Shown here: positions 1-63,350 of the stretch, piece after piece | Layout: every line of letters starts with the position of its first letter | Position numbering within the stretch: position 1 is the first letter of the stretch | From: an uncultured Oscillospiraceae bacterium | Lineage (GTDB): Bacteria; Bacillota; Clostridia; Oscillospirales; Oscillospiraceae | Direction of reading: 5' to 3' | Assembly (NCBI GenBank): GCA_947624385.1 | Contig: CANQJZ010000010.1 | Span: forward strand, 1-63,350 | DNA length: 63,350 bases | Translations under genes and position numbers: made by a program | The notes under the pieces: model-generated | Seen by the model: only the letters and a program-made list of their open reading frames with translations | What the model was told of the DNA's origin: nothing | Databases searched by the model: none

Positions 1-204
1 ATCATCTGGTAACGCTTCCATAATATCTCCAAAATCACATTTCAAATATTCACATATCGACAACAAGACAGGTAGCGTAACATTTTGATTTTTGCCAAGC
101 TTGGCAAATGTGCTTTTGCTTGCTCCGATAGCTTCTCGAAGCTCGCCCTTTTTCATATTTTTATCAATCAACAGCTTCCATAGTTTATTATAACTCACTC
201 GCAT
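1..204 (-). CDS. XRE-type HTH regulator, cut by the window edge
   Basis: The reverse strand reads ATG at 204 and stays open for 68 codons to the first base of the window, so the C-terminus is missing. The protein starts MRVSYNKLWKLLIDKNM and shows a Cro/CI-like helix-turn-helix around residues 15-50 (the KKGELREAIGASKSTFAKL stretch), the layout of small XRE regulators common on conjugative elements. A GAGGT ribosome site sits upstream and a good promoter lies at 240-268. It is far more AT-rich than the chromosomal core. It probably regulates the mobile element whose debris follows; the target is not known. Confidence 0.75.
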   Translation of the reverse strand, partial: MRVSYNKLWKLLIDKNMKKGELREAIGASKSTFAKLGKNQNVTLPVLLSICEYLKCDFGDIMEALPDD

Positions 205-239
205 TGGTTTACCTCATCAGCATTTTTTCTCTATTTTTT

Positions 240-268
240 ATTATATCGCCAAAAGTACAGAAAAGCAA
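240..268 (-). promoter_or_regulatory. Promoter of the XRE regulator
   Basis: On the minus strand a TTGCTT -35 (263-268) and a TATAAT -10 (240-245) are separated by 17 bases, upstream of the regulator start at 204. Confidence 0.6.
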
Positions 269-311
269 CATTTTGGTCTGCATATTCAAACTTTATTAAG
301 AAATATGTAGC

Positions 312-335
312 GAAGCCGCCTGTTTAGACGGCTTC
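312..335 (-). terminator. Possible terminator after the CHAP fragment
   Basis: A 7-bp stem (GAAGCCG/CGGCTTC) with a 10-base loop lies just past the stop of the CHAP fragment. No clean T-run follows on the minus strand, so this is weak. Confidence 0.4.
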
Positions 336-340
336 TGCTC

Positions 341-955
341 TTAATAGGCAGGACACCCATATCCATAAATGGAGCTGCTTCCAACCGTATATTGATTTTG
401 CCTGCAAGCGTCGCCAGAATTACCCTCCACGGTGTAAACAACACCGTTTTCGCATTTCTCTACAATTCCTACATGGTCAGCTTCTCCATCGCCTTCCCAA
501 TCAAAAAAGATAATATCGCCTGCCTGCGGCTCGTAGTTTCTGTCTTGCCATTGTCCGTTACCCTTAAACCAATTTGAGCCGTCCACGCAGCCAGAAAATT
601 TAGGGATAATCCCACTCTCAATATATCCGCATTGGTCGGCACACCATGACACAAAGCAGGCACACCATTCCACACGCCCATCAAAGCCATACCAACTCCA
701 ATAAGGCTGACCACCCTCATTGCCGAGCTGTGTTAAAGCGACCTCCACAATCGCTTGGTTAAAGCCGCTTGTAAACGCCCGCCCATATGGATAATACCGC
801 AGCACATGGGCGGGATACTGCGTGTCGCCATAGCTGTTCCAACCTAACCGTGCCGCCTGCATGGTGGAAAACTCCACCGCATTGGCATAGGAATAGCCGC
901 CATAGTTGGTCTTAGCCCACGAGATATATCCATTGCCGAAGTTATAACCCTGCAA
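341..955 (-). pseudogene. CHAP-domain lysin fragment of a conjugative element (CD1108-like)
   Basis: About 204 residues resemble the C-terminal part of CD1108-family mobile-element lysins, which open the cell wall during conjugation. A glucosaminidase/lysozyme-like tail (QGYNFGNGYISWAK... VLRYYPYGRAF, residues 1-65) is followed by a CHAP domain with likely catalytic Cys98 (EWCACFVSW), His161 (ADHVGIV) and the EGNS motif at 177-180. The frame has no proper start: the first in-frame TTG has no ribosome site and a stop lies eight codons upstream at 980-982. A well-supported start at 983 enters in a different frame. The large N-terminal part of the family is therefore gone, apparently by a deletion that joined another gene's start to this 3' end. 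The assignment is from pattern recognition. Confidence 0.7.
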
Positions 956-983
956 GCTTGATTTCAGGTAACTCTTTCTTCAT
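942..983 (-). other. Orphan translation start and 13-codon stub at a deletion junction
   Basis: ATG at 983 follows a strong AAAGGAG ribosome site and encodes MKKELPEIKLAGL, then stops. It looks like the beginning of a normal gene whose body has been replaced, out of frame, by the 3' part of the CHAP gene. The likely junction is around 950-960. Confidence 0.45.
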
Positions 984-984
984 G

Positions 985-1110
985 CTAATTATCTCCTTTC
1001 TGTAATACTTCTATCTCTTCGCAAGAGAGCTGTACGGTATTTGCACCTCTCCTAGCGCGATAGACAATCATTTTCTTGCGAGGGATGACAATTGGGAACA
1101 GGAAGTTCAT
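985..1110 (-). CDS. Small basic protein, 41 aa, mobile-element remnant
   Basis: ATG at 1110 gives a 41-residue peptide (MNFLFPIVIPRKKMIVYRA...EEIEVLQKGDN) whose end contains the ribosome site of the stub starting at 983, so the two would be translated in tandem. The composition (AT-rich, Lys/Arg-rich) matches the flanking element and not the chromosome. No family is recognised. It may be an accessory gene of a Tn1549-like element or simply a fragment. Confidence 0.35.
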   Translation of the reverse strand: MNFLFPIVIPRKKMIVYRARRGANTVQLSCEEIEVLQKGDN

Positions 1111-1147
1111 TCTGACTTCCTGCCGTATTTATTAACTTTACCCTTGA

Positions 1148-1579
1148 CAACTGCTCTCTGAGGACAATGTGGCTGGCAAGATCACCGACGAGCGGTTTGC
1201 ACGGATGAGCAAAAAGTATGAGGAAGAGCAGAAAGAACTGACCGAGAAGATCAAGACCCTGAAAGCGGAGATCGACAAGGCTGGCAGCCAAGCCGTAACA
1301 GCGGATATGTTCATCTCCACCGTCCGAAAGTACACCCGTGCGAAGAAGCTGACACCCCGTATGCTCAACGAGCTGATCCAGTACATAGAAGTCCATCAGG
1401 CTGAAAAGGTGGATGGCGTATGGGAACAGAAGCTGACGATCCACTATAACTGCATCGGCGTCATCGACATCCCCGCAGAGCTGTCGCTGCCTTATCCTGA
1501 AGTTTCCGTGAATACCCGGAAAGGCGTTACTGTTTGCTATGCTCCAAACGCCTTTGTAGCAAAAGAGGCCGGAGCATGA
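1148..1579 (+). pseudogene. C-terminal fragment of a large serine recombinase
   Basis: The frame is open from just after a TGA at 1145-1147 to TGA at 1577-1579 and encodes the carboxyl end of a large serine recombinase of the conjugative/mobilisable-element type. Recognisable features are the LLSEDNVAGKITDERFARM stretch, a coiled coil (EEEQKELTEKIKTLKAEI, about residues 30-55) and the RKYTRAKKLTPRMLNELI...IEVHQAEK block preceding the C-terminal beta segment. Full proteins are about 500-560 residues, so the catalytic Ser domain and most of the DNA-binding domain are missing. There is no start or ribosome site. It is a dead remnant that marks the former end of an integrated element next to tRNA-Leu. 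Confidence 0.8.
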
Positions 1580-1620
1580 CAACAACATAATGAAAACCAT
1601 CCTGCCTCGCTTTGACCATG

Positions 1621-1670
1621 AAAAAGCGAGTGTTCTTTCAACATCGCTCAAATGCTGTAAGAACACTCGC
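1621..1670 (-). terminator. Rho-independent terminator of tRNA-Leu and the atp operon
   Basis: Perfect 12-bp inverted repeat, GCGAGTGTTCTT (1626-1637) against AAGAACACTCGC (1659-1670), followed on the minus strand by TTTTT (1621-1625). It lies 2 bases beyond the CCA end of tRNA-Leu. No other terminator is visible after atpC, so it probably also ends the ATP synthase transcript. Confidence 0.85.
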
Positions 1671-1672
1671 AA

Positions 1673-1760
1673 TGGTGCGGGGTATGGGACTTGAACCCAC
1701 ACGTCCTGACGAACACAGGCACCTCAAGCCTGCCTGTCTGCCAATTCCAGCAACCCCGCA
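1673..1760 (-). tRNA. tRNA-Leu (anticodon GAG)
   Basis: The reverse strand folds as a class II tRNA. The acceptor stem is TGCGGGG/CCCCGCA, the anticodon stem CAGGC/GCCTG encloses loop TTGAGGT (anticodon GAG, reading CUC/CUU), there is a long variable arm, and the T-arm is GTGGG-TTCAAGT-CCCAT. CCA is encoded (1673-1675). It has its own consensus promoter at 1775-1802. The serine recombinase fragment lies about 95 bp beyond its 3' end. Confidence 0.93.
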
Positions 1761-1774
1761 TACGACACCGGAAC

Positions 1775-1802
1775 ATTATAGCATCTTCCGGCGGTTTGTC
1801 AA
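1775..1802 (-). promoter_or_regulatory. tRNA-Leu promoter
   Basis: Consensus TTGACA (1797-1802) and TATAAT (1775-1780) on the minus strand, 16 bases apart, about 15 bases before the tRNA. It sits in the short gap between atpC and the tRNA. Confidence 0.85.
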
Positions 1803-1818
1803 GGGATTTTTCCCGCTG

Positions 1819-3496
<1,678 letters not shown>

Positions 3497-4330
3497 TTAT
3501 CCCTCCGCCCAGCTGCCGGAGGACGTCTCGATCACGTCCGCGGTGACGGCGCTCTGCCGTTTGCGGCTGATCTCGCCCTCCAGCCGGGTGCAGTATTCCG
3601 TAGCGGCGTCATAGGCCGCCCGCATGGTCATCAGCGTAGCCGCCTGGGCGCCAAGCGCCGTTTGCAGCACCAGGTCGTAAAACATCGCGTGAAAGACCTC
3701 TTCCGCGCTTTCCGAGACGAACGCGTCGTGGTCCGGCTCGCACAGCACGCCGCTCTCCGGCCCGTCCGCCGCCTGGTCAACAGGGGGGAGCAGCTCGCTG
3801 ACCGACGGCGTCTGCGTCAGCATATTCACATACCGGGGGTAGACCACATGCACGGCGGACGCCTGTCCGGACCGGTGCAGCTGCAAGATATGGTCCAGCA
3901 GGGCGCTGCTTTCCTCGAAGGTAGGCTCGTCGCCCAGCACATATTCCCCCGCCATTGGCACGCCCCGGCTTTTAAAATGCCCCACGGCCTTTTTCCCGCA
4001 GGCGATCAGCAAATGGTCCTCCTGCGCGTCCAGGACCATGTCGGCGAACTTGAGCGTCTCCGCGTTGAAGCTGCCGCACAGGCCCTTGTTCCCGGCCATC
4101 ACCACGTAAAGGGGCGGCGCGTTCATATTCCACGCGCCGGCGGCCTCCAGAAAGTCCGGCCGGAACCGGCGAAACACCTCCCGGCACTGGCGGGCGAACT
4201 CGGCGAACTCGCCGTACTCGCCGTTCAGCCGGGAGAATTTCGCGGCCGACACGGTCCGCATCGCCTTGGTGAGCTTCTGGGTGGAGCGCACGCCCCGGAG
4301 CTGTTTTTTGAGATTTTGTATCGACGGCAT
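3497..4330 (-). CDS. atpG: F-type ATP synthase gamma subunit
   Basis: The central rotor shaft, 277 residues. The N-terminal coiled-coil helix (MPSIQNLKKQLRGVRSTQKLTKAMRTVSAAKF, 1-32), the Rossmann-like middle (PLYVVMAGNKGLCGSFN, about 90-107) and the C-terminal helix with the conserved ATLMTMRAAYDAAT...L segment (about 232-250) are all present. It sits between the fused b-delta-alpha gene and atpD, as in the standard order. Its ATG is 18 bases after the fusion stop. Confidence 0.95.
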   Translation of the reverse strand: MPSIQNLKKQLRGVRSTQKLTKAMRTVSAAKFSRLNGEYGEFAEFARQCREVFRRFRPDFLEAAGAWNMNAPPLYVVMAGNKGLCGSFNAETLKFADMVLDAQEDHLLIACGKKAVGHFKSRGVPMAGEYVLGDEPTFEESSALLDHILQLHRSGQASAVHVVYPRYVNMLTQTPSVSELLPPVDQAADGPESGVLCEPDHDAFVSESAEEVFHAMFYDLVLQTALGAQAATLMTMRAAYDAATEYCTRLEGEISRKRQSAVTADVIETSSGSWAEG

Positions 4331-4348
4331 CTTATTTCCGCCCCCGGC

Positions 4349-6586
4349 TCAGGCCACGGTGTGTCTGTATTCTTCCAGCGCGGCCCGGATCTCCGCCAGC
4401 TCGTCCGCCGACTGCTTTTGTCCGGTCCGCAGCCGGTCTGCCACGGGGCCGTGTTTATCCTCAAAGAAGGCGAACAGCCCCCGCTCAAAGCTCTCCATGG
4501 CGTCCGGCTCCACGCCGTCGGCGTACCCGTCCGACACGGCGAACAGCAGCAGCGCCTGCTGCCAGTCCTCCAGGGGCCGGAACCGGCCCTGTTTCAGCGC
4601 CTCCATCAGCCGCGCTCCGGCGTCCAGCGCCCGTTTCGTGTCCGCGTCCATGTCGGCCCCCAGCTGTGTAAAGTCCGCCAGCTCCCGGTATTGGGCCAGC
4701 TTTGTGCGCAGACTGGCCGACATCTGCTTCATCAGCTTTGTCTGGGCCGCGCCGCCCACCCGGGACACGGAAAGCCCCACGTTGATGGCGGGCCGCTGGC
4801 CCTCGTGGAAAAGCTCGCTCTCCAAAAAGATCTGTCCGTCGGTGATGGAGATGACGTTGGTGGGGATGTACGCGGAGATATCCCCGGCCTGTGTCTCGAT
4901 GATGGGCAGGGCCGTGATGGACCCGCCGCCCAGATTATCCGACAGGTGTGCGGAGCGCTCCAACAGCCGGGAGTGGAGGTAGAAGATGTCCCCCGGATAT
5001 GCCTCCCGGCCCGACGGCCTGTGCAGCAGCAATGAAAGCTCCCGGTACGCCACCGCGTGCTTGGAAAGATCGTCGAACACGATGAGCGCGTCCCGGCCGG
5101 CGTACATGAAATACTCGGCCATGGCCATGCCGGCGAAGGGGGCCAGGTATTGGGTGGCGGCGGAATCGGACGCGGCGGCCGCCACGATGGTGGTGTATTC
5201 CAGCGCCCCGTACTGGGCCAGTCTTGCCCGTATCTCGGCGATGGTAGTCTCCTTTTGTCCGATGGCCACGTACACGCACACGGTGTTTTTGCCCTTCTGG
5301 TTGATGATGGCGTCCAGGGCGATGGCCGTCTTGCCGGTCTGGCGGTCGCCGATGATGAGCTCCCGCTGGCCCCGGCCAATGGGCACCATGGAGTCGATGG
5401 CCTTGAGCCCCACGTGCAGGGGCTTGTCCACCGGCGCCCGGTCCAGAATACCGGGGGCTCTACATTCCACCGGCCGCTTTTCCCTGGCGTCTATGTACCC
5501 CTCGCCGTCCACCGGGTCGCCGATGGGGTTCACCACCCGGCCCAGCAATGCCTCGCCCACGGGCACGGACGCGATGCGCCCCACCCGCCGGACCCGGCTG
5601 CCGCTCTCGATGGTCTCGTATTCGCCGAACACCACGCAGCCCACCCGTTCCGGCTGGATGTCCAGGACCATGCCCCGCTCGCCCCGGTCGAACTCCACCA
5701 CCTCGCCGTACATGATGTCGATGAGGCCGTCCATCCAGCATATGCCGTCGGATATCTGCAATACCCGGCCCAGCTGATAGATATGCAGCTTTGGCTCGAA
5801 CGTCCTTGCCTTCTGGGTGAACTCCTGCAATACCGCGTCCATGATCTCGTCGCTGGTGACGGGAGCGCGGCTGATGCTCTTTTCGTAATGATAAAGCTCC
5901 TCCGCCACGGTGTGGTCGTACACCGTGTCGCCAATGCGCAGGCGCACGCCGCCGATGAGCGTCGGGTCCACCAGCACCCACAGGGAAGTCTTGCCCTGTA
6001 CCGTAGCCAGCAGGTCGGTAGTGGCGTCGTCCACCTTTTTCACCAGCGCCGGGTCCAGCGGGTAGGTGGAGGTCAGCGTCACGTACAGCACCCCGTGATA
6101 GCGCAGATAGGCCATATCCCCCGGCGTCAGCCGGATATGGGCCAGGATGTCGTCGATCTGGTCGGCCTCTTTGGTCCGCATGCGGCTCCGGTACGGCTCT
6201 TTGGAGAACGTCTCGGCCACTTTTTCCTTCATGACCTGGAAGAACTTGCGCTTTGTCTTCTGGATCATGATCCGGTGTACCTCCCGGCACTCCCGCTCAC
6301 CGAAGGCCTCGATCTCGGCCAGGCTGGCGCGGGTGGCGGCCTGTTCCTGGGCCAATTTTTCCCTGGCGGCCTGCCCGGCCGTTTCCAGGCGCTCGTCGCC
6401 TATGGCGGCCCGGTCCGGGTCGGGCATGACCGGCGGCGCGGCGTGCTCGATGGCCTCCGCCTCGTCCAGCTGCCGCAGGATACGGGCCCGGCGGTCGGTG
6501 AAAATACGCCGGAGCGTCTTTCGCCCCACCAGGGCCAGCAGTCCCGCCAGCAGCAGGAAGTTGATGATAACGTACTGAATTTTCAT
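4349..6586 (-). CDS. Fused ATP synthase b-like / delta C-terminal / alpha subunit
   Basis: One uninterrupted 745-codon frame. Residues 4-21 form a membrane helix (VIINFLLLAGLLALV), and 22-125 are a charged helical stretch typical of subunit b. Residues 165-230 match the delta C-terminal domain (VLYVTLTSTYPLDPALVKKV, then VDPTLIGGVRLRIGD). From about 245 to the end is a full-length alpha subunit with GEALLGRVVNPIGDPVDG (344-361), GDRQTGKT Walker A (413-420) and the usual C-terminal domain. The six-helix delta N-terminal domain seems missing or very short. It occupies the place of atpH-atpA between atpF and atpG, and no other delta or alpha gene is present. An internal ATG at 5842 (residue 249) falls where a normal alpha would start, preceded by a weak GACGAG. 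Start ATG 6586 follows the atpF stop by 6 bases. Confidence 0.93.
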   Translation of the reverse strand: MKIQYVIINFLLLAGLLALVGRKTLRRIFTDRRARILRQLDEAEAIEHAAPPVMPDPDRAAIGDERLETAGQAAREKLAQEQAATRASLAEIEAFGERECREVHRIMIQKTKRKFFQVMKEKVAETFSKEPYRSRMRTKEADQIDDILAHIRLTPGDMAYLRYHGVLYVTLTSTYPLDPALVKKVDDATTDLLATVQGKTSLWVLVDPTLIGGVRLRIGDTVYDHTVAEELYHYEKSISRAPVTSDEIMDAVLQEFTQKARTFEPKLHIYQLGRVLQISDGICWMDGLIDIMYGEVVEFDRGERGMVLDIQPERVGCVVFGEYETIESGSRVRRVGRIASVPVGEALLGRVVNPIGDPVDGEGYIDAREKRPVECRAPGILDRAPVDKPLHVGLKAIDSMVPIGRGQRELIIGDRQTGKTAIALDAIINQKGKNTVCVYVAIGQKETTIAEIRARLAQYGALEYTTIVAAAASDSAATQYLAPFAGMAMAEYFMYAGRDALIVFDDLSKHAVAYRELSLLLHRPSGREAYPGDIFYLHSRLLERSAHLSDNLGGGSITALPIIETQAGDISAYIPTNVISITDGQIFLESELFHEGQRPAINVGLSVSRVGGAAQTKLMKQMSASLRTKLAQYRELADFTQLGADMDADTKRALDAGARLMEALKQGRFRPLEDWQQALLLFAVSDGYADGVEPDAMESFERGLFAFFEDKHGPVADRLRTGQKQSADELAEIRAALEEYRHTVA

Positions 6587-6592
6587 GTCATG

Positions 6593-7009
6593 TCACTTTG
6601 TCAGGCTCTGGGCGAAGGACACGGCCAGCTCGTCCGCCTGTTCGCTCAGCCTGGTCAGCAGCTTTTCGCAGTCCGCCTCCGCCTTCACGCTGTACCGGTC
6701 CACCTTGCGCAGACGGGTCTCGTTGGCCGCCTTGAGCAATGCCCGGTCGTCGGCCCGCAGCTTTTCCATCTCGGCCTTCAGCTCCTTTTGCTGCCTGGTA
6801 AGGCGCTGTGCCCGGTGGCTGTCAAGCTCGGCGGCGTATTCCGCCTCCATGCGCTCATACTCCGCCTTTTTTGCCGTGGCCTTATCCAGGCGCTCCTGAC
6901 GCTCGTCCAGCGTCCGGAGCACCGGCTTGAAAAGCAAATTGCGCAATATCGCTGCCAGCAGCAAAAAGCATATAACGGTCCACAGCAGGACCGATACTTG
7001 GATGGTCAT
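6593..7009 (-). CDS. atpF: F-type ATP synthase b subunit
   Basis: 138 residues: an N-terminal membrane helix (about 5-25, VLLWTVICFLLLAAILRNLL) followed by a long charged coiled coil (LFKPVLRTLDERQERLDKAT ... KAEMEKLRADDRALLKAANE). This is the standard peripheral-stalk b topology, slightly shorter than the usual 160-170. The next gene carries a second b-like anchor fused to delta and alpha, so the stalk may be a b/b' heterodimer as in cyanobacteria or mycobacteria. Start ATG is 7 bases past the atpE stop. Confidence 0.93.
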   Translation of the reverse strand: MTIQVSVLLWTVICFLLLAAILRNLLFKPVLRTLDERQERLDKATAKKAEYERMEAEYAAELDSHRAQRLTRQQKELKAEMEKLRADDRALLKAANETRLRKVDRYSVKAEADCEKLLTRLSEQADELAVSFAQSLTK

Positions 7010-7016
7010 AGCGGCC

Positions 7017-7244
7017 TCAGATCTTGGACACCAGCATGAACGCGATCAGCAGACCGTAGATGGTCAAAGCCTCCATGAGGGCCAGGGCGACGATGAGGGT
7101 GGAGCGGATGTCCTTGGCCGCGTCCGGCTGGCGGGCGATGCTCTCCATGGCGCTCCTGGCGGTGATGCCCTGGCCGATGGCCGGGGCGATGGTGCTGGCC
7201 GCGATGGCGATGGCGGCGGCGATGGCGATGATCTCGGATCTCAT
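7017..7244 (-). CDS. atpE: F-type ATP synthase c subunit, proton type
   Basis: 75 residues forming two membrane helices joined by the polar loop ARQPDA. The ion site reads [10 protein letters not shown] in helix 2 with GQG in helix 1. This is the motif of chloroplast and cyanobacterial H+-binding c-rings. The Na+ signature needs Ser/Thr directly after the glutamate (E-S-T); here Ala follows, so proton coupling is the better reading. The ribosome site AAAGGAGATAT precedes the ATG. Confidence 0.95.
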
Positions 7245-7274
7245 GATTTATATCTCCTTTGTGTTATTCGTGTT

Positions 7275-7949
7275 TTATTCCAATTCCGTAGCTTCTTCCA
7301 GATAGATGGCCGTGAGCATGGTGAACACCATCGCCTGCAGCGCGCAGAACAGCAGGCTCAGGATCATCATCACCAGCGGCACCCCGACGGGGAAGATGTG
7401 GTAAAGCTCCTCGGTGACCATCTCCTCGCCGAAGATATTGCCGAAAAGCCGCAGCGCCAGTGACGCGGGCTTGATGAACTCGTCCAGCAATAAAAGCGGC
7501 AGCATGAAGAACATGGGGCTCACGAACCGCTTGAAATAGTGCTTTGTCCCCACCCGCAGACCGGCGATCTGCAAGAACAGGAACGTGACCACGCCCAGCC
7601 CCGCCGTCACCGACAGGGAGGAGGTGGGGGCCTTCAACCAGGCCGTCTGCCCCACGCCGGGGAACAGCCCGGAGTAGTTGGCGAAGATGATGAAGATGAA
7701 CAGCGACGCCAAAAACGAAAAATACTTCCTGGCCCTCTCCCGGCCCAGAATGCCGGTGAGAAACCCGTCCAGATATTCCACGCCCGCCTCCACCGCGTTC
7801 TGGAACCGGCCGGGCCGCTCCTTCAGGCACCGCCGCACCAGCAGAGAGATGACCAGCGCGACCGCCAGCATGACCCACATCATGACCACCTCGCCGGTCA
7901 CGTCCAGTATCCCGCCCAGGCGTATCACCACAGGGGAGCTCTCACCCAT
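7275..7949 (-). CDS. atpB: F-type ATP synthase a subunit
   Basis: 224 residues with about five membrane helices. The proton-channel arginine lies in ASLALRLFGNIFGEE (about residues 160-175), and the last helices carry the QAMVFTMLTAIYL segment, both family hallmarks. The N-terminus is shortened compared with E. coli AtpB, as is normal for Gram-positives. It overlaps the upstream atpI-like gene by 8 bases, indicating coupled translation. Confidence 0.95.
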   Translation of the reverse strand: MGESSPVVIRLGGILDVTGEVVMMWVMLAVALVISLLVRRCLKERPGRFQNAVEAGVEYLDGFLTGILGRERARKYFSFLASLFIFIIFANYSGLFPGVGQTAWLKAPTSSLSVTAGLGVVTFLFLQIAGLRVGTKHYFKRFVSPMFFMLPLLLLDEFIKPASLALRLFGNIFGEEMVTEELYHIFPVGVPLVMMILSLLFCALQAMVFTMLTAIYLEEATELE

Positions 7950-8256
7950 CGTCCCTGTCCTCCTTTTTCCGCTGTGTACCGGTGAGCCGGACCAGTCTTG
8001 GTGTGAACCACAGCAGCGGCAGCGTCACCCCCAGGCACCCGCCCGCCAGCAGCCATGCCGTGTCCCAGGGCGTGCGCGGCCCCAGCACCAGCAGCGCCGC
8101 CAGAAACAGCACCTGCACGATCTGTTTTACGCTCTGAAAGGCCACGTAGCCCTCCGGCTTTTTTTCCAGCACCCGCCGGCCGGCCAGATACCCGGCCCCG
8201 GCCAGACCCACGCCCACGGCGAAGGCCAGCAGCGCGCCGACTATATCGTTTTCCAT
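7942..8256 (-). CDS. atpI: AtpI-like small membrane protein
   Basis: 104 residues from ATG 8256 (GAGGG ribosome site 8 bases upstream; a longer version would begin inside the promoter). Four predicted membrane helices (about 5-22, 38-55, 60-75, 80-95), short loops and a basic tail ending KKEDRDDG. Position as first gene of the atp operon and topology fit AtpI, the poorly conserved c-ring assembly/Mg-import helper. Sequence similarity to known AtpI is not obvious by eye, so the name rests on context. Confidence 0.7.
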   Translation of the reverse strand: MENDIVGALLAFAVGVGLAGAGYLAGRRVLEKKPEGYVAFQSVKQIVQVLFLAALLVLGPRTPWDTAWLLAGGCLGVTLPLLWFTPRLVRLTGTQRKKEDRDDG

Positions 8257-8285
8257 CCGACACACCCTCTTTTTATACAAAACGG

Positions 8286-8314
8286 ATTATAACACCCATA
8301 GCCGCTTTTGACAA
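8286..8314 (-). promoter_or_regulatory. atp operon promoter
   Basis: TTGTCA (8309-8314) and TATAAT (8286-8291) with 17-base spacing on the minus strand, about 30 bases before the AtpI-like start. It is divergent from the glycopolymer promoter at 8359-8387. Confidence 0.85.
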
Positions 8315-8358
8315 GCTGTGACAGGCCCGCCGGGTAGACGGGCAAATGACATAAAATG

Positions 8359-8387
8359 TTGCAAAAAGCGCCCTTGTGTGATATGAT
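8359..8387 (+). promoter_or_regulatory. Promoter of the glycopolymer locus
   Basis: TTGCAA (8359-8364) and TATGAT (8382-8387), 17-base spacing, leading into the first gene at 8421. No terminator is evident until 18066, so a long operon is likely. Confidence 0.75.
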
Positions 8388-8420
8388 TGGCGCTGCAATA
8401 TCAGCGCGGGAGAGGGACGG

Positions 8421-9179
8421 ATGAAGCTGCAGATCGTGGTGGCCGCGCACAAGCGCTACCGTATGCCGGAGGACCCGGCCTATCTCCCGGTCCAGGCCGG
8501 CCGCGTGCTGCACGAGCCCCTTGATTGGCGGGGGGACGACACGGGCGACAATATCAGCGCCAAAAACGCCGAGTACTGCGAGCTCACGTGCCTTTACTGG
8601 GCCTGGAAGAACCTGGAAGCGGACGCCGTGGGCCTGTGCCATTACCGGCGCTATTTCGCCGCCCGGCGCTTTGGGCCCAAGTGGTCCCGGGTCCTGACGG
8701 GCGAGAAGGCCGCGAAGCTTTTGCAAAAAGCGCCGGTCATCGTCCCCCGGCCCCGGCGGTATTACATCGAGACGAATTACAGCCAGTACGCCCACGCCCA
8801 CAACGGCGCGGACCTGGACCGGGTGCGGGACATTTTGTCTGAGCAGGGCCAGCGCTGGACGGCCGCGTTCGACGCCGTGATGGCCCGGACCTGGGGCCAC
8901 CGGTGGAACATGCTCATCATGGACCGGCCCACCCTGGACAAGTACTGCGCCTGGCTTTTCGGCGTGCTGGGCGAATTGGAACAGCGCATCGACCTGACCG
9001 GCTACGACGCCTATGACCGGCGGGTGTTCGGCTTCATCGGCGAGCGGCTTTTGGACGTGTGGCTGGCGGCGGAGGGCGTCGCCTGCCGCGAGACGCCGCT
9101 TGTGAACATGGAGAGCCAGCACTGGCCCCGAAAGATCGCGGCGTTTCTGCGGCGGAAGTTTGCGAGGGAACATGGATAG
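8421..9179 (+). CDS. DUF4422 family glycosyltransferase
   Basis: 252 residues of the DUF4422 type found in capsule and surface-polysaccharide loci. The hallmark is around residues 60-80, CLYWAWKNLEADAVGLCHYRRYF, with IVVAAHKRYRMP at the N-terminus. It is cytoplasmic and presumably adds a sugar to a lipid-linked intermediate; donor and acceptor cannot be read from the sequence. It is the first gene of the locus. Its stop overlaps the next start by 8 bases, so the two glycosyltransferases are probably made in fixed ratio. Confidence 0.85.
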   Translation: MKLQIVVAAHKRYRMPEDPAYLPVQAGRVLHEPLDWRGDDTGDNISAKNAEYCELTCLYWAWKNLEADAVGLCHYRRYFAARRFGPKWSRVLTGEKAAKLLQKAPVIVPRPRRYYIETNYSQYAHAHNGADLDRVRDILSEQGQRWTAAFDAVMARTWGHRWNMLIMDRPTLDKYCAWLFGVLGELEQRIDLTGYDAYDRRVFGFIGERLLDVWLAAEGVACRETPLVNMESQHWPRKIAAFLRRKFAREHG

Positions 9180-10083
9180 TAGCAAGAAAGTCGCCGCCGT
9201 GGTGGTGACCCGTGACCGGCTGGCGCTGCTGCAGGAGTGCGTGGCGCGGCTGCTGGCCCAGACCCGGCCCTGCGACGTGCTGGTGATCGACAACGCCTCC
9301 GTGGACGGCACGGACAGGTGGCTGGCCCAATGCGCGGCCACTGAGCCCCGCGTCCGGTACCGGCGCCTTGCCAACAACACCGGCGGCGCCGGCGGCTTCA
9401 ACAGCGGCATGCGCTGGGCGGTGGAAGGCGGCTGGGACTACGTCTGGCTCATGGACGACGACTGCATGCCCAGCCCGGACGCGCTGGAAAAGCTGCTGGA
9501 CGCGGACGCGCTGCTGGGCGGGCCGGACCATTACGGCTTTGTGTCCAGCCTTGTTCTCTGGACGGACGGGAACCCCTGCGTGATGAACCGCCAGAGACCC
9601 AGCCGGGAGCAAACGCCGCCGGCCCTGGCGGACAGCGGCGTGGTCCGGGTGGACCAGGCCACGTTCGTGTCGCTTCTCTTCCCGGCCGCAACAGTGCGGA
9701 CTTTCGGTCTGCCCATCCGGGAATACTTCATCTGGGGCGACGACATCGAATACACCCGCCGCGTGGCGGTCCGGGGCGGACGGGCCTGTTACCTGGCGCG
9801 GGACAGCGTGGTCACCCACGCCATGGCCCGCAACGGCGGCAGCAACGTGGCCACGGACGGTCTGGCCCGTCTGGAGCGCTACCGCATATCCTTCCGCAAC
9901 GAGAGCTACACGTACCGTCAGGAGGGCCTGCGCGGTGTGGTACACTACCTGGCCCGCTGTGCCCGCAGCGCCTGGTGGATACTGACCCGCGCCCGGAACC
10001 ACCGCCTGTGGCGGCTGTGGACCCTGGCGAAGGGCATGGCCCAGGGGCTTGTCTTCCGACCGAAGATCGAGTATATCCGCTGA
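9172..10083 (+). CDS. GT2 glycosyltransferase, galactofuranosyltransferase-like
   Basis: 303 residues from ATG 9172 (GCGAGGGAAC ribosome site). GT-A fold: AAVVVTRDRLALL at the N-terminus, NTGGAGGFNSGM near residue 68, the metal-binding WLMDDDCMP near residue 97 and the acceptor-side IWGDDIEYTRR near 183. This set of motifs is that of GlfT2/rhamnosyltransferase-like GT2 enzymes that use UDP-galactofuranose or dTDP-rhamnose. A UDP-galactopyranose-mutase-like segment occurs five genes downstream, which makes galactofuranose an attractive but unproven donor. Confidence 0.85.
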   Translation: MDSSKKVAAVVVTRDRLALLQECVARLLAQTRPCDVLVIDNASVDGTDRWLAQCAATEPRVRYRRLANNTGGAGGFNSGMRWAVEGGWDYVWLMDDDCMPSPDALEKLLDADALLGGPDHYGFVSSLVLWTDGNPCVMNRQRPSREQTPPALADSGVVRVDQATFVSLLFPAATVRTFGLPIREYFIWGDDIEYTRRVAVRGGRACYLARDSVVTHAMARNGGSNVATDGLARLERYRISFRNESYTYRQEGLRGVVHYLARCARSAWWILTRARNHRLWRLWTLAKGMAQGLVFRPKIEYIR

Positions 10084-10102
10084 CGGGGAGGGGAGACGCC
10101 TT

Positions 10103-10900
10103 TTGGACGAACGTGACGACGCGCTGCGCGCCAAGCAGCTTGCGGAGCTGGCCGGTCTCTTGGAGCTGGACCGGGTCTGCCGGGAGAATGATCTGCGCTA
10201 CTACCTCACCGGCGGCACCCTTCTGGGCGCGGTGCGCCACCGGGGCTTCATCCCCTGGGACGACGATATGGACATCATCGTGCCCCGGCCGGATTTTGAC
10301 CGTCTCATGGACCTGTGCGTGCGCCAGCACGCCCTGGGTCCGGACTATTACGTCCAGACATGGGAGACGGACCCGACCTACCCCCACGTATTCGCCAAGC
10401 TGCGCCGGGGACCTGTCCGGCCCTACGCGGAGCTGGTGGGCCGGGACGAGGGCTTTATCGACATCTTCCCTCTGGACAGGTGCCCGGACGGGAAGCTGCC
10501 GGCGCAGTTTTATTTCGGCTGGCTGCACGTGCTCAATAACGCCATCCTCTACCACACGGAGGAAGGCTTTGTCTGCACGTTCAAACACAAGTATCTGTAT
10601 CCCCTGTGGCGGCTGATGCGCCACTTTTCCGTGAAGCGCCTGGCGTCCATGCGCGTTTTTCTGCGCCGGACGATGGACAGGCTGTCCACCGGCAGACATT
10701 ACGCCAACGTGGGCGGCATCTACGGCTACCCCCGGGAGGTATGCGAGGCGGACTGGTTCGCCAAGCCCACGGCGCTTTCCTTTGAGGGACATATGCTGTC
10801 CGTACCCGCTGGCTGGGACGGGCTTTTGAAGCGCATGTTCGGCGACTACATGACGCCCCCGCCTGTGGAAGAGCGTCGCGGTCATTCCCCCATGGGCTGA
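10103..10900 (+). CDS. LicD-family phosphotransferase
   Basis: 265 residues from TTG 10103, chosen because GGGGAGGGG lies just upstream and the longer frame would overlap the previous gene. It carries the LicD signature LRYYLTGGTLLGAVRHRGF and IPWDDDMDII around residues 28-55. LicD enzymes transfer phosphocholine, or other phospho-groups, from a CDP-linked donor onto teichoic acid or glycans. No licA/licB/licC choline genes are in the window, so the transferred group is uncertain. A family A repeat follows immediately after the stop. Confidence 0.87.
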   Translation: MDERDDALRAKQLAELAGLLELDRVCRENDLRYYLTGGTLLGAVRHRGFIPWDDDMDIIVPRPDFDRLMDLCVRQHALGPDYYVQTWETDPTYPHVFAKLRRGPVRPYAELVGRDEGFIDIFPLDRCPDGKLPAQFYFGWLHVLNNAILYHTEEGFVCTFKHKYLYPLWRLMRHFSVKRLASMRVFLRRTMDRLSTGRHYANVGGIYGYPREVCEADWFAKPTALSFEGHMLSVPAGWDGLLKRMFGDYMTPPPVEERRGHSPMG

Positions 10901-10902
10901 CG

Positions 10903-11021
10903 GGGGGGAGCTCGAGGGGGGCGGGAGCCCCGCCTCGAATGGGATCTGACGCCCCGCGCTTTGCGCGGCGAGCGAAGCGAGGACTTTTGCGCCGATTACG
11001 GCGCGAAAGTACCGGCGTCAT
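10903..11021. repeat. Family A hairpin repeat, copy A1 (full)
   Basis: Begins with GGGGGAGCTCGAG and ends TACCGGCGTCAT, about 118 bp. Three successive hairpins: H1 CGAGG-GGGGC/GCCCC-CCTCG with loop GGGA (10912-10937), H2 CCGCGC-TTT-GCGCGG (10953-10967), and H3 CTTTTGCGCCG-ATTA-CGGCGCGAAAG (10984-11009). The same layout occurs at 17098 with a different H3 sequence that still pairs. Confidence 0.8.
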
Positions 11022-11026
11022 TTAAT

Positions 11027-11067
11027 GCTCGAGGGGGGCGGGAGCCCCGCCTCGAATGGGATCTGAC
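11027..11067. repeat. Family A, extra H1 copy in tandem with A1
   Basis: An exact 41-bp repeat of 10910-10950 (from GCTCGAGG to GATCTGAC), offset by 117 bp. The duplicated H1 hairpin now sits directly before the ribosome site of the next gene (start 11085). Confidence 0.85.
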
Positions 11068-11084
11068 AGAGAGAAAGGTATTTT

Positions 11085-12377
11085 ATGAACGAGAGACAGA
11101 TGCTGGCCGCGATCGTGGCCCTGGCCATTTTGTGGTTTTTCACGTTCCTGGGGACGAAGCCCGGCAGAAGGCTGCGCAAGGCGGTCAAGCGGACGCTGGT
11201 GGAGGCGGTGTATTACGCGCTGTGGCTCCTGCCCCGAGACAAAGATCTGGTCCTGTTCACGGCGGAGGAGGGCAACAGCTTTTCCGGCAACCCGAAGTAT
11301 CTTTTTTTCCAGGCGCAGAAGTACGAAAACCTGCGCTGTGTGTGGATCACGAAAAACCCGGCGGTGTGCCAGACTGTCCGGGCCCTGGGCTACGAGGCGT
11401 GCATGCTCCAAAGCCCACAGGGCCGTCGGCTGCAGCTCCGGGCCGGGACCCTTATCCACACCAACTCCCTCAAGGAGGAATTTGACTACGTACTGGCCTC
11501 CGGCGCGGTGAGCGTCAACACCTGGCACGGTGTGGGTCTGAAGCGGGTGTGGTACCGCAACCCCAACGCCTTTTCCGGCAAGTGGATGGCGGCGCCCCCG
11601 TCTCTGCGGCGGAGCTACAATCTGCGCTGGGCCGGATTAAACGCCGCCCGGGAGAATTATCTCATCAGCACCAGCGAGGAAGTGAGCGCCTACTACCCGG
11701 CGACCTACAATGTCCCGGCCGACCACGTGCTGGAGCTGGGCCAGGCCCGCAACGACGTGTTTTTTGACGACAGCCTGGAGGAGGGCCAGCTTCCCGAGCC
11801 GTTCAAAAAGGGCAAGGTCATCCTGTACATGCCCACGTACCGGGCCTATAACGTGCGCAAGAACGGCCCGGAGAGCGTCGGCAGCTCCATCGACTACGAA
11901 AAGCTGTCCGCCATGCTGCGAAAATACGGCTATACCTTCGTCGTGAAGCAGCACCGTTTCAATACCGGCGGCGAGGACAGGACCAAAAAATACGACAACA
12001 TCGTGGACATCTCCGAGCTGAATTACGAGATAGACCCGCAGATGCTTTTGAAGTACACCGACGTGCTGGTCACGGACTATTCCAGCTGCTACACGGACTT
12101 TTTGCTGCTGGACCGGCCGGTGGTGTTTTACTGCTACGACCTGGAGTATTATCTTTCCAGGTGGGAGTTCAACTTTGATTACGACTACGTGACCCCCGGC
12201 CCCCGGACCTTTTATTCCGACCAGCTCATCGCGGAGCTGGAAAAGCTCTTACAGGGCCAGGACGAGTATGAGGCGGAGCGCCAGCGGGTGAAGCGGGTGT
12301 TCTATTCCCCGGAAAATCAGGGTCCCGTGGCGGAAAAACAGATGGACTACATCGTCAAGAATATCATCGAGAGGTGA
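11085..12377 (+). CDS. CDP-glycerol-type glycerophosphotransferase (TagB/TagF-like)
   Basis: 430 residues. An N-terminal hydrophobic helix (8-24) is followed by a GT-B-like Glyphos_transf domain: NTWHGVGLKRVWY (145-157), the RNDVFF loop near 223 and VTDYSSCYTDFLLLDRPVV near 325-343. This family polymerises or primes glycerol- or ribitol-phosphate chains at the inner membrane face using CDP-activated polyols. Only one such enzyme is present, so it may act as primase, polymerase or both. The neighbouring cytidylyltransferase and SDR pair suggests CDP-ribitol as donor. Confidence 0.88.
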   Translation: MNERQMLAAIVALAILWFFTFLGTKPGRRLRKAVKRTLVEAVYYALWLLPRDKDLVLFTAEEGNSFSGNPKYLFFQAQKYENLRCVWITKNPAVCQTVRALGYEACMLQSPQGRRLQLRAGTLIHTNSLKEEFDYVLASGAVSVNTWHGVGLKRVWYRNPNAFSGKWMAAPPSLRRSYNLRWAGLNAARENYLISTSEEVSAYYPATYNVPADHVLELGQARNDVFFDDSLEEGQLPEPFKKGKVILYMPTYRAYNVRKNGPESVGSSIDYEKLSAMLRKYGYTFVVKQHRFNTGGEDRTKKYDNIVDISELNYEIDPQMLLKYTDVLVTDYSSCYTDFLLLDRPVVFYCYDLEYYLSRWEFNFDYDYVTPGPRTFYSDQLIAELEKLLQGQDEYEAERQRVKRVFYSPENQGPVAEKQMDYIVKNIIER

Positions 12378-12383
12378 CAACAA

Positions 12384-13067
12384 GTGTACAGCGTAGTTAT
12401 CCTGGCCGGCGGCACCGGCTCGCGCATGCACCGGGAGGTCCCGAAGCAGTTTCTGGCCCTGGCGGGCAAACCCATGATCCTGCACACCCTGGAGCGCCTG
12501 GAGCGCATCGACAGGGTGGGGGAGGTCATCGTGGCCTGTCACAGCCAGTATAAAGAGCTGCTGCAAATGCACATCGCGGCCTACATGCTGAAAAAGCCCT
12601 ATACGATCGTGGACGGGGGCGAGACCCGCCAGCAGTCCGCCTGGTTTGGCGTGCGGGCGGCAAAATACGAGGACGTGATCATCCACGAGGCGGCCCGGCC
12701 GTTCGTGACCACCGGCGAATTTCAGGCGCTGATGGACTGCGAGGCCGACAGCGCCACCTACGGCCTGGACATCCCCTTTACCGTCTCCGTGCAGGCCGAC
12801 GGCATGATCGGCGGCATTTTGGAGCGGGACAGCCTGGTGAACATCCAGCTCCCCCAGAAGTTCAAGCGCACGCCCTTGCTGGCCGCCTATGACCAGGCCG
12901 CGAAGGACGGCCTGGTATTCACCGAGGACACCAGCCTTCTTTACCACTACACCAACGCTCCGATCCGGGTCCTGCCGGGCACGCCCAACAACATCAAGGT
13001 CACCGACTCCGTGGACCTGATAGCCGGCGAAGCGATATACAGAGAGTACATTGTCGGGAGGGACTGA
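12384..13067 (+). CDS. IspD/TarI-family cytidylyltransferase
   Basis: 227 residues from GTG 12384 (GAGGTGACAACA upstream). N-terminal nucleotide-binding LAGGTGSRMHREVPKQF (7-23), VIIHEAARPFV near 98-108 and the C-terminal GTPNNIKVTDSVDL motif place it in the IspD/TarI group. The TGS and NIKVT variants and the context favour TarI-like activity: CTP plus ribitol-5-phosphate (or a related polyol phosphate) to CDP-polyol. IspD of the isoprenoid pathway is the alternative but would be out of place here. Confidence 0.85.
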   Translation: MYSVVILAGGTGSRMHREVPKQFLALAGKPMILHTLERLERIDRVGEVIVACHSQYKELLQMHIAAYMLKKPYTIVDGGETRQQSAWFGVRAAKYEDVIIHEAARPFVTTGEFQALMDCEADSATYGLDIPFTVSVQADGMIGGILERDSLVNIQLPQKFKRTPLLAAYDQAAKDGLVFTEDTSLLYHYTNAPIRVLPGTPNNIKVTDSVDLIAGEAIYREYIVGRD

Positions 13068-13070
13068 CGG

Positions 13071-13775
13071 ATGAGGACCTGCATCATTACCGGCGCGGGC
13101 AGCGGCATCGGCCGCGCTGCGGCCATCGCGGTGGCCGAGGCGGGCGAGTTTGAATACCTGGCGCTGATCGGCCGGTCGATGGATAAGCTGGAGGAGACGA
13201 AAAGCCGCATGCAGACCGTCTCCCGGGTGGAGCTTTTCGCCTACGACCTGGGGGACCTGGAGGGCATTCCGGCGCTGGTGGAGCGCATATACGGCGAGAC
13301 GGGCCAGATCGACTGCCTTTTGAACATCGCCGGCTATACGGACCCCCAGCCCCTTTTGACCACCTCTCTGGAGAGCATGCGCCTGACCTATGAGACGAAC
13401 GTGTTCGCCCCGTTCATGCTCATTCGCGAGTGTACGAAATACATGCGCTTGAACCAAGACGGGGCGAAGATACTGAACGTGGCCTCCACGGCGGGCATCA
13501 CCCCCCGTCCGGGCTGGCTGAGCTACGCGTCCAGCAAGGCGGCCGTAGTGAGCATGTCCCAGACCCTGGCGGAGGAGCTGGCGGAGTACGGCATCCGGGT
13601 CTACTGCATCTCGCCCGGCCGGTGCGCCACGGCCCTGCGCCGGAAGCTGGCCCCCAACGAGGACCAGTCCAAGATCATGCAGCCCGAGGAAGTGGGCCGG
13701 ATCATATGCACGCTGGTCTCCCGGAACGAGCACTGCCTGGACGGTCAGAACATCATCGTCCGCAAGAAGCTATGA
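13071..13775 (+). CDS. SDR oxidoreductase, probable polyol-phosphate reductase partner
   Basis: 234 residues, short-chain dehydrogenase/reductase: TGAGSGIG (7-14), NIAG (85-88), a catalytic Ser near 139, and Tyr152/Lys156 in SYASSK. It lies 3 bases after the cytidylyltransferase. In Haemophilus Bcs1/Acs1 the same two domains are fused and make CDP-ribitol from ribulose-5-phosphate. Here they look like the split version. The substrate is inferred, not seen. Confidence 0.82.
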   Translation: MRTCIITGAGSGIGRAAAIAVAEAGEFEYLALIGRSMDKLEETKSRMQTVSRVELFAYDLGDLEGIPALVERIYGETGQIDCLLNIAGYTDPQPLLTTSLESMRLTYETNVFAPFMLIRECTKYMRLNQDGAKILNVASTAGITPRPGWLSYASSKAAVVSMSQTLAEELAEYGIRVYCISPGRCATALRRKLAPNEDQSKIMQPEEVGRIICTLVSRNEHCLDGQNIIVRKKL

Positions 13776-14605
13776 GCGCCAACCCGACTGCGGGCGGCAA
13801 AAAGCCCGGCCTTGTCAAAAGGCTGGGCCTTGCCCGCACAGCCAAAACACTCAAACGCTACCAGTTCCTCTTTGAGGAACTGGTAAAACGCGATTTTAAA
13901 AAGAAATATAAGCGCACCGTCCTTGGCATGGGCTGGAGCGTGCTGGCCCCGCTGCTGCAATTGCTGGTAATGGCCATGGTGTTCACCCGCCTTCTTGGGC
14001 GGGACACGCCCCATTTCGTGATCTACATGTTCTGCGGCAACCTGGTTTTCACCTTCTTCAAGGACGCCACAAAAGGCGGCATGGGCACCATCATGGAAAA
14101 CGCCGGCATCTTCACCAAGGTGAACGTGCCCAAGTACCTGTTTCTGCTGTCCCGTAATGTCCAGGCGCTTATCAACTTTGGCCTGATTTTAATAGTGTTC
14201 TTTGTCTTTGTGGCCTTTGACGGCCTGCCCTTCACCTGGAAGTTCCTGTGCCTTATTTACCCCATCTGCGGTCTGACGATCTTCAACATCGGCGTAGGGC
14301 TCATCCTGTCGGCGCTGTACGTCTTTTTCCGGGACACCCAGTACCTCTACGACGTATTCACCCAGCTTTTGATGTACATGTCGGCCATCTTCTACCCGGT
14401 GACCCGTTTCCCGGAGCAGTACCAGCGGCTGTTTCTCATCAATCCTGTGTATGTGTTCATCCGGTACTTCCGGCTGATCGTCATCGACTCGGCGGTGCCC
14501 AGCTTTGCCTATCACATGCTCATCCTGGCGGACGTGGCGGTGGTGCTCGTCATCGGCTGCGCCATTTACAAAAAGTGCAACACCGAATTTTTGTACTATG
14601 TGTGA
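13772..14605 (+). CDS. ABC-2 polysaccharide exporter permease (TagG-like)
   Basis: 277 residues from ATG 13772, overlapping the SDR stop by 4 bases (ATGA). Six membrane helices, and the typical N-terminal amphipathic segment FEELVKRDFKKKYKRTVLGMGWSVLAPLL (about 30-57) of ABC-2 exporters for O-antigen or teichoic acid. It pairs with the ATPase that follows to flip the lipid-linked polymer. The C-terminus NTEFLYYV is normal for the family. Confidence 0.92.
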   Translation: MSANPTAGGKKPGLVKRLGLARTAKTLKRYQFLFEELVKRDFKKKYKRTVLGMGWSVLAPLLQLLVMAMVFTRLLGRDTPHFVIYMFCGNLVFTFFKDATKGGMGTIMENAGIFTKVNVPKYLFLLSRNVQALINFGLILIVFFVFVAFDGLPFTWKFLCLIYPICGLTIFNIGVGLILSALYVFFRDTQYLYDVFTQLLMYMSAIFYPVTRFPEQYQRLFLINPVYVFIRYFRLIVIDSAVPSFAYHMLILADVAVVLVIGCAIYKKCNTEFLYYV

Positions 14606-14617
14606 GGGTGGACTGAT

Positions 14618-15691
14618 ATGAGCATACTGGAAGTACGAGACGTCTCCATCCGCTATATCTCCGGGGATTTCAAGAACATCGGCCTTAAAGAATACGTCAT
14701 GCGCCGCCTGACCCACAATTACCACGTGCAGGAGTTCTGGGCGGACAAAAACGTCTCCTTCACCCTGGACAAGGGGGAGATGCTGGGCATCATCGGCAGC
14801 AACGGCGCGGGCAAATCCACGCTGTTAAAAGCCGTGTCCGGCATCATGGAGCCCACGGAGGGCACGGTGAAGCGCAAGGGCAACATCGCCGCCCTTTTGG
14901 AGCTGGCCAGCGGCTTTGACAAGGAGCTGACCGTCCGGGAGAACACCTATCTGCGCGGCGCCATGCTGGGCTATACCCGCAAATTCATGGACGACGCCTA
15001 CGACGAGATCATCCGCTTTGCGGAGCTGGAGGATTTTCAGGACCGGCCCTTCAAGCAGCTTTCCAGCGGCATGAAGAGCCGTCTGGCCTTTTCCATCGCC
15101 TCCATGGTCCAGCCGGACATTTTGATACTGGACGAGGTGCTGTCCGTGGGCGACGGGGCCTTTCGCGCCCGGAGCGAGGCCAAGATGCGCCAGATCATCG
15201 CCGGCGGCGCGGCCACCATACTGGTGTCCCACTCCCTGACCCAGGTCCGCCAGCTATGCACCAAGGTCCTGTGGCTGCACAAGGGCCAGCAGATCGCTTT
15301 GGGGGACACGGCGGTATTATGCAGCCTCTACCAGCAGTTTCTGGACAAGACCCTGAAGCTGGACGGGGCCAAAAAGGCCTGGGAGCAGCTGCACGGGCAT
15401 TACGACTGCCTCATCGTTGGCGCGGGCCTTTCCGCCGCGACCATCGCCCGGGAGATCGCGAACCAGGGCGACACATGCCTTATCATCGACGGGCGCGACA
15501 TGCAGGAGGGCCATCCCGGCAAAAAGAAGAACGACCCGCCGGCCCCGGACGACGAGCGGGCCAGGGAGCTGCGCAAGGGCATCCCCACCGTGACCGGCCT
15601 GAGCTATGAGACGCTGGCGAACGCCTTTCCTGATATCGCGGACAAGGTGATCTATGCCGAACCCATCGGCGGCGCAGGGATCGAGACATGA
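14618..15691 (+). CDS. TagH-like exporter ATPase with a UGM-like Rossmann tail
   Basis: 357 residues. ABC ATPase in 1-245: Walker A GSNGAGKST (60-68), signature LSSGMKSRL (148-156), Walker B ILILDEV (168-174), H-loop SHS (204-206). In TagH/Wzt proteins a carbohydrate-binding or SH3-like tail follows; here residues 262-295 instead read YDCLIVGAGLSAATIAREIA...IIDGRD. That is the FAD-binding start of UDP-galactopyranose mutase (Glf). About 60 further residues show no clear family. The Glf part is far too short (about 95 of about 370 residues) to be an enzyme. The stop overlaps the next start (ATGA), so the gene end is fixed by its neighbour and is not a frameshift within the tail that I can see. 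Confidence 0.88.
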   Translation: MSILEVRDVSIRYISGDFKNIGLKEYVMRRLTHNYHVQEFWADKNVSFTLDKGEMLGIIGSNGAGKSTLLKAVSGIMEPTEGTVKRKGNIAALLELASGFDKELTVRENTYLRGAMLGYTRKFMDDAYDEIIRFAELEDFQDRPFKQLSSGMKSRLAFSIASMVQPDILILDEVLSVGDGAFRARSEAKMRQIIAGGAATILVSHSLTQVRQLCTKVLWLHKGQQIALGDTAVLCSLYQQFLDKTLKLDGAKKAWEQLHGHYDCLIVGAGLSAATIAREIANQGDTCLIIDGRDMQEGHPGKKKNDPPAPDDERARELRKGIPTVTGLSYETLANAFPDIADKVIYAEPIGGAGIET

Positions 15692-17076
15692 TAAGAGAAA
15701 ACCAGAAGATACTGAATAAGCTGTACGTGATCAGCGACGCCGTGATGCTTTTCCTGGCATTCCCGCTGGCGTACTGGTTCCGTTTCACCGTCCTGCGGGG
15801 CGTGGCGCTGATACCTCTGGGCAATTACATGCTGATGGGCGCCATATACACGGTGGCGCAGCTGTTCACCTACGCGGCCTTTGGCCTTTACCAGAGCTAC
15901 CGCCGTGCCCGTCTGGGCCGGGAACTAAAGCGCCTCTGGGCGGCCACGGCCCTGGTCATGGCCATCCTGCTGGGCTGGATGTTCCTGGACAAGCGGATGG
16001 TGAACTACTCCCGCGGTCTGCTGGCCGTGGCGTTCGTGCTGAGCGGCGGGACGCTGACCCTGAAGCGCTGGGTCCTGCGCGCCGCGCTGCACAAGGCCCG
16101 CAGCGAGGGGTACAACCAGAAGCACGTGCTGCTGGTGGGCGGCGGCCCCCTGGCGCAAAAATACCTGCGGGAGATACAGGCCGAGCGGGAGCTGGGCTAT
16201 AACGCCCTGGGCTACGTGTCCGAGGAGGACGAGAACAACGGCCTTAGCCGCCTTGGCGGCTTTGGGGACCTGGCCAGGCTCCTGGACGAGACCGCCCCGG
16301 ACGAAGTGGTGGCCGCCCTGGAACCGGCTGACGTGTGGCGCATGCCGAAGATCATCACCCTTTGCAACCAGGCCGGCGTGCGGCTTTACATCATCCCCTT
16401 TTACGAGGAATACATGTCCCCCAACCCCCAGATCGACTCTCTGGACGGCATCCCCCTGATGAACATCCGCTATATCCCGCTGGACAGCTGGGTGAACGCG
16501 TTCGTCAAGCGTGCGGAGGACATGGTCGGCTCGGCGCTTTTATTGCTGCTGCTGTCGCCGCTGATGCTGGCCTGCGCCGTGGGGGTGAAGCTTTCCTCAC
16601 CCGGCCCGGTGATCTTCAAGCAGGAGCGGGTGGGCAAGGACAACAAGCGTTTCACCATGTATAAGTTCCGCTCCATGCGCATGAACGACCGGGAGCAGGA
16701 CGGCTGGAGCGGCCAGGCGGACGACCGCCGCACCCGCTTTGGCGCTTTTCTGCGCAAGTGCTCCCTGGACGAGCTTCCCCAGCTCTGGAACGTGCTGAAG
16801 GGGGACATGAGCCTGGTAGGTCCCCGGCCGGAGGTACCCCATTTCGTGGAGAAGTTTCGCCAGGAGGTCCCCATGTACATGGTCAAGCACCAGGTCCGCC
16901 CCGGCATGACCGGCTGGGCCCAGGTCCACGACCTGCGGGGGGATACCTCCATCGAAAAGCGCGTCGAGCACGACATCTACTACATAGAGAATTGGAGCGT
17001 CTGGCTCGACATGCAGATACTGCTCATGACCGTCTTTGCCGGCAAGTTCATCAACGACGAGACCGGTGGGACTTAA
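15688..17076 (+). CDS. Polyprenyl-phosphate sugar-1-phosphate transferase
   Basis: 462 residues. Four or five N-terminal membrane helices, a CoA-binding-like Rossmann region (HVLLVGGGPLAQKYL, about 150-165), another helix near 275-295, then the catalytic bacterial sugar transferase domain: FKQERVGKDNKRFTMYKFRSM, CSLDELPQLWNVLKGDMSLVGPRPE and WAQVHDLRG. It belongs to the WbaP/CpsE class that starts glycan synthesis by moving sugar-1-P to undecaprenyl phosphate. Its last 28 codons are duplicated downstream of a family A repeat. The native tail was probably ETGAAE and is now ETGGT. Confidence 0.93.
   Translation: MIRENQKILNKLYVISDAVMLFLAFPLAYWFRFTVLRGVALIPLGNYMLMGAIYTVAQLFTYAAFGLYQSYRRARLGRELKRLWAATALVMAILLGWMFLDKRMVNYSRGLLAVAFVLSGGTLTLKRWVLRAALHKARSEGYNQKHVLLVGGGPLAQKYLREIQAERELGYNALGYVSEEDENNGLSRLGGFGDLARLLDETAPDEVVAALEPADVWRMPKIITLCNQAGVRLYIIPFYEEYMSPNPQIDSLDGIPLMNIRYIPLDSWVNAFVKRAEDMVGSALLLLLLSPLMLACAVGVKLSSPGPVIFKQERVGKDNKRFTMYKFRSMRMNDREQDGWSGQADDRRTRFGAFLRKCSLDELPQLWNVLKGDMSLVGPRPEVPHFVEKFRQEVPMYMVKHQVRPGMTGWAQVHDLRGDTSIEKRVEHDIYYIENWSVWLDMQILLMTVFAGKFINDETGGT
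16983..17066. repeat. 84-bp direct repeat, left copy (inside the sugar transferase gene)
   Basis: Identical to 17213-17296 over 84 bases (CATAGAGAATTGG to GAGACCGG). It lies at the 3' end of the coding region and directly precedes family A copy A2. Confidence 0.97.
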
Positions 17077-17097
17077 CAGCGGGACCGTACGTCAAGC

Positions 17098-17212
17098 AGG
17101 GGGGAGCTCGAGGGGGGCAACGCCCCGCCTCGAATCAGATCTGACGCCCCGCGCTTGCGCGGCGAGCGGAGCGAGGACTTTTGTACCGCAAGCGGTACAA
17201 AAGTACCGGCGT
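17098..17212. repeat. Family A hairpin repeat, copy A2 (full)
   Basis: Starts GGGGGGAGCTCGAGG and ends TACCGGCGT. H1 GGGGC-AAC-GCCCC, H2 CCGCGC-TT-GCGCGG and H3 CTTTTGTACCGC-AA-GCGGTACAAAAG, a perfect 12-bp stem. Compared with A1, both arms of H3 have changed together (GCGCCG/CGGCGC versus GTACCGC/GCGGTAC), so pairing is preserved. Confidence 0.85.
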
Positions 17213-17296
17213 CATAGAGAATTGGAGCGTCTGGCTCGACATGCAGATACTGCTCATGACCGTCTTTGCCGGCAAGTTCATCAACGACGAGACCGG
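17213..17296. repeat. 84-bp direct repeat, right copy
   Basis: Exact duplicate of 16983-17066. In this copy the reading frame runs on to GCCGCGGAATAA, probably the ancestral end of the sugar transferase gene. Confidence 0.97.
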
Positions 17297-17334
17297 CGCC
17301 GCGGAATAAGGCGCTGGAAAAAGGAGATGACCCA

Positions 17335-18048
17335 ATGAAAAAGTTCGCCATCGTCATCCTTGTGCTTGTGCTGATCGCGGTGATCGGCATGGAGGCGTTT
17401 TTATTTGTGGAGGTTCGGAACCTGGCGGGGGAGCGGGGCCTTTCCCTGACCGAGCTGTTCACAGGAGGTCCTGTGACCGGCCCCAGCGCGGCCAACACGC
17501 CTGAGCCCAAAAAGGAGTCACCCATCCTGACGCCCACGCCGGAACCCACGGCTACCCCGGAGCCTACAGCCACCCCGGAACCCACCGCCACGGCGGAACC
17601 CACGGCGGAGCCCACGGCCGTGCCCACCCAGGGACCGCCTCCCACCATGGTCCCGGTCACGCCCACGCCGGAGCCCACCCGCGTGCCCTCCCGTTCGGGC
17701 AGCTGTAAGTCCGATACCGGCACGCCCATGGACCTGCTGGTGGACTGGTCCACGGAGGACCTGGGCGGCGGCACCACCCGGGTCACCATCACCGGCACGG
17801 TCAGCTCCTACAGCCTGGCCATCGGCCGCACCACCGTGGACGTGACCCTTGGCGACCAGAGCGCCAGCTATGACATCGGCCGGCTGAGCGTACCGATGAA
17901 CGTGGAGACAAAGACGGACCTGTTCAAGATCACCATGGACGTGCCCACCGGCTCTGAAAACGAGCTCACCGTGGACTGGAATTTCGGCGCGTCCTACAGC
18001 GGCGTCCGCCTGGACAAGCTCACGGCCACCGACACCGTAAAGACCTGA
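17335..18048 (+). CDS. Membrane-anchored protein with Thr-Pro-Glu linker, function unknown
   Basis: 237 residues from ATG 17335 (AAAAAGGAGATGACCCA ribosome site). One N-terminal membrane helix (4-24) anchors the protein. A low-complexity linker of TPEPTATPEPTA-type repeats spans about 55-122, and an outer domain of about 110 residues (SGSCKSDTGTPMDLLVDWSTEDLGGGTTRVTITG...) follows with a beta-rich look. No family is recognised. As the last gene of the glycopolymer operon it may act at the outer membrane face, but that is position-based only. Confidence 0.8.
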   Translation: MKKFAIVILVLVLIAVIGMEAFLFVEVRNLAGERGLSLTELFTGGPVTGPSAANTPEPKKESPILTPTPEPTATPEPTATPEPTATAEPTAEPTAVPTQGPPPTMVPVTPTPEPTRVPSRSGSCKSDTGTPMDLLVDWSTEDLGGGTTRVTITGTVSSYSLAIGRTTVDVTLGDQSASYDIGRLSVPMNVETKTDLFKITMDVPTGSENELTVDWNFGASYSGVRLDKLTATDTVKT

Positions 18049-18065
18049 GAAAAGTACATAGCAAT

Positions 18066-18094
18066 GCCCGGGAACACATGTTCCCGGGCGTTTT
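18066..18094 (+). terminator. Terminator of the glycopolymer operon
   Basis: Perfect 11-bp stem GCCCGGGAACA/TGTTCCCGGGC followed by GTTTTATATT. It sits between convergent genes ending at 18048 and 18106. Confidence 0.9.
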
Positions 18095-18105
18095 ATATTG
18101 TCGTT

Positions 18106-19143
18106 TCAAAGTATATTCTTGAATACCGGCAGCCGTCGCAGCACCCATTCCGTGGCGTACCCCAGCAGGAACGCCGCCACCGCCACCGCCAGCACGCCGG
18201 GGATGGCCCCGATGCGGAAGGGGTCAAAGTGCAGGTGCTTGTAAATGAGGCGTATGTAGGCCATGTGGATAAGATAGATGCCGAAGGAATGTCTATCGAT
18301 GTTTCCCAGCACCCGGCCCACCTTATCGGTGCCGTCGGACCGGCTCTGGAAAAACCAGCCCGCCAGACCACCGGCCTGGACGATCACCAGCGGGGAGGAA
18401 TAGCCAAACAGCCCGTCCAGCGTCAGGTGCCGCCATGTGGCGGCGCAGCTCACGACCGCTATGACCACCGTGGCCCCTACGAACGCCGCACCGTACGCCC
18501 AGCGGGGGAACCGCTTGCCCCAGCGGCGCAGCCAATAGCCCAGCAGCAGCCAGAAGGGATAGATGCTGGACACGTGGATATAAAACCCGCACTTGATGTT
18601 CCATATGCCCAGCAGGGGCAGCACCGCCTCGAACAGACCGTACACCGCCAGCAGATACGTCACGTCCTTCTCGTCCGCGCCCGCCGTGAACTTCTTGTAT
18701 ACCGGCAGCAGCAGGTACAGCCCCAGCAGACAGTACAGATACCACATATGGGACCATCCGCCGCCTGAGAAGATCTCATAAAGCCCCTCCAGCGCGTGCC
18801 GCACGGTCCGCTGTTCCGGGTCAAAAACCATTTCCAGCGCCACGAACAGCGCCCCGAACAGCACGATGGCCTTGGCCACCCGAGCGATATACCCGGTGAA
18901 CAGCCGCCTGTAGCCCACTTCCTTTTCCGGCGGCAGCAGCAGCGCCCCCGTCACCATCACGAAGCAGGGCACCGCCCACATCAGCTCGTTTGCCGCCGCC
19001 TGAAACCCGGCCGCCTGCCAGAACGTGGTGAGCTTCACGCCGTACATCAACGTGGTGGAATAGACCGTGTGCAGCAAGACGATGAACATACAGGCCACGG
19101 CCCGCAGTTGATCAAAGCCGTGCTGGCGCTGCTGTGTTGTCAT
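18106..19143 (-). CDS. Acyltransferase-3 family membrane protein
   Basis: 345 residues with about ten membrane helices. N-terminal FDQLRAVACMFIVLLHTVY (9-28) contains the catalytic-type histidine of the OafA/WecH/Acyl_transf_3 family, and HSFGIYLIHM near residue 290 is the usual late motif. These enzymes acetylate or otherwise acylate surface sugars. It is translationally coupled to the gene upstream by a TAATG overlap at 19141-19145. The target may be the glycopolymer made by the converging operon. Confidence 0.87.
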   Translation of the reverse strand: MTTQQRQHGFDQLRAVACMFIVLLHTVYSTTLMYGVKLTTFWQAAGFQAAANELMWAVPCFVMVTGALLLPPEKEVGYRRLFTGYIARVAKAIVLFGALFVALEMVFDPEQRTVRHALEGLYEIFSGGGWSHMWYLYCLLGLYLLLPVYKKFTAGADEKDVTYLLAVYGLFEAVLPLLGIWNIKCGFYIHVSSIYPFWLLLGYWLRRWGKRFPRWAYGAAFVGATVVIAVVSCAATWRHLTLDGLFGYSSPLVIVQAGGLAGWFFQSRSDGTDKVGRVLGNIDRHSFGIYLIHMAYIRLIYKHLHFDPFRIGAIPGVLAVAVAAFLLGYATEWVLRRLPVFKNIL

Positions 19144-19841
19144 TACCAGAACAGCCCGTCGTCCAGGCAGCCCTCGTCGCCGCCGGACGCGCCGGCGTCA
19201 TCCCCGCCGGAGGCGCCGGTGTCGGTCCAGCCGCCGGTCCAGCCGCTCCCGCCGCTGCTGCCGGACGAGGACGTGTCGGTATCGCTCCCGCCGGATACGC
19301 TGGCGGTCAGGTCCGCCTCGGCCCTGGCCTGTTCGGCCTCGGCGGTGTCCACCTTCTCGCCGGACTCCACGCTGGTGTAGACCAGATACGTAAGCCCGTT
19401 CCACTGCCGGCACAGCCTGGCATGCTCCACGTCGGCGAAGTCCACGTCATGGACAGCGCTGCCGGTGTAATTGGAAAAGACGAACTGGATGTCGTACAGG
19501 GTATCCGCCTCCGGCTCGAAGCACAGCATGACCATTTCCTCCGCCTGGAACAGCTCGCCGTCCTCCAGCAGGTTCAGCGACCACTCCGTTTCCCCGGCGG
19601 CGCGGATATTGACGGACATGATGTCGCCCTCGGCGTCGTTTAAGAGCACCAGTTTGGCGCATTCCTCCGTCTCCTCGCCGATACGGGGCAGAGCGGCCAG
19701 CTCTTCTTCCGTCAGGTCGAAGATCTCGTCCTCCTGGTCGGCCTCGTCCGCTGCCTCGTCGGCGAAGGCGGCGCAGCCCAGACCCAGGACCATCGTCATG
19801 GCCAGCACCAGCGCCAGCAGCTTCTTCACGTTATTATTCAT
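19143..19841 (-). CDS. Secreted acidic protein, unknown function
   Basis: 232 residues from ATG 19841 (AGAAAGGGG ribosome site 8 bases upstream; an in-frame TTG at 19847 is less likely). Signal peptide 1-27 ending CAAFA, with a signal-peptidase I style site. The mature part is acidic (EEEAADEADQEDEIFDLTEEEL), with a middle of about 110 residues that looks beta-rich and a Gly/Ser/Asp-rich tail (residues about 185-232). No known domain. It sits in an operon with the Fn3/transglutaminase protein and the acyltransferase. Confidence 0.8.
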   Translation of the reverse strand: MNNNVKKLLALVLAMTMVLGLGCAAFADEAADEADQEDEIFDLTEEELAALPRIGEETEECAKLVLLNDAEGDIMSVNIRAAGETEWSLNLLEDGELFQAEEMVMLCFEPEADTLYDIQFVFSNYTGSAVHDVDFADVEHARLCRQWNGLTYLVYTSVESGEKVDTAEAEQARAEADLTASVSGGSDTDTSSSGSSGGSGWTGGWTDTGASGGDDAGASGGDEGCLDDGLFW

Positions 19842-19877
19842 GGTCAAAACCCCTTTCTCTCTGCGCTCATGGGTCCG

Positions 19878-22490
19878 TCATGCGACCCGGGTCCACTGGG
19901 TGTACCGCCAGGTCATGGGGTCCCCGTAATGGACCATATAGCCGTTGACGCCTGTCTCGTTGTACAGGTTGGAGTCGCACACGAACAGCACGCCGTCCAC
20001 GATGACCTCGCACCAGCCGTGGGGCGCCAGACCGCCGTGGCTGTTGGCCACATAGCCCTCCACGAAATAGACCTCGTAGCCCAGCACCTTTGCCATCTGA
20101 TAGAGCATGGAGTTCATCACATAGCAGTTGCCTTTTTTGTTGGTAAAGCCGTAGTTGGCGTACCACTCGGTGTGCTGGGACCCCTCCTCGGCCCGTATCC
20201 ACCGGCCGTAATAGGGGATGGAGGCGGCCTTATAATAGGCGGACTTCAGGTCCCACCCGCACTCGTCCAGCCACTGCGCGGCCATGCGGGACACGCTGGT
20301 CAAATAGCCCTCGATAACGCCGTCGCCGTCGATGTGATAGCTCTTGCCCAGCAGCGTCCGATCGTCGTTTGTCACCAGCATGCCGTCGGGCTCGAACATA
20401 TACATCTCGTCGCTGACGTAGGTGGGGCCGTTGGCGGCCTTGCCGTCGTCGTGGAAGTAGTACTGCTGGCCGGTGATGGTCTGCCAGCCGGTGAGCATCG
20501 CCCCGTCGCTGTCCGGGTCAAAGTACCGGGTGGCCCCCTCGGCTGTCTGCCAGCCCGTCTTCAGCTCGCCGGAGCTCGCGTCCAGCAGATAGTACTTATT
20601 CCCGATCTGCTTGAAGCCGGTGGCCATCGCGCCGCCGTCCTTGGGGTCAAAGTACCGGGTGATGCCGCCGTCGCTGGTGTGCCAGCCGGTGAGCAGCGCC
20701 CCGCTGGGCAGATAGTACCACTTGCCCTCGATCTTATTAAAGCCGGTGAGCACGCCGCCGGTGACCTTGTCGAAATAATAGGTCTCGCCGCCGAGCTTAT
20801 GCCAGCCCACATACCTGCTGGCGCTCTTCCCGGCGGTGTCATAGGCGCTGACGTAGGCGCCGCCGTCGTCGGAGAGGCACCGCACCGTGAACGAATAGGT
20901 GACGCCGCCCCTGGCCTTTGTCCAGGTGAAGCTGGTGCCGTCGGTGTCGCCAATGCGCGTCCATTTGGTCACGCTGCCGCCCTTATAGAACACCCGGTAA
21001 TTTTCCGCGCCATCCGACGCCTCCCAGGTCACGCGCAGCCCCGCCACGGCATTGGTCACGCCGCTGATTTTAGGCGCGGCGATATACTGCAGGGTCTCGC
21101 TGGACTTATAGGCGCTGAGCATCGTCGTCTTGTTATCCTTGCAGCAGCGCACCGCGAAGGCGTACTCCACGCCGCTTTCGGCCCTGGGCCATGTATAGCT
21201 GGTGTTGACGGTGGTACCGATCTTGTGCCACGCCCCGCCGGTCACCTTGTAATACACCGCGTACCTGGATACCCCGGCGACCTTGTTCCACGTGATCTTG
21301 ACGCCCTTTTCGGCGTTGGAGACGCTCACCGTCGGCGCGGCATAATAGGTCACGGACTTGCCCGTATCATCATAGCCGCTGGCGTAAGCGCCCTTGTCGG
21401 CGCTGATGGAGCGGACCGTGAAGCTGTACTTGACGTTGTTTTTGGCCTTTGTCCATATGTAGGAGGTGGAGGTGGTATCCCCCAGCCTTGTCCACTTGGT
21501 CACGCCGCCGCCCTTATAGAACACCCGGTATACCGCCGCGCCGTTCACGGAGCCCCAGCCGATCTTCACGCCCTCGGCGGTATTGGTGACCGCGCTCACC
21601 CTGGGCACGGCCGTATACTGCACGGTGTTGCTGGCCTTATAGCCGCTGAGCACCGTTACCTTGTCGGCCCTGCACGTGCGGACCGTGAACTGATAGCTGT
21701 TGCCCGCAGCGGCCCTTGTCCATGTATAGCTGGTTCCCGCGGTGGTACCGATCTTCTGCCAGGCCCCGCCGTTCTGCTTATAATACACCGCGTACCGGGC
21801 CGCGCCGGAGATCTTATTCCACGTGACCTTGACGCCGCCCGCGTCGTTGACGGAGATCTTCACCGTTGGCGCGGCATAATAAGTGATGGTCAGCCCGTCC
21901 CCGTCGTAGCCGCTGGCGTAGCTGCCGCCGTCGGCGCTGACGCACCGGACCGTGAAGGCATACCTGGTGCCGTTTTGGGCCGCCGTCCAGACGAAGCTGG
22001 TGTCGGCCGTATCCCCGGCCGCCCGCCATGCGCCGCTGCCGGTCTTATAAAACACCCGATAGCGCGCCGCGCCCTGTACCGGCAGCCAATCGACCTGCAC
22101 CCCGTCGCCCACATTGGAAACGCCGGTCAGCACCGGCGCGTCCAGGACGCTGGGGGTCGGCGTCGGGGTAGCCGTGGGCTCCGGACTGGCCGTGGGCTCA
22201 GGACTGGCCGTCGGGTCCGGGCTGTCCGAGGTCACCGGCTCGCCCGTGGGCTCCGGTTCCTCCGTTGCCGCCGGGGATTCCGTGGCCGTCGGCGTATCCG
22301 TGGCCGCCGGCGTATCCGTAGCCACCGGCGTATCCGTAGCCGCCGGCGTATCCGTAGCCGCCGGCGTATCCGTAGCCGTTGGCGTGTCCGTAGTGGTCGG
22401 GACCTCCGCGGGCCCCTGGTCTGCCAGGGCCGTAACGCCCAGCGACAACACCGCGGCGACAGCCAGCAGCAGACTCAGCATGCGCTTCAT
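19878..22490 (-). CDS. Secreted Fn3 / cell-wall-binding / transglutaminase-like protein
   Basis: 870 residues. Signal peptide 1-23; a TDTPAATDTP-type linker (about 30-110) encoded by 18-bp tandem repeats; five fibronectin-III-like repeats (each about 88 residues, with the VxxxWNKxxGAxxYxVxYK core); then five or six choline/glucan-binding-like repeats (TGWHT..YYFD pattern). The C-terminal domain resembles transglutaminase/cysteine protease folds, with candidate triad Cys in KGNCYVMNSM, His in APHGWCEV and Asp in CDSNLYNE. It probably binds the wall and crosslinks or cleaves peptide there. A paralogue with an amidase domain lies at 59831. It has its own promoter at 22567-22595. Confidence 0.87.
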   Translation of the reverse strand: MKRMLSLLLAVAAVLSLGVTALADQGPAEVPTTTDTPTATDTPAATDTPAATDTPVATDTPAATDTPTATESPAATEEPEPTGEPVTSDSPDPTASPEPTASPEPTATPTPTPSVLDAPVLTGVSNVGDGVQVDWLPVQGAARYRVFYKTGSGAWRAAGDTADTSFVWTAAQNGTRYAFTVRCVSADGGSYASGYDGDGLTITYYAAPTVKISVNDAGGVKVTWNKISGAARYAVYYKQNGGAWQKIGTTAGTSYTWTRAAAGNSYQFTVRTCRADKVTVLSGYKASNTVQYTAVPRVSAVTNTAEGVKIGWGSVNGAAVYRVFYKGGGVTKWTRLGDTTSTSYIWTKAKNNVKYSFTVRSISADKGAYASGYDDTGKSVTYYAAPTVSVSNAEKGVKITWNKVAGVSRYAVYYKVTGGAWHKIGTTVNTSYTWPRAESGVEYAFAVRCCKDNKTTMLSAYKSSETLQYIAAPKISGVTNAVAGLRVTWEASDGAENYRVFYKGGSVTKWTRIGDTDGTSFTWTKARGGVTYSFTVRCLSDDGGAYVSAYDTAGKSASRYVGWHKLGGETYYFDKVTGGVLTGFNKIEGKWYYLPSGALLTGWHTSDGGITRYFDPKDGGAMATGFKQIGNKYYLLDASSGELKTGWQTAEGATRYFDPDSDGAMLTGWQTITGQQYYFHDDGKAANGPTYVSDEMYMFEPDGMLVTNDDRTLLGKSYHIDGDGVIEGYLTSVSRMAAQWLDECGWDLKSAYYKAASIPYYGRWIRAEEGSQHTEWYANYGFTNKKGNCYVMNSMLYQMAKVLGYEVYFVEGYVANSHGGLAPHGWCEVIVDGVLFVCDSNLYNETGVNGYMVHYGDPMTWRYTQWTRVA
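22291..22398. repeat. 18-bp tandem repeats in the linker-coding region
   Basis: Five near-identical units of GGCGTATCCGTAGCCGCC plus one degenerate unit. They encode the ATDTPA linker of the minus-strand Fn3 protein. The unit length keeps frame, so copy number could vary without breaking the gene. Confidence 0.85.
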
Positions 22491-22566
22491 TTCATTTCCT
22501 TCCCCCTGCCTGTATTTGTGCCAACACGCAACATATTGTGTGTTTAAATCATTGTATACCGCCCAT

Positions 22567-22595
22567 ATTCTACCGCTGTCTCATACCGCTGTCAA
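22567..22595 (-). promoter_or_regulatory. Promoter of the Fn3/transglutaminase operon
   Basis: TTGACA (22590-22595) and TAGAAT (22567-22572) on the minus strand with 17-base spacing; the leader to the ATG is about 70 bases. Confidence 0.75.
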
Positions 22596-22662
22596 GGCGG
22601 TTTTTGTTACTTTTTCCTCTGTCGCGGGTTTGTCAAACAAGCGGGGAATGTGGGTCCCGCGA

Positions 22663-22700
22663 GGGGGAGCTCGAGGGGGACGGAAGTCCCGCCTCGAATG
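22663..22700. repeat. Family A repeat, copy A3 (H1 only)
   Basis: GGGGGAGCTCGAG followed by H1 with stem GGGAC/GTCCC and loop GGAA, ending CCTCGAATGAGAT. The G-C pair of A1/A2 is replaced by an A-T pair on both arms. H2/H3 are absent; the livF terminator follows at once. Confidence 0.8.
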
Positions 22701-22704
22701 AGAT

Positions 22705-22738
22705 AAAAAGTCCCCGGAACACGCGCTGTGTTCCGGGG
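22705..22738 (-). terminator. Terminator of the liv operon
   Basis: 11-bp stem CCCCGGAACAC/GTGTTCCGGGG with loop AGCGC (minus strand), then ACTTTTTATC. Confidence 0.9.
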
Positions 22739-22756
22739 CTTGTTTGTTTGATTTTC

Positions 22757-23473
22757 TCACCCGTGGGCCTTGCCCAGATATGCCTCCTTGATACGCTCGT
22801 CGGCCAGCAGCTCCGCGCCGGTGCCGGTCATGGTGATCCGGCCCGTCTCCAGCACGTAGGCGGTGTGGGCCGCCTGCAGGGCCATATTGGCGTTTTGCTC
22901 CACCAGCAGGATCGTGACGCCCTGCTCGTTGATCCGGTGGATGATGTCGAAGATGCCCTTCACCACAAGAGGGGCCAGCCCCAGACTGGGCTCGTCCATC
23001 ATCATCAGCCTGGGCTTTGCCATCAGCGCCCGTGCCACGGCCAGCATCTGCTGCTCGCCGCCGGACAGCGTACCGCCCAGCTGCCACTCCCGCTCCTTGA
23101 GCCTTGGGAACAGGTCGTACACCATCGCGTAATCGGCGCTCAGGTCGTCCTTCCGGAGATACGCGCCCATGCGCAGGTTTTCCTTGACGGTCATGTCCGG
23201 GAAGATACGGCGGCCCTCCGGGGCCATGGTGATGCCCTTTTTCACGATGGACGTGGGGTCCAGCCCGGTGATATCCTCTCCTGCGAAGGTGATGGACCCG
23301 CCCTTGGCCTTGACCAGGCCGGATATAGTCCGCAGGGTGGTGGACTTGCCCGCGCCGTTGGCCCCGATCAATGTGACGATCTGGCCCTCCTCCACGGAAA
23401 GGCTTATGCCCTTGACGGCCTCGATGCCGCCGTAATTCACCTTCAGATCCTCGACCTTAAGAAGCTCGCTCAT
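22757..23473 (-). CDS. livF: Branched-chain amino acid ABC transporter ATPase LivF
   Basis: 238 residues, a single ABC module with Walker A GANGAGKST near 36-44, signature LSGGEQQML, Walker B PRLMMMDEPSLGLAP and the EQNANMAL region typical of LivF. Last gene of the Liv operon, followed by a strong terminator. Its start overlaps the livG stop by 4 bases. Confidence 0.95.
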   Translation of the reverse strand: MSELLKVEDLKVNYGGIEAVKGISLSVEEGQIVTLIGANGAGKSTTLRTISGLVKAKGGSITFAGEDITGLDPTSIVKKGITMAPEGRRIFPDMTVKENLRMGAYLRKDDLSADYAMVYDLFPRLKEREWQLGGTLSGGEQQMLAVARALMAKPRLMMMDEPSLGLAPLVVKGIFDIIHRINEQGVTILLVEQNANMALQAAHTAYVLETGRITMTGTGAELLADERIKEAYLGKAHG

Positions 23474-24321
23474 TCCTCACTCACCCCCAGATAGGCATCG
23501 ATGACGCGCTGGTTATTCTGTATTTCCTGGGGCACGCCCTGGGCGATCTCGCTGCCGAAGTCGATGACGTAGATATAATCGGATATACGCATGACCAGGT
23601 CCATGTGGTGCTCGATGAGGAACACCGTCAAACTGTACTCGTCCCGTATCTGCTGGATGAACGCCGCCAGCTCCGCTGTCTCCTGGGGGTTCATGCCCGC
23701 CGCCGGCTCATCCAAAAGCAGCAGCTTGGGACTGGTGGCCAGCGCCCTGGCGATCTCCAGCCGCCGCTGCAAGCCGTAGGGCAGGCTGGTGGCCAGCTCG
23801 TCCCTGTATTGCAGCAGCCCCTGTTCGGCCAAGAGCGCCTCGGTTTCCTCCCGCATGCGCCTTTCCTCCTTGGCGTTGGCCCGGAAGGTGGCGGAGAACA
23901 CGTTCTGGTCGGCCCGCATATGCTTGGCGGTGAGTACGTTATCGAACACGGTCATGCTCTTCCAAAGCCGTATATTCTGGAACGTCCTTGCAATACCCAG
24001 CTCGGTGATCTTATCGGGGGAGGGAGCGATGGCAGGATCGTGGGCATATTTATCCGCCTCCGTGCCCTGGTACTGTTTTTTCATCTTCCCGTGGGGGAAG
24101 TTGCGCACCATGGGCAGACCGCAGAACTCCACCAGCCCGTTTGTCGGCTCGTACACGCCGGTGATGCAGTTGAAGGCGGTAGTCTTCCCGGCGCCGTTGG
24201 GGCCGATGAGGGCGATGATCTTGCCCTCCGGCACGTCCAGGGACAGGTCGTTCACGGCCATGACGCCGCCGAACTGCATGGTGACGTGCTCCACGTGCAG
24301 CACGATATCTGTCTTGCTCAT
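23470..24321 (-). CDS. livG: Branched-chain amino acid ABC transporter ATPase LivG
   Basis: 283 residues: Walker A GPNGAGKTT near 38-46, GIARTFQNIRLWKSMTVFDNVL, Walker B KLLLLDEPAAGMNPQE and the late LIEHHMDLVM. Compared with E. coli LivG (about 255) there is a charged insertion of about 35 residues after the first strand pair (NFPHGKMKKQYQGTEADKY). Similar insertions are usual in clostridial LivG. It overlaps livM by 4 bases. Confidence 0.95.
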   Translation of the reverse strand: MSKTDIVLHVEHVTMQFGGVMAVNDLSLDVPEGKIIALIGPNGAGKTTAFNCITGVYEPTNGLVEFCGLPMVRNFPHGKMKKQYQGTEADKYAHDPAIAPSPDKITELGIARTFQNIRLWKSMTVFDNVLTAKHMRADQNVFSATFRANAKEERRMREETEALLAEQGLLQYRDELATSLPYGLQRRLEIARALATSPKLLLLDEPAAGMNPQETAELAAFIQQIRDEYSLTVFLIEHHMDLVMRISDYIYVIDFGSEIAQGVPQEIQNNQRVIDAYLGVSEE

Positions 24322-25514
24322 TTCCCGGCGCCTCCTTTCGCCCCGTCAGGGGACTTTTTCCTCTGGAATTTTCGCACCATCCCGGCGAAGGACAGCTCCT
24401 TATCGCCCATGATGCCCCGGGAGAAGAACAGCACGATGACCATGATGAGCACGGAGAAGACCACCTTGCGGAACCCGTCCCGGAAGAAGGGCACGGCGAT
24501 GGTCTTGCCGAACAGGGACACGCTGCCGCTGTCGAGAAACCGCAGCCACCACTCGTTGCACGCGATGTACAGGAAGGACGCGATGCAGCTGCCGGACACG
24601 GAGCCGATGCCGCCTATCACCACGATGAGCAGTATCTCATAGGTCATAGCCGACTTGAACGCGCTCGCCTGTATGGTCGTCTGGTACATGGCCAGCAGCG
24701 CCCCGCCCACCCCGGCGAAGAAGCTGGAGATGACGAAGGAGAGCATCTTGTGCTTAAAAAGGCTGATGCCCATTGCCTCGGCCGCCACCTCGTCGTCCCG
24801 GACGGCTTTAAACGCCCGGCCGTAGGAGGAATTGATCAGCAGCACGATCAGCCCGATGCAGACCATGGAGATCAAAAACGGGAACGCCGTGGACAGCTTC
24901 AGACTGCCGATGCAGATGTTGGAGAAGTTGGTGTACTTGCGCAGCATATTGGACCCGTTGGTGATGGGACCGAGACTGTTCCACTGGAAGATGGCCCTTA
25001 TGATCTCGGCGAAGCCCAATGTGGCGATGGCCAGATAGTCGCTTTTGAGCCGCAGCACGGGGATGCCGATGAGCGCGGCGAAGGCGGCGGCCACCAGCCC
25101 GGCCAGGATGATGCATATCACCGCGCCGATGAAGTTCCCGGCGTTTTCGCCCAGCAGCTTGCCCAGCGCCTCCGGGATAGAGAAGCGGATGGCCCCGCCG
25201 TCGAAGTACTGGTACACGGCGTCGTGCTGCTCCGCGGGCACGGAGAAGATGGCGTAGGTATACGCGCCCACCAGCAGGAACCCGGCCTGGCCCAGGGAGA
25301 AAAGCCCCGTGAAGCCGTTTAACAGGTTCATGCTCACGCATATGAGGGAATAGATGGCGCCCTTTTTCAGCACCGGTATCAGCATCAGCGTGAAGCCGTT
25401 GGCGGGCAGCACGTTGTCCAGCAGGATCAGGAACGCGTACAGCGCCGCTGTCAGGCACCAGGCGATGACGCTGCCGATCTTTTTGGCGGAGTCTCTTTGC
25501 AATGTTTTTTCCAT
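24318..25514 (-). CDS. livM: Branched-chain amino acid ABC transporter permease LivM
   Basis: 398 residues, about ten membrane helices. Conserved NLLNGFTGLFSLGQAGFLLVGAY near 65-88, the EAA-like region LAIATLGFAEIIRAIF and AVRDDEVAAEAMGISLFKHK. It has a charged N-terminal extension and a lysine-rich tail. It pairs with LivH to form the membrane channel. Confidence 0.94.
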   Translation of the reverse strand: MEKTLQRDSAKKIGSVIAWCLTAALYAFLILLDNVLPANGFTLMLIPVLKKGAIYSLICVSMNLLNGFTGLFSLGQAGFLLVGAYTYAIFSVPAEQHDAVYQYFDGGAIRFSIPEALGKLLGENAGNFIGAVICIILAGLVAAAFAALIGIPVLRLKSDYLAIATLGFAEIIRAIFQWNSLGPITNGSNMLRKYTNFSNICIGSLKLSTAFPFLISMVCIGLIVLLINSSYGRAFKAVRDDEVAAEAMGISLFKHKMLSFVISSFFAGVGGALLAMYQTTIQASAFKSAMTYEILLIVVIGGIGSVSGSCIASFLYIACNEWWLRFLDSGSVSLFGKTIAVPFFRDGFRKVVFSVLIMVIVLFFSRGIMGDKELSFAGMVRKFQRKKSPDGAKGGAGK

Positions 25515-25527
25515 GTTCGCCGCCTCC

Positions 25528-26421
25528 TCAGACCTTATCCGTGGCCTTCTCGCCGAATATGCCGGTGGGCTTGACGAGCAGGACGATGATGAGCAGCACG
25601 AACGTGAAGGCGTCGGAGAAGATGGTCCAGTTGGAGCCCAGACCCTTGATGATGTTCTCGCAGATGCCGATCAAAAACGCGCCGATGACGGCCCCGGGGA
25701 TGGACCCGATGCCCCCGAACACCGCCGCCACGAAGGCCTTCAGTCCCGGCATAGCGCCGGAGGTGGGCACGACGGAGGGGTAGTTGGTGAAGTACAGCAG
25801 GGACCCCACCGCCGCCAGGCCGCAGCCGATGACAAAGGTCATGGAGATGACGGAGTTTATTTTGATGCCCATGAGCTGGCTTGTCTCAAAGTCCTTGGAC
25901 ACGGCCCGCATCGCCATGCCGATCTTTGTTTTCTGGATGAACAGCACCAGCGCGAACACCAGCGCCACCGTCAGCACGGGCGTCACCAGCGTGACCATCT
26001 TGGTGGTGGCCCCGCCGATGGTGACGGAGTTGGAAAGCCAGGGGATGGTGGGGTATATCTGGGCCAGACCGCCGGTGAAATAGAGCGCGCAGTTTTGCAA
26101 GAGATAGCTCACGCCGATGGCGGAGATCATGACGGACATACGGGGCGCGGAGCGCAAAGGCTTGTACGCCACCCGCTCGATGGTGAAGCCCAGCGCCACC
26201 GTGACCACGATGACCAATGGGATAGATAAGTACATGGGCATAGACGCGCTGGCGTACACCATCACCAGGCCGGCCACCATGAACACGTCGCCGTGGGCGA
26301 AGTTGATGAGCCGCAATATGCCGTATACCATCGTGTACCCGATGGCGATCAGGGCGTACTGCCCGCCCACGGAGATGCCCGAGAGCAGATAGGGCAGATT
26401 CGCCTGGAAGAATGAAGACAT
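25528..26421 (-). CDS. livH: Branched-chain amino acid ABC transporter permease LivH
   Basis: 297 residues from ATG 26421 (TGGAGGG ribosome site). Eight or so membrane helices with YTMVYGILRLINFAHGDVFMVAG near 27-50 and the EAA-like loop AVSKDFETSQLMGIKINSVIS. A T-less hairpin at 26458-26481 separates it from the binding-protein gene, probably to hold permease expression below that of the binding protein. Confidence 0.95.
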   Translation of the reverse strand: MSSFFQANLPYLLSGISVGGQYALIAIGYTMVYGILRLINFAHGDVFMVAGLVMVYASASMPMYLSIPLVIVVTVALGFTIERVAYKPLRSAPRMSVMISAIGVSYLLQNCALYFTGGLAQIYPTIPWLSNSVTIGGATTKMVTLVTPVLTVALVFALVLFIQKTKIGMAMRAVSKDFETSQLMGIKINSVISMTFVIGCGLAAVGSLLYFTNYPSVVPTSGAMPGLKAFVAAVFGGIGSIPGAVIGAFLIGICENIIKGLGSNWTIFSDAFTFVLLIIVLLVKPTGIFGEKATDKV

Positions 26422-26457
26422 AGAGGGGACCCTCCAATCACGTATAAGTCCCGGCAA

Positions 26458-26481
26458 GCGGGAGCGCCGAAGCGCTCCCGC
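26458..26481 (-). terminator. Attenuating hairpin between livJ and livH
   Basis: 10-bp GC-rich stem GCGGGAGCGC/GCGCTCCCGC, loop CGAA, no T-run. Probably an mRNA-stabilising or partial-termination hairpin after the binding-protein gene. Confidence 0.7.
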
Positions 26482-26512
26482 CGCCGAAAGATTCAACTTG
26501 CGTAAACCGGAC

Positions 26513-27673
26513 TCACTCGGCCACGGACTGGGCGGCCACGAAGTCCCAGGCGCCGGTCTCGGCGTTGGCCTTCTTGATGAAGGCGCTGTCGCGGATGGCG
26601 TCGCCTATCTCGTCAAAGGCGATGGCGCCGGACACGCCGGTGTAAGTCGTGGTGGGCAGGGCGGCCATGATATCGGCGGGGTCGGCGGAGCCGGCGGCCT
26701 TGATGGCCTCCAGGGCGGTGAAGTAGGCGTCGTAGCCCATGACGGACACGGCCGCGATCATGTCGTTGCCGCCGTTGTTTGTCTTGGCGGTATCATCGCC
26801 GTTGATGTACGCCTTGAAGCCTTCCTCGAACTCGGGGTCGCCGCCCTCGGCGTAGAAGGTGGTGCAGTAGACGTCCAGATCGGTGCCCTGCACGGCCTCC
26901 ATGACCACGTTGGAGTCCCAGGTGTCGGGAGCGGTGATGGGCACGTCGATGCCCTGGGAGGCGGCCTGCTGGACGATCAGCTGCGCGTAGACGATGGAGC
27001 AGGGGGCGAAGATGACCTCGGCGCCGAAGTTCTTGGCGTTGGTCAGGTAGGAGGTGAAGTCGGAGTTGCCCTCGGGGAAGGACTCGGCGGTGACCTCCAT
27101 GCCCAGCGCCTCGGCGGCCTGGGTGAAGTAGTTGATCAGGCCCTGGTCATAGTCGTTGCCCAACTGGCCCAGGCAGTAGGCCTTGGTGGCGCCCAGCTCA
27201 TCGTGGGCGAAGTTGGCCTGGACGGTGCCCTGGAAGGGGTCCAGGAAGCAGATGCGGAAGTAGTGCTCGTTGCCCTCGGTGACCTGGGGGTTGGTGCAGG
27301 TGACGCCGATGACGGGGATGCCGGCCTCACCGAAGGTATCGGAACCGGCGATGGCCACGGCGGAGCCGTAGGTGCCCAGCACCACGGAGGACCCGGCGGC
27401 CACGAGCTGGGTAGCGGCGGAGACGGCCTTGTCGGTGGAGGACTCGTTGTCCACGATCTCCAGCTCCACGTTGTAGGTCACGCCGTCGATCTCCACGGTG
27501 GGAGCCACGGAGTTGGCGTACTGGATGCCCAGGGTCTCCTGCTTGCCGCCGGCGCCGTTATCGCCGGACAGGGGCTCAAATACGCCGATGGTGATGGTGT
27601 CGTCGGCGAAGGCCGGCGCGGCCAGCGCCAGGACCATCACGACGGCCAGAACGAGCGCGAATAGCTTTTTCAT
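26513..27673 (-). CDS. livJ: Branched-chain amino acid ABC transporter substrate-binding protein
   Basis: 386 residues, periplasmic-binding-protein type I fold: TITIGVFEPLSGDNGAGGK near 26-44, GSYGSAVA-like LGTYGSAVA, PVIGVTCTNPQV. The signal peptide (1-23, ending APAFA) has no lipobox cysteine, unusual for a Gram-positive importer, where binding proteins are normally lipid-anchored. First gene of the operon with TAGGAGG ribosome site, promoter 27750-27778 and a palindrome next to the start of transcription. Confidence 0.93.
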   Translation of the reverse strand: MKKLFALVLAVVMVLALAAPAFADDTITIGVFEPLSGDNGAGGKQETLGIQYANSVAPTVEIDGVTYNVELEIVDNESSTDKAVSAATQLVAAGSSVVLGTYGSAVAIAGSDTFGEAGIPVIGVTCTNPQVTEGNEHYFRICFLDPFQGTVQANFAHDELGATKAYCLGQLGNDYDQGLINYFTQAAEALGMEVTAESFPEGNSDFTSYLTNAKNFGAEVIFAPCSIVYAQLIVQQAASQGIDVPITAPDTWDSNVVMEAVQGTDLDVYCTTFYAEGGDPEFEEGFKAYINGDDTAKTNNGGNDMIAAVSVMGYDAYFTALEAIKAAGSADPADIMAALPTTTYTGVSGAIAFDEIGDAIRDSAFIKKANAETGAWDFVAAQSVAE

Positions 27674-27728
27674 CTTGTTTTCCTCCTAATATCGTTTGCA
27701 ATGATCTTGCGGTGTCCACGATACAAAG

Positions 27729-27749
27729 ACATATGTACACTGCATATGT
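27729..27749. promoter_or_regulatory. Palindromic operator candidate upstream of livJ
   Basis: ACATATG-TACACTG-CATATGT, a 7-bp inverted repeat with 7-base spacer directly downstream of the -10, covering the likely transcription start. A repressor site is the obvious guess; the regulator is not in the window. Confidence 0.55.
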
Positions 27750-27778
27750 ATTTTATCATCCCGTGTTTCATAATACAA
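27750..27778 (-). promoter_or_regulatory. liv operon promoter
   Basis: TTGTAT (27773-27778) and TAAAAT (27750-27755) on the minus strand, 17-base spacing. Confidence 0.7.
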
Positions 27779-27877
27779 TAGGCGTAAATGCCCATATTGG
27801 CGGCGATAATTTCGACCGTATTGGTCATTCAGTACAATAAAGCGCTAAATTTTCCCGGCCCATACCGGCCTTTTCGA

Positions 27878-27906
27878 TTGACAAACGCCGCTCCATCCCA
27901 TACAAT
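27878..27906 (+). promoter_or_regulatory. Promoter of the 27941 gene
   Basis: TTGACA (27878-27883) and TACAAT (27901-27906), spacing 17. Confidence 0.8.
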
Positions 27907-27940
27907 CGTGTCATCCTATTACTGGCAGGGGAGGCGTACC

Positions 27941-28384
27941 ATGGACGGGACGGCGTTTCTGCGCCCCATACAGGCGCTTTACGAGGCATACATCGAAAAG
28001 GCCCGCCAGCTGGAGCGGGACAAAAAGCTGGGCGACGGCTGGATGGGCCTGAAGCCCGGGCCCAAGGACGACCCCTGCCACGGCCAGTTCGCCCGGGACC
28101 TGGAGCAGGCGCTGGCGGAGCTGCTGGCGGCGGAGCCGTCCTCCGCCGGGACATACGAAGTCCTGGCTTACGTCTACCGTGCGCCGAAAGCCCTTTCCGC
28201 GCCCCTGACGGCCACGTGGATGTTCCAGGCGGTCCACGGCCTGACCGTACCGCTGATATCCCGGCTGGACAGGGCCGACGCCCGGGCCCTGCGGGACGAG
28301 TACAAGCGCCTTTACCGGCGCTGGGACCGCCTTCCGACCCAAAAACAGACCCTGGACGCGCTGGAAAAAGCCGCCGGGAAATAA
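27941..28384 (+). CDS. Hypothetical cytoplasmic protein, 147 aa
   Basis: Start ATG 27941 is set by GGGGAGGCGTACC upstream and the promoter at 27878. The protein is mostly helical and charged (MDGTAFLRPIQALYEAYIEK..., AFLRPIQALYEAYIEKARQLE near the start, DEYKRLYRRWDRLPTQKQTLDALEKAAGK at the end), with no membrane segment, Cys pair or known motif. It stands alone between the divergent liv operon and repeat-rich DNA. I do not recognise the family. Confidence 0.7.
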   Translation: MDGTAFLRPIQALYEAYIEKARQLERDKKLGDGWMGLKPGPKDDPCHGQFARDLEQALAELLAAEPSSAGTYEVLAYVYRAPKALSAPLTATWMFQAVHGLTVPLISRLDRADARALRDEYKRLYRRWDRLPTQKQTLDALEKAAGK

Positions 28385-28387
28385 AAT

Positions 28388-28423
28388 GAACGGCCCTGCG
28401 GACCATGGTCCGCAGGACCGTTC
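28388..28423. terminator. Strong hairpin after the 27941 gene
   Basis: GAACGG-C-CCTGCGGACC-AT-GGTCCGCAGG-A-CCGTTC, a near-perfect 17-bp stem directly after the stop. A near copy lies at 28623-28658, on the far side of family A copy A4. Only a weak A-rich tract follows. Confidence 0.6.
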
Positions 28424-28460
28424 AGACTGTCAAAAAATTAGCAAACGTGCGTAAAGCAAG

Positions 28461-28592
28461 GGGGAGCTCGAGGGGGACGGTAGTCCCGCCTCGAATGGGA
28501 TAAATAGCCGCCATGCGCACGCTTTGCGGGCGCGTGGGCCGCGACGCGGCGTTTTTTGCGGCGGCTCGCCGCCGGGAAAAACACGGCGTTTT
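28461..28592. repeat. Family A repeat, copy A4 with diverged H2/H3-like hairpins
   Basis: GGGGGAGCTCGAG and H1 (stem GGGAC/GTCCC, loop GGTA; 28467-28495) match copies A1-A3. The following DNA keeps the same architecture with other bases: a GC hairpin near 28514-28535 and GTTTTTTGCGGCG...CGCCGCCGGGAAAAAC (28551-28582), a T-run/GC-stem/A-run hairpin like H3. Confidence 0.65.
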
Positions 28593-28593
28593 C

Positions 28594-28622
28594 AGGCCGT
28601 CAAAAACCTTTTTTGACGGCCT
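28594..28622. terminator. Bidirectional terminator-like hairpin
   Basis: AGGCCGTCAAAAA-CCT-TTTTTGACGGCCT, a 13-bp stem with A/T arms between repeat A4 and the mgl operon end. It could serve either strand. Confidence 0.6.
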
Positions 28623-28658
28623 GGAACGGCCCTGTGGACCATGGTCCGCAGGGCCGTT
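28623..28658. repeat. Second copy of the GAACGGCCC hairpin
   Basis: GAACGGCCCTGTGGACCATGGTCCGCAGGGCCGTTG, an imperfect duplicate of 28388-28423. The pair brackets repeat A4; here it lies 16 bases past the stop of the mglC-like gene and may end the mgl transcript. Confidence 0.75.
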
Positions 28659-28674
28659 GCGTATACAGGGCGGT

Positions 28675-29754
28675 TTACTTTCTTGCCAGGTACTTGCGCA
28701 TATCCAGCGAGCACGCCGCCAGGATGATGCCGCCCTTGATGATGAACTGCAAGTTGGGGTTGATGCCCAGCATGTTCAGCGCCACGAATATGATCCGCAG
28801 CACGAACACGCCCAGCACGATACCGCCGATATTGCCGGTGCCGCCAACGAAGCTGACGCCGCCGATGACGCACGCCGCGATGGCGTCGCACTCGTTATTG
28901 AGGCCGGTGGACGCGGTGATGGAGCCCAGCCGCGCCGCCTCCACGAACCCGGCGAAGCCGTACAGGGCCCCGGCCAGGGTGTGTACGGTGACGGTGGTCC
29001 GGAACACGTTGACGCCGGAGACCCGGGCCGCCTCGGGGTTGGAGCCCACGGCGAACATGTTCTTGCCGAAGGTCGTCTTGTTCCACACGAACCACATGAT
29101 GAGCACCAGCGCGAAGGCGTAGATCACGTACCAGGGGATGGACACGTTTTTGGACGCGATCCGGATGGCGGGGCCGGACACGGCGTCCTTGAACATCTGC
29201 GCCACGTTGCTGATGGGGCCGCCGCCGTTGCCGTTGATCTGGAAGAACATCAGGATGACGCCGTATGTAATGAGCTGGGTGGCCAGGGTGACGATGAAGG
29301 GGTGCAGGCTGAACTTGGCCACGAAGAAGCCGTTGACCAGGCCGATGACCGCCCCGGCCAGCATCACCAGCGCCAGCACGGCGATGATCCAGGGGCCGCT
29401 CGTATTGGGCAGGTGCTCGAATATGAGCTTGGTGGCCGCCCGGTTTTGCAGGAACGCCGCGGACATCGCCGCCGCCAGGCCGAACACGCGCCCGCCGGAC
29501 AGGTCCGTGCCGGTCAGCACGATGCACCCGCCGATGCCCAGCGCCATGGGCAGCGAGGCCGCCGCCAGCGTCAGCACGTTTGCGATGGCGCTGGCGCTGA
29601 GGAAGTTGCTGTTGACCACGGCGGTGAAGATGATGAACGCGGCCATCAGGATATAAAGGGCGTTGTTCAGCAGCCCGTCTATCCAGAACCGGCGCTTATC
29701 GGCGCTGTCCAGGGAGCGGTATTCCTCCGTCTTTCTTTTCAAATATCCGTTCAT
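28675..29754 (-). CDS. mglC: Galactose/glucose ABC transporter permease (MglC-like)
   Basis: 359 residues with about ten membrane helices, BPD_transp_2 family. GIGGCIVLTGTDLSGGRVFGLAAAMSA (about 73-100) and GSNPEAARVSGVNV with the AACVIGGVSFVGGTGNIGGIVLG loop near 290-312 are characteristic of RbsC/MglC permeases. Together with the ATPase and a Ca-loop binding protein upstream, the Mgl assignment is favoured over ribose. It starts 18 bases after the mglA stop. Confidence 0.9.
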   Translation of the reverse strand: MNGYLKRKTEEYRSLDSADKRRFWIDGLLNNALYILMAAFIIFTAVVNSNFLSASAIANVLTLAAASLPMALGIGGCIVLTGTDLSGGRVFGLAAAMSAAFLQNRAATKLIFEHLPNTSGPWIIAVLALVMLAGAVIGLVNGFFVAKFSLHPFIVTLATQLITYGVILMFFQINGNGGGPISNVAQMFKDAVSGPAIRIASKNVSIPWYVIYAFALVLIMWFVWNKTTFGKNMFAVGSNPEAARVSGVNVFRTTVTVHTLAGALYGFAGFVEAARLGSITASTGLNNECDAIAACVIGGVSFVGGTGNIGGIVLGVFVLRIIFVALNMLGINPNLQFIIKGGIILAACSLDMRKYLARK

Positions 29755-29772
29755 AGCTTATTCCCTGCCTTC

Positions 29773-31272
29773 TCAGACATATTTTGCCGCCAGCGTCATG
29801 ATCTGCTCCTGGGTGGTGTTTTTGGCGTCCACCTCGCCGGCCAGCCGTCCGCCGGACATGACCAGTATCCGGTCGCATATGCCCAGCAGCTCCGGCATTT
29901 CGGAGGATACCACCAGCACGGTCTTGCCCCGGCTGGCCAGGTCTAAAATGAGCTGGTAGATCTCGTATTTCGCGCCCACGTCGATGCCGCGGGTGGGTTC
30001 GTCCAGCAGCAGCACCTCCGGGTCGGTGAGCAGCCACCGGCCGATGATGACCTTTTGCTGGTTGCCGCCGGACAGACTGCGCATTTTCGTCTCCTGAGAG
30101 GGCGTTTTCGTGCGCATGGCGTCGATGGACCACTGGGTATCCTTGCGCATGGACGCCTTGCTCAGGATGAATCCGGCCTTCAGATGCTTTTTAAGGCTTG
30201 CGATGACGGTGTTCTCCCGCACGTTCAAAATGGAGAAGATGCCGGTGGCCCGCCGCTCCTCGGTGAGCAGGGAGAAGCCGTTTTTGATGGACTCTCTTGG
30301 GTTCCGGTTCCGGCAGGGCTTTCCGTCCAGCGTGACGGTGCCGGACTTGCGGGTGGCCACGCCGAAGATGCACTCCAGCGTCTCGGTCCGGCCGCTTCCG
30401 TCCAGACCGGCCAGCCCCAGCACCTCGCCCCGGCGCGCCTCGAAGGACACGTCCCGCAGCAGGGAATACTGGCCCGACAGGTCCTTTACCTGCAAATACA
30501 CCTCGCCCGGCGTATTCGTCTTGGGCGGGAACTGGTTGGTCAGCTCCCGGCCCACCATGAGCCGGATGATGTCGTTGACCTCCAGCTCGTCCGCGGGTCT
30601 GGTGGCCACGTTGGCCCCGTCCCGCATGACGGTGATGGTGTCGGAGATGCGCTTGATCTCCGCCATTTTATGGGAGATATAGATGATGCCGATGCCCCGG
30701 TCCCGGAGCATGTTGATGATACGGAACAGGTGCTCCACCTCTTCCTCGGTCAGGGAGGAGGTGGGCTCGTCAAAGACGATGACCTTGGAGTTGTAGCTGA
30801 CGGCCTTGGCGATCTCCACCATCTGCCGCTGGCTGACGGGCATGGTGCTCATGATCCGCCGGGGGTCCACGTTGATCTCCAGCTCCTCGAACACGGCCAT
30901 GGTGTCCTTGTACATCTTTCTCTCGTCCACCATGACGCCGCCCTTTTTGGGGTAGCGGCCCAGCCATATATTGTCCATGACGGTGCGCTTGAGGGCCTGG
31001 TTCAGCTCCTGGTGGACCATGGCCACGCCGTTGTCCAGGGCCTCCCGGCTGTTTTTGAAGTTGATCTCCCGGCCTTCCAGCTCGATCCTGCCGCTGTCCT
31101 TGCTGTAGATGCCGAAAAGGCACTTCATCAGCGTGGATTTACCCGCGCCGTTTTCGCCCATCAGGGCGTGGACCGTGCCCCGTTCCAGCTCCAGCGACAC
31201 GCGGTCCAGGGCCTTGACGCCGGGGAATGTTTTCGTGATATCCGTCATCCGAAGGAGGACGTCCTGCTGCAT
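29773..31272 (-). CDS. mglA: Sugar ABC transporter ATPase (MglA-like)
   Basis: 499 residues with two ABC modules. The first has GENGAGKST near 35-43, VSQRQMVEI and IVFDEPTSSLTEEE; the second has a degenerate Walker A GLDGSGRTE near 288-296, LSGGNQQKV and VLLLDEPTRGIDVG. This is the RbsA/MglA layout in which one half is catalytically weakened. It drives sugar import through the MglC permease. Confidence 0.94.
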   Translation of the reverse strand: MQQDVLLRMTDITKTFPGVKALDRVSLELERGTVHALMGENGAGKSTLMKCLFGIYSKDSGRIELEGREINFKNSREALDNGVAMVHQELNQALKRTVMDNIWLGRYPKKGGVMVDERKMYKDTMAVFEELEINVDPRRIMSTMPVSQRQMVEIAKAVSYNSKVIVFDEPTSSLTEEEVEHLFRIINMLRDRGIGIIYISHKMAEIKRISDTITVMRDGANVATRPADELEVNDIIRLMVGRELTNQFPPKTNTPGEVYLQVKDLSGQYSLLRDVSFEARRGEVLGLAGLDGSGRTETLECIFGVATRKSGTVTLDGKPCRNRNPRESIKNGFSLLTEERRATGIFSILNVRENTVIASLKKHLKAGFILSKASMRKDTQWSIDAMRTKTPSQETKMRSLSGGNQQKVIIGRWLLTDPEVLLLDEPTRGIDVGAKYEIYQLILDLASRGKTVLVVSSEMPELLGICDRILVMSGGRLAGEVDAKNTTQEQIMTLAAKYV

Positions 31273-31347
31273 ATGTGCTTCCCTCCCTTGTTCAAAAAAT
31301 CTCCGACCGCTCCCCAGCGACCGGAGATTGGAACGTCAATATCGGAC

Positions 31348-31376
31348 GGAGCAGCCGCCGTCCGGGCGGCTGCTCC
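31348..31376 (-). terminator. Attenuating hairpin between mglB and mglA
   Basis: 12-bp stem GGAGCAGCCGCC/GGCGGCTGCTCC without T-run, 22 bases past the mglB stop. Another hairpin (AATCTCCG...CGGAGATT, about 31307-31330) lies just beyond. They probably set the binding protein to transporter ratio, as in the liv operon. Confidence 0.7.
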
Positions 31377-31398
31377 TAACGAAGTGCGGGGTATGTTC

Positions 31399-32514
31399 TT
31401 ATTCGCCGGTGAAGGGGGCGTAAGCCACGAACAGCTTGTTGGCAAAGCCCTCGGCCACGGAGAACATGTCGTCGGACTCGGCCACGGCGGCCACGGCGTC
31501 AGCCATGGTGTCGCCGGCGGCGATGCCCTTCAGGGTGCCGGTGATGGCGGAGGCCATGCCCACGTTGTCCTGCTTGACGGTGCCGGTCATCTGATCGGCC
31601 GCGATGGCGTCCTGGGCCACCTGGGTGGCGTCCACGCCGAAGACGGGGATCTTGGTGCTCTCGCCGTCGCCATTGTTATAGCCGGCGGCCTGCAGGGCGG
31701 AGATGGCGCCCAGGGCCATATCGTCGTTGTTGGCGATGACCAGCTCGATCATGTTGCCGTTGGCCTCGCTGTACTCAGCCAGGTTGGTGCTCATGAAGTC
31801 GAAGGCGGCCGCGTTGGACCAGGCGCCGTTGGGGTCCAGCTGATACTTGTCGGTGTTGCTCTCGTTGAAGTACACCAGCTCCGGCTTGTCGTTCTCGGCC
31901 AGGACCGCGTTGGCGTCCTCCACGCCGTACTGGGTGCGGTAGATGGCCTCCACGTTGGCCGCGTCGCCCATGAACATGGCGTAGGAGATAGCGCCGTCCT
32001 TGTTCAGATCGACAGCGTCATAGTTCTCCACCAGGAACTCGCCGATCATCTTGCCCTGCATGTGGCCGGCCTCGGGGGCGTCGGTGCCGATGAAGGCGAT
32101 GTTGTCGTGCGCGTCCAGAACGGTGTGCTCTTCCCCGTCGCCCTCAACGGCCCGGTTGAAGAAGATGACGGGCAGGTCGCCGGCGGCCTGCAGGATCTGC
32201 TCGGCGGCGTCGGCGGAGCCGGAGGTGACCAGGTTCACCACCAGCACGTTATAGCCGTTGGTAACGGCGGTCTGGATCTGCTCCAGCTGGGTGGCCTGGG
32301 TGTTGTTGCCGTCAAAGTCGTCATAGGCGATGCCGGCTTCCTCCAGCTGCTCGTTCAGAGAGGCGCGGACGGTGGACAGGAACGGGTCGCTGAACGCATA
32401 CCAGAACACGCCGACCTTCAGGCCGCTCACATCGACCTCTTCCTCCGCGAACGCGGCGGCGCCCAGACTGAATACCATGGTCAGGGCCAGCAGAAGCGCG
32501 AGAATTTTCTTCAT
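31399..32514 (-). CDS. mglB: Galactose/glucose-binding protein (MglB-like)
   Basis: 371 residues from ATG 32514 (TGGAGGAAATCACT ribosome site). Type I periplasmic-binding fold: KVGVFWYAFSDPFLSTVR near 31-48, LVVNLVTSGSADAAEQIL, and an EF-hand-like calcium loop DLNKDGAIS (about 195-203), a hallmark of MglB that is absent from ribose-binding proteins. The signal peptide (1-23, ending AAAFA) again lacks a lipobox cysteine. First gene of the operon, with promoter and palindrome at 32534-32562. Confidence 0.92.
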   Translation of the reverse strand: MKKILALLLALTMVFSLGAAAFAEEEVDVSGLKVGVFWYAFSDPFLSTVRASLNEQLEEAGIAYDDFDGNNTQATQLEQIQTAVTNGYNVLVVNLVTSGSADAAEQILQAAGDLPVIFFNRAVEGDGEEHTVLDAHDNIAFIGTDAPEAGHMQGKMIGEFLVENYDAVDLNKDGAISYAMFMGDAANVEAIYRTQYGVEDANAVLAENDKPELVYFNESNTDKYQLDPNGAWSNAAAFDFMSTNLAEYSEANGNMIELVIANNDDMALGAISALQAAGYNNGDGESTKIPVFGVDATQVAQDAIAADQMTGTVKQDNVGMASAITGTLKGIAAGDTMADAVAAVAESDDMFSVAEGFANKLFVAYAPFTGE

Positions 32515-32533
32515 AGTGATTTCCTCCATTTAA

Positions 32534-32562
32534 AATTTAGGTAAGTCATTACCTTTCGTCAA
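32534..32562 (-). promoter_or_regulatory. mgl operon promoter
   Basis: TTGACG (32557-32562) and TAAATT (32534-32539) on the minus strand, 17-base spacing. Confidence 0.7.
32539..32554. promoter_or_regulatory. Palindromic operator candidate in the mgl promoter
   Basis: AGGTAA-GTCA-TTACCT fills the spacer between -35 and -10, a classic repressor position. A second inverted repeat, ATCACG-N9-CGTGAT, lies upstream at 32600-32620. Confidence 0.55.
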
Positions 32563-32686
32563 TTTTACCAAATCGCCACGCGAAAATGCAACTGTAATTA
32601 TCACGAAATACAACCGTGATTTTTGTCACAATTTCACATTCATAAAATTCAAAGAAGGCGTTCTCCGGCCGGTTTTTGCCCGGGGC

Positions 32687-32715
32687 TTGTATTTTCCGGC
32701 GCGATTTGCTATGCT
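32687..32715 (+). promoter_or_regulatory. Promoter of the nicotinamidase gene
   Basis: TTGTAT (32687-32692) and TATGCT (32710-32715), spacing 17, divergent from the mgl promoter. Confidence 0.65.
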
Positions 32716-32755
32716 TGTGCCGCCTGAAAACAGGCGGGAAAGGAGCGTTTGAGGC

Positions 32756-33277
32756 ATGCGGAAGGTGCTTTTGGTCATCGATATGCAAAATGACTTCATC
32801 GACGGGGCCCTGGGGACGGCGGAGGCGGTCGCCATCGTGGACCGGGTGGCGGAGGAGATCGGCAAATACCCGCCGGAGAACGTGTTCGCCACCCGGGACA
32901 CCCACCCGGAGAACTATCTGGACACCCAGGAGGGGCGTAACCTGCCGGTGGTCCACTGCGTGAAGGGGACGGCCGGCTGGCAGCTCAACGAAAAGATCGC
33001 CAATGTCCTGGCGGGCGCTCAGATCGTGGACAAGCCCACCTTTGGCTCCGTGGCCCTGGCGGAAAAGATGGCGGAAATGGCCCAAAATGAGGCCCTGGAT
33101 ATCACGCTGGTGGGCCTGTGTACGGACATCTGCGTGGTGTCCAACGCCCTGCTGTTAAAGGCTTTTCTGCCGGAGACGCCGGTGCGGGTGATCGCCGACT
33201 GCTGCGCGGGGGTCACGCCCCAGAGCCACGCCGCCGCATTGGAGACCATGAAGATGTGCCAGGTGCTGGTGGAATGA
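32756..33277 (+). CDS. pncA: Nicotinamidase/isochorismatase-family amidohydrolase
   Basis: 173 residues. Catalytic triad of the family: Asp9 in VIDMQNDF, Lys in HCVKGTAGW (about 68) and Cys in GLCTDICVV (about 123). Zn-binding type residues Asp/His in TRDTHPENY (about 48-53) support a nicotinamidase that deamidates nicotinamide to nicotinate for NAD salvage. Other cysteine hydrolases of the fold cannot be excluded. Single gene with an AAAGGAG ribosome site. Confidence 0.87.
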   Translation: MRKVLLVIDMQNDFIDGALGTAEAVAIVDRVAEEIGKYPPENVFATRDTHPENYLDTQEGRNLPVVHCVKGTAGWQLNEKIANVLAGAQIVDKPTFGSVALAEKMAEMAQNEALDITLVGLCTDICVVSNALLLKAFLPETPVRVIADCCAGVTPQSHAAALETMKMCQVLVE

Positions 33278-33428
33278 CCCAAAATGTGTCCCACATGGGT
33301 CATAAACGGCGTTTTTTGAGACATTGCGGGACATTTTGGGACAAAAATCGGACAAAACGCCGATGAAAAACCCCGGCGAGTGTGCTATACTTGGTTTTTG
33401 GTAAAAACAGGGCTGCCGGCGGGAAGAG
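33278..33428. other. Structured intergenic region between pncA and the CLC gene
   Basis: Nested inverted repeats: ATGACCCA...TGGGTCAT (about 33275-33304), CCCAAAATGT...ACATTTTGGG (33278-33341) and CGGCGTTTT...AAAACGCCG (33306-33364). They compete for the same bases. An extended -10 (TGCTATACT) near 33384-33392 could start the CLC transcript. No riboswitch family was recognised. Confidence 0.5.
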
Positions 33429-34697
33429 GTGCGGTGTGTGAAGCGGCTGGGTGAGGCACTGAAAAACGCCTGCGGCAACTGCGCCCGGTTCCTCCGCTGG
33501 GTGGCGCTGGCAAGCGCCACGGGCCTGGTGGTGGGCATGGTGGCGGTGGCTTTTCACGAGGGCATCGGCACGGTGACGGCCCTGCGGACCATGTATCCCT
33601 GGCTGGTCTGGTTCCTGCCCCTGGCCGGGGCGGCCATCGTCCAGCTCTACAGGCTCTGCGGCATGGAGCGGGACCGGGGCACCAACCTGGTGCTGGTGGC
33701 CGTGCGGGACGCCGAGCCCATGAAGCTGCGGACCGCGCCGCTCATATTCGTCTGCACCATCCTGACCCACCTGGTGGGCGGCTCCGCCGGCCGGGAGGGG
33801 GCGGCGCTGCAGCTGGGCGGGTCCATGGCCTCCCGGGCGGGGCACGCCATCGGCCTGGACGAAAAGGACCGGCGCATCATGGTCATGTGCGGCATGGCGG
33901 CGGCGTTCTCGGCCCTTTTCGGCACGCCCATCACCGCCGCGCTGTTCGCCATGGAGGTGGTCAGCGTGGGGGTCATGTACTACGCGGCGCTGGTGCCGTG
34001 CCTGTGCGCGTCCCTGAGCGGGTTCCTGCTGGCCCGGGCCCTGGGGCTCCACGGCCTGGTGGGGTACGCCGCCGGAACGCCGGCGGCGCTGAACGTGGTC
34101 TCGGTATTGCAGACCACGGCCCTGGGGGCCCTGTGCGCGCTGGTGGCCATTTTGTTCTGCGTGGTCATGCACGGGACCCATAAGCTCTATGAGAGATATA
34201 TCCCCAACGCCACGGTCCGGGCGGCCGTGGGCGGGGCGCTGGTGCTGGCGCTGACGCTGCTGTCCGGCGGCCAGCTCTATAACGGCGCCGGGGACGACCT
34301 GGCCCGGAAGCTTTTGGATGGGCAGACCATCTGGTATGCGTTCCTGCTCAAGATACTGTTCACGGCCCTGACCCTGGGGGCCGGGTTCCGGGGCGGCGAG
34401 ATCGTGCCGGTGCTGTGCGTGGGGTGCGCGTTCGGGACCTGGATGGGGCCGGTGCTGGGCCTGCCCCACGGCTTCGGGGGGTCGCTGGCCATGACGGCGG
34501 TGTTCTGCGGCGTCACCAACTGCCCCATCACGGCCATTTGCCTCAGCTACGAGCTGTTCGGCGGTCAGGCGGTGGCGCTGTACGCGCTGTGCTGCGCGGT
34601 GAGCTATATGCTCTCGGGCTACTTCGGCCTTTACAGCGAGCAGAAGATCATGTACTCCAAATTCCGTGCGGAATGGATCAATACAAAGGCAAAATAA
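33429..34697 (+). CDS. CLC-family anion transporter
   Basis: 422 residues (GTG 33429; GTG 33438 is better spaced from GGAAGAGG). About ten to twelve membrane helices. GGSAGREGAALQLGGSMA near 117-134 is the CLC gating-glutamate region; the usual anion-site GSGIP is replaced by RGTNL (about 78-82). GREGx together with loss of GSGIP is reminiscent of the fluoride/proton CLC branch found in gut Firmicutes, so F- export is possible, but chloride exchange remains an alternative. ALFGTPITAALFAMEV is the second half-site. No fluoride riboswitch was found upstream. Confidence 0.88.
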   Translation: MRCVKRLGEALKNACGNCARFLRWVALASATGLVVGMVAVAFHEGIGTVTALRTMYPWLVWFLPLAGAAIVQLYRLCGMERDRGTNLVLVAVRDAEPMKLRTAPLIFVCTILTHLVGGSAGREGAALQLGGSMASRAGHAIGLDEKDRRIMVMCGMAAAFSALFGTPITAALFAMEVVSVGVMYYAALVPCLCASLSGFLLARALGLHGLVGYAAGTPAALNVVSVLQTTALGALCALVAILFCVVMHGTHKLYERYIPNATVRAAVGGALVLALTLLSGGQLYNGAGDDLARKLLDGQTIWYAFLLKILFTALTLGAGFRGGEIVPVLCVGCAFGTWMGPVLGLPHGFGGSLAMTAVFCGVTNCPITAICLSYELFGGQAVALYALCCAVSYMLSGYFGLYSEQKIMYSKFRAEWINTKAK

Positions 34698-34725
34698 GCA
34701 ATTTCAGAAAGGGATCGGCGGACCT

Positions 34726-35922
34726 ATGAACTTTGTTTTTATCTCACCCAATTTTCCCCGTACATACTGGAACTTTTGCGACCGGCTGGCCAAAAACGGC
34801 GTGAACGTGCTGGGCGTGGGGGACTGCCCCTACGAGGCGCTGGACCAGGAGCTCAAAGACGCGCTCACCGAGTATTATAAGGTGGACAGCCTGGAGAATT
34901 ACGACCAGGTGTTCCGGGCCGTGGCCTATTTCACCTTCCGGTACGGCAAGATCGACTGGCTGGAGAGCAACAACGAGTACTGGCTGGAGCAGGACGCACG
35001 GCTGCGGACGGATTTCCACATCACCACCGGCGTGGACAGCAAGGCCGTGGTGGCCTTCAAGAGCAAGTCCGGCATGAAGAAATTCTACGCCGCCGCCAAG
35101 GTGCCCACCGCCCGCTGCCACAAGGTGTCCAGCCCCAGCGCGGCGAAAAAGTTCATCGCACGGGTGGGCTGGCCCGTCATCGTCAAGCCGGACATCGGCG
35201 TGGGCGCGGCCCACACCTGGAAGCTGGAAAACGAGGACGACCTGGCCCGGTTCTTCGCGGAAAAGCCGGACGTGCCCTACGTCATGGAGGAGTTCATCTT
35301 CGGCAATATCCGCTCCTACGACGCCATCATGGATTCCAACTGCGAGCCGTTGGTGGAGTCCTCGGCGGTGTTCCCGCCGTCCATCGCGGACATCGTGAAC
35401 GACCAGGGGGACCTGGCCTATTACGTGGTGGACAAGCTGCCCGAGGCCCTGGCCGACATGGGCCGCCGGACGGCCAAGGCCTTCCATGCCGCCAGCCGGT
35501 TCGTACACTTTGAGTTCTTCGAGCTGACAAAGGCCAAGCCCGGTTTGGGGGACGTGGGGGACTTCGTGGGCCTGGAGGTCAACATGCGGCCCGCGGGGGG
35601 CTATACCCCGGACATGATCAACTTCGCCCACTGCCTGGACGTGTACCAGATATGGGCGGATATGGTGGTCTATAACGAGCGGCGCATGCAGCCCGGCGGG
35701 GAGGACCACTTCTGCGCCTACGCCAGCCGGCGGGACAGCGCCAGCTATGTCCACTCCCACGAGGAAGTGCTGGAACGCTGGGGGGCGCAAATGGCCATGT
35801 GCGAGCGGATGCCGGACGCCATCGCCGACGCCATGGGCAACCAGATGTACACCATCCACGCCGCCAGCGAGGCGGAGGCGAAAGATTTTATCCAATTCGT
35901 GCTGGAACGCGTGAAGCAATAA
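34726..35922 (+). CDS. ATP-grasp domain protein
   Basis: 398 residues from ATG 34726. An N-terminal pre-ATP-grasp region (FVFISPNFPRTYWNFCDRLAKNGVNVLGVGD) is followed by an ATP-grasp core: VGWPVIVKPDIGVGAAHT (about 148-165), YVMEEFIFG (about 185-193) and a metal-binding GLEVNMRPAGGYTPDM near 284-299. Carboxylate-amine/thiol ligation is the family chemistry; substrates are unknown. It lies 10 bases before an esterase gene, a pairing that suggests one pathway. Confidence 0.85.
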   Translation: MNFVFISPNFPRTYWNFCDRLAKNGVNVLGVGDCPYEALDQELKDALTEYYKVDSLENYDQVFRAVAYFTFRYGKIDWLESNNEYWLEQDARLRTDFHITTGVDSKAVVAFKSKSGMKKFYAAAKVPTARCHKVSSPSAAKKFIARVGWPVIVKPDIGVGAAHTWKLENEDDLARFFAEKPDVPYVMEEFIFGNIRSYDAIMDSNCEPLVESSAVFPPSIADIVNDQGDLAYYVVDKLPEALADMGRRTAKAFHAASRFVHFEFFELTKAKPGLGDVGDFVGLEVNMRPAGGYTPDMINFAHCLDVYQIWADMVVYNERRMQPGGEDHFCAYASRRDSASYVHSHEEVLERWGAQMAMCERMPDAIADAMGNQMYTIHAASEAEAKDFIQFVLERVKQ

Positions 35923-35932
35923 GGAGGCACCC

Positions 35933-36673
35933 ATGAACACAAGGTATTTCAAGGAGTACAGCCATATTTTAGGCCGGGACATGGAGTTCAAGCTCTACGG
36001 CGACGGGGGCAAGCCCTGCTTCGCCTTCCCGCCCCAGAACGGCCGGTTCTTCGATTTTGAGAACTACGGCATGGTGGACACCATAGCCCCCTGGGTAGAG
36101 GAAGGCCGGGTGATGGTGGTGGGCGTGGACGCCATCGACGGCGAGACCTGGTCCAACACCACCGCCGACCCCCGCTGGCGGCTGGAGCTGCAGGAAAAGT
36201 GGTTCGCCTATGTGACGGACGAGCTGCTGCCAAGGGTGTATCAGCTGGGGGCAGCGCCGGTGAAGGGCATGACCACCGGGTGCAGCATGGGCGCGCTGCA
36301 CGCGGCCAACTTCTTCTTCCGGCGGCCGGATCTTTTTGACACGGTGATATCCCTGAGCGGGCTTTTCGACGCCAACTTCTTCTTCGGGGATTATCACGAC
36401 GATCTGACCTACGCCAACTCCCCGCTGCAGTTTTTGCCCAACATGCCGGCGGACCACCCGTGGCTGGACCTGTACCGCCAGGCGAACATTGTCATTTGCT
36501 CCGGACAGGGGGCGTGGGACGAGGAGATGATGGCCCACGAGCGGCGGCTGGAGTCCATTCTGCACGTGAAGGGCGTGCCCGTGTGGGCGGATTACTGGGG
36601 GTTCGACGTGTGCCACGACTGGCCCTGGTGGAGGAAACAGCTGCCGTATTTCTTCGGGAATTTGCCGCTGTGA
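35933..36673 (+). CDS. Esterase-family alpha/beta hydrolase
   Basis: 246 residues, putative esterase (esterase D/FrsA-like) fold. Nucleophile elbow TGCSMGALHAANF (about 116-128), candidate acid Asp near DANFFFGDYHDD or later, and His in CHDWPWWRKQLPYFF near 228-240. It has an aromatic-rich surface and no signal peptide, so it acts in the cytoplasm. Ribosome site AAGGAGG. Co-transcribed with the ATP-grasp gene; it may release or trim the ligated product. Substrate unknown. Confidence 0.85.
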   Translation: MNTRYFKEYSHILGRDMEFKLYGDGGKPCFAFPPQNGRFFDFENYGMVDTIAPWVEEGRVMVVGVDAIDGETWSNTTADPRWRLELQEKWFAYVTDELLPRVYQLGAAPVKGMTTGCSMGALHAANFFFRRPDLFDTVISLSGLFDANFFFGDYHDDLTYANSPLQFLPNMPADHPWLDLYRQANIVICSGQGAWDEEMMAHERRLESILHVKGVPVWADYWGFDVCHDWPWWRKQLPYFFGNLPL

Positions 36674-36697
36674 GCGGCGTAAGGGGCATATTATCGA

Positions 36698-36754
36698 CAA
36701 CCCCTCCGAGCGCCGCAAGCGGCGCCCACCTCCCCTTACACAGGGGAGGCTTTC
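36698..36754. repeat. Family B repeat, copy B1
   Basis: CAACCCCTCC, central hairpin GCGCCGC-AA-GCGGCGC, then CCTCCCC-TTACACA-GGGGAGG and CTTTC. Same plan as B2-B6 with different stem bases that still pair. Confidence 0.8.
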
Positions 36755-36799
36755 AAAGCGGAGGGATATTTTAATCGCGCCACAGGCGCATATTGTCAG

Positions 36800-36855
36800 C
36801 AATCCCCCCGAGCCGCCATTCGGCGGCCCACCCCCCTTTGACAAGGGGGGCTTTC
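36800..36855. repeat. Family B repeat, copy B2
   Basis: CAATCCCCCC, central hairpin GCCGCC-ATTC-GGCGGC, then CCCCCC-TTTGACAA-GGGGGG and CTTTC. Directly precedes the pepT ribosome site and is nearly identical to B4 at 55666. Confidence 0.85.
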
Positions 36856-36884
36856 AATAAGGAGACACCTTTGGGAGGATCACT

Positions 36885-38105
36885 ATGAGGGCGTATGAAC
36901 GGTTTTTGCGGTATGTGCGGGTCAATACAAAGTCGGACGATGATACGGGGACCACGCCGTCCTCGGCGTGCCAGTGGGATCTGGCAAGAGCGCTGGCGGA
37001 GGAATTAAAAGAGCTGGGGCTGGAAAACCCCGGCGTGGATGAAAACTGCATCGTCACGGCCTGGATACCGGCCGCGGCCGGGTGCGAGGACGCGCCGGCC
37101 ATTGGGTTCCTGGCCCACATGGACACGTCCCCGGCCTTCTCCGGCGAGAACGTGACGCCCATCGTGCATGAGGATTACGACGGGGGCGATATCGTGCTGC
37201 CAAAAGAGGGGCGGGTCATCCGGGTCTCGGACTTCCCGTTTTTGAAGGGTCTGGCGGGCAAGACGCTTATCACCGCCGACGGGTCCACCCTGCTGGGGGC
37301 GGACGACAAGGCCGGGGTGGCGGAGATCGTGACCGCCTGCGAAAGGCTGCTGGCGTCGGACATGCCCCACGGGCGGGTGTGCGTGGCGTTTACCCCCGAC
37401 GAGGAGATCGGCCAGGGGCCGGACCACTTCGACGTGGCCGCCTTCGGGGCGAAATACGCCTACACCGTGGACGGGGGCAGGGCCGGGTCCATCGAGTATG
37501 AGAATTTTAACGCCGCCAGCGCCGTCATCACCATCGAGGGCGTGTCGGTCCACCCCGGCGCCGCCAGGGGCATCATGGAAAATGCCCTGCTCATCGCCCA
37601 GGAGATAAACGGGCAGCTTCCCCCGGACGAGATACCGGGCCGGACCGCGGGGTACGAGGGCTTTTTCCACCTGGACGGGCTCGCGGGTACCGCCGCCCAG
37701 GCACGGATGGGGTACATCATCCGGGACCACGATAAAGAGAAATTTGAGGCCAGAAAGGCCCTGATGGCCCAGATATGCGACCGGGTGGGCAAAAATCATC
37801 CCACGGCCAAGGTGAGCCTGGATATGCGGGACAGCTATTACAACATGAAGGAAAAGCTGGCCGGGTGCATGCATCTCATAGAAAACGCCAATGCGGCGGC
37901 CAGGATGGCCGGGGCAGAGCCGGTGGTGGAGGCCATACGGGGCGGGACCGATGGGGCGAGACTGAGCTTCATGGGTCTGCCGTGCCCCAATCTGGGCACC
38001 GGCGGGTATAACTGCCACGGGCCCATGGAGCTGGCCGTGGCGGAGGAAATGGACACGATGGTCGATATCATTTTGAACATCGTGAAGCTGTACAGCGGCA
38101 AGTGA
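36885..38105 (+). CDS. pepT: Peptidase T (tripeptide aminopeptidase)
   Basis: 406 residues, M20 family. Metal and catalytic residues are visible in FLAHMDTSPAFSG (His/Asp, about 70-82), LLGADDKAGVAEI (about 140-152), FTPDEEIGQG (Glu pair, about 173-182), YTVDGG and NCHGPMELA near the C-terminus. It removes the N-terminal residue of tripeptides in the cytoplasm. The repeats B1 and B2 lie in its 5' region. It is followed by a bidirectional terminator. Confidence 0.95.
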   Translation: MRAYERFLRYVRVNTKSDDDTGTTPSSACQWDLARALAEELKELGLENPGVDENCIVTAWIPAAAGCEDAPAIGFLAHMDTSPAFSGENVTPIVHEDYDGGDIVLPKEGRVIRVSDFPFLKGLAGKTLITADGSTLLGADDKAGVAEIVTACERLLASDMPHGRVCVAFTPDEEIGQGPDHFDVAAFGAKYAYTVDGGRAGSIEYENFNAASAVITIEGVSVHPGAARGIMENALLIAQEINGQLPPDEIPGRTAGYEGFFHLDGLAGTAAQARMGYIIRDHDKEKFEARKALMAQICDRVGKNHPTAKVSLDMRDSYYNMKEKLAGCMHLIENANAAARMAGAEPVVEAIRGGTDGARLSFMGLPCPNLGTGGYNCHGPMELAVAEEMDTMVDIILNIVKLYSGK

Positions 38106-38111
38106 AATAAA

Positions 38112-38153
38112 AAGCGACGCCCCGGAGAGATGAACTCTCCGGGGCGGTTTTTT
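38112..38153. terminator. Bidirectional terminator between convergent genes
   Basis: 11-bp stem GCCCCGGAGAG/CTCTCCGGGGC (38119-38145) with GGTTTTTT on the plus side and TTTTTATTTC on the minus side. Confidence 0.92.
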
Positions 38154-38157
38154 GTGT

Positions 38158-39042
38158 TTACAATGCGTCCTCGTTCACACGCTCGGGGGGATGCTCCAGG
38201 GCGTCGGGGTTGGCGATATAATAGCGGAAATAGCGGAAGGCGGCGCCCACGTAGGAGCTCTCCGCAATGCGGGTGTCGTAGGTGACGGCAAAGTCCATGT
38301 ACTTGCGCTCCTGGGGCTTGCCAAGCCGGTCCAGCTCCGTCACCGTGCGGATGCGGCCTACGGACAGCGTTACGGGCAGGGCGCCGGTGCTGTTCAGGCT
38401 CCGGCGGACCGGGGGCAGGTGAAAGCCGCCCTCGTCGGAGATCAGCGCCGAGCCGTGGTAGGGGCTCTTCTCCGTCAGGCTTTGGCGCAGAAGGCCGTGG
38501 TAGTCCAGCCAGCGCAGCACGGCGATGGCGAAACGCAGGACGAACCTTGGCGTCTTCACCAGGGTGGAGGCCACCCGCTCCATCCGGTCCGCGGACTGGT
38601 CGGCCTTTAAGTTGTCCACCTGGGTGTTGATCTTCCGGTACACGTCGGTGATGGTGTCCGTGGGCTGGAAGCGGACGGTCACGTTCATGCCGCCGGCGTC
38701 CGCCGCGCCGCTGCCGCCGGAGGAAAGCACGATGTCGATATCGTCCCGGGAGTAGAGGAAGCGGCCGGAGACAAAGCGGTTCATGGCCGGGCGTATGGCC
38801 AGCATGCGCACGTAGGCCGCGATGACCACGTGCAGCAGCGACATGCTCTCATCCCCGGCGGCACGACGGCTTTTCAGCCAGGACTCGATCTCGGTCACGT
38901 CCGCCGCGTCATAAAAGCTGCCGGCGGCGTCGGCCGGGGTCAGGACGGTGAAGGGGGAGAGCTGGAACAGCGGGGAGATGGTGCGCAGACGGCGGCCGTC
39001 CTTCCGGTCCGTCATGCGCCGTCGGGTGTATTGGTCGGGCAT
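38158..39042 (-). CDS. 2-oxoacid dehydrogenase E2-like acyltransferase fold, catalytic motif lost
   Basis: 294 residues from ATG 39042 (AGGAAGG ribosome site). The sequence fits the trimeric CAT/E2 acyltransferase catalytic fold (SLLHVVIAAYVRMLAIRPAMNRFVSGRFLYSRDDIDIVLSS, then GALPVTLSVGRIRTVTE). The usual C-terminal HxxxDG active site is replaced by YDTRIAESSYVG, and there is no lipoyl or E3-binding domain and no E1/E3 gene nearby. It may be a non-catalytic or re-tasked acyltransferase. It follows the LCP ligase gene at 17 bases, hinting at an envelope role, but this is inference. Confidence 0.75.
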   Translation of the reverse strand: MPDQYTRRRMTDRKDGRRLRTISPLFQLSPFTVLTPADAAGSFYDAADVTEIESWLKSRRAAGDESMSLLHVVIAAYVRMLAIRPAMNRFVSGRFLYSRDDIDIVLSSGGSGAADAGGMNVTVRFQPTDTITDVYRKINTQVDNLKADQSADRMERVASTLVKTPRFVLRFAIAVLRWLDYHGLLRQSLTEKSPYHGSALISDEGGFHLPPVRRSLNSTGALPVTLSVGRIRTVTELDRLGKPQERKYMDFAVTYDTRIAESSYVGAAFRYFRYYIANPDALEHPPERVNEDAL

Positions 39043-39058
39043 ATTTTAAGCCTTCCTG

Positions 39059-40276
39059 TCAGGAGTAGATGTCGGGCTGCTCGATGATCTCGCCGGCGCG
39101 GACTTTGGCCATCATATCCTTGGCAAAGGCGATATCGTCGTCGCTCAGCCAGAAGACGAACTGGGGGCCGGAGTCGGGCAGGGAGTAGGTCACCTGGTGG
39201 CCCTCCACGCTGTGGAACAGAGTGTAGCACACCACGTTCCAGTCGCCGCCGTCCGCCAGCTGGTCCCGGACGAGCTCGGCCAGCAGGTCGTAGGGGACGG
39301 TGGTCTCATACTCGCCCTCCAGAGAGTCCAGCACCGCGGACCAGTTATTCAGAAGGTCCGGGGACGTGACCTTTTCGACCATGCCCTTGACAAGCTTCAT
39401 CTGGTCCCGGCCGCGCTGGATGTCCCCGTCCGGGAAGGATTTGCGCTCCCGGGCGAACACAAGGGCCTGGTCGCCGTTGAGGGTGTTCACGCCCTGGGGG
39501 AAGGTGTAGACCTGGTCGGCAAAGTCAAATTCCCAGGAGGTGAAGGTGTAGTCGGAGTCAACCGTAACGCCGCCAAGGGCCTCGACCACGTCCTCAAAGC
39601 CGGTGAAGCCGATGCGGAACCAGTAGTCGATGTCCCCGTACAGGGACTCCATGGTCTCCATCAGCATGTCGATGCCGCCAAAGTTGCCGATGTGGGTCAG
39701 CTTGTCCCGGGTCTCGCCCTGGCCGGGCACGCAGACAAAGCCGTCCCGGGGGGTGGTGACCACAAAGATCTGGTGGGTGGTGCGGTTCACGGTGAAGATC
39801 ATGTTCACGTCAGAGTAGCACAGGTCCACCAGACCGTGGCGGCTGTCGATGCCGCTGACGTAGACGGTGAAGGTCTCCGGGAACTGAGAGGCCGGCTCGG
39901 CGGTGGGTTCGGCGGCGGGTTCCGGGGCGATCTCGGCGGGCTCCGGCGCGGGCTCGGCCGTGGCCACGGGGGGCATGGTGGGAGAGATGCTCACCACGGC
40001 GTCCCGCAGGACGCGGGCGGTCCGGTTGGCCAGGGTGAAGCCGCTGAGCGTCAGGAATATGTACGGCGCGGCCAGCAGCATGCCGGCGCACAGCCGCAGC
40101 TTTCTTCCGCCGCGGAGGATGAGGGCGATCAGCCCCGCCAGCAGCGCCAGAGCGCCGCCCAGCGCGGCCAGATAAGACGCCGGGAGCAGCTTCGTGGCGG
40201 CGACGGCGGCGAACAGCGCCGCGCCGCACGCGGCCACGGCCACGGTGAGGATGGTGCGGATGCGTTTTCCAGTCAT
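39059..40276 (-). CDS. LytR-CpsA-Psr (LCP) family ligase
   Basis: 405 residues. Three N-terminal membrane helices (about 8-30, 36-55, 63-82), a Pro/Glu/Ala-rich linker (about 103-132) and the LCP domain: YVSGIDSRHG (about 138-147), Arg in VVTTPRDGFV, ARERKSFPDGDIQRGRDQ near 273-290 and the late hydrophobic strand. LCP enzymes move undecaprenyl-linked glycopolymers onto peptidoglycan outside the cell. It is a likely partner for the polymer made at 8421-18048. Confidence 0.92.
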   Translation of the reverse strand: MTGKRIRTILTVAVAACGAALFAAVAATKLLPASYLAALGGALALLAGLIALILRGGRKLRLCAGMLLAAPYIFLTLSGFTLANRTARVLRDAVVSISPTMPPVATAEPAPEPAEIAPEPAAEPTAEPASQFPETFTVYVSGIDSRHGLVDLCYSDVNMIFTVNRTTHQIFVVTTPRDGFVCVPGQGETRDKLTHIGNFGGIDMLMETMESLYGDIDYWFRIGFTGFEDVVEALGGVTVDSDYTFTSWEFDFADQVYTFPQGVNTLNGDQALVFARERKSFPDGDIQRGRDQMKLVKGMVEKVTSPDLLNNWSAVLDSLEGEYETTVPYDLLAELVRDQLADGGDWNVVCYTLFHSVEGHQVTYSLPDSGPQFVFWLSDDDIAFAKDMMAKVRAGEIIEQPDIYS

Positions 40277-40420
40277 AACGATACCTCCATTATGGTTCTG
40301 TGGGCAGGATGGATGGCTGCTTTACAAAAATTATAGTCATTATATCACAGCGCATGGGAAAAGTCGATGAAAAAAACGCGGGCGGCCCTGCCAGTGGCTG
40401 GAATTTTTGGACGGACCCAC

Positions 40421-40449
40421 TTGCATTTGTGAGAAGGAGTCAATATAAT
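40421..40449 (+). promoter_or_regulatory. Promoter of the phosphodiester glycosidase operon
   Basis: TTGCAT (40421-40426) and TATAAT (40444-40449), spacing 17. Confidence 0.8.
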
Positions 40450-40483
40450 AGGAGGGTCTATTTTGAAAGCATGAGGGACAGTC

Positions 40484-41557
40484 ATGAGCCGAGAAGTGAA
40501 AGAGAAGAAAAAGTCCCCCGGCAGCGCGGCGGTGCGCTGGCTGGGACGGACGGCGTTTTTCCTGTTGTGGACCCTGATCCTGACGGTGGGGGTCCTTTTT
40601 GGCGTGATATGGGTGATGGAAAAAGGTCCCTCCCCCACGCTGACGGCCACCTTCTGCCGGTCCATGCGGGAGACCAGCGCCATCCGCTGGATACCGAATA
40701 TCTTCCTGTCCGACGAGGAGATCGACGCGCTCAAGAGCACGGATACCCAGGACGTGCAGACCCAGGCGGTGAATACCTCGCTCATCCACATCGCCCAGGG
40801 CGACGGCCCGGCCGAGGAGCAGGAAACGGCGGAGGAGGTCCCCGCGCTGGAGGTCATCGACATCGCCGACGGGACCATAAAGGGCAAGCTGCTCATCGTC
40901 CGGGACCCCTCCCGGGTGATATTGGGCACGTCCGACAATCTGGGCCATCAGGCGGGGTTGCAGCTGACGGACCTGGTGGCGAAATATGACGGCGTGGCCG
41001 GTATCAACGCCGGGGGCTTCAACGACGAAAACGGCCTGGGCAACGGGGGCATACCCCAGGGTCTGGTCATAACCGGCGGGCAGCTTGTCTGGGGCAGCGC
41101 CGGGAATACATACAACGTCATCGGCTTTGACAGCGATAATATCCTGCACGTGGGCCGCATGAGCGGCCAGGAGGCCATGGACCTGGGCATCCGGGACGCG
41201 GTGAGCTTCGTCACCCACGACGGGCTGGCGTCCTCCCTCATCATCAACGGGGAGGTCCAGACCCAGAACCTGGCCAGCGGCGTCAACCCCCGGACTGCCA
41301 TAGGCCAAAGGGAGGACGGCGCGGTGCTGCTGCTGGTGCTGGACGGCCGGTCCATCAATACCCTGGGCGCGACCATGGAAAACGTGTGCGACGTGATGCT
41401 GAAATACGGCGCGGTGAACGCCGGGAATCTGGACGGCGGGTCCTCCACCGTCATGGTGTACCAGGGCGAGATCATCAACAACTGCGCCTCGGTCACGGGA
41501 CCGAGGAATATCCCCACAGGCTTTGTGGTTTTGCAGGAGGACGGGTCCAATGGCTGA
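40484..41557 (+). CDS. Phosphodiester glycosidase (NAGPA-like) membrane protein
   Basis: 357 residues. Membrane helix 20-43 anchors an extracellular NAGPA domain (about 130-350) with VAGINAGGFNDENG, GVNPRTAIGQREDG and the hallmark NAGNLDGGSSTVMVYQG near 320-336. This family cleaves sugar-phosphodiester bonds, for example exposing or trimming phospho-glycan chains; bacterial members occur in wall-polymer and exopolysaccharide loci. The stop overlaps the next gene start, so the two are translationally coupled. Confidence 0.9.
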   Translation: MSREVKEKKKSPGSAAVRWLGRTAFFLLWTLILTVGVLFGVIWVMEKGPSPTLTATFCRSMRETSAIRWIPNIFLSDEEIDALKSTDTQDVQTQAVNTSLIHIAQGDGPAEEQETAEEVPALEVIDIADGTIKGKLLIVRDPSRVILGTSDNLGHQAGLQLTDLVAKYDGVAGINAGGFNDENGLGNGGIPQGLVITGGQLVWGSAGNTYNVIGFDSDNILHVGRMSGQEAMDLGIRDAVSFVTHDGLASSLIINGEVQTQNLASGVNPRTAIGQREDGAVLLLVLDGRSINTLGATMENVCDVMLKYGAVNAGNLDGGSSTVMVYQGEIINNCASVTGPRNIPTGFVVLQEDGSNG

Positions 41558-43202
41558 ACGGAACAGTAACGACCTCTGGGACGATTACGACCCCTGGGAG
41601 GGATATAACAGGGCAAAGCCCGCGCCGGTAAAGCAGGAGGTTCCCAAGCCCGCGCCGGTGCAAAAGCCGGCGGAAAAACCGGAAAAAGCGCCGGTAGAGA
41701 AGCCGGTAGAGAAGCCGGTAGAGAAGCCGGTAGAGAAGCCGGTAGAAAAACCGGAAGAAACGCCGGTCAGGCGCCGGCGTGAAAATAGTAAGCCGGAGGA
41801 AAAACCGGACCGGACGGAAAAAGTCCGCCGGGGCAAGCGCCGCTGGCGGATATTCCTGCTGGTGTATTCGCTTATATTCCTGATTGCCGGGGCGGCGGGG
41901 TGCTATGTGCTGTACCGCTACACCGGGTCCTATGAGGCGTCCCTGCCGGAGCACGTGATGGACGCGCTGATGGAGGAAACCACCGAGGATGAGTGGTGCG
42001 AGTACGTCCGCAATGGGGCGGACATCCCCGTGTCCGCCTTCGAGGACGGGGACGAGCTGTTCCAGTCCTATTACGACGCGGCGGTCCGGGGCAAGCCCCT
42101 GTCCTATTGGAAGGACCTGGAACACTATACGGATATGGCCCCGGTGTACAAGGTCCGGGGCGGCGGGCTGGACCTGTGCCTGGTGTATCTGACGCCCGAG
42201 GGCGAGGACGCCGCCGGCTTTGGCCGCCAGCTTTGGCAGGTGGACAAGGTCGAGTCCGTGTTCTCCCTGGGCAAGCTGGACAGCGTGGCCGTGGAGGTAG
42301 ACGCGCCCAGGGACGCGGAGGTATGCCTGAACGGCGTGCCCCTGGACAGCGCGTACATCGCCGAGGAAGTGCCCGCGGCGGACATGACGGAGCTGGAGAG
42401 CCGCTTTACCCAGCCGCCCACTTACGTGCGCTACCGGGTGGGGGCCATGTACGGGGACATCGTGGTCACGGATCCGCAGCTTCGGGTGCTGGACCCGGAG
42501 ACGGAGGAAGACGGGCTGGTCCGGTACGTGCTGCATGAGGCCAAGGACTACTCTGTCACCGTCCGGGCGCCGTCCACGGTGACCGTGGCCGTCAACGGCG
42601 CGGCGCTGGACGACGAGCAGGTGTTCGCCACCGAGGAGGGCATATTGGCCGGGCTGGGGGACTATACCGGCGGCGCGGGCTATCAGACGCTGACGTATAC
42701 GGTCCTGGATCTGCGCCAGCCCCCGGAGGTCACCGCCACCGGCCCGGACGGTCAGGCGCTGACGCCGCTGGTCAACGAAAAGGGCGAGCTCATCTTCTTC
42801 CCGCCCCAGGACGACGCTTTAGCCGCGGAGGTGGAGGGCCGGGTGCAGGAGTTCTTCGACCGGTATATGAACTATTCCTCCCAGGCCTTCGACTACGGGC
42901 GGCAGAACGCGCTGCTGTCCTGCATTTTGCAGGGCACCGGGCTTTACAGCTACGTGCAGAACAGCCGGGACGCCATGATCTGGGCCTCCGCCACCCAGGT
43001 GAGCTACGACGAGCTGACCTTCGGGGACTTCGCCCGGGTGGGGGACAACTGCTTCACCTGCACCATCCGGTACAAGGCCGATTTCGCGGCCCAGTCCTGG
43101 TATCAGCAATATAATTACGACATGCAGAACGCCTACGAGGTGGCATTCGTCCGCTCCGGCGACAACTGGTACGCCGCCGCCATGTCGGTGGTGGCGGGTT
43201 AA
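41550..43202 (+). CDS. Membrane-anchored extracellular protein with VEKP repeat, unknown
   Basis: 550 residues from ATG 41550 (overlaps the previous stop). Cytoplasmic Pro/Lys/Glu-rich N-terminus with five VEKP units (about 48-67) encoded by 12-bp tandem repeats, a basic patch (RRGKRRWR), one membrane helix near 106-128 and an outer part of about 420 residues with two or three beta-sandwich-like segments. The tail EFFDRYMNYSSQAFDYGRQNALLSC...NNWYAAAMSVV resembles NTF2-like or TcaA-like C-terminal domains. No firm family. Coupled to the phosphodiester glycosidase. Confidence 0.8.
   Translation: MAERNSNDLWDDYDPWEGYNRAKPAPVKQEVPKPAPVQKPAEKPEKAPVEKPVEKPVEKPVEKPVEKPEETPVRRRRENSKPEEKPDRTEKVRRGKRRWRIFLLVYSLIFLIAGAAGCYVLYRYTGSYEASLPEHVMDALMEETTEDEWCEYVRNGADIPVSAFEDGDELFQSYYDAAVRGKPLSYWKDLEHYTDMAPVYKVRGGGLDLCLVYLTPEGEDAAGFGRQLWQVDKVESVFSLGKLDSVAVEVDAPRDAEVCLNGVPLDSAYIAEEVPAADMTELESRFTQPPTYVRYRVGAMYGDIVVTDPQLRVLDPETEEDGLVRYVLHEAKDYSVTVRAPSTVTVAVNGAALDDEQVFATEEGILAGLGDYTGGAGYQTLTYTVLDLRQPPEVTATGPDGQALTPLVNEKGELIFFPPQDDALAAEVEGRVQEFFDRYMNYSSQAFDYGRQNALLSCILQGTGLYSYVQNSRDAMIWASATQVSYDELTFGDFARVGDNCFTCTIRYKADFAAQSWYQQYNYDMQNAYEVAFVRSGDNWYAAAMSVVAG
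41691..41750. repeat. 12-bp tandem repeat encoding VEKP
   Basis: Four exact units of CCGGTAGAGAAG and one variant (CCGGTAGAAAAA). In-frame expansion or contraction would change the length of the cytoplasmic linker only. Confidence 0.9.
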
Positions 43203-44065
43203 AGCGCGGCCAGGACCCGCCCGATATCCCCATTTATGCATATGCTCTGCCCGGCGATATTCGCCGGGCAGTTTGCGTGGCTGCGGCTCACACAGGCGTA
43301 CAGGGCTTGAGAGTCCTGCGCCGTCATGCGCCAGAAGGGGTATTTGATGATGCCGGGGGTGTTGCAGCCAACGCCCAGCTCAAAATAGAGCGTCTTTTTG
43401 CCCAAGTGGGTGCGCAGAAAGTTTTCATAGCGCTCGGCGGCGGCGTCCCAGCCCGCGTCCTGCACGAACTTGTCGTCCGAGCGCAGGTTCATGGTCAGGG
43501 GTTTGCCGCAGTGGGGGCACGTGGGCAGAAGGGCCGTGGGCACGCGCATGTCCTGCTGCTGGGCCACCATCTGGCGGATGATGGCCTCGTTGTCAAAGGT
43601 CTCCTGACAGCATGGTCCCGAGCACTGGAACAGGCCGTAGTCCCCCTGGGTGTAAAACAGCCGCCGCTTGTCAAAGCCCGATTTCTGGAAGCAGTGGTCC
43701 ACGTTGGTGGTCAGGACGAAATAGTCCTTGTCCTTCACCAGAGCGTAAAGGGTGTCATAGACCGGCTTGGGCGGGTCCATGTACCGGTTGATGAAGATGT
43801 ACCGGCTCCAATAGGCCCAAAATTCCTCCGGCGCGGCAAAGGGGTAAAAGCCGCCGGAATACATGTCCCGAAAGCCGTATTTGGCGGCAAAATCGGAGAA
43901 GTACCGCTCGAACCGCTCGCCGGTGTAGACGAACCCCGCCGCGGTGGACAGGCCGGAGCCCGCGCCGATCAGCACGGCCTCCGCCTCGTCCAGGGCGCGG
44001 CGCAGCCGGGCGATATTATCCGAGAAGCTGGCGGTAGAGGGCGTAGTCGGTGTCGTTGTGAACAT
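43199..44065 (-). CDS. Macrodomain-linked sirtuin (SirTM)
   Basis: 288 residues. Sirtuin NAD fold: LIGAGSGLSTAAGF (about 32-45), LTTNVDHCFQKSGF (about 118-131) and a Cys-x-Cys zinc site (CSGPCCQ... CPHCGK). The deacetylase histidine motif is replaced by YTQGDYGLFQC (Gln in place of His), as in class M sirtuins, which ADP-ribosylate proteins instead of deacetylating. Its start lies inside the macrodomain gene (50-base overlap), so the pair is coupled. In staphylococci and streptococci the target is lipoylated GcvH-L; neither that nor a lipoate ligase is in this window. Stops of this and the convergent gene overlap by 4 bases. Confidence 0.9.
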   Translation of the reverse strand: MFTTTPTTPSTASFSDNIARLRRALDEAEAVLIGAGSGLSTAAGFVYTGERFERYFSDFAAKYGFRDMYSGGFYPFAAPEEFWAYWSRYIFINRYMDPPKPVYDTLYALVKDKDYFVLTTNVDHCFQKSGFDKRRLFYTQGDYGLFQCSGPCCQETFDNEAIIRQMVAQQQDMRVPTALLPTCPHCGKPLTMNLRSDDKFVQDAGWDAAAERYENFLRTHLGKKTLYFELGVGCNTPGIIKYPFWRMTAQDSQALYACVSRSHANCPANIAGQSICINGDIGRVLAAL

Positions 44066-44783
44066 TGAATATCACCTTCGTATCTTTTTTATAGCGGCGC
44101 ACGGCGTCCACGGCCACGCGGGCCGCCTCCGGCCTGGGAAAGCCGAACACGCCGGTGGAGACGCAGCAAAAGGCCACGCTGTCCACATGATGCTCCTGGG
44201 CCAGGGCCAGACAGGCGCGGTAACAGGACGCAAGCTCCTGTTTGTGGCGGTCCGTGAGCGGGCCGTCCACGATGGGGCCCACGGTGTGGAGCACGTATTG
44301 GCAGGGCAGGGCGTACGCCGGGGTGATCTTGGCCTGGCCGGTGGGTTCGGCGTGGCCCTGGCGCTCCATGAGTTCGGCGCAGGCGAGGCGCAGACGGATA
44401 CCGGCGCAGGTGTGTATGCAGTTGTCGATGCAGTTATGGCAGGGTACGTAGCAGCCGGTCATGCCGGAATTGGCCGCGTTGACGATGGCGCCGCACTTGA
44501 GGGCGGTGATGTCCCCCTGCCAGAGGCAGATGCCCGGTTCCAGGGGCGGCAGATCTGCCGCGTCCGTGATATGCTTGCGGGCGGCCGCCTCCCGCAGGTA
44601 TTCGTCCTGGACTGTGAGGAAGTCCTCGTCCATGGGTTTTGGGGGCCGGACGTTCATCAGGGAGCGGAGAAGACGCTTTTGCGACCCCTCGTCCGTGGGG
44701 ATGGACATGGGCTGGTATTGGGGCTGCTCGGCCAGCAGCCTTTCGATGAGATAACTCCGCTTTTCTTCGTGGGTCATGGGCAT
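44016..44783 (-). CDS. Zn-dependent macrodomain protein ADP-ribose hydrolase
   Basis: 255 residues (ATG 44783; an ATG two codons later at 44777 is better spaced from GGGAGG). An N-terminal helical part (1-75) is followed by a macrodomain with ICLWQGDITALKCGAIVNAANSGMTG (about 89-114), the Cys/His cluster CYVPCHNCIDNCIHTCAG typical of the zinc-type macrodomains that accompany SirTM, and the ribose-binding loop VSTGVFGFPRPEAA near 215-228. It removes the ADP-ribose that SirTM adds. Upstream a terminator separates it from ireB. Confidence 0.92.
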   Translation of the reverse strand: MPMTHEEKRSYLIERLLAEQPQYQPMSIPTDEGSQKRLLRSLMNVRPPKPMDEDFLTVQDEYLREAAARKHITDAADLPPLEPGICLWQGDITALKCGAIVNAANSGMTGCYVPCHNCIDNCIHTCAGIRLRLACAELMERQGHAEPTGQAKITPAYALPCQYVLHTVGPIVDGPLTDRHKQELASCYRACLALAQEHHVDSVAFCCVSTGVFGFPRPEAARVAVDAVRRYKKDTKVIFNVHNDTDYALYRQLLG

Positions 44784-44803
44784 TCGCCTCCCGTCATGGA
44801 AAC

Positions 44804-44840
44804 AAGCCCCCTGTGAACGAAAACGCTCACAGGGGGGCTT
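44804..44840 (-). terminator. Terminator after ireB
   Basis: Stem AAGCCCCC-TGTGA / TCACAGGGGGGCTT around a 10-base loop on the minus strand, between ireB and the macrodomain gene. The following T-run is short (TTGTTTCC). Confidence 0.75.
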
Positions 44841-44853
44841 TGCATGTTGCTTT

Positions 44854-45096
44854 TTACTTTTGCAGATAGGAGGAAACAAGTTCCTGCAGCAGATCGTCCC
44901 GGTCCAGACGGCAGATGAGCGCACGGGCATTGTTGTAGTTGGTGATGTAGGTGGGGTCCTCGGAGAGGATATAGCCCACGATCTGGTTGATGGGGTTATA
45001 GCCCTTCACAAGCAGAGAGCTGTATACGCTCGCCATGATCTCCCGGATCTCCGCGCTGTGGTCCATGACCTTGAACTTGCGGGTGGACTCTTCCAT
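44854..45096 (-). CDS. ireB: IreB family regulatory phosphoprotein (UPF0297)
   Basis: 80 residues from ATG 45096, set by GGAGGTGTACGAGC. The conserved block VYSSLLVKGYNPINQIVGYILSEDPTYITNYNNAR (about 24-58) and the C-terminal LDRDDLLQELVSSYLQ are diagnostic. In enterococci IreB is phosphorylated by the PASTA kinase IreK and affects cephalosporin resistance. The usual neighbours ruvX/yrrK and DUF1292 are absent here. An extended -10 promoter (TGGTATACT, 45128-45136 region) lies upstream. Confidence 0.95.
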   Translation of the reverse strand: MEESTRKFKVMDHSAEIREIMASVYSSLLVKGYNPINQIVGYILSEDPTYITNYNNARALICRLDRDDLLQELVSSYLQK

Positions 45097-45200
45097 GCTC
45101 GTACACCTCCTTTGTGCCACTGTTGGAAGTATACCACATTTATGCACGGGAAGATATTACAAAAGTATTAAAAATTGTGTCTATTTTATTTAAATGAAAC

Positions 45201-47579
45201 TCAGCGGATGACCGCGCCGTGCTTCTCCTTGAGGGCCGTCAGGATGGCGTTCATGGTCTCGGCGGCGTGGTCCTCGGTCAGGGTCTGGTCCGGGGCCCGC
45301 AGCGTCAGGGAGAATGCCACGCTCTTCTGGCCGTCGGGGATGGGCGCGCCCTTGTACATGTCGAAGAACCTCACGCTCTCCAGATAGGGCTTGCCGGCGG
45401 CGGTTATCGTGTCGGACAGCTCCGCCACGGAGACCTCGTCCGCGCAGACAAGGGCGATGTCCCGGCTGACGGCCGGGAAGCGGGGCAGGGCCGTGAAGGT
45501 CCGCTCCGGGCCCTGGTGGGCGCGCATGGCGGCAATGTTCAGCTGGGCGTAGAAGCTGCCGGCGTCCAGGCCATAGGTGGCGCAGACGGTGGGGTGGACC
45601 TGGCCAATGATACCGATGGTGTCCCCGCCGGCGGTTATCCGGGCGCAGCGGCCGGGGTGGAAGGCGGCCTCGCCGGTCTCGGCGGCGAAGGCAACGTCCT
45701 GCACGCGGGCGTCGCGCAAAATGGCCTCCACGCAGCCCTTAAGCTGGAAGAAGTCTGCCTTGTCCCCGTACTCGCCCAGGACCAGCCACGTCTCCTCATC
45801 GGCCAGGAGGCTGTCGGCCCTGGGGTGGAAGACTTTGGCCCGCTCGTAAAGGCGCACGGCGGGGTTGCGGCGGGCGGCGTTGTTGGCCATGATGTCCAGC
45901 ATGGAGGGCATGGGGGTGGTGCGCATGACGCTCCGGTCCTCGCCCAGGGGGTTCTGGATGATCAGGGCCTGGCGCAGGGGGGAGTCGGCGGGCAGACGTA
46001 TCTTGTCCCAGGCGGACTTGCTGCCAAAGGAGTAGGTCAGTATCTCGTTGAAGCCCATGGCCTGGCACAGAGAGTTCAGGCGGTTTTCAAAGCGCTGCTT
46101 TTCGTTCCAGCCGCCCTGGGAGGTCCGGCCCCGGATCATGGTGGACTGGACCGTATCGTAGCCGTAGAAACGGGCCACTTCCTCGGCGATGTCGGAGTAG
46201 TGCTCGATGTCGCTGCGCCAGGAGGGGACGTGGATGGTGTCCCCGGTCAGGGTGAAGCCCAGCTTTTCCAGGACCTTTACCATGAAGGTACGGTCAATGT
46301 TCGTGCCCAGCAGGGCGTTTATCTTGTCCGGCTCCAAGAGCACCGTCTTTTCCACGTATGGCGCGGCCACCACGTCGATGGTCCCGTCGATCACCTCGCC
46401 GCAGCCCAGCATTTCCACCAGCTCGCAGGCCCGCTGCACGGCGGGGACGGTCCCCTCCGGGTCCAGACCCTTCTCAAACTTGCCGGAGGCGTCCGTGCGC
46501 ATGCCAAGAGCGATGGCGGTCTTGCGGATGGAGGTGCCGTTGAAGTTGGCGGACTCGAACACGATGCAACTGGTGTCGTCCACGATCTCGGAGTTGCCGC
46601 CGCCCATGACGCCCGCCACGCCGATGGGCTTTTCGTCGTCGGCGATCACAAGCATGTTGGGGGTGAGACTGCGGGTGTTGCCGTCCAGGGTCACCAGCGA
46701 CTCGCCGGGAGCGGCCCGGCGGACCACGATGGTGTTGCCGTGTACGCAGCTGTAGTCAAAGGCATGCATGGGCTGGCCGTATTCCTGCATCACATAGTTG
46801 GTGATGTCCACGATGTTGTTGATGGGCCGGATGCCGCAGGCGCGAAGCCGCCGGCGCAGCCAGGCGGGGGAGGGTTCGATCTTGATGTTCTTCACCATGC
46901 GGGCGGTATAGCGGGGGCAGAGCCCGGGCTCGTCGATGCGGATGGTGAGATACTTGCGGATATCGTCGCCGGAGCCTTTGACATGGGGCGTGGGGATAGT
47001 GAGCGCCGTGCCGAAGGTGGCGGCCGCCTCCCGGGCGAGGCCGATCACGCTCAGGCAGTCGGGCCGGTTGTTGGTGATCTCAAATTCCACAACGCTGTCC
47101 CCCAGGCCCAGGACCTTTTTGATGTCGTCACCGGGCTCGCAGGGCTCGCGCATGATGAAGATGCCGTTTTCGATGGCGTAGGGGTAGTCGTGGGTGTCCA
47201 GCCCCAGCTCAGAAAGAGAGCAGAGCATGCCCTCGCTGACAACGCCGCGAAGCTTGCTGGTGCGTATCTCTTTCCCGCCGGGGAGTTTGGAGCCGTCCAG
47301 GGCCACGGGGACCATATCGTCCACGGACACGTTCTGCGCGCCGGTGACGATGGTCAGGTCGTGGGTCCCGCCCACGTCTATTTTGCAGACCCACATGTGG
47401 TCGGAGTCCGGGTGGGGGCTCATGAAGGTGACCTTGCCGGCCACCACATTTTCGATCTCGCCGCCGGTGACGGAGAGGCTCTCCACCTTGGAGCCGGACA
47501 TGGTCATCGCGTCGCAGAAAGCCTTGTCCGACGCGTCGATACGGGTGAAATCACCCAGCCAGTTTCTTGATAGATCCAT
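45201..47579 (-). CDS. pheT: Phenylalanine-tRNA ligase beta subunit
   Basis: 792 residues, normal length. N-terminal B1 and EMAP/tRNA-binding region (VAGKVTFMSPHPDSDHMWVCKIDVGG, about 47-73), B3/B4 domain with NNRPDCLSVIGLAREAAATF (about 165-185), B5 GVAGVMGGGNSEI, and the C-terminal ferredoxin-like anticodon-binding domain (LPRFPAVSRDIALVCADEVSVAEL). Together with PheS it forms the alpha2beta2 enzyme. It starts 16 bases downstream of the pheS stop. Confidence 0.97.
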   Translation of the reverse strand: MDLSRNWLGDFTRIDASDKAFCDAMTMSGSKVESLSVTGGEIENVVAGKVTFMSPHPDSDHMWVCKIDVGGTHDLTIVTGAQNVSVDDMVPVALDGSKLPGGKEIRTSKLRGVVSEGMLCSLSELGLDTHDYPYAIENGIFIMREPCEPGDDIKKVLGLGDSVVEFEITNNRPDCLSVIGLAREAAATFGTALTIPTPHVKGSGDDIRKYLTIRIDEPGLCPRYTARMVKNIKIEPSPAWLRRRLRACGIRPINNIVDITNYVMQEYGQPMHAFDYSCVHGNTIVVRRAAPGESLVTLDGNTRSLTPNMLVIADDEKPIGVAGVMGGGNSEIVDDTSCIVFESANFNGTSIRKTAIALGMRTDASGKFEKGLDPEGTVPAVQRACELVEMLGCGEVIDGTIDVVAAPYVEKTVLLEPDKINALLGTNIDRTFMVKVLEKLGFTLTGDTIHVPSWRSDIEHYSDIAEEVARFYGYDTVQSTMIRGRTSQGGWNEKQRFENRLNSLCQAMGFNEILTYSFGSKSAWDKIRLPADSPLRQALIIQNPLGEDRSVMRTTPMPSMLDIMANNAARRNPAVRLYERAKVFHPRADSLLADEETWLVLGEYGDKADFFQLKGCVEAILRDARVQDVAFAAETGEAAFHPGRCARITAGGDTIGIIGQVHPTVCATYGLDAGSFYAQLNIAAMRAHQGPERTFTALPRFPAVSRDIALVCADEVSVAELSDTITAAGKPYLESVRFFDMYKGAPIPDGQKSVAFSLTLRAPDQTLTEDHAAETMNAILTALKEKHGAVIR

Positions 47580-47595
47580 TTTTCCTCAACCTCCC

Positions 47596-48624
47596 TCAGA
47601 ACTGTTCCAGGAACCGCACGTCGTTTTCAAACAGCAGCCGCAGGTCGCTGATGTTGAAGCGGAACATGGCGAGCCGGTCCGAGCCGAAGCCAAAGGCGAA
47701 GCCGGAATATTTTTCCGTGTCGATGCCGCAGCCTTCCAGCACCTTGGGGTGGACCATGCCGCCGCCAAGAAGCTCCACCCAGCCCTCGCCCTTGCAGACG
47801 GGGCAGCCGGCGCCGTGGCACTTGAAGCACTCCACGTCCATCTCGCAGCTGGGCTCGGTGAAGGGGAAGTGGTGGGGCCGGAAGCGGGTCTTGAGGTCGC
47901 TGCCGTAAAGCCGGTGGACAAGCTCGTTCAACGTGCCCTTTAAGTCCCCAAAGGTGATGCCCTCGTCGATGACCAGACCCTCGATCTGGTGGAACATGGG
48001 GCTGTGGGTGGCGTCCACCTCGTCCTTGCGGTAGACACGGCCGGGGGCGATGATGCGGATGGGCAGGGGGTAGTTCTCCATCACGTGTATCTGCACGGGG
48101 CTGGTCTGGGTCCGCAGAAGGACGGAATCGTCGTCGGTGAAATAAAAGGTGTCCTGCCGGTCCCGGGCGGGGTGGCCGTCGGGGGTGTTGAGCTTGTCGA
48201 AGTTGTAGCTGGCCAGCTCCACCTCCGGGCCCTCGGCGATGGTGAAGCCCATGCCGATGGCGATCTCGGAAAACTCGCTGATCACCCGGTTCAGGGGGTG
48301 AGGCCGGCCCAATGTCACCGGTGTGCCGGGGATGGTCACGTCCTCACGCTCGGCGGCCAGACGCATTTCCAGGGCCTTTTCGCTCAGGTGCTTTTTGCCC
48401 TCCTCCAGGGCGGCGGTCAGCTCCTCCCGGATGGCGTTGGCAAGCTGGCCCATCTTGGGCCGTTCCTCGGCGGACAGACCGCCCATCTGCTTGAGCACGG
48501 CGGTGAGCTCGCCCTTCTTGCCCAGGTATTTCACGCGCACGGCGTCCAGCGCATCTAAAGCGCCCGCGTCCCGGATGGCCTGCAGGGAGGCCTCCCGCAG
48601 CTGCCGCAGTTTTTCTTCCATCAT
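47596..48624 (-). CDS. pheS: Phenylalanine-tRNA ligase alpha subunit
   Basis: 342 residues from ATG 48624 (AAAGGAG five bases upstream). N-terminal coiled coil 1-85, class II catalytic core with motif 2 FRPHHFPFTEPSCEMDVECF, GRVYRKDEVDATHSPMFHQIEGL (about 183-206) and motif 3 GFAFGFGSDRLAMFRFNISDLR. A CPVC pair sits in the loop CHGAGCPVCKGEGW. The leader is short (about 45 bases), so there is no room for a T-box. Confidence 0.97.
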   Translation of the reverse strand: MMEEKLRQLREASLQAIRDAGALDALDAVRVKYLGKKGELTAVLKQMGGLSAEERPKMGQLANAIREELTAALEEGKKHLSEKALEMRLAAEREDVTIPGTPVTLGRPHPLNRVISEFSEIAIGMGFTIAEGPEVELASYNFDKLNTPDGHPARDRQDTFYFTDDDSVLLRTQTSPVQIHVMENYPLPIRIIAPGRVYRKDEVDATHSPMFHQIEGLVIDEGITFGDLKGTLNELVHRLYGSDLKTRFRPHHFPFTEPSCEMDVECFKCHGAGCPVCKGEGWVELLGGGMVHPKVLEGCGIDTEKYSGFAFGFGSDRLAMFRFNISDLRLLFENDVRFLEQF

Positions 48625-48668
48625 GTCTGCTCCTTTGTGTTTCAAAGAGAAATTTACACTAAACTTAT

Positions 48669-48697
48669 TTTATAGCACATAATCCAGCTTTTAGCAA
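48669..48697 (-). promoter_or_regulatory. pheST promoter
   Basis: TTGCTA (48692-48697) and TATAAA (48669-48674) on the minus strand, spacing 17, about 45 bases before pheS. Confidence 0.75.
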
Positions 48698-48712
48698 CGG
48701 GGCAGGGCAAAT

Positions 48713-48741
48713 TTGACGAATTATTTGTTGGTGATTATAAT
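48713..48741 (+). promoter_or_regulatory. nnrD promoter
   Basis: TTGACG (48713-48718) and TATAAT (48736-48741), spacing 17, only 16 bases before the nnrD start, so the leader is very short. Confidence 0.85.
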
Positions 48742-48757
48742 ACATCAATGGGGGGTG

Positions 48758-49639
48758 ATGCGCGTGGAAACGACCGACGTGCGGGACATACGCAGGCAGG
48801 ATGTGTATTTGCCCGCGAGGGACCCGATGACCCACAAGGGCGATTACGGCAAGGTGCTGGTCCTGGCCGGGGCCGTGGGCTATACAGGGGCGGCCAGCCT
48901 GTGCGCCAAAGGGGCCGTCCGGGCCGGGGCGGGACTGGTCTATCTGGGCGTGCCGGAGGATATATATGAGATAGAGGCCGTCAAGAACGACGAGGCCATG
49001 GTATTCCCCCTGGCGTGCAACGGCCGGGGCCGGGTGAGCGCGGACGCCATCGGCGTCATCGAACAGGGTCTGGAGCGCTGCGACGTGTGCGTGCTGGGGC
49101 CCGGTCTGGGCCGGGACGGGGACACCGCGGCGGTGACGGCGGCGGTGCTGCGGGCCTGTCAGGGGCCGCTGGTGCTGGACGCGGACGCGCTGTGGGCCGT
49201 GAGCCGGAACCTGCCCCTGTTGAAGCAGGCGGCGGGGCCTGTGGTGCTGACGCCCCACGAGGGGGAGTTCGCACGACTGCTGGGAAGGCCCGTACAGGAT
49301 AGGCTCGCCGACGCCCGGGACTTCGCCAGGGAGCACCGGTGCGCGGTGGTCTTAAAGGGCCACAGGACCGTGTGCGCCTTTCCCGACGGCAAGGCGTACA
49401 TACCCGACGTGGGCAACCCCGGTATGGCCACCGGCGGCACGGGGGACGTGCTGGCGGGGGTGCTGGGCGCGCTGCTGGGGCAGCTGCCTTCCGGGCGGGC
49501 GGTGGTGACCGCCTGCTGGCTCCACGGCCGGGCGGGCGATCTGGCGGCGGAAAAATACGGCCAGTACGCCTTGAAGGCCGGGGATGTCATCGAGCTGCTG
49601 CCCCAGGCGGAAAAGGAGATCACAGGACAAGGGAGTTAA
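48758..49639 (+). CDS. nnrD: ADP-dependent NAD(P)H-hydrate dehydratase
   Basis: 293 residues from ATG 48758 (GGGGGGTG upstream). Ribokinase-like carbohydrate kinase fold of the YjeF C-terminal domain: HKGDYGKVLVLAGAVGYTGAASLCAKGAVRAGAGLVYL (about 26-63), VLGPGLGRDGDT, LTPHEGEFARLLG and NPGMATGGTGDVLAGVLGALL (about 222-242). It dehydrates damaged NAD(P)H hydrates. The epimerase half (NnrE), often fused in bacteria, is not present here. Confidence 0.94.
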   Translation: MRVETTDVRDIRRQDVYLPARDPMTHKGDYGKVLVLAGAVGYTGAASLCAKGAVRAGAGLVYLGVPEDIYEIEAVKNDEAMVFPLACNGRGRVSADAIGVIEQGLERCDVCVLGPGLGRDGDTAAVTAAVLRACQGPLVLDADALWAVSRNLPLLKQAAGPVVLTPHEGEFARLLGRPVQDRLADARDFAREHRCAVVLKGHRTVCAFPDGKAYIPDVGNPGMATGGTGDVLAGVLGALLGQLPSGRAVVTACWLHGRAGDLAAEKYGQYALKAGDVIELLPQAEKEITGQGS

Positions 49640-49645
49640 ACGCGC

Positions 49646-50206
49646 ATGCGGAAAAGAGTCGTTTCCGCACTGATGATGATCCTCCTGCTCCTACCCGGAT
49701 GCGGGGAGCGGGAGAAACGGTTGGAGCAGGGCTTTCAGGCCCTGCGGGACGCTGTGACGGCGGCCCAGAGCATCCGGTTCCGGGCGGCGGTGACCGCCGA
49801 CTATGGCGACAGCGCGGCGGAGTACACCATGAACGTATCCTATGACGGAAGCCAGACCACCATCGAGCTTCTCACGCCGGAAATTCTGGCGGGGGTGAAG
49901 GCCGTCGTAACAAGAGGCGAGAGCCAGGTGGGCTACGACGGGGTCATGCTGGGGGCCGGACCGCTGGACGGGGAGGGCCTGACGCCGGTGGGCGTGCTGC
50001 CGGCGCTGCTGGACGCGCTGGCCAGCGGGTATGTGGAGCTTCTCTGGTGGGACGGCGAGATGATGGCGGCGCGGCTGTACGTGGGGGAAAACTCCGTGCT
50101 CACGGTGTGGCTGGACGGGCAAAGTCTCGCGCCCACGGCGGCGGAGATCGCGTCGGAGGGGCGGACCGTGGCAACGGTACACGTCGAGGGTTGGGAAATC
50201 AGTTGA
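49646..50206 (+). CDS. Lipoprotein, LolA-like fold suspected
   Basis: 186 residues. Lipoprotein signal with lipobox LLLPGC (Cys19). The mature part has alternating beta strands (IRFRAAVTADYGDSAAEYTMNVSYDGSQTTIELLTP, VKAVVTRGESQVGYDGVML) and an AALLDALASGYVELLWW helix, reminiscent of small LolA/DUF-type wall lipoproteins often encoded near alr in clostridia. Function unknown. Placed 6 bases after nnrD and 28 before alr, so it is co-transcribed. Confidence 0.8.
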   Translation: MRKRVVSALMMILLLLPGCGEREKRLEQGFQALRDAVTAAQSIRFRAAVTADYGDSAAEYTMNVSYDGSQTTIELLTPEILAGVKAVVTRGESQVGYDGVMLGAGPLDGEGLTPVGVLPALLDALASGYVELLWWDGEMMAARLYVGENSVLTVWLDGQSLAPTAAEIASEGRTVATVHVEGWEIS

Positions 50207-50234
50207 CATAATTATACACAGGAGACAGACAGCA

Positions 50235-51356
50235 ATGGACGATCTGACAAAGCGGACCTGGGCGGAGGTGAGCCTGGGGGCCATCGAGCACAACTACCGG
50301 GCTATGCGGGAAAAGCTGGCGGCCGGGACAAGGTACATGGGCATCGTGAAGGCCAACGCCTACGGCCACGGGGCGGTGCGGGTGTCGCGGCTCTTAGAGG
50401 ACCTGGGCTGCGACTATCTGGCCGTGGCGTGCCTGGACGAGGCATTGGAGCTGCGCAGGGCGGGGATAAAACTGCCGGTTCTGATACTGGGCTATACGCC
50501 GCCGGCGTACGCGCAGGTGCTGGCGGAAAACGATGTGACCCAGGCGGTGGGGAGCTTGGAGATGGCCCGGGCGCTGTCCAATGCCCTGGCCGGGACGGGC
50601 CTGACGCTGAAGGTACACTTTAAGCTGGAAACGGGTATGGGCCGGACCGGGTTCCGGGCCTACGGGGACGACGCGCTGGCCGACGCGGCAAAGGCGGTAA
50701 ATTTGCCGCACTTGGAGCCGGAGGGGGTGTTCACCCACTTCTGCGTGTCCGACGGCGAGGTCGGGGAGCGGGACTTCACCTGGGAGCAGCTGGAGCGCTT
50801 CAAGGCGGGGTTCGAGGCCGTGGAGGCGAAAGCGGGACGAAAATTCGTTATCCACCACTGCACAAATTCCGGGGCGATGATCGCATTTCCCCAGACCTAT
50901 ATGGACATGGTGCGGCCAGGTGTGGCGCTGTACGGCATGTACCCCGGGTCGGATAAGGGCGAGCTGGACCTCATCCCGGCGATGACGCTGAAAAGCCGGG
51001 TGGCGTGCCTGGAAAAGCATGAGCCCGGCGACACCATCAGCTATGGCCGGACGTTCACCGTGGAAAAGCCCAGCGTTATCGCCGTGCTGCCCATAGGCTA
51101 CGCTGACGGGCTGCACCGGGCGCTTTCCAACAAGCTCACCGTGGATTTTGACGGAAAGCGGGCAAGGCAGGTGGGGCGCATCTGCATGGACATGTGCATG
51201 GCCGACGTGACGGGCCTGGACGTGAAGCCGGGCGAGGTGGCGGAGATATTCGGCCGGCATATCAACTGCGGCGAGGTGGCGGCCCTGGCCGGGACCATAC
51301 ACTATGAGCTGCTGTGCGCCGTCAGCCCCCGGGTGCCCCGCGTTTACACGGCGTAA
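50235..51356 (+). CDS. alr: Alanine racemase
   Basis: 373 residues. PLP lysine in MGIVKANAYGHGAVRVS (Lys38), TGMGRTGF near 135, the catalytic tyrosine in ISYGRTF (about 270), and RVGRICMDMCMADVT near 312. It makes D-alanine for peptidoglycan and possibly for teichoic-acid D-alanylation. Ribosome site ACAGGAGAC. Followed by mazF, the common Firmicutes arrangement. Confidence 0.96.
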   Translation: MDDLTKRTWAEVSLGAIEHNYRAMREKLAAGTRYMGIVKANAYGHGAVRVSRLLEDLGCDYLAVACLDEALELRRAGIKLPVLILGYTPPAYAQVLAENDVTQAVGSLEMARALSNALAGTGLTLKVHFKLETGMGRTGFRAYGDDALADAAKAVNLPHLEPEGVFTHFCVSDGEVGERDFTWEQLERFKAGFEAVEAKAGRKFVIHHCTNSGAMIAFPQTYMDMVRPGVALYGMYPGSDKGELDLIPAMTLKSRVACLEKHEPGDTISYGRTFTVEKPSVIAVLPIGYADGLHRALSNKLTVDFDGKRARQVGRICMDMCMADVTGLDVKPGEVAEIFGRHINCGEVAALAGTIHYELLCAVSPRVPRVYTA

Positions 51357-51448
51357 GGGGCAGGTATAAAAATCCCGCCTCCGTGGGAGAATAGAGGCAT
51401 GTCCGTACATAGAATGTACCGGGCGACTCTTTCACGGAAGGTGCTCAC

Positions 51449-51817
51449 ATGACAAATCCGGTTCGACGCGGAGACATCTATTATGCCGATCTCAGCCCCG
51501 TGGTGGGCTCGGAACAGGGCGGCTTGCGGCCGGTGCTCATCATACAAAACGACACGGGCAACCGCCACAGCCCTACGGTGATCGCGGCGGCCATCACGTC
51601 CCAGGTGGGCAAGGCAAGACTGCCCACCCATATCGAGATACAGGCCCCCGACAGCGGCCTTACACGGGACAGCGTGATACTGCTGGAACAGGTGCGCACG
51701 CTGGACAAATCCCGTCTGCGGGAGCGGATGGGGAAATTGAGCGGCGACGCCATGACCCGGGTGGACGACGCCATCGCCGTCAGCTTCGGGCTCAATCTGA
51801 ACGCGCCGCAGTCGTAA
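51449..51817 (+). CDS. mazF: MazF/PemK-family endoribonuclease toxin
   Basis: 122 residues. [32 protein letters not shown] (4-35) and [15 protein letters not shown] near 75-90 are diagnostic of the EndoA/NdoA branch, which cuts mRNA at short motifs. In Bacillus an antitoxin gene precedes it after alr. Here only 92 bases separate alr from mazF and no antitoxin frame is visible, so this is an apparently solitary toxin. A strong terminator follows. Confidence 0.93.
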
Positions 51818-51823
51818 AACCAG

Positions 51824-51860
51824 ACCCCCGTTCATACACTGAGTATGAACGGGGGTTTTT
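51824..51860 (+). terminator. Terminator of alr-mazF
   Basis: 14-bp perfect stem ACCCCCGTTCATAC/GTATGAACGGGGGT with loop ACTGA, then TTTT. Confidence 0.93.
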
Positions 51861-52034
51861 GACTGGCAGCGCTCGGATGAAAGGGCGCGAAGGCCGGTCA
51901 GGCCGAGCCGCGCGGCGTTCCCGCGCGTGAAGTCAAAATCCGCGGAGCGGCAGGATTTTGACTTCCTGCGAGGGGGAATTCACTTTCCCCTCGCAGTTTA
52001 AATCTGAGCTGTCAAAAACTTGTTTTTTGACAAG
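51861..52034. repeat. Serial-hairpin cassette between mazF and the 52054 gene
   Basis: Successive hairpins: CGCGCGG-CGTTC-CCGCGCG (about 51910-51928), AAGTCAAAATCC-N11-GGATTTTGACTT (51930-51964, perfect 12 bp), CTGCGAGGGG-N11-CCCCTCGCAG (51966-51996) and TGTCAAAAA-CTTGT-TTTTTGACA (about 52010-52032). The plan (GC hairpins, A/T-armed stem, CGAGGGGG hairpin) recalls family A, but the sequence is not the same. Confidence 0.7.
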
Positions 52035-52053
52035 CGAAAATGGGGGTTTTGCT

Positions 52054-52410
52054 ATGCTTTTGCCAATTTATATCGACGGCAACCAGGAGGGGACCCTCAC
52101 CGTGGAGCGCCAGGGGGCGCTGACGGTGATGCGGGCCGACATGCGGGACGTGGGCCGGGTGGTGCGGCTGAGCGTATACGGGGAAAAGAGCGGGTATCTG
52201 GGGGTGCCGGAGCCACAGGACGGGCGGCTGCGGCTGACAAGGCGGTTCACCAATCTGGACATGCTGCGGTTTCCACAGCGTATCGAGTACGCCGCCGAGC
52301 GGCCTTTGCCGGGCAGGGGCGTGCAGCCAAGCGCGCCGGAGCCGCCCAAGGAGGAGCCGGGCGAGAAACGCCACGTGCTCTGGATGGGCGGCAAGCCCTA
52401 TTATTTTTAG
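52054..52410 (+). CDS. Conserved hypothetical protein, 118 aa
   Basis: Start ATG 52054 behind a GGGGG stretch. The sequence MLLPIYIDGNQEGTLTVERQ...VMRADMRDVGRVVRLSVYGEKSGYLGVPEP looks like a compact beta-rich domain (1-85), followed by a Pro/Glu linker and HVLWMGGKPYYF at the end. No catalytic motif and no signal peptide. I do not recognise a named family. It stands between the hairpin cassette and the pdp promoter. Confidence 0.7.
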   Translation: MLLPIYIDGNQEGTLTVERQGALTVMRADMRDVGRVVRLSVYGEKSGYLGVPEPQDGRLRLTRRFTNLDMLRFPQRIEYAAERPLPGRGVQPSAPEPPKEEPGEKRHVLWMGGKPYYF

Positions 52411-52430
52411 TAGCTAAATGGTGGAAAGTG

Positions 52431-52439
52431 TGCTATACT
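52431..52439 (+). promoter_or_regulatory. Extended -10 promoter of pdp
   Basis: TGCTATACT extended -10 with only a weak -35 (TAGCTA at 52411-52416), 45 bases before the pdp start. Confidence 0.55.
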
Positions 52440-52483
52440 GTGAGAAAATAATTGCGCAAATTGCACAAATGAGGTGACTTGCT

Positions 52484-53788
52484 ATGCGAATGACGGACCT
52501 GATAGGCAAAAAACGGGACGGCGGCGCGCTCAGCCGGGACGAGATACGGTGGATGATCGAGGGGTATACGAAAGGCGATATACCCGATTACCAGATGAGC
52601 GCCATGTGTATGGCGATCTATTACCAGGGCATGGACAGCGAGGAGACGTACGAGCTGACCATGGCGATGCTGGACTCCGGGGACAAGATAGACCTGAGCG
52701 GCGTTCAGGGCGTGAAGGCCGACAAACATTCCACCGGCGGCGTGGGGGACAAGACAAGTCTGGTGCTGTGCCCCATGGTGGCGGCGTGCGGGGTGCATAT
52801 GGCAAAGCTGTCGGGCCGGGGCCTGGGCCACACCGGCGGGACCATCGACAAGCTGGAGAGCTTTCCCGGCTTTTCCACGGCCATCGCAGAGGACGCGTTT
52901 ATACGGCAGGTGAACGAGGTGGGCTTCGCCATCGCGGGCCAGACGGCGGAGCTTTGTCCGGCGGACAAGAAGCTGTACGCCCTGCGGGACGTGACGGCCA
53001 CGGTGGCGTCCCGGCCGCTGATCGTCAGCAGTATTTTGTGCAAGAAGCTGGCGGCGGGGGCGGACGTGATCGTGCTGGACGTGAAGACCGGCTCCGGGGC
53101 CTTCATGCAGACGGAGGAAGCGGCATTTGATTTGGCAAAGGGCCTTACGGAAGTGGGCCGCCGGGCGGGGAAAAAGGTGGTGGCCGTGGTCACGGACATG
53201 GACGAGCCGCTGGGCAACGCCGTGGGCAATGCGTTGGAGGTCAAGGAGGCGCTGGCCGCGCTGCGGGGCGAGTATAAGGGGGACCTTTTGGAGCTGTGCC
53301 TGACGCTGGGCACGCAAATTCTCCGGGAGGGCGGCGTGGCAAAGGACGACGCCGAGGCCAGAGCAATGCTGGAGCACGCCATCGAAAGCGGCGCGGCGCT
53401 GGAGAAGTTCGCCCAATTCGTCACCGCCCAGGGGGGCGACGCGTCGGCGGTGTACGACCCGTCAGTGCTGCCCGAGGCGCCGGTGAAGCTGGAAGTGCCG
53501 GCTGTTGACGGGGGCTGGGTCAAGCGTATCCACGCCGAGGACGTGGGCCTCACCAGCATGCGCCTGGGCGGCGGCCGTGCGGCCAAGGACGACGTTATCG
53601 ACCTGGCCGTGGGCGTGGTGCTGCACAAAAAGGTGGGCGACGCCGTGGCCGCGGGGGAGAGCCTGGGGACCATACACGCTCAGACGGAAAAGGCCGCCAA
53701 AGAGGCGGCGGACATGCTGCGGGCATGCTTCGAGATCGGGCCGGAAAAGGCGGAGCGGGCCCCGTTCATCAAGGGCGTGGTGCGGTAA
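52484..53788 (+). CDS. pdp: Pyrimidine-nucleoside phosphorylase
   Basis: 434 residues, thymidine/pyrimidine phosphorylase family. MRMTDLIGKKRDGGALSRDEI at the start, KADKHSTGGVGDKTSL (phosphate/nucleoside site, about 80-95), SGRGLGHTGGTIDKLES (about 110-126) and DVKTGSGAFM near 192. It splits pyrimidine nucleosides into base and (deoxy)ribose-1-phosphate. A uridine-kinase-like gene two positions downstream also handles pyrimidine nucleosides. Confidence 0.95.
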   Translation: MRMTDLIGKKRDGGALSRDEIRWMIEGYTKGDIPDYQMSAMCMAIYYQGMDSEETYELTMAMLDSGDKIDLSGVQGVKADKHSTGGVGDKTSLVLCPMVAACGVHMAKLSGRGLGHTGGTIDKLESFPGFSTAIAEDAFIRQVNEVGFAIAGQTAELCPADKKLYALRDVTATVASRPLIVSSILCKKLAAGADVIVLDVKTGSGAFMQTEEAAFDLAKGLTEVGRRAGKKVVAVVTDMDEPLGNAVGNALEVKEALAALRGEYKGDLLELCLTLGTQILREGGVAKDDAEARAMLEHAIESGAALEKFAQFVTAQGGDASAVYDPSVLPEAPVKLEVPAVDGGWVKRIHAEDVGLTSMRLGGGRAAKDDVIDLAVGVVLHKKVGDAVAAGESLGTIHAQTEKAAKEAADMLRACFEIGPEKAERAPFIKGVVR

Positions 53789-53847
53789 GGCTTGCTTTTT
53801 TCAAATTTCCTTGTATAATGACCAAAGAAAGTGCGGGAGGCGAAGGT

Positions 53848-54267
53848 ATGGCGAGACGGGCGCTCATCGTGGACGGACAGGGCGGCGGCATCGGCGCGCA
53901 GCTGGCAAAAATGCTGGCCCATGAACTGCCGGCGGGCTGGGAGCTGATCGCCGTGGGGACCAATGTGACGGCCACGGGGGCGATGCTCCGGGCCGGCGCG
54001 TCCCAGGGGGCCACGGGGGAGAACGCCGTGGTCTATAACGCCGCAAGGGCGGACCTGATCATGGGGCCCATCGGCGTGCTGCTGGCCAACGGCATTTTGG
54101 GGGAGGTATCCCCCGCGATGGCGGCGGCGGTGTCCGGCGCGGCGGCGGTGAAGATCTTGATACCCACGTCCACCTGCGGCGTTTACGTGGCCGGGACGGA
54201 AGAGCTGCGGCTGGAGGACTACCTGCGCCTGGCCGTGGAACAGGCCCGGGCCGTGATGGCATCATGA
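53848..54267 (+). CDS. DUF3842 family protein
   Basis: 139 residues from ATG 53848 (GGGAGG ribosome site). LIVDGQGGGIGAQLAKML (7-24), AVGTNVTATGAMLRAGASQGATGENAVV and the IMGPIGVLLANGILGEVSPAMA stretch define the DUF3842 family of small Rossmann-like proteins. Biochemical role unknown. The stop overlaps the start of the kinase-like gene by 4 bases. Confidence 0.85.
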   Translation: MARRALIVDGQGGGIGAQLAKMLAHELPAGWELIAVGTNVTATGAMLRAGASQGATGENAVVYNAARADLIMGPIGVLLANGILGEVSPAMAAAVSGAAAVKILIPTSTCGVYVAGTEELRLEDYLRLAVEQARAVMAS

Positions 54268-54848
54268 CGGCGGTCTATGAAAACACGATTCGTCTGGTGA
54301 CGGAGCTCATACTGGGCGCGCCGCCGGGAAAGCCCTTTGTGGTCGCCATCGACGGCCGCTCCGGCAGCGGCAAGTCCGATTTGGCCCGGCGGCTGGCGGA
54401 AAATGTCGCGTGTACGGTCATACATACGGACGATTACTATCTGCCCATGGAAAAACGGGCGCCCGACTGGCGGAAGATACCCTGCGCCAACATGGACCTT
54501 ATGCGGCTGCGGCAGGAGGTGTTGGAGCCGTTTTTGGCCGGACAGGCCGGGTCCTACCGGCCATACGACTGCAAAAGCGGGACGTATCGACCGGCCAGAG
54601 CGGTCCCGCCGGGGGATGTGCTGCTGATCGAGGGCAGCTACAGTCACAACAAAGAGCTGGCGTGGCTGTGCGATCTGAAGATATTTTTGACCTGCTCGCC
54701 CCAAGCCCAGAAAGAGCGGCTCATGGCCCGGGAGGGGGAGCATTACCGGGACTTTGAACAGCTCTGGATACCCCTGGAGGAGGCCTATATCGACCGGTAC
54801 GACATCGGCCGGGGCGGGCTTCTCATGGATACCACGTCGTGGTTCTAA
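54264..54848 (+). CDS. Uridine kinase-like P-loop protein
   Basis: 194 residues. P-loop AIDGRSGSGKSDLARRL (28-44), HTDDYYLPMEKR near 54-65, LLIEGSYSHNKELA (about 120-133). This is the uridine kinase/phosphoribulokinase-like fold; the exact phosphoryl acceptor is not set. Coupled to DUF3842. A small hairpin (ACGGCC-AGGAA-GGCCGT, 54857-54873) follows the stop. Confidence 0.85.
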   Translation: MTAVYENTIRLVTELILGAPPGKPFVVAIDGRSGSGKSDLARRLAENVACTVIHTDDYYLPMEKRAPDWRKIPCANMDLMRLRQEVLEPFLAGQAGSYRPYDCKSGTYRPARAVPPGDVLLIEGSYSHNKELAWLCDLKIFLTCSPQAQKERLMAREGEHYRDFEQLWIPLEEAYIDRYDIGRGGLLMDTTSWF

Positions 54849-54974
54849 TGGTAAAAAACGGCCAGGAAGGCCGTCAAATATACTGCGATCTGCCCCAGCG
54901 CTCCGAAAAAAGCCAGGAAGGCGGTGCCGCCCAGAAGGACGCGGCCAAAAGACTTTTGAAGGAGAATTCTCAGC

Positions 54975-55544
54975 ATGCAGAAAACCAAATCCCTAAAAAA
55001 CCTTGTCCTGGCGGCTATGTTCATGGCCATCGGCCTGGTGCTGCCCTTTCTGACGGGCCAGATCCAGCAGATCGGCAACATGCTCCTGCCCATGCACCTG
55101 CCCGTGTTTTTGTGCGGGCTCATCTGCGGGTGGCAGTACGGTCTGGCGGTGGGCTTCATCCTGCCGCTGCTGCGGTCGGTGCTGTTCGGCATGCCGCCCA
55201 TGTACCCCCAGGCGGTGTCCATGGCCTTTGAGCTGGCGACCTACGGGGCCGTGGCCGGGTGGCTCTACAGCCGCTCCCGCTGGCAGTGCGTCCTGGCGCT
55301 TTATAAGGCCCTGGTGGCCGCGATGGTGGCCGGACGGCTGGTATGGGCCGTGGCACGGGTCGTTATGAGCGGCGTGTCCGACTCGGCGTTCACCTGGCAG
55401 ATGTTCCTGTCCGGGGCCATTACCACCGCCATCCCCGGCATCATCTTGCAGCTGGTGCTCATCCCCGCCGTCATGGTGGCGCTGGATAAGGCTGGCATGG
55501 TCCGCTTCCGCCGGGAAGAAAAGCCCCGGAAGGCCAACGCGTAA
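54975..55544 (+). CDS. ECF transporter substrate-specific (S) component
   Basis: 189 residues, six membrane helices, short basic ends (KTKSLKNLVLAAMFMAIGLVLPFLTGQIQQIG at the start, RREEKPRKANA at the end). The loop after helix 1 and LPMHLPVFLCGLICGWQYGLAVGFILPLLRS (about 38-68) fit the ECF S-component superfamily. The vitamin cannot be assigned. No EcfA/EcfT genes are nearby, so it would share a common energising module. Ribosome site AAGGAGAATTC. Confidence 0.85.
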   Translation: MQKTKSLKNLVLAAMFMAIGLVLPFLTGQIQQIGNMLLPMHLPVFLCGLICGWQYGLAVGFILPLLRSVLFGMPPMYPQAVSMAFELATYGAVAGWLYSRSRWQCVLALYKALVAAMVAGRLVWAVARVVMSGVSDSAFTWQMFLSGAITTAIPGIILQLVLIPAVMVALDKAGMVRFRREEKPRKANA

Positions 55545-55564
55545 CAAACTGGATATGAGAAAAG

Positions 55565-55587
55565 GCGCCGCCCAGGAAGGGCGGCGC
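55565..55587. terminator. GC hairpin after the ECF gene
   Basis: 9-bp stem GCGCCGCCC/GGGCGGCGC, loop AGGAA; the T-run is only on the minus side. Confidence 0.5.
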
Positions 55588-55600
55588 GGGTTCCTGTTAT

Positions 55601-55650
55601 GGCCCCCTTGTGAAAGGGGGCTGTCATGCGTCAGCATGACTGGGGGATTG
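55601..55650. repeat. Family B repeat, copy B3 (inverted orientation)
   Basis: Reverse complement reads CAATCCCCC, AGTCATGC-TGAC-GCATGAC hairpin, then GCCCCC-TTTCACAA-GGGGGC. Forms an inverted pair with B4. Confidence 0.85.
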
Positions 55651-55665
55651 GCGTACATCTAACAG

Positions 55666-55722
55666 CAATCCCCCCGAGCCGCCATTCGGCGGCCCACCCC
55701 CCTTTGACAAGGGGGGCCTTCG
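55666..55722. repeat. Family B repeat, copy B4
   Basis: CAATCCCCCC, GCCGCC-ATTC-GGCGGC, CCCCCC-TTTGACAA-GGGGGG, CCTTCG. Almost identical to B2 about 18.9 kb away. Confidence 0.87.
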
Positions 55723-55748
55723 ATATTGCACGCTCTACGCTGCGTCGG

Positions 55749-55778
55749 TTGTCAAGGGAGCCTGTCTGGCGGTATACT
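55749..55778 (+). promoter_or_regulatory. Promoter of the XRE membrane regulator
   Basis: TTGTCA (55749-55754) and TATACT (55773-55778), spacing 18. Confidence 0.7.
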
Positions 55779-55795
55779 GACGGCGAGGTGATGAT

Positions 55796-56557
55796 ATGGA
55801 CGGGATAGACCGGGAGCGGTTCGGGCCATTCGTGGCCCAGCTGCGGAAGGAAAAGGGGCTGACCCAAAAGGAGCTGGCGGAGCGTATCCATGTGTCCGAC
55901 AAGGCGGTGAGCAAGTGGGAACGGTCCGCGGGGCTGCCGGACATCGCGCTGCTAATCCCCCTGGCGGAGGCGCTGGGTGTGACGGTGACGGAGCTTTTGC
56001 AGGGCCGTCGGACAGCGGCGCAGAACACCGTGAGCGCGGTCGAGGCGGAGGCGATGGTGCGGCGGGTGCTGACCATGTCCGACCAGGAGCAGTCCCGCGG
56101 CGGGCCGGACCGGAAAAAGTGGGGGATACGGTACGCCCTGTGCCTGGTCCCGGCGGCGGTCTCGATGTGGTGGCTCGTGCGCGGGATGGCAGAGGACGCT
56201 GACCACTGGCTCACGTACCAGCCCGCGGTGGTGATGACGGTATTGGCTTGCGCGTTCGGGCTGTACTTTTGTCTGTTCGCACGGACGCGGCTGCCCTGGT
56301 ACTACGACGCGGATAAGATCGGCTTTTATCAGGACGGGCCGGTGCGTATCAATATGCCCGGGGTGCGGTTCAATAACAGCACCTGGCCAAATATTCTGAC
56401 GGGCCTGCGGGTGTGGGCGCTGCTGACGATGGCCCTGAGCGGGGCGGTGTGCGCGCTGGCGAAATGGGTGTTCGGGCCGGGACCGCTGGCGGCGTATCTG
56501 CCCATGGGGTCCCTGGCGGGGCTGCTGGCGGCGATCTATGTGCCGGGGAGGAAGTAG
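55796..56557 (+). CDS. XRE-family regulator with C-terminal membrane domain
   Basis: 253 residues. HTH near residues 14-68 (LRKEKGLTQKELAERIHVSDKAVSKWERSAGLPDIALLIPLAEALGV), followed by a linker and three or four membrane helices (about 110-128, 145-162, 205-225, 232-250). Such one-protein sensor-regulators are common in clostridia, often affecting envelope or drug-response genes. The ligand is unknown. Ribosome site GAGGTGAT. Family B repeats lie on both sides of the gene. Confidence 0.85.
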   Translation: MDGIDRERFGPFVAQLRKEKGLTQKELAERIHVSDKAVSKWERSAGLPDIALLIPLAEALGVTVTELLQGRRTAAQNTVSAVEAEAMVRRVLTMSDQEQSRGGPDRKKWGIRYALCLVPAAVSMWWLVRGMAEDADHWLTYQPAVVMTVLACAFGLYFCLFARTRLPWYYDADKIGFYQDGPVRINMPGVRFNNSTWPNILTGLRVWALLTMALSGAVCALAKWVFGPGPLAAYLPMGSLAGLLAAIYVPGRK

Positions 56558-56598
56558 GAAAACAGCGAGGGGGCGTTGCCAGACTTGGGGACTGGTAA

Positions 56599-56657
56599 CA
56601 ATCCCCCAGTCAGCGCCATAGGCGCTGACAGCCCCCTTTACACAAGGGGGCCTTTCG
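56599..56657. repeat. Family B repeat, copy B5
   Basis: CAATCCCCC, perfect 9-bp hairpin GTCAGCGCC-ATA-GGCGCTGAC, then GCCCCC-TTTACACAA-GGGGGC and CTTTCG. Confidence 0.87.
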
Positions 56658-56679
56658 ATAGGGAAGGGATATAAAATGA

Positions 56680-56733
56680 CAATCCCCCCGCCCGCCGATG
56701 GCGGGCACCCCCCTTTGACAAGGGGGGCTTTCG
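56680..56733. repeat. Family B repeat, copy B6
   Basis: CAATCCCCCC, CCCGCC-GAT-GGCGGG, CCCCCC-TTTGACAA-GGGGGG, CTTTCGG. It lies just past the stop of spoVAE and may serve as its terminator. Confidence 0.87.
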
Positions 56734-56740
56734 GTATTGA

Positions 56741-57112
56741 TCAGTATTTTTCCTTGCTCTTGAAGAGGGAGGCGACTAAAATGCCGAAGAAGATGGCGGC
56801 GCAGATGCCGCCGGCGGCGGAGGTGAAGCCCCCGGTGAAGGCGCCAAGTACGCCCTTTTCCGCAACGGCCTCTTTTACGCCCTTCGCCAGAAGGTTGCCA
56901 AAGCCCGTCAGGGGCACCGTGGCGCCAGCTCCGGCCCAATCCACAAGGGGCTGGTAAAGCCCTATGGCCCCCAATATCACCCCCGCCACCACGTAGGCGG
57001 TCAGGATACGGGCCGGGGTCAGCCGGGTCAGGTCGATGAGAAGCTGGCCGATGAGGCATAAAGCCCCGCCTACCAGAAACGTCTTCAGAAATGTCATTAC
57101 AGTTTCGTTCAT
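56741..57112 (-). CDS. spoVAE: Stage V sporulation protein AE
   Basis: 123 residues, four membrane helices, with FLVGGALCLIGQLLIDLTRLTPARIL (about 12-37) and PLTGFGNLLAKGVKEAV (about 68-84) typical of SpoVAE. Part of the SpoVA channel that moves Ca-dipicolinate into the forespore. Its start follows the spoVAD stop by 1 base. Confidence 0.93.
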   Translation of the reverse strand: MNETVMTFLKTFLVGGALCLIGQLLIDLTRLTPARILTAYVVAGVILGAIGLYQPLVDWAGAGATVPLTGFGNLLAKGVKEAVAEKGVLGAFTGGFTSAAGGICAAIFFGILVASLFKSKEKY

Positions 57113-57113
57113 A

Positions 57114-58133
57114 TTAGCACCTATCGTTTTCCAGCGCCACCGCGTGGCAGATGGCGGGGATGCTCTCGCCCTGCTGGTTGGTGGTGGGGCTCATCATGGC
57201 CCCTGTGGCGGCGAAGAGCAGCTTGTTCCAGTTGTGCTCCAGCATGCCGTGCAAAAGATGGCCGCACAGGACGGCAGCCGAGCAGCCGCAGCCGGAGCCG
57301 CCGGCGTGGGCGTCCTGACCGCGGGTGGCGTAGATGAGCCGGCCGCAGTCCATGTACCGCACGCCCAGGTCTACGCCGTCCCGGCGGAAAAGATCCGCCA
57401 GGATGCCGGCGCCCACCGCGCCCAGGTCGCCGGTGACGATGGCGTCGTAGTAGTCCGGGCCACGGCCCGTGTCCGCAAAATGGGCCTTCAGGGTCTCGTA
57501 GGCCGCCGGGGCCATGGCCGCGCCCATGTTGTTCATGTCCGTCACACCAGCGTCGGTGATCACGCCGGTGGTGATGTGGGTCACGTAGGGGGCGGGGCCG
57601 TCGGCTTTTAAAATCAAAGCGCCAGCGCCGGTGACGGTCCACTGAGCCGTGGGCGGCCGCTGGTTGCCGTATTGGAGGGGGAAGCGGTACTGGCGCTCCG
57701 CCGAGCAGAAATGGCTGCTGGTGGCCGCGGCGGCGACGTTGCAAAAGCCCCCGTCGATCATCATGGCGGCCAGGGACAGTCCCTCGGCCATTGTGGAGCA
57801 GGCACCGTACAGGCCAAAGTAGGGCACGCCGCACTCCCGCATGGCGTAGGCCGAGCCGGCGCACTGGTTCAGAAGGTCCCCGGAAAAGACGTATTCCACG
57901 TCCCCCGGCGGGGTCTTGGCCTTGTCGCAGGCGATGGCGTAGCACATCTTGAGCATGGCGCTCTCCGCCTTCTCCCAGCTTTTCGCGCCAAAGCGGGAGT
58001 CCTCGCTCAGGTAGTCAAAATATTTCCGCAGAGGGCCTTCGCTCTCTTTTTTGCCGCCCACGCACGCCGCCGCGGCGACGCCCGGCTGCATGGTCAGGCG
58101 GACGGTCTGTTTTCCAAGTCGTTTCGTTTCCAT
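57114..58133 (-). CDS. spoVAD: Stage V sporulation protein AD
   Basis: 339 residues from ATG 58133 (METKRLGKQTVRL), chosen by alignment with the usual SpoVAD start. There is no clear ribosome site, which is odd. Thiolase-like fold with GLYGACSTMAEGLSLAAMM (about 118-136), ATSSHFCSAERQYRFPLQYGNQRPPTAQWTVTG and HAGGSGCGCSAAV. It binds dipicolinic acid in the SpoVA complex. spoVAC, normally directly upstream, is absent; an unrelated XRE gene and its terminator lie there. Confidence 0.93.
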   Translation of the reverse strand: METKRLGKQTVRLTMQPGVAAAACVGGKKESEGPLRKYFDYLSEDSRFGAKSWEKAESAMLKMCYAIACDKAKTPPGDVEYVFSGDLLNQCAGSAYAMRECGVPYFGLYGACSTMAEGLSLAAMMIDGGFCNVAAAATSSHFCSAERQYRFPLQYGNQRPPTAQWTVTGAGALILKADGPAPYVTHITTGVITDAGVTDMNNMGAAMAPAAYETLKAHFADTGRGPDYYDAIVTGDLGAVGAGILADLFRRDGVDLGVRYMDCGRLIYATRGQDAHAGGSGCGCSAAVLCGHLLHGMLEHNWNKLLFAATGAMMSPTTNQQGESIPAICHAVALENDRC

Positions 58134-58157
58134 GACCGTAGTGTGCGCGGCGGGGAC

Positions 58158-58193
58158 AAAAAAATACGGGCCGGGAAGAAATTCTTCCCGGCC
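58158..58193 (-). terminator. Terminator of the XRE gene upstream of spoVAD
   Basis: 10-bp stem GGCCGGGAAG/CTTCCCGGCC, loop AATTT-type, then seven T on the minus strand (58158-58164). It leaves only about 25 bases for a spoVAD promoter. Confidence 0.88.
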
Positions 58194-58203
58194 TGCGTCT
58201 TTA

Positions 58204-58503
58204 TTACGGGCGCGGTATGCGCTTGTTCTTCTCCCGCAGGTGGTCCACAAGGGCGTGGACAAGGGCGATATCGTCGTCCGTGAGTCCGGCGACGCTGACG
58301 CTGCTGGTGGAGTCTACGCCCAGAAGATAGTCGGTGGATACGGAAAAAACGCCGGCCAGGGCGGTGACGTATTGGGTGGACGGGACGGAAATGCCCATCT
58401 CCCAGGCGTTCACGCTGGCCCTCGTTATGCCAAGATGCTTCGCCAAAGCGGCCTGGGTCATGCCGCTTTGCTCACGCAGGCGTTTGATACGGTCCGCCAC
58501 CAT
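58204..58503 (-). CDS. XRE-family transcriptional regulator
   Basis: 99 residues from ATG 58503 (GGAGAGGGA site). HTH in 3-60 (RIKRLREQSGMTQAALAKHLGITRASVNAWEMGISVPSTQYVTALAGVFSVSTDYLLG), and a C-terminal helix HALVDHLREKNKR. A perfect 9-1-9 palindrome at 58559-58577 lies in its upstream region between it and the divergent acyltransferase gene, a likely operator for autoregulation. Confidence 0.88.
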   Translation of the reverse strand: MVADRIKRLREQSGMTQAALAKHLGITRASVNAWEMGISVPSTQYVTALAGVFSVSTDYLLGVDSTSSVSVAGLTDDDIALVHALVDHLREKNKRIPRP

Positions 58504-58558
58504 AGTACCATCCCTCTCCACGGTTTGGTTGTATGATACCTGATAGGAGTGGAAATTT

Positions 58559-58577
58559 AATTATCATTATGATAATT
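58559..58577. promoter_or_regulatory. Palindromic operator between divergent genes
   Basis: AATTATCAT-T-ATGATAATT, a perfect 9-bp inverted repeat, AT-rich within GC-rich surroundings. Probable binding site of the adjacent XRE regulator. Confidence 0.65.
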
Positions 58578-58581
58578 ATAA

Positions 58582-58610
58582 TTGACATACCCAAATAACT
58601 GGGGTATTAT
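58582..58610 (+). promoter_or_regulatory. Promoter of the 58637 acyltransferase
   Basis: TTGACA (58582-58587) and TATTAT (58605-58610), spacing 17. The spacer contains ATACCC-N8-GGGGTAT, a second inverted repeat. Confidence 0.8.
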
Positions 58611-58636
58611 GAGCAAAATGCCGGCAGATAAGGGGT

Positions 58637-59737
58637 ATGGGTGTGGAAAAGCGGAACGGGTCGATCGATGTCATGAAGTTCGTATACGCCTGGTTTGTGA
58701 CGTATTACCATTTCTATTTTGACACCCATGCGCATTTTATAAGTGGCCGATACGCCGTGGAATTTTTTCTGCTGGCGGCGGGGTCGTATTTTTTCCGCGC
58801 TATGGAGTTGAGCGGAGGAGAGCCGCCGCGCAAGTATATCGTCAGGCGGTTCTGGCGGTTTTTTCCCTGGACGGCCACCGCGTTCGTTTTCGCGTTCATT
58901 GTTATTCGCATCGTCATCAACGGGCAAACCCCGGCGTCGCTGGCCAGGTCCTTCAGCGGGGATATATGGGAAATGCTGATGATAAAGATGAACGGGATGA
59001 ATCAGGGAAAGCACCTGTTGAACTGTCCCGCATGGACGGTGAGCTGCATGCTGCTGGTAGAGATCGTGATGGCGGGGTGCTGGGCCAGAGATAGACGGGC
59101 GTTCGTGCAGATCGTGATGCCGGTTTCCCTGATCGTCGGCTTTGGCTGCTGGCGGAATGTGGAGAGCGTCGATCACGCCAATTGGGCTGTGTTTGCCGAC
59201 TTCGGGACGATACGGGTGTGGCTGGTCTATATCTGCGGCTTTTGCTGTTGGCGGTCCAGCCGGTATCTGCGGGAGTTGCCCCTGAACAGGAAAGCGGAGG
59301 CCGCGCTTACGGTTTTGGAGACCCTCTGTCACGGCTTTGCCGTTTGGGTCATGCTACGGTACAGCACGCGGAATCTCCAGTGGTGCACGCTGCTGGCGTT
59401 TTTCGCGGCCACGGCCATATCCCTGTCCGGCCACAGCCTCTGGGAGCGCGCTTTACGGCGGATATCCCGGCTCACCGACTGGCTGGGGGCTTTAAGCTTC
59501 AGCGTCTACCTTGTCCACTGGCCGATCATGCAGTATTTTGTGGCGCGCTACCCAGACACGGACGTGCTCTATGGGCACGTGGGGGCGGTGACGGCGGCGG
59601 TCGTGTGTGCGGCGGTGGGCCACTATTTCATCACCGGCGGTCTGCTCCGGCTTTGGCGGAAGAGCGTGCCAGGACTGAAGGAGGCGTTCTGTCTTCCCGG
59701 GGACGGCGGGGTGAGGGGTAAATTTCGGAAATCTTAA
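58637..59737 (+). CDS. Acyltransferase-3 family membrane protein
   Basis: 366 residues, nine or ten membrane helices. SIDVMKFVYAWFVTYYHFYF (8-28) with the family histidine, a RRFWRFFPW arginine motif near 70-78 and SFSVYLVHWPIMQYF near 295-310. It resembles O-acetyltransferases of surface sugars. It has its own promoter and is divergent from an XRE regulator, hence probably regulated. A second member of the family is encoded at 18106-19143. Confidence 0.85.
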   Translation: MGVEKRNGSIDVMKFVYAWFVTYYHFYFDTHAHFISGRYAVEFFLLAAGSYFFRAMELSGGEPPRKYIVRRFWRFFPWTATAFVFAFIVIRIVINGQTPASLARSFSGDIWEMLMIKMNGMNQGKHLLNCPAWTVSCMLLVEIVMAGCWARDRRAFVQIVMPVSLIVGFGCWRNVESVDHANWAVFADFGTIRVWLVYICGFCCWRSSRYLRELPLNRKAEAALTVLETLCHGFAVWVMLRYSTRNLQWCTLLAFFAATAISLSGHSLWERALRRISRLTDWLGALSFSVYLVHWPIMQYFVARYPDTDVLYGHVGAVTAAVVCAAVGHYFITGGLLRLWRKSVPGLKEAFCLPGDGGVRGKFRKS

Positions 59738-59755
59738 GATTCTTAATATTCTCTG

Positions 59756-59785
59756 TTGACAAATTGAAATGCGAGGGGATAAAAT
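59756..59785 (+). promoter_or_regulatory. Promoter of the Fn3-amidase gene
   Basis: TTGACA (59756-59761) and TAAAAT (59780-59785), spacing 18. Confidence 0.8.
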
Positions 59786-59830
59786 TCACTTAGTTACGAC
59801 AAACATCAGCAGAGAAGAGGATGAGTGCAT

Positions 59831-62413
59831 ATGGCAAAGCGTATCATGTGTCTGCTCCTGGCGCTGGCGGCGGCGCTGGGCCTTGGCGCGCCGGCGTTCG
59901 CGGCGGAAGCCAACGGCGTGGACGCGCCCGCGGCGGCGGAAGAGGCCGCCGCGCCCGACGTGACCCAGGCACCGGAGGAAACGGCGGTACCGGAGCCCAC
60001 CACGACGCCGGAGCCTGTGCCCCAGAAGCTGGCGGCGCCGGTGCTGACGAGCGCGGCCAATACCGACGAGGGCATCGCCGTCGCATGGGAGGCGGTGGCC
60101 GGCGCGGCCAAATACCGGGTGTACTATAAGACGGCCGGGAGCGGCTGGACGATGGCGGGGGATACCACGGGTACCGCCTATACCTGGACAAAGGGAAAAC
60201 CCGGCACGGCGTACACCATCACGGTGAAGGCCTTTGACGAGCAGGGCGAGGCCGGGGCCTACGACAGCACGGGTCTGGCCGTCACCCGCTATCTGGCCAC
60301 GCCGAAGCTGACCGCCGCCAAGTGGAGCGGCAGCTCTGTCACGGTCAGCTGGAAGGCCGTGGCCGGCGCGGCGAAGTACCGGGTGTATTACAGCGTCGGC
60401 GGCGGCACCTGGATCATGGCGGGGGATACCACCGGGACGAGCTTTACCTGGACAAAGGGCAAGGCCGGGACGGTGTACGCCTTCACGGTCCGGTGCATGG
60501 ACAGCGCGGGCAAGGGCAAAACCAGCGACTATGAGCGGCCCGGTCTCACGCCCAAAAACGCCGCGGCCCCCAAGCTCACCGGCGTTTCCAATGAGCCGGG
60601 CGGCATGCAGATCAAGTGGAAGGCCGCCCCCGGCGCGACGCTGTACCGGGTGTATTACAAGACTACAGGCGGGTGGAACGTGCTGGCGGACACGGCCGGG
60701 ACCAGCTATACCTGGGCCGGGGCGACAAGCGGCAAGCGGTACACGTTTACCGTCCGGGGCCTCACCGACAACGGCCGGGGCGTGACCACCGATTATGACA
60801 GGACAGGCCTCAGCGCGGTCTATATGGCGCCGCCGGTGCTGACGGGCGCCAGCAATACGAACGGCGGCGTGCAGATCCGGTGGAAGGCCGTGTCCGGCGC
60901 GGCGAAATACCGGGTGTTTTATAAGACGACCGGCGGGTGGACGAGGCTCGCCGATACCACCGGGACCAGCTACACCTGGGCCGGGGCCAAGAGCGGCACG
61001 AAGTACGCCTTTACGGTCCGGTGCCTGAGCGCCGACGGGAAGAGCTACACCACCGCGTACGATACGGCCGGGGTGGGCGTGCTGTGCCTGAGCGCGCCGA
61101 AGATAGCGGAGCTGGCGCAGACGGCCGACGGCGTGAAGGTGACCTGGAACGCGGTGGGCGGCGCGGAAAAGTACCGGGTCTACGCCCGGACCGGGGCCGG
61201 AGGCTGGACCCGTATCGCGGAGACGGCCGGGACCAGCTATGAGTGGACCGGGGCCGAGAGCGGGACGGAGTATTATTATACCGTGCGGGCCTTTGACGCC
61301 GAGGGCGTGGGGGGACCCTACGACAATACGGGCAAGGCCGCCACGTATTTCCCCATGCCGGTGATGGACCGGGTGTCCAGCGGGACGAAGGGCCTGACCA
61401 TCCGGTGGGAGGCCGTGTCCGGCGCGGCGCAGTACCGGGTGTTTTATAAGACGACCGGCGGGTGGAAAAAGCTGGCGGACACCAAAAAGACAAGCTATAC
61501 CTGGACCGACGCCAAGAGCGGCCCTACGTATGCCTTCACGGTCCGGTGCCTGAGCGCCGACGGGAAGGGCTATACCAGCTTTTATGACACCGCCGGCCTG
61601 CGGCTGCACTATCTGGCAACGCCGACCATCGACGAGACCGCCAACCGAAACGGCGGCATCCGGGTCAACTGGGACGATGTGGGCGCGGACAGCTACGAGG
61701 TCTATTATAAGGTCGGCATCGACGAGGAAGGCCAGTGGGAGCTGCTGGGCGAGACAGCGAAAACCAGCATGTATCTCACAGACCCGGACAGCACCGCCAA
61801 GTACACCTTCCGGGTCCGGGCCGTCGCCGACGACGGGACGGTCAGCGGCTATTCCGAGGAGAGGCGGTCCATGATCTTCACCAACAGCCCCCTGGCGGAT
61901 GTGGTGATCATCAGCCCCAACAAGGATACGGACCGGAACAATATCATCGACACCATCACCATTCACTGCACGGCCGGCCAGGGCTACGCCCAATCCATGG
62001 GCAACATGTTCGCCATGCCCTCGAAATTGGCCTCCGCCAACTACGGCATCGGCAAGGACGGCGTTATCGGACTGTACGTGGATGAAAAGGACTGCTCCTG
62101 GTGCTCGTCCAACCGGCCCAACGACAACCGGGCCATCACCATAGAGGTGTCCAGCGACGACCATGAGCCCTACTGGGTCACGCCCGCGGCGTACAGCGCG
62201 CTGCTGGACCTGGTGACCGATATCTGCCAGCGCAACGGCATCGAAAAGCTGGTCTGGTCCTACGACTCCAACGAGCGGGTCAATCACCTGAACGGCGTCA
62301 ATATGACCTGCCACCGGGACTTTTACACCAAGAACTGCCCGGGTACATATCTGTACACCCACGAGGAAGAGATCGCGGCCATCGTGAACGAACGCCTCGG
62401 CGTGGCGCCGTAA
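59831..62413 (+). CDS. Secreted Fn3-repeat N-acetylmuramoyl-L-alanine amidase
   Basis: 860 residues from ATG 59831 (GAAGAGGATGA upstream; GTG 59825 is an alternative). Signal peptide about 1-24 ending PAFA, a Pro/Glu/Thr linker, seven fibronectin-III-like repeats of about 88 residues (VxWKAVxGAAKYRVYYKT pattern), then a PGRP/Amidase_2 domain of about 160 residues. Zinc ligands are His in TITIHCTAGQ, His in MTCHRDF and Cys in NCPGTYL, as in phage-type amidases. It cuts the MurNAc-L-Ala bond of peptidoglycan. The Fn3 repeats closely resemble those of the protein at 19878-22490. Confidence 0.92.
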   Translation: MAKRIMCLLLALAAALGLGAPAFAAEANGVDAPAAAEEAAAPDVTQAPEETAVPEPTTTPEPVPQKLAAPVLTSAANTDEGIAVAWEAVAGAAKYRVYYKTAGSGWTMAGDTTGTAYTWTKGKPGTAYTITVKAFDEQGEAGAYDSTGLAVTRYLATPKLTAAKWSGSSVTVSWKAVAGAAKYRVYYSVGGGTWIMAGDTTGTSFTWTKGKAGTVYAFTVRCMDSAGKGKTSDYERPGLTPKNAAAPKLTGVSNEPGGMQIKWKAAPGATLYRVYYKTTGGWNVLADTAGTSYTWAGATSGKRYTFTVRGLTDNGRGVTTDYDRTGLSAVYMAPPVLTGASNTNGGVQIRWKAVSGAAKYRVFYKTTGGWTRLADTTGTSYTWAGAKSGTKYAFTVRCLSADGKSYTTAYDTAGVGVLCLSAPKIAELAQTADGVKVTWNAVGGAEKYRVYARTGAGGWTRIAETAGTSYEWTGAESGTEYYYTVRAFDAEGVGGPYDNTGKAATYFPMPVMDRVSSGTKGLTIRWEAVSGAAQYRVFYKTTGGWKKLADTKKTSYTWTDAKSGPTYAFTVRCLSADGKGYTSFYDTAGLRLHYLATPTIDETANRNGGIRVNWDDVGADSYEVYYKVGIDEEGQWELLGETAKTSMYLTDPDSTAKYTFRVRAVADDGTVSGYSEERRSMIFTNSPLADVVIISPNKDTDRNNIIDTITIHCTAGQGYAQSMGNMFAMPSKLASANYGIGKDGVIGLYVDEKDCSWCSSNRPNDNRAITIEVSSDDHEPYWVTPAAYSALLDLVTDICQRNGIEKLVWSYDSNERVNHLNGVNMTCHRDFYTKNCPGTYLYTHEEEIAAIVNERLGVAP

Positions 62414-62478
62414 AAGTCAAAAGATATAGCAAGCCCCCGGCTCCAAAGGCATAATAGTGATAAGTAACTATTTTGCCG

Positions 62479-62519
62479 CAGAAGACGGTATGACCGTAAA
62501 GGTCATGCCGTTTTCTGCA
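62479..62519 (-). terminator. Long hairpin at the end of the 62503 gene
   Basis: GCAGAAAACGGCATGACC-TTTAC-GGTCATACCGTCTTCTGC, an 18-bp imperfect stem overlapping the stop of the 51-aa gene. Confidence 0.7.
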
Positions 62520-62658
62520 TTTTGTAGGTCCTCTTACAGATAATGGGCTCGCTTACCAAAGGCATCTCCGTTTCATCCAGGAAGTTGAAGTATATCTTCA
62601 ACTCCTGCATGCGGTGGCCGCTGGACTTGTCCGGGGCATAGACGACGATCTTGCTCAT
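62503..62658 (-). CDS. Small mobile-element protein, 51 aa
   Basis: ATG 62658 overlaps the stop of the upstream gene (ATGA). The peptide MSKIVVYAPDKSSGHRMQEL...IYFNFLDETEMP resembles the carboxyl end of DUF4368-type serine recombinases (KIVVHAxDKSSGHRxQxIxIYxNFIG), but stands alone. It could be a stand-alone small protein or a remnant. It is too short for firm assignment. Confidence 0.55.
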   Translation of the reverse strand: MSKIVVYAPDKSSGHRMQELKIYFNFLDETEMPLVSEPIICKRTYKMQKTA

Positions 62659-62840
62659 TTTCGTTCCTCCTGGGGTTTCCAACGCTTGGACCAGTAGCGG
62701 TCGCAGACGACGATGCCCATGCGGAAGCTCTGCTTACAGTTCTGTGTGCAGCTCCGACAGATGGGGTTATATGAAATTCTGTTACGGCGGTTGAGGAAGA
62801 AAGACCACTCCTCCCGCCGTTTCTTGCTCATACGCGGCAT
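62655..62840 (-). CDS. Small Cys/Arg-rich mobile-element protein, 61 aa
   Basis: ATG 62840 follows AAAAGGAGTAACA. MPRMSKKRREEWSFFLNRRNRISYNPICRSCTQNCKQSF has a CxxCxxxC-like cluster (possible metal site) and is very basic. Similar small proteins are common in Tn1549-like elements; the function is not known. Coupled to the 51-aa gene by ATGA. Confidence 0.65.
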   Translation of the reverse strand: MPRMSKKRREEWSFFLNRRNRISYNPICRSCTQNCKQSFRMGIVVCDRYWSKRWKPQEERK

Positions 62841-63009
62841 TGTTACTCCTTTTCAGATGATAATTGAGATTTGGGGTTCCGGGAAGATTTCTGTATGTCC
62901 CCGGTGTCATTTTGGCGTTTTTTCGGCACTGTGGGCGCGTTTTCACCCGCCTGCCGGGCCGGGACAGCGGGGCGGCGAAAAGCGGTGTTTTGTATCTTGT
63001 TGGGAGCAT
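62782..63009 (-). CDS. Possible small protein, 75 aa, overlapping the 62655 gene
   Basis: ATG 63009 follows an excellent AAGGAGGGATCACA site. The peptide is basic (LSRPGRRVKTRPQCRKNAKMTPG), Pro-rich and matches nothing familiar. It overlaps the next gene by 59 bases in another frame. It may be a translated leader and not a stable protein. Confidence 0.3.
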   Translation of the reverse strand: MLPTRYKTPLFAAPLSRPGRRVKTRPQCRKNAKMTPGTYRNLPGTPNLNYHLKRSNNAAYEQETAGGVVFLPQPP

Positions 63010-63077
63010 TGTGATCCCTCCTTCAGATTGGAATGAGAGGCAAAAAGCGCCTGCCGGGCGGCGGGCGCTTCATTATC

Positions 63078-63151
63078 CTCTGCAATAGTTATGTTAGATT
63101 TCGGAAAAAACGTGCAAATGGCAGGACAAGCCCGTTTCAAAAAACAGGACA
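63078..63151. repeat. 74-bp direct repeat, left copy
   Basis: Begins CTCTGCAATAGTTATGTT and ends TTTCAAAAAACAGGACA. 64 of 74 bases match the copy at 63184-63257. Confidence 0.9.
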
Positions 63152-63183
63152 GCGCCTGTCAACGGACAGACACGTCATCCTCC

Positions 63184-63257
63184 CTCTGTGATAGTTATGT
63201 TGGATTCTTCAAAAAACGTGCAAATAGCAGGACAAGCTCATTTCAAAAAACAGGACA
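63184..63257. repeat. 74-bp direct repeat, right copy
   Basis: Second copy, 106 bp downstream, immediately in front of an extended -10. The terminal motif CAAAAAACAGGAC occurs a third time at 63284-63296, close to the start codon at 63301. Iteron-like or operator-like. Confidence 0.9.
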
Positions 63258-63261
63258 AGTG

Positions 63262-63270
63262 TGCTATAAT
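63262..63270 (+). promoter_or_regulatory. Extended -10 promoter of the edge gene
   Basis: TGCTATAAT (63262-63270) with no good -35; the upstream 74-bp repeat ends 4 bases before it. Confidence 0.65.
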
Positions 63271-63300
63271 GGAGAAAAACAAAAAACAGGACGGACAGTA

Positions 63301-63350
63301 ATGGAACACAATATGCTGACGCTGGACTTCTGGCAGGATGCCGTGACATA
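63301..63350 (+). CDS. Gene cut by the right window edge
   Basis: ATG 63301 encodes MEHNMLTLDFWQDAVT and runs off the window. Only 16 codons are visible, so no function can be given. Its promoter and the three CAAAAAACAGGAC motifs suggest tight regulation, as for a mobile-element control or replication gene. Confidence 0.55.
   Translation, partial: MEHNMLTLDFWQDAVT

What the first reader, a model, noticed from the sequence alone, without database searches (positions are those of the whole stretch)
4349..6586. A single frame fuses ATP synthase b-like anchor, delta C-terminal domain and alpha
The frame is continuous for 745 codons and replaces the separate atpH and atpA genes. The domains read in order: one membrane helix and b-like coiled coil, a delta C-terminal domain with the LIGGVRLRIGD motif, then full alpha with Walker A. 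The delta N-terminal domain that normally caps F1 seems absent. F1 has three alpha subunits, so a stable fusion would place three membrane-anchored arms around one head, unlike the single b2-delta stalk of known bacterial F-type enzymes. b-delta fusions are known in mycobacteria; I know of no described b-delta-alpha fusion.
Basis: partly seen in the sequence, partly recalled or inferred. Interest (0 to 1): 0.92.

Follow-up and report, generated by a model that had tools for sequence, protein, structure and literature searches.

The report
ATP synthase with fused stalks
A bacterium related to animal-gut microbes appears to make an ATP synthase in which a membrane-anchored stalk is fused onto each of the three alpha subunits, a natural step beyond a laboratory-engineered multi-stalk enzyme that can make ATP from a weaker proton gradient.

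Summary
Window 4349-6586(-) is one open frame of 745 codons: a b-like membrane helix and coiled coil, the C-terminal half only of delta, then complete alpha. It lies in an otherwise complete F-type operon and is the only delta and the only F-type alpha found in this genome. It is not an assembly accident: the same b'-deltaC-alpha architecture occurs in 31 further distinct sequences, forms one clade with them, is under purifying selection, and shows no enriched internal start. I saw it in 17 of 394 genomes of the window's order and in ten named public MAG contigs, not elsewhere in class or phylum samples. Neighbouring architectures form a graded series: separate full delta, separate deltaC, deltaC-alpha, b'-deltaC-alpha. 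Foldseek ranks the three chains of PDB 9JC1 first: an engineered deltaC-alpha PS3 enzyme with up to three stalks and a subunits and a doubled H+/ATP ratio. Its authors noted a natural deltaC-alpha fusion in Acidaminococcus. The further b' fusion, tying every stalk covalently to alpha, was not found in my literature searches. Best reading: a natural F-type ATPase with three locked stalks and probably several a subunits. Stalk number, a number and H+/ATP are untested.

The parts
4349..6586 (-). b'-deltaC-alpha fusion gene, 745 aa
6122..6586 (-). b'-like part, residues 1-155: membrane/stalk helix 2-48, break 49-64, helices 65-128 and 132-148
   Evidence: profile match to b and b-delta chains; AlphaFold2 secondary structure
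6395..6442 (-). low-confidence, Pro-containing break in the b' helix, residues 49-64
   Evidence: pLDDT 51 and 59 in blocks 51-60 and 61-70; alignment A3
5867..6109 (-). delta (OSCP) C-terminal domain, residues about 160-240, with LIGGVRLRIGD
   Evidence: PF00213 residues 162-237 = profile 98-171 of 172; strand/helix order in the model
4352..5854 (-). complete alpha part, residues about 245-745, its N-terminal helix (247-261) retained
   Evidence: (TIGR00962 705.5 bits, cut-off 484.45)
5327..5350 (-). Walker A GDRQTGKT of alpha
   Evidence: translation
6593..7009 (-). separate b subunit, 138 aa, proposed partner of b'
   Evidence: PF00430 E 8.6e-7, 29.5 bits, cut-off 28
7017..7244 (-). c subunit, 75 aa
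   Evidence: PF00137
7275..7949 (-). a subunit, 224 aa
   Evidence: PF00119; SLALRLFGN arginine kept
7942..8280 (-). atpI-like protein, 112 aa
   Evidence: PF03899 E 9e-4, below its cut-off
3497..4330 (-). gamma subunit, 277 aa
   Evidence: PF00231
2093..3493 (-). beta subunit, 466 aa
   Evidence: PF00006
1819..2103 (-). epsilon subunit, 94 aa, beta-sandwich only, no C-terminal helical domain
   Evidence: PF02823; class median 91 aa

Best explanation
The gene encodes the only alpha subunit of a working F-type ATP synthase/ATPase. Each alpha carries its own delta C-terminal head and, through it, its own membrane-anchored b'-type arm. With the delta N-terminal domain gone, nothing occupies the central dimple of F1 and limits the enzyme to one stalk. 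The three alphas therefore give three stalks, each a b' arm paired with a copy of the separate short b (138 aa). By the precedent of the engineered enzyme, each stalk can bring an a subunit, so protons per turn become Nc x Na and ATP can be made at low proton motive force. Shown here: sequence architecture, sole-copy status in the genome as held, conservation, purifying selection, no enriched internal start, fold match to the engineered fusion. Inferred: that the fusion stays uncut, three stalks, b/b' pairing, more than one a subunit, a raised H+/ATP ratio, and that it runs as a synthase at low pmf.
For: Domain order and absence of the delta NTD. Sole F-type alpha in the own genome and in 14 of the 17 order genomes with this architecture at the threshold used. 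32 distinct sequences on one side of a branch, SH-aLRT 100. dN/dS of the window with G009, G032 and G017: b' 0.32-0.44, deltaC 0.14-0.18, alpha 0.13-0.17. A start codon with SD at the junction occurs in 2 of 32, against 13 of 224 background windows in alpha and 27 of 72 canonical alphas. Foldseek ranks 1-3 are the three delta-alpha chains of 9JC1, TMt 0.87-0.89. Engineered precedent: up to three stalks and a subunits, H+/ATP 5.8 against 3.0, proposed NH+ per turn = Nc x Na. Fo arginine and c glutamate kept in 31 of 31 loci where a and c were in view. b is shorter in this class (median 139 aa against 163 in deltaC-alpha operons), as expected if b' alone is tied to the head.
Against: No expression, mass or structural data. 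Proteolysis could release ordinary alpha. The b' arm has a Pro-containing low-confidence break and evolves two to three and a half times faster than alpha by dN/dS in the three pairs above, so it may be a looser tether than a canonical b. Only a monomer was modelled. The engineered enzyme averaged about two stalks biochemically and 1.26 on grids, so three need not be filled. The pdb_via list (50 best rows by Z) does not contain 9JC1.
Confidence: 0.68

Rival explanations
1. The fusion is a maturation device. It is translated as one chain to enforce 1:1 delivery, then proteolysis trims two (or all) alphas, leaving a conventional single-stalk enzyme.
For: Full delta(N+C)-alpha fusions also exist in the order: four (L163-L166) and two more (L211, L212). 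Three delta NTDs cannot all sit at the single central site, so at least those enzymes need another solution. The deltaC-to-alpha linker has lower model confidence (pLDDT 78 and 63 in blocks 231-240 and 241-250).
Against: The delta NTD, the part that imposes one stalk in the engineered system, is absent in all 32 b'-deltaC-alpha and all 32 deltaC-alpha sequences as classified, which makes little sense if delta is cut free and used once. No conserved cleavage motif was seen by eye in A3; not systematically tested.
Confidence: 0.15
2. Three b' arms assemble, but only one is paired with b and a; the other two are passive tethers, so the H+/ATP ratio is normal.
For: A single a and a single b gene, as in ordinary operons; b' is hinged and variable; the canonical Fo holds one a-b2 unit (recalled).
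Against: In the engineered enzyme every stalk seen carried an a subunit, and a c10 ring accommodates three (PMC12229609).
Confidence: 0.2
3. Internal initiation makes separate alpha, so F1 holds a mixture of fused and plain alpha.
For: The window has an ATG 24 codons before the alpha profile start (SD match 3 of 6) and a TTG at -20 (4 of 6).
Against: Those codons are not conserved. In 3 of 32 loci (L185, L036, L045) no ATG/GTG/TTG lies from -60 to 0. Start plus SD is at background level: 2 of 32 against 13 of 224 here, and 7 of 32 against 39 of 224 in deltaC-alpha genes.
Confidence: 0.06
4. Assembly, frameshift or pseudogene artefact.
For: The window is from a fragmented assembly (65 contigs).
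Against: The same frame in 31 other distinct sequences; purifying selection; matching operons around it.
Confidence: 0.01

Closest known systems
Engineered deltaN-less delta-alpha fused Bacillus PS3 FoF1 (Ueno et al. 2025, PMC12229609; PDB 9JC1)
   Same: delta NTD removed and delta CTD fused to the alpha N-terminus; sequence aligns through the junction (window 188-741 to 21-573) and Foldseek ranks its three chains 1-3. The engineered enzyme also lacks the epsilon C-terminal domain, as does the window's 94-aa epsilon.
   Different: The natural gene adds a covalent b' arm; the engineered one binds b2 non-covalently and shows few triple-stalk particles (8%).
Natural deltaN-less delta-alpha fusion of Acidaminococcus fermentans and UniProt G4Q3K6, A0A1I2C5T3 (named in PMC12229609)
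   Same: deltaC-alpha fusion without the delta NTD; same kind as the 32 deltaC-alpha sequences here.
   Different: No b' fused, as far as the text describes; I did not have the sequences. My tree puts the window's clade apart from the main deltaC-alpha clade (AU p 0.022 against one clade).
Mycobacterial b-delta fusion (7JG5 chain d and others)
   Same: b-like anchor fused ahead of delta; best PDB match of the b'-deltaC profile, E 9.2e-13.
   Different: 445 aa chain with the complete delta and a separate alpha, one per enzyme (recalled).
FliH of the flagellar export ATPase; E subunit of V/A-ATPases
   Same: FliH is described as a b-like coil plus delta-like C-terminal domain that binds the N-terminal helix of FliI (PMC9114704 passages); V-ATPases have a 1:1 ratio of AB pairs to stalks (PMC6384691 passages).
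   Different: Separate proteins, no covalent link to the ATPase subunit.
N-ATPase
   Same: F-type variant without a separate delta (recalled).
   Different: Different operon; the window scores 598.5 against a TIGR03324 cut-off of 750.5.

Membership tests
F-type ATP synthase | a, b, c, alpha, beta, gamma, epsilon genes in one operon | tested here: met
F-type ATP synthase | alpha equivalog over curated cut-off | tested here: met
   TIGR00962, 705.5 bits against 484.45
F-type ATP synthase | essential Fo arginine (a) and carboxylate (c) | tested here: met
   31 of 31 loci of this class where a and c were in view; which residues are essential is recalled
F-type ATP synthase | single separate full-length delta/OSCP | tested here: not met
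   only OSCP match in the genome is the half domain in the fusion; hence a variant
Multi-stalk FoF1 (deltaN-less delta-alpha) | delta NTD absent | tested here: met
Multi-stalk FoF1 (deltaN-less delta-alpha) | delta CTD fused to alpha N-terminus, no second F-type alpha | tested here: met
Multi-stalk FoF1 (deltaN-less delta-alpha) | more than one stalk and a subunit per enzyme, raised H+/ATP | not testable with these tools
   needs purified enzyme
Mycobacterial b-delta | b fused to complete delta, alpha separate | tested here: not met
   delta NTD missing and alpha fused
N-ATPase | alpha scores over the N-ATPase model | tested here: not met
   TIGR03324 598.5 against 750.5
FliH/V-ATPase E-like stalk | detectable homology of the arm to FliH or E | tested here: inconclusive
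   no FliH or E chain in the 60 shown of 67 matches of the A3 profile at E<=10; FliH-like genes in three genomes matched OSCP weakly

The most novel reading that the evidence does not exclude
A natural F-type ATP synthase that converged on a V-ATPase-like stator: three peripheral stalks, each covalently tied to its alpha so that none can fall off, carrying up to three a subunits. Protons per ATP would then approach Nc (roughly three times the usual ratio), the lowest gear I know of for making ATP from a weak gradient. It would be what Ueno et al. said had still to be developed: a multi-stalk enzyme whose stalks stay bound.
Probability: 0.45. Interest if true: 0.95.

Novelty: new variant of a known kind. 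Interest (0 to 1): 0.82.

Why it matters
As far as I know, the number of stalks, and with it of proton channels, was taken as one in F-type enzymes until a 2025 lab design deleted the delta NTD and fused the rest to alpha. In that design few particles kept three stalks on grids, and the authors wrote that a multi-stalk enzyme with stably bound stalks is needed to test the proposed NH+ = Nc x Na rule (PMC12229609, section 13). The bacteria described here seem to have evolved just that, alongside relatives with plausible intermediate architectures. The operon offers a natural test of the rule and a possible explanation of how cells with weak ion gradients could still make ATP.

Tried and rejected
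Considered and rejected: assembly error (31 further distinct sequences); a separate delta elsewhere in the genome; internal translation start; N-ATPase. Three weak OSCP matches in frames of 258-323 aa (G150, G214:C10, G223) first looked like b-deltaC proteins without alpha; each lies directly upstream of, or overlaps the start of, a beta-like ATPase frame and I read them as FliH/FliI (no FliH model was run). I looked for ion pumps in the own genome: no match for PF03116, PF00361 or PF03977 (these models ring in 4, 13 and 2 of 14 control genomes); the genome is 93% complete, so absence is weak.

Results against or beside my reading: the pdb_via list (50 best rows by Z) does not show 9JC1, although Foldseek ranks it first. 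The test against one clade of all deltaC-alpha and b'-deltaC-alpha sequences is only moderate (AU p 0.022, group chosen after seeing the tree). dN/dS of b' is 2.0 to 3.4 times that of alpha with G017, G032 and G009; with G034 the values are b' 0.10, deltaC 0.15, alpha 0.08; with G055 synonymous sites are saturated in b' and alpha and the linker gives 0.64. A short epsilon is not peculiar to this class: canonical operons L132 and L133 of the order have 87 and 85 aa. Subunit lengths use the last start codon before the profile match and are approximate. One search gives the G005 frame as 757 aa where my stop-to-stop frame is 594; I used mine. Nine of the 25 deltaC-alpha places counted rest on frame length alone. 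The tree used 126 of 154 distinct alphas (28 of 72 canonical ones left out); sequences with the same alpha core were merged before counting. The AlphaFold2 alignment held 31 of the 32 b'-deltaC-alpha and 18 of the 32 deltaC-alpha sequences; alignment A3 held 30 of 32.

Literature: nine searches in all. Seven sought fusions or multiple stalks (31, 32 and 49 returned no paper) and two sought FliH and three-stalk enzymes. None listed a b-delta-alpha fusion by title or abstract, and I saw none in the passages read; the library lacks most subscription papers and all preprints. Seen: PMC12229609 abstract, passages and sections 9, 11 and 13 in full (not its supplement); PMC5709465, PMC5706428, PMC6384691, PMC9244403 and PMC9114704 passages only; all others listing only.

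Full report
WHAT IS THERE. Window 4349-6586 on the minus strand is one uninterrupted frame of 745 codons. Pfam finds the C-terminal half of delta (PF00213, residues 162-237, profile positions 98-171 of 172, E 2.9e-9) followed by all three alpha domains (273-739); the b-like start is weak against Pfam alone (E 0.016). A profile of 30 homologous N-terminal parts settles that: its best solved-structure matches are mycobacterial b-delta (E 9.2e-13) and PS3 b (E 5.5e-9) for the first 120-145 residues, and delta/OSCP C-terminal domains for the rest. The surrounding operon, all on the minus strand, is atpI-like, a, c, a separate 138-aa b, the fusion, gamma, beta and a 94-aa epsilon that lacks the C-terminal helices. 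In the own genome, 93% complete, the fusion is the only OSCP match at E<=1 and the only F-type alpha.

IT IS REAL AND CONSERVED. Among 60 relatives, full-length copies occur in 6 of 34 same-genus genomes and in 2 of the other 26. In a wider draw, 17 of 394 genomes of the order have it, one of them cut by a contig end; in 14 of the 17 it is the only match at E<=1e-120, so the only F-type alpha by that measure. A scan of the genome-contig collection gave ten named public contigs of this kind (L036-L045; architecture checked), labelled Oscillospiraceae, Clostridia, Bacillota and, once, Chloroflexi, several from animal gut or faeces; L043 has the same alpha core as G022 and was merged with it. The scan needs exact short peptide matches and kept the best 80 loci, so this is a lower bound. 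A b'-deltaC query found only the window's own genome among 391 genomes of the class, and no other stop-free frame of this size stood in the listed part of a 398-genome draw of the phylum. After merging identical alpha cores I had 154 distinct alphas: 72 canonical, 4 full delta-alpha, 32 deltaC-alpha, 32 b'-deltaC-alpha (window included), 9 with a separate short or divergent delta, and 5 with no delta in view. On a tree of 126 of them the 32 b'-deltaC-alpha sequences lie on one side of a branch with SH-aLRT 100. Pairwise dN/dS of the window with G009, G032 and G017 is 0.32-0.44 for b', 0.14-0.18 for deltaC and 0.13-0.17 for alpha, so all three parts are maintained, b' least strictly.

A GRADED SERIES. 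Operon by operon I found: canonical b, delta, alpha (L132-L134); a separate gene for the delta C-terminal domain alone, 72-74 aa (L135, L208-L210, L213, L214, L218); full delta fused to alpha (L163-L166, L211, L212); deltaC fused to alpha (L124-L131 and others); and b' plus deltaC fused to alpha beside a short separate b. Using OSCP in 197 order genomes I count, by match range and frame length and leaving out G000: 76 separate full deltas, 1 separate 161-aa frame (G041), 7 separate deltaC-only genes in 6 genomes, 3 full delta-alpha, 25 deltaC-alpha (16 of them checked in fetched operons), 6 b'-deltaC-alpha, 3 FliH-like and 2 unclear. So 34 of 118 ATP-synthase delta places are joined to alpha. 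The nearest relative outside the clade, L046 (a named MAG whose order I could not match with the window's), has a separate 319-aa b-like protein directly before a deltaC-alpha gene; the b-like protein itself ends in two repeats that resemble deltaC (hhalign probability 90, but no significant HMMER match and no Pfam OSCP match; suggestive only). DeltaC-alpha fusion seems to have arisen more than once (AU p 0.022 against one clade). In the phylum draw, 17 genomes outside the order show stop-free frames across the junction among the listed matches (one, G975, cut short; none fetched as operons), so delta-alpha fusion is not confined to this order, whereas the b' addition was seen only in the order and in the named contigs above.

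IS IT TRANSLATED AS ONE CHAIN? A start codon with a good Shine-Dalgarno match lies within 45 codons before to 5 after the alpha profile start in 2 of 32 b'-deltaC-alpha genes, the same rate as in control windows inside alpha (13 of 224), against 27 of 72 canonical alphas; for deltaC-alpha genes it is 7 of 32 against 39 of 224. Three b'-deltaC-alpha genes (L185, L036, L045) have no ATG, GTG or TTG in the 60 codons before it. Internal initiation is therefore unlikely as a shared mechanism. Proteolytic clipping cannot be tested here.

STRUCTURE. AlphaFold2 with a 49-row alignment gives mean pLDDT 82.6: a helix 2-48, a low-confidence break 49-64, helices 65-128 and 132-148, a delta-CTD-like strand/helix unit 166-239, the alpha N-terminal helix 247-261, and the alpha body. 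Foldseek against solved structures ranks the three fused chains of 9JC1 first (577-578 columns, TMt 0.87-0.89, 49-50% identity); phmmer aligns window residues 188-741 to its 21-573 straight through the junction. The pdb_via list of 50 rows does not include 9JC1.

MECHANISM. 9JC1 is a Bacillus PS3 enzyme in which residues 2-104 of delta were removed and the rest fused to alpha by a short linker (PMC12229609, passages). Its authors report up to three stalks and three a subunits, a and b at 2.2 and 1.8 times wild type relative to gamma, H+/ATP 5.8 against 3.0, and an equilibrium pmf of 68 mV against 133 mV at one reaction quotient; they conclude that the delta NTD limits the enzyme to one stalk and propose NH+ per turn = Nc x Na. 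Particles with 0, 1, 2 and 3 stalks were 15, 51, 26 and 8%; they blame detachment and ask for a version whose stalks stay bound. The window gene has the same two changes, delta NTD lost and deltaC fused to alpha, and a third that should prevent detachment: a b-type membrane arm in the same chain. Because the F-type alphas of this genome all come from this gene as far as the assembly shows, an uncut product places an arm on each alpha. The separate b is shorter here (median 139 aa) than in deltaC-alpha operons (163) or canonical ones (162), fitting a partner that no longer has to reach the delta head. The Fo residues that I recall as carrying protons are kept in 31 of 31 loci in view, so Fo should work. 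Epsilon lacks its C-terminal domain in the 30 loci of the class in view (80-112 aa, median 91), as it was deliberately in the engineered enzyme, though some canonical operons of the order have a short epsilon too (L132, L133).

PHYSIOLOGY (inference). The own genome shows no NQR2/RnfD, complex-I-like antiporter or OAD-beta match, but a membrane pyrophosphatase in two pieces, one starting at base 1 of its contig, and what I read as an A/V-type ATPase. A low-gear synthase would suit a cell whose gradient comes from weak sources such as pyrophosphate; in reverse it would pump more ions per ATP. I give this little weight.

WHAT IS KNOWN. The same paper names a natural deltaN-less delta-alpha fusion in Acidaminococcus fermentans and two UniProt entries, so the deltaC-alpha class is in print as a predicted multi-stalk enzyme. 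b-delta fusions are described for Gordonia and some mycobacteria (PMC5709465). FliH is described as a b-like coil with a delta-like head (PMC9114704), and V-ATPases have three stalks (PMC6384691), so the proposed stator works like theirs without being theirs. I found no report of b-delta-alpha (searches, with 47 and 48 on related enzymes).

VERDICT. A real, conserved, apparently functional variant of a kind proposed only in 2025, one step beyond the engineered design. The stoichiometry claim is testable with the operon in a laboratory strain.

Noticed in passing
L046:3904-4860: b-like protein of 319 aa with two C-terminal repeats that may resemble the delta C-terminal domain (hhalign only), directly before a deltaC-alpha gene; sister to the window's clade in the alpha tree.
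   Followed up: partly
L167:5041-7065: Alpha fused behind two tandem delta C-terminal domains (deltaC-deltaC-alpha); PF00213 matches two stretches.
   Followed up: partly
L207:5902-6684: Separate delta with a second C-terminal domain in tandem (NTD-CTD-CTD, 251 aa).
   Followed up: no
L163-L166, L211, L212: Complete delta (NTD and CTD) fused to alpha; three delta NTDs could not all occupy the single central site of F1, so how these assemble is unexplained. The NTD match in L211 is weak.
   Followed up: partly
L208 and L209 (one single-contig genome, G259): Two F-type operons of the same layout and nearly equal profile scores, each with a 72-aa deltaC-only gene, in one genome; in L209 the alpha reading frame is split into two overlapping frames (76 and 445 codons).
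   Followed up: no
L198 and L201: Gamma and beta matches fall in one frame (649 and 819 codons), a possible gamma-beta fusion; in L198 beta is split over two frames.
   Followed up: no
window 1169-1579 and 1673-1759: DUF4368 fragment (a domain I recall from large serine recombinases) beside a tRNA-Leu(gag), next to the end of the atp operon: possible scar of an integrated element.
   Followed up: partly
window 7017-7244: The c subunit has Ala at positions where I recall a Gly-rich helix motif (APAIGQG), with MEALTIYG around the carboxylate; ring size and coupling ion unknown.
   Followed up: no
window 6104-6130: A kept T-x-G-D-x-x-Y-L motif (residues 154-161; T, G, D, Y, L invariant in the 30 rows of A3) sits between the b' coil and the deltaC domain; I know no counterpart in ordinary b or delta.
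   Followed up: no
G000:C50 (L229) and G000:C6 (L230): Membrane pyrophosphatase in two pieces on two contigs (probably one gene split by the assembly); C50 also holds the two A/V-type-like ATPase matches.
   Followed up: no
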